A stretch of 17,060 nucleotides of DNA from assembly GCA_946481495.1 (NCBI GenBank), contig CAMLNW010000025.1:1-17060 (forward strand), read 5' to 3'. This stretch comes from an uncultured Actinomycetes bacterium. Lineage in GTDB: Bacteria > Actinomycetota > Thermoleophilia > Solirubrobacterales > Thermoleophilaceae. The notes beneath the pieces were generated by a model. It was not told where the DNA came from. It worked only from the letters and a program-made list of their open reading frames with translations, and did no database searches. The position numbers and the translations under genes are program-made. Below are positions 1-17,060 of this stretch, in pieces (positions within the stretch are counted from its first letter, which is position 1; every line of letters begins with the position of its first letter).

Positions 1-304
1 CGTGGGCGATCACGACCGGGCCGCCCATCACCAGGCCGAGCAGGTTGGCAGCCATCGGCGCTTTGGCGCGTGCCATCTCCTCGCCGAAAATCGCCTGCTC
101 GATCAGCGTCGCGCCGCGACCGCCGAACTCCTCGGGCCAAGACAGGCCCGCGTACCCCTGCTCGTGCAGCTTGCGTTGCCAGGTGAGCCGGAACTCCCAA
201 GCCGCCTCGTCGCCCGAAGGCTCCTCGCCGGGATTGTTGTCGGCGAGCCAACCACGCAGCTCGTCGGCGAAAGCCTGCTCGCTCGGCGACAGGGTCAGAT
301 CCAC
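1..304 (-). CDS. acyl-CoA dehydrogenase, N-terminal part (runs off left edge)
   Basis: This flavoenzyme would catalyse alpha,beta-dehydrogenation of an acyl-CoA, the first step of beta-oxidation or a related CoA pathway. Only the first 101 codons are in the window. The reading frame opens with GTG at 302-304 and gives VDLTLSPSEQAFADELRGWL, then a run containing WQRKLHEQGYAGLSWPEEFG and GRGATLIEQAIFGEEMARA. That is the typical N-terminal helical domain of acyl-CoA dehydrogenases: the HEQGYAGLSWPEEFGG turn followed by the E-E-x-A-R-A helix. The catalytic base and FAD-binding middle domain lie outside the window. The GTG is the best start because the protein begins right at the family's usual first helix. 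The stop of the next minus-strand gene is 45 bp upstream of this start, so the two could be co-transcribed. Confidence 0.88.
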   Translation of the reverse strand, partial: MDLTLSPSEQAFADELRGWLADNNPGEEPSGDEAAWEFRLTWQRKLHEQGYAGLSWPEEFGGRGATLIEQAIFGEEMARAKAPMAANLLGLVMGGPVVIAH

Positions 305-349
305 GGACGCGACCCTAGCGCACGTTTGGCCAGGCGGCCAGGAGTTGAC

Positions 350-1123
350 TCAGCGCGGCCGGGCGCGCGGACCGAGGCCGCGCAACAGCCGCCGCGCGAT
401 CCCCTCCAGCGTCTGCTTGCCGTATTCGTGGCTCGGGAAGCCGGTCATCAAGATCGCGACGGCGATCCGCCGCTTGCCACGCCGCAGCAACGCGACCTGG
501 TGATCGACCTCGCCGTAATCACCCCAGCCGCCCTTGAAATAGAGCTTCCAGCCGGGGTGCGGCGCCTGGGCGATCCCCCAGCGCTGCGGCCCGATCACCG
601 TGCGCAGCAACCGCAGTGCCGTCGCCCTGTGGCGGCGGACGACGTAGCGGTCGATCCGCAGGAACAGCTTGCTCTGGCCGGCCGCGGTGATCTGCGTGTC
701 GCCCCAGCTCGGTGCGCTCGCGAAGCGCCCCATCCCGACACGATCGGCCAGGTGCTCGAGCGCCCCGTTGCCGACGACGTCCCGCACCCGCGACGCGGCG
801 CCGTTGTCCGACCAGCGGATCATCGGGTCGAGCAGCGCGTGGTCGGCGCCGGTGAGCTTGCGCCCGCGGACGCTCTCGTGGTTGAGGTAGGCGACCAGCA
901 GCATCGCCTTCACGACGCTGGCCGAGCGGTAGACGCGGTAGGCGTCGGAGCGGTAGAGGCGGTGACCGGTTCGCAGCGCGAAGGAGATCGTCCCGGCACG
1001 CTTCGCGGCATACGCACGGGCCGCCTCGAGGTCCGGGCGCCAGCGCTTCGCCTCAGCGGCGGCCGGAGCCACGACGGCCGCCGTGACCAGCACCGTCAAG
1101 ACCACCGTCGTCACGCGCGTCAT
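350..1123 (-). CDS. secreted serine hydrolase, class A beta-lactamase / D,D-peptidase fold
   Basis: The predicted protein has 257 residues and begins MTRVTTVVLTVLVTAAVVAP, a short basic start plus a hydrophobic stretch ending AAAEA. This is a signal peptide with likely cleavage near residue 25. The three active-site motifs of serine beta-lactamases and penicillin-binding proteins are present in order: S69-V-V-K72 (SxxK), S105-D106-N107 (SDN) and K197-G198-G199 (KTG equivalent). I do not see the omega-loop ExxLN motif that supplies the deacylating glutamate of class A beta-lactamases. The protein may therefore act on cell-wall peptides or another substrate rather than on beta-lactams; that is inference. 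The ATG at 1121-1123 is chosen because it starts the signal peptide; the reading frame stays open far upstream, but that part overlaps xseA antisense and is a shadow. It diverges from xseA across 93 bp. Confidence 0.82.
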   Translation of the reverse strand: MTRVTTVVLTVLVTAAVVAPAAAEAKRWRPDLEAARAYAAKRAGTISFALRTGHRLYRSDAYRVYRSASVVKAMLLVAYLNHESVRGRKLTGADHALLDPMIRWSDNGAASRVRDVVGNGALEHLADRVGMGRFASAPSWGDTQITAAGQSKLFLRIDRYVVRRHRATALRLLRTVIGPQRWGIAQAPHPGWKLYFKGGWGDYGEVDHQVALLRRGKRRIAVAILMTGFPSHEYGKQTLEGIARRLLRGLGPRARPR

Positions 1124-1216
1124 GTCCGGACGGTACCTCCGGCGACGGCCGACCATCGCCGCCCGCATACACGCCGAAATCCGCCCGGCGTCGCACCCTG
1201 CTGCGAACATCGACGT
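1124..1216. promoter_or_regulatory. divergent intergenic region, serine hydrolase / xseA
   Basis: These 93 bp lie between two divergent starts and must hold both promoters unless one lies within the neighbouring gene. No clear -35/-10 pair and no Shine-Dalgarno sequence is visible in front of the xseA ATG, so xseA could have a very short leader. The CGAAC half-site at 1204-1208 has no matching GTTCG arm, so I do not call a LexA box. Confidence 0.35.
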
Positions 1217-2470
1217 ATGGCCACGCCGGACCAGCAGCGCATCCCACCCGCGGGGATCGAAGGCAGCGAGCTCAAGGGGCCGTTCCCGGTCGGCGAGTAT
1301 GCCGACGCGCTGCGCGGCCAGTTGCGTGGGTTCGCGCGCGTGCAGGTCTTCGGCGAGGTGTCGAACCTCGGCATCCGCGCCAAGGCGGTCTACTTCGAGC
1401 TGCGCGACGACCGCGGCGCGCTGCCCTGCTCGATGTGGCGCGACGACTACGACAAGGCCGCGATCGCATTGGAGAACGGTGCCCAGGTCGTGCTGGCCGG
1501 CGGCTGCGACTACTACCCGGGCAGTGCCACCTCCTCGCCCTCGTTCTCCTTCCGCGCAACCGGGATCAAGCTCGCCGGCGAGGGCGAGCTGCTCGCCCAG
1601 ATCGAGCGCCTGCGCCGCCGCCTCCACGGCGAGGGCCTGTTTGAGCCACAGAAGGCGCTTCACCGACCAGAGCTCCCGAGCGCGATCGGCGTCGTCACCG
1701 GCGAGGGCGGCAAGGCCCGCGACGACGTGCTCGCCGGACTCCACCGGCGCGGCTGGGCCGGCCGCCTCGTCTGGGGCTTCGCCCCGGTCCAGGACCGCCA
1801 TGCCGCCCCGAAGGTCGCCCGCGCGATCCAGGACCTGGCGGCACTCGCCGACGTCGACGTGATCGTCGTTGCACGCGGCGGTGGCTCCGTGATGGACCTG
1901 ATGGCCTTCTCCGACGAGACGCTGTGCCGCACCGTCGCCCTGCTGCCCCTGCCGGTGATCGCCTCGGTCGGCCACCACACCGACCGCACGCTGATCGACG
2001 ACGTCGCCGCCGTCTCGTGTTCGACCCCGACCCACGCCGCCGAGACGGCGGTCCAGATCGACGTCAACCAGGCCCGCGCGGCCGCCCTGACCTCCGCCCG
2101 CCGCCTCGACGCCTGCGGTCGCCGCGCGCTCGTCAGCCGCGCCCGCCATCTCGCCGCGCTCTCGCGCGCCCCCGGCCAGCACATCACCCGCCAGCGCGGC
2201 TGGCTGCACCAGAAGGCCCGCGAGCTACGTGCCGCCAGCGCCCGCCAGCTCACGACCCGCACCGAGCACACCGCCCGCCACCGCCTCGTGATCGAGCGCA
2301 AGGCCGAGGCCGCCAAGCACGAGCCCGAGCAGATGCTGAAGCGCGGCTACGCCCTCGTCGAGGACCCCGCCGGTGAGCTCGTCACCAGCGCCGAGGCCGC
2401 TCGCAAGATCCAAGACCTCAACATCCGCTTCCACGACGCCGCCGTCCGCGCCAGAATCGACGAGACATGA
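1217..2470 (+). CDS. xseA: exodeoxyribonuclease VII large subunit
   Basis: This is the catalytic subunit of exonuclease VII, which degrades single-stranded DNA from both ends together with several copies of XseB. The 417-residue product has an N-terminal OB-fold of the XseA type (about residues 22-118, containing VQVFGEVSNL and VYFELRDD), then the catalytic domain (about 125-285) and a long Ala/Arg-rich helical C-terminus. The catalytic signature is clear: R220-GGGS with D227, then SVGHH (H253, H254) with D256, and STPTHAAE. Many homologs have GHE where this protein has GHH, so that glutamate position is altered. The ATG at 1217 follows directly after the divergent intergenic region. The stop overlaps the xseB start as ATGA at 2467-2470, so the two subunits are translationally coupled. 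Confidence 0.95.
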   Translation: MATPDQQRIPPAGIEGSELKGPFPVGEYADALRGQLRGFARVQVFGEVSNLGIRAKAVYFELRDDRGALPCSMWRDDYDKAAIALENGAQVVLAGGCDYYPGSATSSPSFSFRATGIKLAGEGELLAQIERLRRRLHGEGLFEPQKALHRPELPSAIGVVTGEGGKARDDVLAGLHRRGWAGRLVWGFAPVQDRHAAPKVARAIQDLAALADVDVIVVARGGGSVMDLMAFSDETLCRTVALLPLPVIASVGHHTDRTLIDDVAAVSCSTPTHAAETAVQIDVNQARAAALTSARRLDACGRRALVSRARHLAALSRAPGQHITRQRGWLHQKARELRAASARQLTTRTEHTARHRLVIERKAEAAKHEPEQMLKRGYALVEDPAGELVTSAEAARKIQDLNIRFHDAAVRARIDET

Positions 2471-2754
2471 GCGACGACGACACCCAGCCGCACCTCGCGG
2501 CCGACCCGGCCACAACGCCCGCCCTGGAGTCCTACGAGGCCGCCGCCGAACGCCTGGAGGAGATCATCAAGCGCCTCGACTCCGGCACCGCCGGTCTCCG
2601 CGAGACCCACGACCTCGTCAAGGAGGGCCGCGACCTCGTCGTCTACTGCGCCAACGAGCTCGACGCCGTCGGCAAAGACCTCGACGAGCTCCGTCTCGAC
2701 GACCTCATCACCCGCCTCGAGTCCAACGGCTCACCCGACGCCCGGCCCGAGTGA
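2467..2754 (+). CDS. xseB: exodeoxyribonuclease VII small subunit
   Basis: The 95-residue acidic, helical protein is the small subunit that coats the helical C-terminus of XseA. Its core matches the family: SYEAAAERLEEIIKRLDSG, then GLRETHDLVKEGRDLV, a helix-turn-helix hairpin at about residues 22-65. The first 20 or so residues are a variable, Asp/Pro-rich tail. The start ATG overlaps the xseA stop by four bases, the usual arrangement for this pair. The stop TGA in turn overlaps the GTG of the following small gene, so three genes are coupled. Confidence 0.93.
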   Translation: MSDDDTQPHLAADPATTPALESYEAAAERLEEIIKRLDSGTAGLRETHDLVKEGRDLVVYCANELDAVGKDLDELRLDDLITRLESNGSPDARPE

Positions 2755-3023
2755 CCGTCTCACCCGAGCACCGCGAGTTCGCCCGCCAGGCCGGACTCTC
2801 CCTCACCGTCGACCCCCGCCCCACCTTCGAGAACCTCTCCAAGGCAACCGGGGTCCCCGTCGACACCCTCATCCACCACGCCCTAGTCCGCTGGACCTCA
2901 GCCGGCGCCGAAGCCCTCCTCTCGATCGAGCCCCAGGCCCTCACCGACCTCATCGAAGCCCGCAAAGCCGAAGACTGGCCCAAAATCGCCGGCATCATCG
3001 ACTGGCTCGAAACGGGCCTGTAA
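2751..3023 (+). CDS. conserved-looking small protein of unknown function, third gene of the xse operon
   Basis: The 90-residue product starts with GTG at 2751-2753 inside a GTGA overlap with the xseB stop. The frame is open further upstream, but that part runs antiphase through xseB and is discounted. The protein is mixed helical and soluble, without signal peptide, membrane segment or cysteine motif. The middle part contains ATGVPVDTLIHHALVRW, which reads like a small helix-turn-helix or helical bundle element, and the end contains DLIEARKAEDWPKIAGIIDW. I do not recognise a family. Translation coupling to exonuclease VII suggests it is made in proportion to XseB, but no functional link is shown. 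Codon use is as GC-rich as in xseAB, so it belongs to the chromosomal backbone and not to the accessory block that follows. Confidence 0.8.
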   Translation: MTVSPEHREFARQAGLSLTVDPRPTFENLSKATGVPVDTLIHHALVRWTSAGAEALLSIEPQALTDLIEARKAEDWPKIAGIIDWLETGL

Positions 3024-3028
3024 GCAGA

Positions 3029-3067
3029 CGCCCTGCCTCAGAGACGGGCCGCTCGGGCGACAGGGCG
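3029..3067 (+). terminator. possible hairpin after the xse operon
   Basis: Seven bases, CGCCCTG (3029-3035), pair with CAGGGCG (3061-3067) around a 25-nt loop, starting 6 bp after the TAA of the preceding gene. The loop is long and no T-run follows, so this is at best a weak or Rho-assisted end. It sits right at the edge of the compositionally different block. Confidence 0.3.
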
Positions 3068-3170
3068 CAGAACCCCTCGATGCTTGCCAGGGGGTGTCGC
3101 ACGACGCGGATCAGAACACGGCATTACGATGTCCCGTCGGCCGCGCAAATTAACCTATTCGCTAACTTGT

Positions 3171-3404
3171 ATGCCTCGAGTCCTCTACCGTCCAAACTAT
3201 GGCGTCTACGTGGGAGACGAGCGCGGCGAGCGGCACCACAGCCCGCACGCCCACGTCAAGCACCGCGGCAAGCGAATCGCGTCCGTACACCTCTACTCGC
3301 TCGCGGTGCTCAAAGAGATCGAGCCGGTGCCCCCTGAGGTGATGAAGATGATCCGCGACAACCAAGAAGACCTACTCGCCGAATGGGAGCGGCTGAACCC
3401 GTGA
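3171..3404 (+). CDS. DUF4160 family protein
   Basis: The 77-residue protein has the DUF4160 pattern: an N-terminal strand pair (MPRVLYRPNYGVYVGDE), the histidine cluster HHSPHAHV at residues 22-29, a basic strand (KHRGKRIASVHL) and a C-terminal helix ending DLLAEWERLNP. The family is about this length. DUF4160 genes are commonly found next to DUF2442 genes in toxin-antitoxin-like pairs; the biochemical role is not settled. The ATG at 3171 gives the normal family N-terminus; two earlier in-frame ATGs would add unlikely residues. The TGA at 3402-3404 overlaps the GTG start of the next gene as GTGA, so the two are co-translated. The 147 bp upstream contain an AT-rich patch (about 3147-3167) that could hold a -10 element. 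Confidence 0.8.
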   Translation: MPRVLYRPNYGVYVGDERGERHHSPHAHVKHRGKRIASVHLYSLAVLKEIEPVPPEVMKMIRDNQEDLLAEWERLNP

Positions 3405-4843
3405 ACGCCTCCGAGCCATGGATGGAGCCCGGATACGGGGATGTCGAGGAGGCGGCCCGTCGGGACAACCTTGTAGAGGTTGTCTTTGCGAACGGGGATA
3501 CCGTGCAGATCGATTCCACAGGACTAGGGCTTACGGGCGAGTTCACGGTCGATGTGGCTGAGGGCCGAGCTGCTGTCTTGATCAGGACGGTCGAGGGCGA
3601 TCGCGAGATCGACTGGATGGTGATCCGCTCCGCTGCCGATCCAGCGTTTGCTCAAGAGCTACGTGAGCGCGACGCGGAGGAGGCGCGACGAATCGGTCGA
3701 CGCCTACGCGCGCTGCGCGAGAACCGGGGAATGAGTCAAAAGGCAATCGCCGGCGTCGTTGGCATGTCTCCGCCGCAACTGGCGAAGCTTGAGCAGGGCG
3801 AAACCGACATGCGGATATCAACCTTGCGGAGCCTCTTGCGGGCGCTTGATGCAAGCTTTGCGGATATTGCTGGTCCGGACGCGCCCGAGGTATCAGTAAA
3901 AGAGATAAGAAGGCGGGCGCAGCACGTTGGCGTTCCGCCTGAGGTTGTCAATCGAATAGCGGAAGCAGTTGATCCCCGTGAACTGCTAGAAGTAATCGGG
4001 CGAGCGTTCAGATGGGATCCGCAAAGCATCATTCGGAATGATCTCGTCCTGCCGGTCCCAGCTGGCCAACTGACGCTTAAACGCCGCAGCACCACAAAGG
4101 ACGACAACCAGGCACTGCTAACGCTTGCCGAGGCCCTAGCGCAACGGAGCGCGCTCGCTTACTCAGGAGATCCGGGTACGGTGCCAGCAGACCCCCTGAC
4201 TATCCGCGAGTCCGTGACTGACGACGCAACTGGGATTACTCTCGACGGACTTCTAGATTGGTGTTGGAATGCTGGAATCATCGTGGTCCCGATGAAAGCA
4301 CCGGGCGGATTCTCGGCGGGCGCGTGGCTAATCGGCGACCAACCGGTCGTGATCCTTAAAGAGGCACCTGACTACAAGGCGTACTGGCTATTCGCGCTGG
4401 CCCATGAGCTCGGGCACTTCGCGCTTGGCCATGTCGCTCGCAACGGCCTCATCGATGTTGAGAGCGTTTGGGGGGAGAACGATGACGATCAAGAGAACGA
4501 CGCCAATGCGTATGCGCTCGAGCTGCTTGTACCTGGGCATGTCGAGATGCTCAAGGAGATAGAGCGCCGTTCGGCAGGCTCTGAAGCCCATAAAAAGTTC
4601 AAGTTCAAGGCAATTGACGCTGCGAAGTCGCGCAACCACAACGTACCGCTGGTCTTGCTCACGGCCGCGTTTGGCCTACCGAATCTTGCTGAGCCAAAGG
4701 ATAGGTGGGGATCCGCGAACAACGAGGCTGCCAAAGAGGGCTCGGCCCACCGGGTGGTGGCGAAAGAGTTTGCTCGTCACCTTGACCTGGAGCAACTTGA
4801 TCGACCTGACGCCCTACTTCTCAGGGCAGTAACACTCGAGTGA
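3401..4843 (+). CDS. Xre-type HTH protein with ImmA/IrrE-type zinc metallopeptidase domain
   Basis: The 480-residue product has three parts. Residues about 20-80 form a small beta-rich module (VEVVFANGDTVQIDST ... EIDWMVIRS) that resembles DUF2442; this match is tentative. Residues about 97-152 are an Xre/Cro-type helix-turn-helix (RLRALRENRGMSQKAIAGVV, then MSPPQLAKLEQGE). The C-terminal half carries an ImmA/IrrE-type peptidase: the H335-E-L-G-H339 zinc motif within FALAHELGHFALGHV, followed by E365 in ENDANAYALELLVP, the usual third ligand. Relatives cleave repressors, often in mobile-element control, stress responses or toxin-antitoxin modules. The GTG start at 3401 is preferred because it sits in a GTGA overlap with the DUF4160 stop; ATG at 3383 or 3422 is possible. 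Codon use is less GC-biased than in xseAB, consistent with acquisition. Confidence 0.85.
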   Translation: MNASEPWMEPGYGDVEEAARRDNLVEVVFANGDTVQIDSTGLGLTGEFTVDVAEGRAAVLIRTVEGDREIDWMVIRSAADPAFAQELRERDAEEARRIGRRLRALRENRGMSQKAIAGVVGMSPPQLAKLEQGETDMRISTLRSLLRALDASFADIAGPDAPEVSVKEIRRRAQHVGVPPEVVNRIAEAVDPRELLEVIGRAFRWDPQSIIRNDLVLPVPAGQLTLKRRSTTKDDNQALLTLAEALAQRSALAYSGDPGTVPADPLTIRESVTDDATGITLDGLLDWCWNAGIIVVPMKAPGGFSAGAWLIGDQPVVILKEAPDYKAYWLFALAHELGHFALGHVARNGLIDVESVWGENDDDQENDANAYALELLVPGHVEMLKEIERRSAGSEAHKKFKFKAIDAAKSRNHNVPLVLLTAAFGLPNLAEPKDRWGSANNEAAKEGSAHRVVAKEFARHLDLEQLDRPDALLLRAVTLE

Positions 4844-4851
4844 TGACCGAC

Positions 4852-5682
4852 CTACGTGACGCGCAGGCGTACCGATACTGCGGCGTGGTCGGAAAGGCCA
4901 CGCTCCCTGGGGCCATGCAGGTACCCGCATCGCTCGACGGCGCCGTGCAGGGCCTCGCCGACGTGGACGTAGTCGTAGAGGTAGCGAAGGCCGGTGCGCC
5001 CGATCCAGCTGTGCGGCTGACCGCCACGCGGACGAAGCTCGTGTGCTGGCCGCAAGCCCATCTGGGTGAGTTCATCGTGCAGGCCGTACTCCCACGGGAA
5101 GAAGCCCGGAAGCGGAGGCTCATGGCACCTTGCAACGGCGTTGTAGTCGCCTGCCAGGACGAGGCGGTGTCGCTGCTGGACCGGAAGCTCTTGAAGGCTA
5201 TCGGTCAGCGATCGAATGAAAGCCATCTTGCGCTCGACCTTGACCTCGCTGCGGTCGCGCGAGGGGATATAGACGCCGACGATGGCGATCTTTCGTGGCT
5301 TGGTCTCGAGCACCACCGCAGATGCCCGACACGGAAGCGTCACGGCCACTCGTTCGGACAAGTCTTGAGCAATCGGAATTCGGCTCGCAAGCAGTACGCC
5401 ACGCTCACGAGGATCGTAGGTATGGTGCACATTGAAGCCACTTGCGCGGAGCCCTTCGCCGAGGAGCGCGGTACCTGCGCCACCGCTCGTCTCCGTGAGC
5501 ACAATCACGTCGTCTCTACGCGACCTCAACCAGCGGAGAATCTCGGTTGCGCGTGGCGCTGCCGCCGCCCCGATGTTGAAGGTCAGCAAGCTGATCGTGG
5601 AGGTGGTCGGCTGCCGTGTTCCCCGACGGGCCGTGCGTCGCGGTCGCGCGACCGGGCGCTTGGTCTGAACGAGTGTCGTCAT
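4852..5682 (-). CDS. endonuclease/exonuclease/phosphatase (EEP) family protein, copy 1
   Basis: The 276-residue protein carries the full set of EEP (DNase I/ExoIII/synaptojanin fold) motifs: L33-T-F-N36 for the first strand, E64 in VLTET (metal ligand), the VYIPSRD loop (138-143), G178-D-Y-N181, H224-S-W, D237 in YLYDYVHV and S264-D-H266. All catalytic positions appear intact, so a metal-dependent phosphodiesterase or phosphatase is likely; the substrate cannot be read from sequence. The first 29 residues are Arg/Thr-rich (MTTLVQTKRPVARPRRTARR) and precede the first strand, so this copy has a basic tail that copy 2 (7492-8280) lacks. ATG at 5682 is the only ATG in this N-terminal part, with a poor Shine-Dalgarno. 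It is convergent with the Xre-peptidase gene (8 bp between stops) and divergent from the radical SAM gene. Confidence 0.88.
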   Translation of the reverse strand: MTTLVQTKRPVARPRRTARRGTRQPTTSTISLLTFNIGAAAAPRATEILRWLRSRRDDVIVLTETSGGAGTALLGEGLRASGFNVHHTYDPRERGVLLASRIPIAQDLSERVAVTLPCRASAVVLETKPRKIAIVGVYIPSRDRSEVKVERKMAFIRSLTDSLQELPVQQRHRLVLAGDYNAVARCHEPPLPGFFPWEYGLHDELTQMGLRPAHELRPRGGQPHSWIGRTGLRYLYDYVHVGEALHGAVERCGYLHGPRERGLSDHAAVSVRLRVT

Positions 5683-5780
5683 GGGATGGCGCGACCACGG
5701 ACGTGGCGCGTAGTGGCTGTCCGGGCGCTCCCGGCTTTCGACGGTCCAGCGCGGTTCCCTGCCAGATTGCGGGATCCTTG
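5683..5780. promoter_or_regulatory. divergent intergenic region between EEP copy 1 and the radical SAM operon
   Basis: These 98 bp separate the ATG of the minus-strand EEP gene from the ATG of the radical SAM gene, so promoters of both transcripts are expected here. No convincing -35/-10 pair or inverted repeat is visible. The segment is GC-rich, and the GGGA at 5771-5774 is the only weak ribosome-binding candidate in front of 5781. The radical SAM frame stays open through this stretch, so a longer N-terminus cannot be fully excluded. Confidence 0.35.
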
Positions 5781-6869
5781 ATGGCCGGCCGCAGAATCAC
5801 CGGGAAGGGTGTTGCCGCCTCATGCTACTTTCGCACGTCCACAATCGCTCCTGAGCGCAAGGCACTCGTTCAGGTGACCGAGCGCTGCAACCTTCATTGC
5901 GCGCACTGCTTCGTATCGTCGGGCCGCGAGGGGATCGACATTTCGCTGGAGCAGATGGAGGATGTTGTTCTGCCGCAGTTACGCCAAGCGCGGGTTGCGC
6001 GGCTGACGCTCACTGGGGGTGAGCCATTTGCGCACCCTGATCTCGTTTCCATCATTCAAGCCGCGCGCCGGAGCGAGATGACGGTGACTGTATGCACGAA
6101 CGCCACCCTGATAGAGCCCGACACCTTGAGCACTCTCAGCGAACTCGGCGGTGTCAGTCTCAATGTCAGCCTTGATGGCTTCTCGGCTGCGAGTCACGGC
6201 AAATTCCGCGGCTCTCCCTCGTCTTTCGCAGTGACGAAACAGACAATGCGCGCGATTGCCGACCATGGTTTGCTGAAGGGTGTTCTCGTTACGCCAAACA
6301 ACCTTGCTCACCTCAATGAGTATGACGAACTATGCCAATATGCGCACGAGTGTGGTGCAGAGTACGTACTGATGAATCCGCTTTCGTCGATGGGACGCGG
6401 CGTCCACGGCATCCGTCGCCTAGGAGCGCCGGAGCACTTCATGCGTTCTTTGGCTGAGCAAACATCCGCTTTTGAAGACAAGCTCGACATCGTGCGGATT
6501 CGATTCCCCAATGACGATCGGCCCCTCTCGGGATGCGAGGCGGGCACGATCTTGTATGTCTTCGCGGATGGCAACGTTACAGTCTGCCCCTATCTCGTCT
6601 TTGCCGCACGCGCGCCACAGTCACTCCACGAAGACACTGAGTTCATTGTTGGGAACGTGTTCGAGCACCAGAACCTTGCGGAGCGCCTTGACCGTTATCA
6701 GTTGCACGATCGTTCCGCGGGAGCATCAGATCCGACTTGCGACTCGTGCGCTCTCGCGGATGGTTGTGGCCGCGGATGTCCCGCTGCCATCATCGCGGGT
6801 GGAGGTCGCATCGGCGATCGTGATCGCGCTCAGTGCCCGATTCCCGACGTCGAGGAGGGAGCGGCATGA
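5781..6869 (+). CDS. radical SAM/SPASM domain enzyme
   Basis: This 362-residue enzyme should bind a SAM-cleaving [4Fe-4S] cluster through C36-x3-C40-x2-C43 (TERCNLHCAHCF). It shows the expected T78-G-G-E-P82 motif of the SAM-binding strand, followed by a TIM-barrel core (LNVSLDGF at 127-134). The C-terminal SPASM domain is complete: C252, C269 (GNVTVCPY), then C320-x2-C323-x5-C329-x3-C333 and C352, enough for two auxiliary clusters. SPASM enzymes usually modify peptides or proteins, sometimes small molecules. No short precursor-peptide gene is visible next to it. ATG at 5781 is chosen because it leaves a normal-length N-terminal extension. Its stop overlaps the kinase start (ATGA, 6866-6869), so it is the first gene of the operon and its product is made together with a nucleotide kinase. 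The substrate is unknown. Confidence 0.9.
   Translation: MAGRRITGKGVAASCYFRTSTIAPERKALVQVTERCNLHCAHCFVSSGREGIDISLEQMEDVVLPQLRQARVARLTLTGGEPFAHPDLVSIIQAARRSEMTVTVCTNATLIEPDTLSTLSELGGVSLNVSLDGFSAASHGKFRGSPSSFAVTKQTMRAIADHGLLKGVLVTPNNLAHLNEYDELCQYAHECGAEYVLMNPLSSMGRGVHGIRRLGAPEHFMRSLAEQTSAFEDKLDIVRIRFPNDDRPLSGCEAGTILYVFADGNVTVCPYLVFAARAPQSLHEDTEFIVGNVFEHQNLAERLDRYQLHDRSAGASDPTCDSCALADGCGRGCPAAIIAGGGRIGDRDRAQCPIPDVEEGAA
6852..6859 (+). promoter_or_regulatory. strong Shine-Dalgarno for the kinase gene
   Basis: GAGGAGGG-type sequence lies about 6-7 nt before the ATG at 6866, inside the end of the radical SAM gene. It fixes the kinase start against upstream in-frame options and supports true translation coupling. 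Confidence 0.7.
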
Positions 6870-7495
6870 CCATCTTTACTGAGGCACCGCCAGATGGCCT
6901 CTTGGTGACCATCGACGGACCGAATGGAGCCGGCAAGACAACCCTTGCCGACGCCATCGCGACGCGCCTCAAGGCCGCCGGCGAAACTGTGCACACGACT
7001 AGTCAGCCTTCGCCAACGACGCTTGGTGACACGGTGCGCGCCGCCGAGACCAGCGTCAGTGGCCGAGCTCTAGCATGCTTGGTTGCTGGCGACCGTCACC
7101 ACCAAACCGCAACAGAGATCGTCCCGCAACTCGCCGACGGCGCGATCGTGCTCTGTGACCGCTACGTCGAGTCCTCACTCGTGCTCCAGCGTCTCGATAA
7201 CGTGGAGATCGATTACATCCTCGCGATCAACGCCGGGATCCCGCGGCCAGCCCTGCGCATTCGCCTACTCGCAGAGCCGCGGCTGCTGGTCAAGCGACTC
7301 GCTCAACGACAAGTTTCGCCGGCGCGCCGCTTCGAGGGGAGTGTTGCCCCCGAGCGTGAGCTCGCTCTCTACGCCGAAGCGGATGTGTTGCTGACACAGC
7401 GCGAGCAGCTACCAGCAACGGTCTTTGACACGAGCGCGACTGATGCGCAGGGGCTTGGCCTCGTAGCCGCTGAACTCATTTTGTCTCTCCGATGA
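6866..7495 (+). CDS. thymidylate kinase-like nucleoside monophosphate kinase
   Basis: The 209-residue protein matches the dTMP kinase family in length and motif order: P-loop G18-PNGAGK-T25 preceded by the LLVTIDGP strand, D98-R-Y-x2-S-S103 (DRYVESS) and a lid region with R154-R-F-E157. The loop that is often EPGGTPLGE in housekeeping dTMP kinases reads QPSPTTLGD here (residues 47-55), so the phosphate-acceptor end differs. The phosphoryl-transfer machinery looks intact, so it probably phosphorylates a (deoxy)nucleoside monophosphate, but calling it the cell's tmk would be unsafe. It lies between a radical SAM gene and an EEP gene, both with ATGA overlaps, which argues for a dedicated role in that operon. 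The start at 6866 follows a clear Shine-Dalgarno. Confidence 0.88.
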   Translation: MTIFTEAPPDGLLVTIDGPNGAGKTTLADAIATRLKAAGETVHTTSQPSPTTLGDTVRAAETSVSGRALACLVAGDRHHQTATEIVPQLADGAIVLCDRYVESSLVLQRLDNVEIDYILAINAGIPRPALRIRLLAEPRLLVKRLAQRQVSPARRFEGSVAPERELALYAEADVLLTQREQLPATVFDTSATDAQGLGLVAAELILSLR

Positions 7496-8280
7496 GGGTG
7501 GGAGTGTTAACGCTTAACGTCGCGAATCCCTCGGCGGCCAGAGCAGAGCGCCAACTTGAGTGGCTATCGAACCGCTCGGAGCAGGTTCTCGTCTTGACTG
7601 AGATAGGCCCAAGCGGCGGTAGTCGCCTGTTGCTTGATCGCCTCGTATCGGCGGGATGGGATGTGCGCGCTGGAAGCCTCGAGGGCGGCGAGCGCGGCGT
7701 TGCAATCGCAGCCCGTCTCCAGGCCGCGCCTAGGGAAGGCGACATCATTGATTTTCTCCCGTCGAGAGCCGAATCTATGACGCTTGAACCGCTTGATGTA
7801 GTCGGCCTATACGTACCTTCGCGCGACGAGTCCATCGATAAGACCGAGCGCAAGCGCTCCTTTTGCGCTGCCTTGTCCGACTACCTCGTTGATCGGCCGT
7901 CGCGCGACGCGGTGATCGTAGGTGACCTCAATGTACTTGAGCCTGTCCATCGCCCTCACCACGGCGTGTTTCGGGACTGGGAGTACCGACTTTACGATGA
8001 GTTCGTAGTTCGCGGCTTCGTCGACGCCTACCGCCTGAAGCATCCCAACGAGATGGACCACAGCTGGATTGACTACGAGAACCGCGGCTACCGCTTCGAC
8101 CATGCATTTGTCAGCGCCTCTCTATCCGACCGCGTCCTGAGGTGCGACTATGTGCACGATTCTCGCGAGCGGGAACTCTCCGACCATTCCGCTCTCGCTG
8201 TTGAGTTAGATTGGCCAGGCGCGTTGCGCGAACTAGGCGTCTCGGACTCACTTGCCGGCGAGCAGCCGTCGCTTTTCTAG
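7492..8280 (+). CDS. endonuclease/exonuclease/phosphatase (EEP) family protein, copy 2
   Basis: The 262-residue protein starts directly at the first EEP strand (MRVGVLTLNVA, N9). It continues with E37 in LVLTEIG, the LYVPSRD loop (106-112), G144-D-L-N147, H190-S-W, F202-D-H and S230-D-H232. All metal and catalytic positions expected for a phosphodiesterase or phosphatase are present. It shares unusual blocks with copy 1 (4852-5682): a YxPSRDxS loop followed by KxERK, a WEYxLxDE segment, HSWI, and RERxLSDH near the end. The two are therefore paralogs of one narrow subfamily and not random EEP members. The start ATG overlaps the kinase stop (ATGA at 7492-7495). The last 20 residues (after VELDWPGA) are an extra tail without motif. 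Location is probably cytosolic: no signal peptide or TM. Confidence 0.88.
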   Translation: MRVGVLTLNVANPSAARAERQLEWLSNRSEQVLVLTEIGPSGGSRLLLDRLVSAGWDVRAGSLEGGERGVAIAARLQAAPREGDIIDFLPSRAESMTLEPLDVVGLYVPSRDESIDKTERKRSFCAALSDYLVDRPSRDAVIVGDLNVLEPVHRPHHGVFRDWEYRLYDEFVVRGFVDAYRLKHPNEMDHSWIDYENRGYRFDHAFVSASLSDRVLRCDYVHDSRERELSDHSALAVELDWPGALRELGVSDSLAGEQPSLF

Positions 8281-8283
8281 AGC

Positions 8284-9108
8284 ATGAGCCGCCAGCGCCT
8301 AGTAGCAATCGTCGTTCCGTCCTTACTGTGTGTGATCGCCGCGGTCACTGCATTAGCGGTCTTAGGCCACGGTACAGGGTCTCCGTTGGGCAGCACGCTT
8401 GCCGTCGGGGTGCTGTCATCCCTCCTGGCGACGGTGATCGTTAGCGCGGTCCGCGTTGTAGTCGTCGTTCGGTCGGAGTCGCCGTCACCCGATGCCCTGA
8501 TTCCCGCCGGTCTCGTGCGTATCAAGCCCAAGAAGGACCTGACCACTCAAGAGTGGCTTCAGCTACTACAGACGGCCAAGGATGAGTTCTATATCGCTGG
8601 CCACTCCCTTGGGAGGTGGTGCGCCCCGAGTACTCGCGACGAGTTTGTGGACCATGTGCGTCGCATTTTAGACAGTAAGGGCCGTGTGACTCTGGTCATG
8701 CTGGATCCTACGAGCCAGCAGATTAATCGTCTTCAGCAAGCAACCGCCGTGGATTACACGAGCAGGATCAAGACGAGCTTTAGTGTTCTTCGTGAACTAG
8801 CTGAACAACTTCATCCTGATTCCCTGGAGCGACTCAAGGTTGCCGTCCTGAACGACCATCAAGCGCTTCCTTACATGGTTGTAGGAAACGAGCGCCGGCT
8901 GGTTACCGCAACCTACCTTGGGAGTAGCGACAGTGATGAGGTGGCGTGCTTGGAGTTCGACCTTCCTAGCAGCGCAGCCAGGGCCGTGTATGACGACTTC
9001 CATGAGCTAGCGGAGGCCGGTGCGGAGGCAGAACTACCTGTTCCAGCTGGAGGCTCCCAGTCTCGCGGCCGGAAGCAGCGCCTACGACTCAACCCGTTCC
9101 GTCGCTAA
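8284..9108 (+). CDS. two-TM protein with PLD-like (DUF5919-like) cytosolic domain
   Basis: The 274-residue product begins with two hydrophobic segments (about residues 5-27 and 36-62) joined by a short Gly/Ser loop. A soluble domain at about 85-245 follows, and then a Gly/Arg-rich basic tail (RGRKQRLRLNPFRR). The soluble part has the pattern of an N-terminal half of a phospholipase-D-like fold: EWLQLLQTAKDEFYIAGHSL, then GRVTLVMLDPTS, then a late NDHQALPYMVVGNERRL strand pair. A canonical HxKxxxxD motif is not present, so catalysis is doubtful. The domain resembles DUF5919-type modules; this is pattern recognition only. The gene starts 3 bp after the EEP stop and so belongs to the radical SAM-kinase-EEP operon as its membrane component. 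Membrane-anchored sensors or effectors are common last genes in defence operons, but that role is inference. Confidence 0.75.
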   Translation: MSRQRLVAIVVPSLLCVIAAVTALAVLGHGTGSPLGSTLAVGVLSSLLATVIVSAVRVVVVVRSESPSPDALIPAGLVRIKPKKDLTTQEWLQLLQTAKDEFYIAGHSLGRWCAPSTRDEFVDHVRRILDSKGRVTLVMLDPTSQQINRLQQATAVDYTSRIKTSFSVLRELAEQLHPDSLERLKVAVLNDHQALPYMVVGNERRLVTATYLGSSDSDEVACLEFDLPSSAARAVYDDFHELAEAGAEAELPVPAGGSQSRGRKQRLRLNPFRR

Positions 9109-9354
9109 CGGGGATACGTGTATGCAGGTAGCGCTGTTTCCGCGGGTGGCGACGGTGGCGGGATTGCGCGCGCAGGCGTAGCGAGTGGAGCGTCCGGGCG
9201 GAGCCTCTGCCGTCGACCAGCGCGGAGCGCCCTATGCGGCAAGGAGCGCCAGGCACGGGGCGCAGTCCCAGCGGAACGAGCGGAGCCGAGCACGGAAACC
9301 GCCACCGGAGACGGGACCCGCGGCCAGCGCGGCCGATCCCTCCGCCCTAGAACG
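9109..9354. other. intergenic spacer without a convincing gene
   Basis: Between the two-TM gene and the thiolase terminator there is GC-rich DNA without a supportable gene. A long plus frame crosses it only because it continues as an antisense shadow of the thiolase. The sequence is rich in GGAGC/GCGGAG words, but these do not form regular repeats. No tRNA fold or promoter was recognised. It probably includes the right border of the accessory block. Confidence 0.5.
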
Positions 9355-9392
9355 ACAAAGGGCCGGCGGCGCCAAGCGCCACCGGCCCTTGT
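9355..9392 (-). terminator. strong hairpin terminator downstream of the thiolase gene
   Basis: An inverted repeat with arms 9355-9372 and 9376-9392 (loop CAA) pairs nearly throughout, with one bulged A and one C/A mismatch; the arms read ACAAAGGGCCGGCGGCGC and GCGCCACCGGCCCTTGT. In the minus direction the arm runs into TTTGTCGTTCT, a T-rich tail suited to Rho-independent termination of the thiolase mRNA, 20 bp after its stop. It would also block read-through from the plus-strand accessory operon. Confidence 0.8.
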
Positions 9393-9411
9393 CAGAACTT
9401 CGAAGCAGCGT

Positions 9412-10581
9412 CTAGATCCGCTCGATCAGCGTGCCCGTGCCGAGGCCGCCGCCGCAGCACATGGTCACGAGGCCGACGTTCTTGTCGGTGCGCTCGAGCT
9501 CGTGGAGGAGCGTGGTGATCAGGCGGGCTCCGGTGGAGCCGAGCGGGTGGCCGAGGGCCATCGCGCCGCCGTTTACGTTGACGCGGTCCATGTCGGGGTT
9601 CAGCTCGCGCTGCCAGGCCGCGACGACCGGGGCGAACGCCTCGTTGACCTCGAACAGGTCGATGTCGCCGATCTGCATTCCGTTGCGCTCGAGCAGCTTC
9701 TGAGTCGCGGGGATCGGGCCGGTGAGCATGATCACCGGGTCGACGCCGACCGTGGTCTGGTCGAGGATGCGGGCACGCGGCTTCAGGCCGAGCGACTCCG
9801 CCTTGCCACGCTCCATCAGCAGCACCGCGGCGGCACCGTCGGAGATCTGCGAGGAGTTGGCGGCGGTGATCTTGCCGTCCTCCTTGAACGCCGGCTTCAG
9901 GCCCGCGAGCGTCTCGATGTCGGTGCCGGGACGGATGCCCTGGTCGGTGACGAACGTGTCGCCGTTGACCGAGAACGGGACGATCTCACGCTCGAAGCGG
10001 CCCTCCTCGGTCGCCTGGTGGGCGAGCGCATGCGAGCGGACGGCGAGCTCGTCGAGCTCGGAGCGGGGGATCTCCCACTGGTCGGCGATCATCTCGGCCG
10101 AGAAGCCCTGTGGGATCAGGTTGTACTTCTCCATCAGCTCGGGCGAGAACGGCGAGCCGTACTCGCCGATCACCTTCATGCCGTCGCCGAAGCCGATCTT
10201 GCCCATGTGCTCGACGCCGGAGCCGATCGCGCAGTCGAGCACGCCAGCACCGATCTGGGCGGCGGCGAAGTTGACCGCCTGCTGGGCGGAGCCGCACTGG
10301 CGGTCGATCGTGGTCGCGGGCGTCTCGATCGGCAGGCCGGCCTCGAGCCAGGCGTTGCGGCCGATGTTGTAGGCCTGGGGACCGAACTGCTGGACGCAGC
10401 CGGCGATGACGTCCTCGACCTCGGAGCCGTCGACGCCGGAGCGCTCGATGACCTCGCTGTAGGTCTTGGCGAGCAGGTTGCTCGGGTGCGTGTCCTTGTA
10501 GTAGCCCTTCTCCTTGTGGCCACGCCCGATCGGGGTGCGGACCGCCTCGACGATGACGACCTCACGGCTTCCGTTTCGCAT
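9412..10581 (-). CDS. acetyl-CoA acetyltransferase / 3-ketoacyl-CoA thiolase
   Basis: This thiolase of 389 residues catalyses either thiolytic cleavage of 3-ketoacyl-CoA at the end of beta-oxidation or the reverse condensation. It begins MRNGSREVVIVEAVRTPIGR, the standard first strand. The nucleophilic cysteine is C96 in DRQCGSAQQA. The other active-site motifs follow: NEAFAPV, G344-H345-P-L-G and C375-C376-GGG near the end. The length is that of the degradative and biosynthetic thiolase families, which sequence alone does not separate; the FadA-like role is inferred from neighbours. ATG at 10581 is preferred over the longer frame because the family starts there and AAGGGA lies about 11 nt upstream. 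It is divergent from a 3-hydroxyacyl-CoA dehydrogenase, with a palindrome in between. Confidence 0.95.
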   Translation of the reverse strand: MRNGSREVVIVEAVRTPIGRGHKEKGYYKDTHPSNLLAKTYSEVIERSGVDGSEVEDVIAGCVQQFGPQAYNIGRNAWLEAGLPIETPATTIDRQCGSAQQAVNFAAAQIGAGVLDCAIGSGVEHMGKIGFGDGMKVIGEYGSPFSPELMEKYNLIPQGFSAEMIADQWEIPRSELDELAVRSHALAHQATEEGRFEREIVPFSVNGDTFVTDQGIRPGTDIETLAGLKPAFKEDGKITAANSSQISDGAAAVLLMERGKAESLGLKPRARILDQTTVGVDPVIMLTGPIPATQKLLERNGMQIGDIDLFEVNEAFAPVVAAWQRELNPDMDRVNVNGGAMALGHPLGSTGARLITTLLHELERTDKNVGLVTMCCGGGLGTGTLIERI

Positions 10582-10658
10582 CTCGCTGAGTCCCTTCGCA
10601 GGTTTGGGGTGGGCGCCGCGCCCTCTCTGCGCGCGCCTTCTGGGACAAGGGTACTCGA

Positions 10659-10674
10659 TTGACTGACCAGTCAA
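10659..10674. promoter_or_regulatory. inverted repeat TTGACTGACCAGTCAA, probable TetR-type operator
   Basis: Two 7-bp arms, TTGACTG and CAGTCAA, are separated by AC. The site lies between the divergent thiolase (start 10581) and 3-hydroxyacyl-CoA dehydrogenase (start 10719) genes. On the minus strand TTGACT doubles as a -35 hexamer with TACCCT 15 nt further, so a bound protein would block the thiolase promoter. Palindromes of this size and TGAC...GTCA character are typical of TetR-family regulators of fatty-acid degradation; which regulator binds cannot be told, as none is encoded in the window. Confidence 0.65.
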
Positions 10675-10718
10675 CCAAGGCTCGTCCGAGTGGTTTTCGA
10701 CTAGCCTGAGGTCCCTCT

Positions 10719-11501
10719 ATGGCCAGCGACGCGAGTAGCGAGCTGCTGGGCATCGCCGGCAGCGGTGCAATCGCCTGTGGGCTTGCCAAAGCCGCCAGGA
10801 GCCGCATCCCGGCACTGCCCACGCTGCTCTGGGCGCGCAGTGACGAATCGGCAGCGCGAGCAGCCGAGGAACTCGGATCGCGCAGCGAGGTGACGACCGA
10901 GCTCGACGACCTCGCGGGCTGCGCGGTCGTCGTCGAGGCGATCGCCGAGGACCAGCCCGCCAAGGCCGAGCTGCTCGGCCGGATCGGCGGCCTGCTTCCG
11001 CCCGAGGCGCTGATCGCCTCCACCACCTCCTCCCTGCCGGTCGCCGAGCTCGCCGCCGCCAGCGGCCGCCCCGACCGCTTCGGCGCCCTCCACGTCTTCA
11101 ACCCGGTCGACAAGATGAAGCTCGTCGAGCTGGCATTCGCGGCCGAAGCGACCGCCGCGACCCGCGCCCGCCTGCACGACCTCTGCGACGCGCTCGGCAA
11201 GACGGCGGTCGAGGTCGCCGACGCGCCCGGCTTCGTCGTCAACCGCCTGCTCTTCCCCTACCTCTTCGACGCCGTCCGGCTGATGGAGCGCCAAGGTCTC
11301 GAGCCCGAGGCGGTCGACGCCTGCATGAAGCTCGGCGCCGGCCACCCGATGGGCCCGCTCGCGCTGCTCGACTTCGTCGGGCTCGACGTCGCGGTCGCGA
11401 TCGGCGAGTCGATCGACGCCGAAGTGCCGGACGGTGTCCGGCAACTGGTGGCCAACGGCCAGCTGGGACGCAAGTCGGGCTCGGGCTTCTACGAGTACTG
11501 A
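10719..11501 (+). CDS. 3-hydroxyacyl-CoA (3-hydroxybutyryl-CoA) dehydrogenase
   Basis: The 260-residue NAD-dependent enzyme oxidises L-3-hydroxyacyl-CoA to 3-ketoacyl-CoA, the step just before the thiolase encoded divergently. The N-terminal Rossmann part has G11-I-A-G-S-G-A-I-A, slightly altered from the usual GxGxMG. The STTSSLPV segment (101-108), H125 in HVFNPVDKMKLVE with E137 twelve residues later, and N175 in DAPGFVVNRLL correspond to the conserved active-site Ser, His, Glu and Asn. The C-terminal dimerisation domain is shown by GHPMGPLALLDFVGLDV. The enzyme is a little shorter than typical 280-residue members. ATG at 10719 is supported by TGAGG about 8 nt upstream. Its stop faces that of the CNNM gene across 18 bp. 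Confidence 0.92.
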   Translation: MASDASSELLGIAGSGAIACGLAKAARSRIPALPTLLWARSDESAARAAEELGSRSEVTTELDDLAGCAVVVEAIAEDQPAKAELLGRIGGLLPPEALIASTTSSLPVAELAAASGRPDRFGALHVFNPVDKMKLVELAFAAEATAATRARLHDLCDALGKTAVEVADAPGFVVNRLLFPYLFDAVRLMERQGLEPEAVDACMKLGAGHPMGPLALLDFVGLDVAVAIGESIDAEVPDGVRQLVANGQLGRKSGSGFYEY

Positions 11502-11519
11502 GTTACCGGCGAGGCGCGG

Positions 11520-12869
11520 CTACGCGCCCTCGGTCGACTCACGCGGCTCGGCCTCGACCGGCGGCAGGTCGCTGCCGTGGTCGCGGATCCTGACCGCGTC
11601 GATGCGGTTCTCGCGCACCGACTCGACGCGCAGCGAGTAGCCGTTGGCGCGGACCATGTCGCCGCGCTTCGGCAGCCGTCCCAGCTCGGCGAAGACGTAG
11701 CCGCCGACCGAGTTGTAGGCGTCGGTGTCGACCGGCAGCTCGAGGCCGTAGTCGGCGAGATCGGTGATCGGCACGTGGCCGCGAACCCACCAGTCGCCGT
11801 TGGCGAGCTGACGGATGCCGGCGACCGCCGGGTCGGTCTCGTCGGCGATCTCCCCCACGACCTCCTCGACGATGTCCTCGATCGAGACGATGCCCGTCGT
11901 GCGGCCATACTCGTCGATGACGACCGCGAGCGACGCCCGCTCACGCTGGAGGTCGGCAAGCAGGTCGTCGAGCGACTTCGTCTCCGGGACAATCAGCGCG
12001 TCCTTGACGCTGTCCTCGATCGAGGCGTCGGGGCCCTCGTTGAGCACCCGTCGCGCGAGCGAGTTGTTGTGGATGATCCCGCGCACGCGGTCGGTGTTGC
12101 CGTCCTCGGTGACCACCAGCCGCGTGTGGCCGGAGTCGACGCAGCGGCGTAGCGCCTGTTCGGCGGTCTCGGAGATGTCGACGGTGACGACGGCCGGGAT
12201 CGGCGTCATCACCTGGCGTGCCTCCTGCTCGTGGAGGTGGAAGACACCGGAGAGCATGCCCGCCTCGCCGGGGTCGATCTTGCCGCCGCTGGCACTGCGG
12301 ACGATCAGCAGCTTGAGATCCTCGGCGTTCGACAGGTCGTCCTCGAAGTCGGCCTTGGCGTCGACACCGACCCAGCGCAGCATCGCGTTCGACGCCGTGT
12401 TGAGCACCCAGATCAGCGGCTTGAAGACAGTCCGGAACGCACCCAGCAGCCGCGACGCGCGACGCGCGATCAGCTCCGGATGGGTGATCGCATAGATCTT
12501 CGGAACCTGCTCACCGACCGTGATGTGGGCGGCGGTGACGATCAGGTAGGAGATCGTGAAGGCGATGAACACCGCGACGCCGTGGCTCATGACGTTGCCG
12601 AGCGGCTCCTCGAGCAGGCTCGCGATCGCCGGCTCGCCGAGGAAGCCGATGCCGATCGAGGCCATCGTGATGCCGAGCTGACAGGCCGAGAGGTACTCGT
12701 CGATCCGATCGATCTGGACGCGCGCGAGCGCGGCGCCGCGCAGCCCGTCCTCGATCATCTGGTCGACCTTCGAGTCGCGGGCGCGCACAAGCGCGAACTC
12801 CGCCGCGACGAAGAAGCCGTTGGCCGCGACGAGCACAGCCACACCGACCAGGAGCAGTAGCTCGGTCAC
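11520..12869 (-). CDS. CNNM/CorC-type membrane protein (DUF21, two CBS domains, CorC_HlyC)
   Basis: The 449-residue protein has the layout of the hemolysin C/CorC family: a DUF21 (CNNM) membrane domain at about 1-190 with AANGFFVAAEFALVRAR at the first helix and GEQVPKIYAITHPE at 119-131, two CBS domains at about 220-275 (VMTPIPAVVTV) and 285-340 (VVIDEYGRTTGIVSIEDIVE), and a C-terminal CorC_HlyC transporter-associated domain at about 355-435. Members export or tolerate Mg2+/Co2+ or other divalent cations; annotation as hemolysin is historical. The start is GTG at 12867-12869, chosen because it begins the first helix, with GAGGG about 9 nt upstream. It is convergent with the dehydrogenase gene. 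Confidence 0.92.
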   Translation of the reverse strand: MTELLLLVGVAVLVAANGFFVAAEFALVRARDSKVDQMIEDGLRGAALARVQIDRIDEYLSACQLGITMASIGIGFLGEPAIASLLEEPLGNVMSHGVAVFIAFTISYLIVTAAHITVGEQVPKIYAITHPELIARRASRLLGAFRTVFKPLIWVLNTASNAMLRWVGVDAKADFEDDLSNAEDLKLLIVRSASGGKIDPGEAGMLSGVFHLHEQEARQVMTPIPAVVTVDISETAEQALRRCVDSGHTRLVVTEDGNTDRVRGIIHNNSLARRVLNEGPDASIEDSVKDALIVPETKSLDDLLADLQRERASLAVVIDEYGRTTGIVSIEDIVEEVVGEIADETDPAVAGIRQLANGDWWVRGHVPITDLADYGLELPVDTDAYNSVGGYVFAELGRLPKRGDMVRANGYSLRVESVRENRIDAVRIRDHGSDLPPVEAEPRESTEGA

Positions 12870-12888
12870 GATGGGCCCTCGCGGGCTG

Positions 12889-12912
12889 GTAGGCCCGTCA
12901 GGGCGGTCCTAC
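12889..12912 (-). other. hairpin in the leader of the CNNM/CorC gene
   Basis: On the minus strand GTAGG-A-CCG / CGG-G-CCTAC forms a stem of 5 plus 3 pairs around a 6-nt loop, ending 19 nt before the GTG start. It could be an mRNA leader element or part of a terminator of the upstream phhB-like transcript. It does not match a riboswitch I recognise. Confidence 0.35.
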
Positions 12913-12968
12913 TTCGAGGGGGGTCATCGTTCATCCGGTGAGGCCGCAACGTAGCAGCCGGGGCGGCC

Positions 12969-13247
12969 CTAGGCGAGCGCGTCGATCCGCGCCGCGAGCT
13001 CGAAGTCGGCAGCCGTCAGCCCGCCGTCGGAGTGGGTCGTGATCATCACCGTGACCGTCTCCCATGAGATCGAGACGTCGGGATGGTGGTTCATCTCGTT
13101 CGCGACCGGCTCGATCGCGTTGACGAAGGCGACCGCCCCCGAGAAGTCGCCGCGCTTGAACTGCTTGACGATCGCGTGGCCCTCGAGGTCCCATCCGTCG
13201 AGCTCGGCCAGTCGCTGCTCTACCTCATCGCGCTCCAGAAGTGCCAT
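12969..13247 (-). CDS. pterin-4a-carbinolamine dehydratase
   Basis: The 92-residue protein dehydrates 4a-hydroxytetrahydropterin (recycling of the cofactor of aromatic amino acid hydroxylases), and in many bacteria has a less defined role. The family signature is complete: E51-M-N53-H54-H55-P56, then V-x-I-x-W, TTHSDGGLTAADFELAARID near the C-terminus. The start at 13247 is decided by a strong Shine-Dalgarno, GGAGGAG at 13253-13259, five bases upstream; the frame is open further upstream but that part overlaps the divergent gene. No aromatic amino acid hydroxylase is in this window. Confidence 0.93.
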   Translation of the reverse strand: MALLERDEVEQRLAELDGWDLEGHAIVKQFKRGDFSGAVAFVNAIEPVANEMNHHPDVSISWETVTVMITTHSDGGLTAADFELAARIDALA

Positions 13248-13252
13248 CTTTG

Positions 13253-13259
13253 CTCCTCC
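13253..13259 (-). promoter_or_regulatory. Shine-Dalgarno of the pterin dehydratase, inside a 12-bp divergent gap
   Basis: GGAGGAG on the minus strand is five bases from the ATG at 13247. It occupies most of the 12 bp between this start and the divergent ATG at 13260, so the promoters for each gene must overlap the other's coding sequence. Confidence 0.7.
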
Positions 13260-14147
13260 ATGCGGATCGCCTCGTTGGTTCCATCGTCGACCGAGCTGCT
13301 GTTCGCGCTCGGCCTCGGCGACAGCGTCGTCGCGGTCACCCATGAGTGCGATTATCCCCAGCAGGCAGCCGATCGCCCACATCTGACGCGCAGCGTGATC
13401 CCGGAGGGTCTGTCGGCGGCGGCGATCGACACCGCGGTGCGCGAGCGAACGAACGCCGGCCGCGCGCTCTACGAGCTAGACGAGCCGCAGCTCGCGGAGC
13501 TGGACGTCGATCTGATCGTCACCCAGGCGGTCTGCGAAGTCTGCGCCGTCTCGTTCGACGACGTGATCGCGGCAGCGGGCCGCCTACCGACACGACCCCA
13601 AGTCATCTCGCTTGATCCGTCAACGCTCGCCGATGTGCTGGCCGACATACCGCGGCTCGCCGAGGCGGCTGGCGCCGGGGAAGCCGGCGCCGCGCTGCTG
13701 GCCGACTCCGAGCGCCGCATCAAAGCCGTCCGGACGGCGGTAGGCGGTGCGCCGCGCCCGCGCGTCGCGGCGATCGAGTGGCTCGACCCATTGTTCCTCG
13801 GCGGCCACTGGGTTCCGACGATGATCGAGCTCGCGGGCGGTATCGACGTCCTCGGCGTCACCGGAGCGAAGTCGCGCACGGCGGCGTGGACCGAGATCGA
13901 GCAGGCCCGGCCCGAGGTCGTCGTCTCGATGCCATGCGGCTACGCGACCGAGCGCGCGGCCGAGGAGACGCTAACCGAGCGCGAGCAACTGGCCGCCCTC
14001 GACACGCGCGTCGTCGCCGTCGACGCGTCGTCCTACTTCTCTCGCCCAGGGCCGCGGTTGGTCGACGGCATCGAGCTGCTCGCCCACATCCTCCACCCCG
14101 ATCGCGTCGCCGCACCGCCGGCGGGACGCTGGACAGAGGTCCTCTAG
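13260..14147 (+). CDS. BtuF-like cobalamin/Fe-siderophore type periplasmic-binding domain protein
   Basis: The 295-residue protein has the Peripla_BP_2 (class III substrate-binding) fold of BtuF and siderophore-binding proteins: MRIASLVPSSTELLFALGLG as the first strand-helix, DVVAVTHECDYP-like second strand, TQAVCEVCAVSF (the conserved C-x2-C pair of one BtuF-like subgroup), and WLDPLFLGGHWVPTMIELAGG in the second lobe. No signal peptide or lipobox is present because the protein starts right at the first strand, so it is probably cytosolic or exported by another route. No permease or ATPase gene is adjacent. The ATG at 13260 has no Shine-Dalgarno and its promoter must lie within the divergent dehydratase gene; a leaderless mRNA is possible. 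The stop directly abuts the stop of the rhomboid gene. Confidence 0.85.
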   Translation: MRIASLVPSSTELLFALGLGDSVVAVTHECDYPQQAADRPHLTRSVIPEGLSAAAIDTAVRERTNAGRALYELDEPQLAELDVDLIVTQAVCEVCAVSFDDVIAAAGRLPTRPQVISLDPSTLADVLADIPRLAEAAGAGEAGAALLADSERRIKAVRTAVGGAPRPRVAAIEWLDPLFLGGHWVPTMIELAGGIDVLGVTGAKSRTAAWTEIEQARPEVVVSMPCGYATERAAEETLTEREQLAALDTRVVAVDASSYFSRPGPRLVDGIELLAHILHPDRVAAPPAGRWTEVL

Positions 14148-14987
14148 CTAGGCGAAGCCGGAGGAGGCGCCCTCGGAGATGAGGATCGCTCCAGCGATCG
14201 CGATCACGCCGATCGCCGCTGCCACCAGCGTCAGCAGGCTGTCCGACGGTCGCAGGCGACTGGCGACCTCGGTGAAGAGCAGCGCGACCAGCAGGCCGCC
14301 GACCAGGCCGCCGATGTGGCCGCCGATCGAGATCCCCGGAATCGTGAAGGTGATCAGCAGGTTGAGGCCGATCCACAGCCCGATCCCGCTCTCCATCGGG
14401 TTGATCCCGCGGTCGCGCATCACGATCACCGCGGCGCCCATCAAGCCGAAGATCGCGCCGGACGCGCCGACGGTCAGTGCATCCGGACTGAGCAGCAGGG
14501 CGCCGAACGCGCCCGCCAGTAGCGACACGAAGTAGACGACGCCGAACTTCAGCCGCCCGATCGCCGGCTCCAGCATCCCGCCGAGGATGTAGAGCGCGAA
14601 CATGTTGAACAGCAGGTGGAAGAAGCCGCTGTGCAGGAAGCCGGACGTCACCAGCCGCCAGTACTCGCCCTGGTCGATGTAGAAACGGGACACCGCTCCG
14701 TCGTTGACCAGCGACGAGCCGCCGGTGCCACCGCCAGTGGTGTTCGCGCCGCTAAGAAAGCCGCCGAGTGCCACAGCCACGTTGATGCCGATCAGGATGT
14801 AGGTCAGCACCGGCTCCTCACCGACGCCGACCGATGCCGCGGTGCGTGTCTTCGTCCTGTCGCGCGCGCAATCGGGGCAACGCATCCCGACCGGCGTAAC
14901 CGTCATGCAGTCAGGGCAGATCGGACGGTCGCAGTTCGAGCAGGAGACGCCCGTCTCGCGGTCCGGATGGCGGTAACAGGTAGCCAC
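14148..14987 (-). CDS. rhomboid family intramembrane serine protease with N-terminal zinc finger
   Basis: The 279-residue product begins with a B-box-like zinc finger (C4, H7, C16, C19, C24, C27, C37, C40). Membrane segments start near residue 60 (LTYILIGINVAVALGGFLSG). The rhomboid core includes YWRLVTSGFLHSGFFHLLFNMF (N128), the catalytic serine S176 in GASGAIFG and the catalytic histidine H224 in GGHIGGLVGG. It cleaves transmembrane segments of other proteins; the substrate is unknown. GTG at 14985-14987 is chosen because it starts the zinc finger in the usual position (VATCYRHPDRETG). The upstream frame is open but has no family sequence. The Shine-Dalgarno is weak. Its stop touches the stop of the BtuF-like gene with no spacer. 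Confidence 0.9.
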   Translation of the reverse strand: MATCYRHPDRETGVSCSNCDRPICPDCMTVTPVGMRCPDCARDRTKTRTAASVGVGEEPVLTYILIGINVAVALGGFLSGANTTGGGTGGSSLVNDGAVSRFYIDQGEYWRLVTSGFLHSGFFHLLFNMFALYILGGMLEPAIGRLKFGVVYFVSLLAGAFGALLLSPDALTVGASGAIFGLMGAAVIVMRDRGINPMESGIGLWIGLNLLITFTIPGISIGGHIGGLVGGLLVALLFTEVASRLRPSDSLLTLVAAAIGVIAIAGAILISEGASSGFA

Positions 14988-15042
14988 GCCGCGGGAGCCT
15001 AGTAGGACGGTCGCCTCGACCGGCCAGGCACCAGTGGGGGCG

Positions 15043-15060
15043 CGGGGGCGCGAGCCCCCG
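15043..15060 (-). terminator. GC hairpin after the sigma factor operon
   Basis: CGGGGGC (15043-15049) pairs with GCCCCCG (15054-15060) around a four-base loop, 3 bp beyond the stop of the small TM protein. No T-run follows, so termination strength is uncertain, but the placement fits the 3' end of the sigma operon. Confidence 0.5.
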
Positions 15061-15063
15061 ACC

Positions 15064-15399
15064 TCATATGTCGAGGCGCTTCTGGATGTCGCCGGCGACC
15101 TGGCGGAGGCTGCGCTCCAATGCGCGCACGCTCGCTCCGTCGCGGCGGCGCGCCTGGCGCGCACGCACGAGCACCAGCCCGCCGGCGGCGACGCCACCGA
15201 CGACCAGCGCGGCGGCCGGGCGGCCCCAGTTGCGCGGGTCGCGCATCGCGCTCAGCTCCCAGTCGGCGAGCTCCTCTACGGCGATGTCGGTGATGTCGGT
15301 AAGGCTGCGCTCGAGCCGATCGGTCATCCGCTCGGACGGCTCGATCGGCACCAGCGCCGAGCGCAGCAGCGCCTCGACGTCGCTGTACTCAGCGCTCAT
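15064..15399 (-). CDS. small single-TM protein, possible partner of the ECF sigma factor
   Basis: The 111-residue protein has a cytosolic N-terminal part of about 58 residues (with ERMTDRLERSLTDITDIAVE), one membrane helix (about 61-79, PAAALVVGGVAAGGLVLVRA), then a basic C-terminal helix (RALERSLRQVAGDIQKRLDI). Its ATG overlaps the end of the sigma factor gene by 11 bp, so the two are co-translated. Position and topology are those of an anti-sigma factor, but I see no zinc-binding HxxxCxxC motif, so this function is an inference. No family was recognised. Confidence 0.75.
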   Translation of the reverse strand: MSAEYSDVEALLRSALVPIEPSERMTDRLERSLTDITDIAVEELADWELSAMRDPRNWGRPAAALVVGGVAAGGLVLVRARQARRRDGASVRALERSLRQVAGDIQKRLDI

Positions 15400-15943
15400 C
15401 GGCCCTCACTCCCGCGGCTCGTTCCTCGAGACCCTTCTCCAACTGCTTGATCGCACGGTGGATCAACACCTTGGTCGCACCCTCGGTGCGGTCCAACGCT
15501 CGCGCGATCTCGCGGTTGTCCATGCCGAGCGCGAAGCGCATGATCAGCGCCTCGCGGCGGTCGTCCGGCAGCTCCGCGACGCCCTCCAGGACGTGCTGCA
15601 GCTCCTGCCGGCCCTCGACCAGCTCCTCGGTCCCGTGCGGCGCCGAGAGGATTGCGGCGTCCTCGAGATGCGTCTGCGGCTTGCGCGAGCGGTCGCGGTA
15701 GTAGTTCGCGGCAAGGTTGTGTGCGATCCGGATCAGCCACGGCCGCAGCGGCCGACCGTCGGACTCCCGCTGCGCACGCTCGAAGTGACGGTATGCCTGC
15801 AGGAAGGTCTGCTCGGTCAGGTCCTCCGCGTCGTGGTGGTCCCCCACGCGGTAGTAGGCATAGCTGTAGACGTCGCGCAGATGCGCGCGGTAGAGCTCGG
15901 TGAAATCCGCGTCGAGCCTGCGCTTGTCGACGACCTCGCCCAC
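15389..15943 (-). CDS. RNA polymerase sigma factor, ECF (sigma-70 family) type
   Basis: The 184-residue protein has sigma region 2 at about 15-88 (LYRAHLRDVYSYAYYRVGD, then DAEDLTEQTFLQAY and RPWLIRIAHNLAANYYRDR) and region 4 at about 120-172 (LPDDRREALIMRFALGMDNR, then EIARALDRTEGATKVLIHRA). This two-domain layout without region 3 is the ECF type. The GTG at 15941-15943 starts just before region 2; no strong Shine-Dalgarno is visible. It lies 36 bp after the acyltransferase gene on the same strand and overlaps the downstream TM protein by 11 bp, so a three-gene transcript is likely. Target promoters were not identified. Confidence 0.93.
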   Translation of the reverse strand: MGEVVDKRRLDADFTELYRAHLRDVYSYAYYRVGDHHDAEDLTEQTFLQAYRHFERAQRESDGRPLRPWLIRIAHNLAANYYRDRSRKPQTHLEDAAILSAPHGTEELVEGRQELQHVLEGVAELPDDRREALIMRFALGMDNREIARALDRTEGATKVLIHRAIKQLEKGLEERAAGVRADER

Positions 15944-15979
15944 GTACCGTGGAGCCTACTCGGGGCATCGTGAGCTCCA

Positions 15980-16771
15980 TCAGGCGGCGCTCCGCTCGGC
16001 GTCCTTGGGTTTCTTCCCAGGATCGCGCGGCTTCTCACGACCGCGGTCGGGCAACGGCCCGCCCAGCCACGCCCACTGCAGCTCGACACACGGCCAGATC
16101 CGAGCGGTTACCTCCCTGGCCAATTCGGGCGAGGGCTCGTCGACCCGCGGGTAGCGCAGCGGACGGCCGCAGCGAATGCTCACCTTCACCGGCCGGATCC
16201 GCCAACCGCGCCGCGCCTTCTCGGTGCCGGTGATCGCGATCGGCACGACTGGCGCACCGCTCTCGAGTGCGAGCCTTCCGACGCCGCGCCGCGGCTCGTG
16301 CAGCGGACCCTCGCGGTGGCGCGTGCCCTCGGGGAAGATCACGACGGCCTCGCCGCGCGCGAGCAGCGTCAACGCCGTCTGCATCATCTCCTCGTCCGAC
16401 TGGCCGCGCTTGACGGGGAAGGCGCCAAGCCGATTCAGCAGCCAGCCCTGCCAGCGCTTGTCGAACAGCTCCTTCTTGGCGACGAAGTAGACCGGCCGGA
16501 ACAGGCAGGTCCCGACGATGAACGGGTCGAGGAAGCTGCGGTGGTTGGCGGCGAGGATCACAGGGCCCTTGGGGATGTGCTTGTGGCCGGTACGGCGCAA
16601 GCGGAAGTAGATGTGGATCGCCGGCTGGAGGAAGCAGCGGACCAGCCAGTAGAAGGGCCGGTTGACACCGTGCTCGCGGGTCCGGCGGTGATGCGGGGAG
16701 AGATACTCGTCCTCGCCCGGCCTCGGCTCGGCCGGCGGCGCCGAAGCGCGCTTGGAACGGGTCGCCGGCAT
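15980..16771 (-). CDS. 1-acyl-sn-glycerol-3-phosphate acyltransferase-like (PlsC family)
   Basis: The 263-residue protein has the PlsC acyltransferase motifs: N76-H77-R-S-F-L-D82 (HX4D catalytic motif), the GAFPVKRG block (116-123) and F146-P-E-G-T-R151 for phosphate binding, followed by a late VVPIAITGTE strand. It transfers an acyl chain to lysophosphatidic acid or a similar acceptor in phospholipid synthesis. The N-terminal 35 residues are charged and variable. The C-terminal tail is rich in Lys, Pro and Arg. ATG at 16771 is chosen because the longer frame upstream overlaps the divergent gene; CAGG lies just before it. It diverges from the next gene over 43 bp. Confidence 0.9.
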   Translation of the reverse strand: MPATRSKRASAPPAEPRPGEDEYLSPHHRRTREHGVNRPFYWLVRCFLQPAIHIYFRLRRTGHKHIPKGPVILAANHRSFLDPFIVGTCLFRPVYFVAKKELFDKRWQGWLLNRLGAFPVKRGQSDEEMMQTALTLLARGEAVVIFPEGTRHREGPLHEPRRGVGRLALESGAPVVPIAITGTEKARRGWRIRPVKVSIRCGRPLRYPRVDEPSPELAREVTARIWPCVELQWAWLGGPLPDRGREKPRDPGKKPKDAERSAA

Positions 16772-16814
16772 ACCTGAGCTACCCGGGCGGGCGGTCACCG
16801 TTACGCTCAGGTGC

Positions 16815-17060
16815 GTGGGATTGCGTCGCAGCATCAACGGCGGACTGGCTGGTGGCATCGCCGCGGCGCTCTGGGCGGTGCAGCAACCGCTCGACAAACG
16901 CGCCTTCGGCAGCGGCTACGACGACGTCGAGCTGCTCGGCAAGGCCGTGGTGAAGGGCGATGAGTGGCCGGCCGCCGGTCTGGCGCTGCATGTCGCCAAC
17001 GGTGTCGCGTTCGGCGCCACCTACGCGCAGCTGCGCCGCTTCCTGCCCGGCCCCGTCGTC
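16815..17060 (+). CDS. hypothetical protein, N-terminal part (runs off right edge)
   Basis: From GTG at 16815 an 82-codon frame stays open to the window end: VGLRRSINGGLAGGIAAALW, then AVQQPLDKRAFGSGYDDVE and LALHVANGVAFGATYAQL. The Gly/Ala-rich stretch at 9-21 and the later LHVANGVAFGATYA stretch look like membrane helices, so this is probably a small multi-pass membrane protein. The GC-rich codon use and the plus frame (the opposite strand contains only a short shadow) support it. I recognise the pattern from actinobacterial genomes only vaguely and assign no function. It is divergent from the acyltransferase. Confidence 0.65.
   Translation, partial: MGLRRSINGGLAGGIAAALWAVQQPLDKRAFGSGYDDVELLGKAVVKGDEWPAAGLALHVANGVAFGATYAQLRRFLPGPVV

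Follow-up and report, generated by a model that had tools for sequence, protein, structure and literature searches.

A radical SAM/SPASM, nucleotide kinase and exonuclease III-fold gene cassette that probably makes or handles an altered nucleotide

We found that genes for a radical SAM/SPASM enzyme (rSAM), a TMK-like nucleotide kinase and an exonuclease III (ExoIII)-fold endonuclease/exonuclease/phosphatase (EEP) protein stay linked as a unit and retain their active-site motifs. This triad occurs in 78 of the 80 genome loci that were listed out of 186 found, and the two exceptions are cut by contig ends. A sequence-only reading had described the cluster as a candidate undescribed operon and proposed a search for co-occurrence across genomes; these counts, which lie beyond chance, confirm that observation and indicate that it was understated. 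The cassette's product or substrate is probably a nucleotide that has been chemically altered, perhaps as a poison against viruses or competitors; our own view is that the cassette produces such a nucleotide and shields its host cell against it. The best explanation we can offer, and one that we believe about as much as we doubt it, is that these genes form an apparently mobile cassette for modifying nucleotides.

The window, that is, the whole stretch of 17,060 nucleotides analysed here, comes from an uncultured Actinomycetes bacterium. Reading of the sequence places the rSAM start at the ATG at 5781, followed by ATGA overlaps between the rSAM and kinase genes (6866-6869) and between the kinase and EEP2 genes (7492-7495), and by a 3-bp gap (8281-8283) before the gene of the two-TM protein. 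The gene layout reported earlier, including the divergent EEP gene 98 bp away, is thus borne out, and alignments likewise uphold the intact motifs described in the rSAM, the kinase and both EEP proteins. In the divergent intergenic region a sigma-70 scan gave no promoter-like match; promoter and terminator scans gave results no better than shuffled sequence, a search for operator palindromes returned short repeats only, and there were no Rfam or tRNA matches.

Table 1. Features of the gene cluster and its left-hand neighbours, in window coordinates
Feature	Position	Strand	Description	Evidence
DUF4160 protein	3171-3404	+	small, toxin-like family, clade-specific partner	PF13711 E 9.7e-4, below cut-off
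HTH-M78	3383-4843	+	XRE HTH fused to ImmA/IrrE-like metalloprotease	HTH_31 2.5e-14; Peptidase_M78 3.1e-4 (below cut-off)
EEP1	4852-5682	-	ExoIII-type endonuclease/exonuclease/phosphatase paralogue, divergent from rSAM
Intergenic stretch	5683-5780		98 bp between divergent EEP1 and rSAM starts; presumed promoter region
rSAM	5781-6869	+	radical SAM/SPASM enzyme, 362 aa	Pfam Radical_SAM 5.3e-21
TMK-like kinase	6866-7495	+	nucleotide kinase, 209 aa	NCBIfam TIGR00041 85.8 bits, cut-off 83.25
EEP2	7492-8280	+	ExoIII-fold enzyme with C-terminal -SLF tail
Two-TM protein	8284-9108	+	degenerate PLD-fold cytoplasmic domain, 274 aa

Several observations describe how the triad is held together and distributed. 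Among 83 triads with all genes on one strand, 53 have both junctions at 5 bp or less, counting overlaps, and the pairwise distances of the three proteins are correlated at 0.84-0.86 over 85 rows, against a permutation maximum of 0.09. The hosts are mostly Actinomycetota, together with Ryanbacteria, Bipolaricaulota and Gemmatimonadota MAGs. Searches among relatives of four other genomes (G048, G005, G006 and G002) matched only the centre genome itself, and in the class of a further genome (G106), whose thiolase is 75% identical to that of the window, the rSAM was found in 0 of 399 genomes, a figure that shows little because at most five candidates were scored per genome in the rows listed. Close family members were present in four of 32 viral-contig matches, with the full triad in three of the four. 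When 45 genes of these four contigs were compared with PHROGs, the 25 families listed of 41 included regulators and endolysin-like, tail-fibre, tail-completion and nuclease families, and no capsid, portal or terminase; the rSAM search of phage records gave two weak partial matches. Island, plasmid, viral-contig and conjugative-type contexts of the triad were all seen. A literature search, outside which most subscription papers lay, returned no description of the gene set, so that the earlier statement that no named system was known still stands.

The rSAM carries a CX3CX2C motif (C36, C40 and C43) and a SPASM set of seven cysteines (C252, C269, C320, C323, C329, C333 and C352), all of which are invariant across 25 aligned proteins, the window's included, except that C43 is Tyr in one. 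SPASM enzymes act mostly on peptides or cofactors, which counts against a nucleotide substrate. Nucleotide-altering members of the radical SAM group are known, among them viperin and enzymes from the pathways of several nucleoside drugs. Because it has a SPASM domain, the window's enzyme is not a viperin, as had been argued from the sequence; the pVip models of PADLOC match its core domain alone (E 3.9e-19, residues 86-194 of the 417-aa ORF). It falls below the cut-offs of the best 25 of 83 NCBIfam models matched, with MftC at the top (95.7 of 265 bits). Its best curated matches, which also count against the nucleotide reading, include peptide maturases (MftC, StsB and AlbA) together with NirJ and BlsE; among solved relatives SkfB is the best and BlsE the second (E 7.8e-22). 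A general Pfam scan shows Radical_SAM, Fer4_12 and SPASM as its only domains.

The kinase carries the P-loop GPNGAGKT and a DRY motif and passes the TIGR00041 cut-off narrowly. In bacterial TMKs the pocket Tyr of the AYQ motif has a role in excluding ribose. This Tyr is present in the aligned S. aureus and P. aeruginosa chains, whereas the corresponding position of the cassette kinase (Leu107) is Leu in 86 of 87 aligned proteins and Met in one, with Q108 and D111 invariant. The replacement suggests a substrate sugar other than plain 2'-deoxyribose.

The genes next to the triad also point to nucleotides, which supports the earlier proposal of a nucleotide as the likely substrate. In 52 of 81 loci the gene immediately downstream encodes a hydrolase of the MazG-like, NUDIX or CYTH type, as against 3 of 781 genes lying more than 4 kb away; this far-gene rate is an underestimate because the hydrolase profiles derive from genes close to the triad. 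Simple motif patterns of these hydrolases are present in 33 of 33 CYTH, 15 of 15 MazG-like and 13 of 13 NUDIX proteins, and the CYTH genes lie on the opposite strand in 29 loci. The partner follows the rSAM clade: NUDIX in Pseudonocardiaceae, MazG in Streptomycetaceae and Catenulispora, and CYTH in a third group. Since partners cluster by clade, the 52 loci amount to about four to six separate associations, judged by eye on the tree; the tree itself requires two or more switches between the three hydrolase types. One Ryanbacteria locus has CYTH and then NUDIX downstream, and one Bipolaricaulota locus has a deoxynucleoside kinase directly downstream. In two plasmid clusters, a protein that joins a TMK-like domain to a DegT aminotransferase is encoded next to a member of the same EEP family. 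Different clades have acquired enzymes for nucleoside tri- or diphosphates (MazG-like, NUDIX, CYTH) or for deoxynucleosides. Counting against this reading, no such partner was found within 1.5 kb in 24 of 84 rows, some of which reflect contig ends; the window, which is one of the 84 rows but is not counted among the 24, itself has no MazG, NUDIX or CYTH partner.

The module of the window's clade has further genes: DUF4160 and HTH-M78 on its left and the two-TM protein at its end. It lies in a low-GC island, and GC content and co-occurrence extend the unit beyond 4852-9108 to take in 3171-4843; the earlier delimitation of four genes plus a divergent EEP was thus too narrow and had left the DUF4160/HTH-M78 pair unconnected. 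For the DUF4160 gene the start was chosen visually, on the basis of N-terminal conservation (the longest ORF begins at 3084); its product matches the DhiT toxin model weakly (18.6 of 100 bits), and homologues adjoin the triad in L072 and G388. HTH-M78 is likely a regulator or an antitoxin, and the pair may be merely a toxin-antitoxin module. In the two-TM protein, N-terminal helices are predicted at 3-28 and 36-64, and the predicted model shows a PLD-type fold at about 73-250 (mean pLDDT 85). The accessory membrane protein noted earlier is therefore upheld, but it is specific to the window's clade (neither tblastn of the listed triad loci nor a plasmid search gave a match) and its PLD domain has no HxK, and so not the HxK(x4)D motif of active phospholipase D superfamily members.

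We propose that the rSAM would abstract a hydrogen from a nucleoside or nucleotide and modify it, and that the kinase would raise the unusual monophosphate to the diphosphate. Kinases of the cell might then yield an analogue triphosphate that interferes with the synthesis of nucleic acids, while the partner hydrolases would hold the level of this triphosphate low. The EEP, like ExoIII or NExo, could clear blocked 3' ends or else make the pathway's final phosphoester cut. In the window's clade, the operon would be switched on by HTH-M78, which resembles the CapH/CapP pair that responds to ssDNA, and the pseudo-PLD protein with its two TM helices may sense or act at the membrane. As to the purpose of such a nucleotide-modifying cassette, we lean slightly towards intracellular conflict with phages or plasmids, see an exported nucleoside antibiotic as a lesser possibility, and would give little weight to any other. 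A fuller and more speculative version, which we think rather unlikely as a whole, is a self-protected nucleotide-poison system in which the SPASM enzyme and a re-specified TMK make a toxic nucleotide, separately recruited MazG, NUDIX or CYTH enzymes lower its triphosphate, and an ExoIII-type enzyme strips it from host nucleic acid, the whole being a DNA-damage-triggered immune operon in one clade.

An alternative, possible but doubtful, is anti-phage defence resembling viperin and its kinase, in which a chain-terminating nucleotide would be made upon infection. HTH-M78 would then serve as the ssDNA-responsive switch, and the two-TM protein would be an additional effector or a sensor. HTH-M78, which has an intact HELGH (in three of three aligned proteins), matches the PADLOC models RmrA (1.3e-8), capP (2.5e-8, slightly behind RmrA) and capH (1.4e-5), and CapH/CapP are described as controlling immune operons (PMC13373217, PMC10904395). 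It also co-occurs with rSAM homologues (35 contigs of equal length in the two sets of matches, against a control mean of 0.36) and adjoins the triad in the window, L072 and G388, where a VirB4-type AAA_10 ATPase lies about 2 kb from the EEP. The similarity of the rSAM to pVip and of the kinase to the candidate PDC-M51B (4.1e-7), and the mobile-type contexts above, argue in the same direction. However, HTH-M78 stands beside only one of the 80 listed genome triads, plus G388, and searches for it in the class of G388 matched that genome alone and in viral contigs nothing. PADLOC on eight window proteins matched no system gene set: it gave single-gene likenesses to pVip, PDC-M51B, RmrA and capP, no match for EEP1 or the PLD protein, and one for EEP2 at E 0.024. 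Scoring of neighbours for known defence genes, suggested at the outset, did not reveal a defence setting. From 186 eligible neighbours 148 were drawn and 138 scanned (10 were dropped regardless of content), the sample leaving out the CYTH, MazG, NUDIX and LysR partner clusters and proteins below 90 or above 900 aa, and the 25 PADLOC families listed of 105 comprised regulators (RmrA models with at most four members, capH with three) and the helicase models GajB, LmuB and RTasHel with one member each. A defence function is possible; of the earlier interpretation, the undescribed operon, the nucleotide substrate and the exclusion of viperin stand, but defence found no matching PADLOC set.

We consider it unlikely that these few genes encode the synthesis of an exported nucleoside antibiotic, the hydrolases being tailoring or self-protection enzymes. 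Many of the host genera produce antibiotics, the partners act on nucleotides, and similar EEPs occur in plasmid clusters that look biosynthetic and carry aminotransferase, formyltransferase, HIT, NUDIX or MFS genes. There is also a precedent in the Nudix protein TubG, described as a tailoring enzyme of tubercidin biosynthesis (PMC6112128). Against this, no transporter, glycosyltransferase or assembly-line gene was seen by eye in the examples read of shared neighbour clusters 3-25, and no transporter was among the Pfam families matched by at least two of the 138 neighbours, an absence that would also suit defence; moreover, the cassette consists of only three to five genes, and one Ryanbacteria genome that carries it measures 0.9 Mb.

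The EEP may be no more than a nuclease of DNA repair. EEP1 (Pfam Exo_endo_phos 9.7e-12) is 37% identical to EEP2 and 51% to the EEP of L072; N9, E37, Y107, D145, N147 and D203 are identical in all 87 aligned EEPs, and H232 is kept in 86, with one gap. Neither protein reaches the ExoIII equivalog scores (EEP2, 67.9 of 182.55 and 64.1 of 99.05 bits; EEP1, 46.6 of 99.05 and 38 of 182.55 bits). The -LF tail was considered as a sliding-clamp motif, a reading that we do not claim because the leading Gln is not conserved. The ExoIII/NExo-type fold, partners from house-cleaning hydrolase families and the stress-type regulator of one clade would suit repair of the nucleotide pool and DNA ends, in which the three enzymes would mend or discard nucleotides damaged during stress and make nothing toxic. 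We judge this distinctly improbable: the triad is patchy (3 of 396 phylum genomes, with few candidates scored per genome), and we know of no radical SAM/SPASM chemistry in nucleotide-pool cleaning.

Finally, a RiPP system, with the SPASM enzyme modifying a small precursor peptide beside bystander genes, would agree with the peptide-maturase matches, the SkfB relationship and the XRE regulators that Pfam finds commonly near the triad, but it is very improbable, since kinase and EEP are constant partners and a search of ORFs of 18-100 aa, 1 kb upstream and 0.8 kb downstream of 83 loci and the window, yielded no conserved adjacent precursor among the 14 largest clusters, which were apparent shadows of NUDIX, CYTH, MazG and LysR genes or confined to closely related Micromonospora.

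The cassette is widespread and brings a kinase, a phosphoesterase and, depending on the clade, sanitising hydrolases of its own, so that its study may lead to a new nucleotide, and its partners suggest the kind of molecule to seek. In a defensive role it would add to the immune strategies that rely on nucleotides, and in a biosynthetic role it would represent a very compact route to a nucleoside.

Compared with known systems, the cassette shares with prokaryotic viperins a radical SAM enzyme with the CX3CX2C core beside a nucleotide kinase, but differs in its seven-Cys SPASM and constant ExoIII-type EEP, and is not of the viperin family. BlsE (cytosylglucuronate decarboxylase) and other nucleoside-antibiotic radical SAM enzymes, which act on a nucleoside-type substrate, are close relatives, yet the score is 73.7 bits against a cut-off of 400, and we know of no kinase/EEP pair in BlsE-type clusters. 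The kinase shares the TMK fold family with bacterial dTMP kinase, differing in its Leu for the pocket Tyr. ExoIII, NExo and APE have the fold and catalytic residues of the EEP, but the EEP has an -LF tail in most fetched members and an operon with rSAM. Lastly, an HTH and an M78 HExxH-type metalloprotease lie beside the operon as in CapH/CapP, PprI/DdrO and PADLOC RmrA, whereas here they form one fused 486-aa protein paired with DUF4160, which by analogy may regulate the operon.

We scanned an alignment of the radical SAM/SPASM enzyme (rSAM) against genome contigs of 84,980 species, which returned 186 relatives, and located the partner genes at the best 80 of these 186 loci by tblastn with the window proteins. 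Genes for rSAM, a thymidylate-kinase-like kinase (TMK) and an ExoIII-fold Exo_endo_phos protein (EEP) were co-located in 78 of the 80 loci, and the two loci without the full triad (L012 and L055) are both cut by contig ends. The order rSAM-TMK-EEP on a single strand was found in 77 of the 78 triads; a Ryanbacteria MAG (L013) has TMK-rSAM-EEP, and in genome G388 the EEP gene lies on the strand opposite to the rest of the triad. When plasmid and viral-contig loci are included, both junctions are 5 bp or less (overlaps counted) in 53 of 83 same-strand triads. Correlations between the pairwise distances of rSAM, TMK and EEP are 0.84-0.86, against a maximum of 0.09 under permutation; common descent of the hosts contributes to these values. 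The family is patchy: among 396 genomes in the phylum to which genome G001 belongs, 3 carry it, G001 itself included, where no more than five candidates per genome were scored among the matches listed. We conclude that the rSAM/TMK/EEP system is real and conserved. Our search of the literature available to us found no description of this gene set, in agreement with the sequence-only reading. Three genomes carry two triad copies each (L022/L040, L028/L042 and L077/L082), L077 has an additional TMK-like gene near 20.3-20.7 kb, and four IMG/VR contigs of 90-155 kb (L086-L089) carry the family.

The genes, junctions and motifs first read from the window are all present in its sequence. Pfam gave no convincing family for the two-TM protein, and its SPASM score for the window rSAM was under the cut-off; the SPASM cysteine pattern is complete and invariant across 25 aligned proteins. 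In the rSAM copy on a Streptomyces plasmid (L002), tyrosine replaces the third core cysteine, which may leave that enzyme inactive. Five Micromonospora loci (L029, L039, L050, L051 and L063) encode an HD-domain-like protein, assigned by eye, at 98-974 bp upstream of rSAM. A conserved C-terminal -LF, usually [TA]LF, follows an acidic Pro/Ala linker both in window EEP2 and in 69 of the 85 EEPs fetched. On Streptomyces plasmids L004 and L123, similar EEPs have HIT, phosphotransferase, ABC-transporter or FxLD-lanthipeptide genes in their neighbourhood.

Coordinates and family matches of the features discussed
Feature	Source	Position	Strand	Match
DUF6027-like small protein	window	2739-3023		DUF6027, E 8.2e-7 (Pfam)
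DUF4160	window	3171-3404	+	
HTH-M78	window	3383-4843	+	
EEP1	window	4852-5682	-	Exo_endo_phos (Pfam)
rSAM	window	5781-6869	+	Radical_SAM (Pfam)
TMK	window	6866-7495	+	Thymidylate_kin (Pfam); also PADLOC candidate PDC-M51B, E 4.1e-7
EEP2	window	7492-8280	+	Exo_endo_phos (Pfam)
Two-TM protein	window	8284-9108	+	
rSAM copy	L002 plasmid	7272-8381		

GC content is 58-64% at 3.0-9.1 kb of the window versus 68-74% outside, and DUF4160 and HTH-M78 (a helix-turn-helix fused to an ImmA/IrrE-like metalloprotease) therefore lie inside the island; the DUF6027-like gene is just to its left. The host of the window is probably close to Solirubrobacterales: one rSAM relative with 66% identity carries that name, and the window's thiolase is 75% identical to that of genome G106. 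Homologues of HTH-M78 and the two-TM protein were sought in a large protein collection, and co-occurrence was gauged by exact size matches among contigs of at least 3,500 bp against an offset control, using the best 120 of 1589 rSAM, 120 of 217 HTH-M78 and 60 of 61 two-TM matches. At least 35 exact sizes were common to rSAM and HTH-M78 (84 and 99 contigs; control mean 0.36, maximum 2), at least 13 to rSAM and the two-TM protein (0.125, 3), and at least 9 to HTH-M78 and the two-TM protein (0.155, 2), which is indirect but strong evidence of co-occurrence. HTH-M78 and DUF4160 are again next to the triad in L072, a Gemmatimonadota MAG, and in genome G388. Of 396 genomes, G388 alone matched HTH-M78 at E 1e-25, where no more than four candidates per genome were scored among the matches listed. 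An AAA_10 ATPase, a VirB4-type family, lies close to the triad copy in G388.

Within 1.5 kb of the triad we found MazG-like proteins (15 loci), NUDIX hydrolases (13 loci) and, on the opposite strand, CYTH proteins (29 loci), the type varying by clade. Each member of the three clusters carries its simple catalytic motif pattern; Pfam matched neither of two MazG-like members tested, so that label is based on motifs and the L002 annotation. The first gene downstream belongs to one of these families in 52 of 81 loci; among genes lying over 4 kb from the triad the figure is 3 of 781. Because the profiles were trained on the near genes and the clades are not independent, the P value of this comparison is to be set aside; judged by eye on the tree, some four to six associations are separate. 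Two distant phyla supply further cases: in Ryanbacteria (L013) the EEP stop is overlapped by a CYTH gene, with a NUDIX gene next, and in Bipolaricaulota (L019) our ORF call places the start of a deoxynucleoside kinase (PF01712, E 2.9e-32) immediately after the EEP stop. These neighbours point to nucleotides, as the sequence-only reading had supposed, whereas 24 of 84 rows, and the window itself, have no MazG-like, NUDIX or CYTH partner near the triad. Nucleotide chemistry is likely. We favour a cassette that would make a modified nucleotide, with protection of the cell from the product built in. That the nucleotide is a poison, or the cassette a defence, would each be a further step.

Alternatively, the cassette could be an antibiotic pathway. 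Many of the host genera are antibiotic producers, and similar EEPs occur within biosynthetic-looking clusters. Plasmids L003 and L005 each place a formyltransferase and a fusion of a TMK-like domain with a DegT aminotransferase (weakly matched in L005) next to an EEP of this family, perhaps a related biosynthetic pathway. Also in favour is the Nudix protein TubG, which acts in tubercidin biosynthesis (PMC6112128).

A modified-nucleotide cassette with built-in protection could also serve in defence, which would fit its CapH/CapP-like controller, its mobility, the single-gene similarities to pVip and PDC-M51B, and the lack of a transporter common to the neighbourhoods seen. However, few neighbours are defence genes, no PADLOC gene set matched, and the regulator is confined to one clade. 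That regulator, HTH-M78, resembles PADLOC RmrA, capP and capH, and so may be a controller or antitoxin. CapH and CapP are controllers of immune operons (PMC13373217, PMC10904395). The two-TM protein has the PLD fold of TrmB and Nuc but departs from the catalytic PLD pattern in lacking HxK, which suggests a sensing or binding role for the domain.
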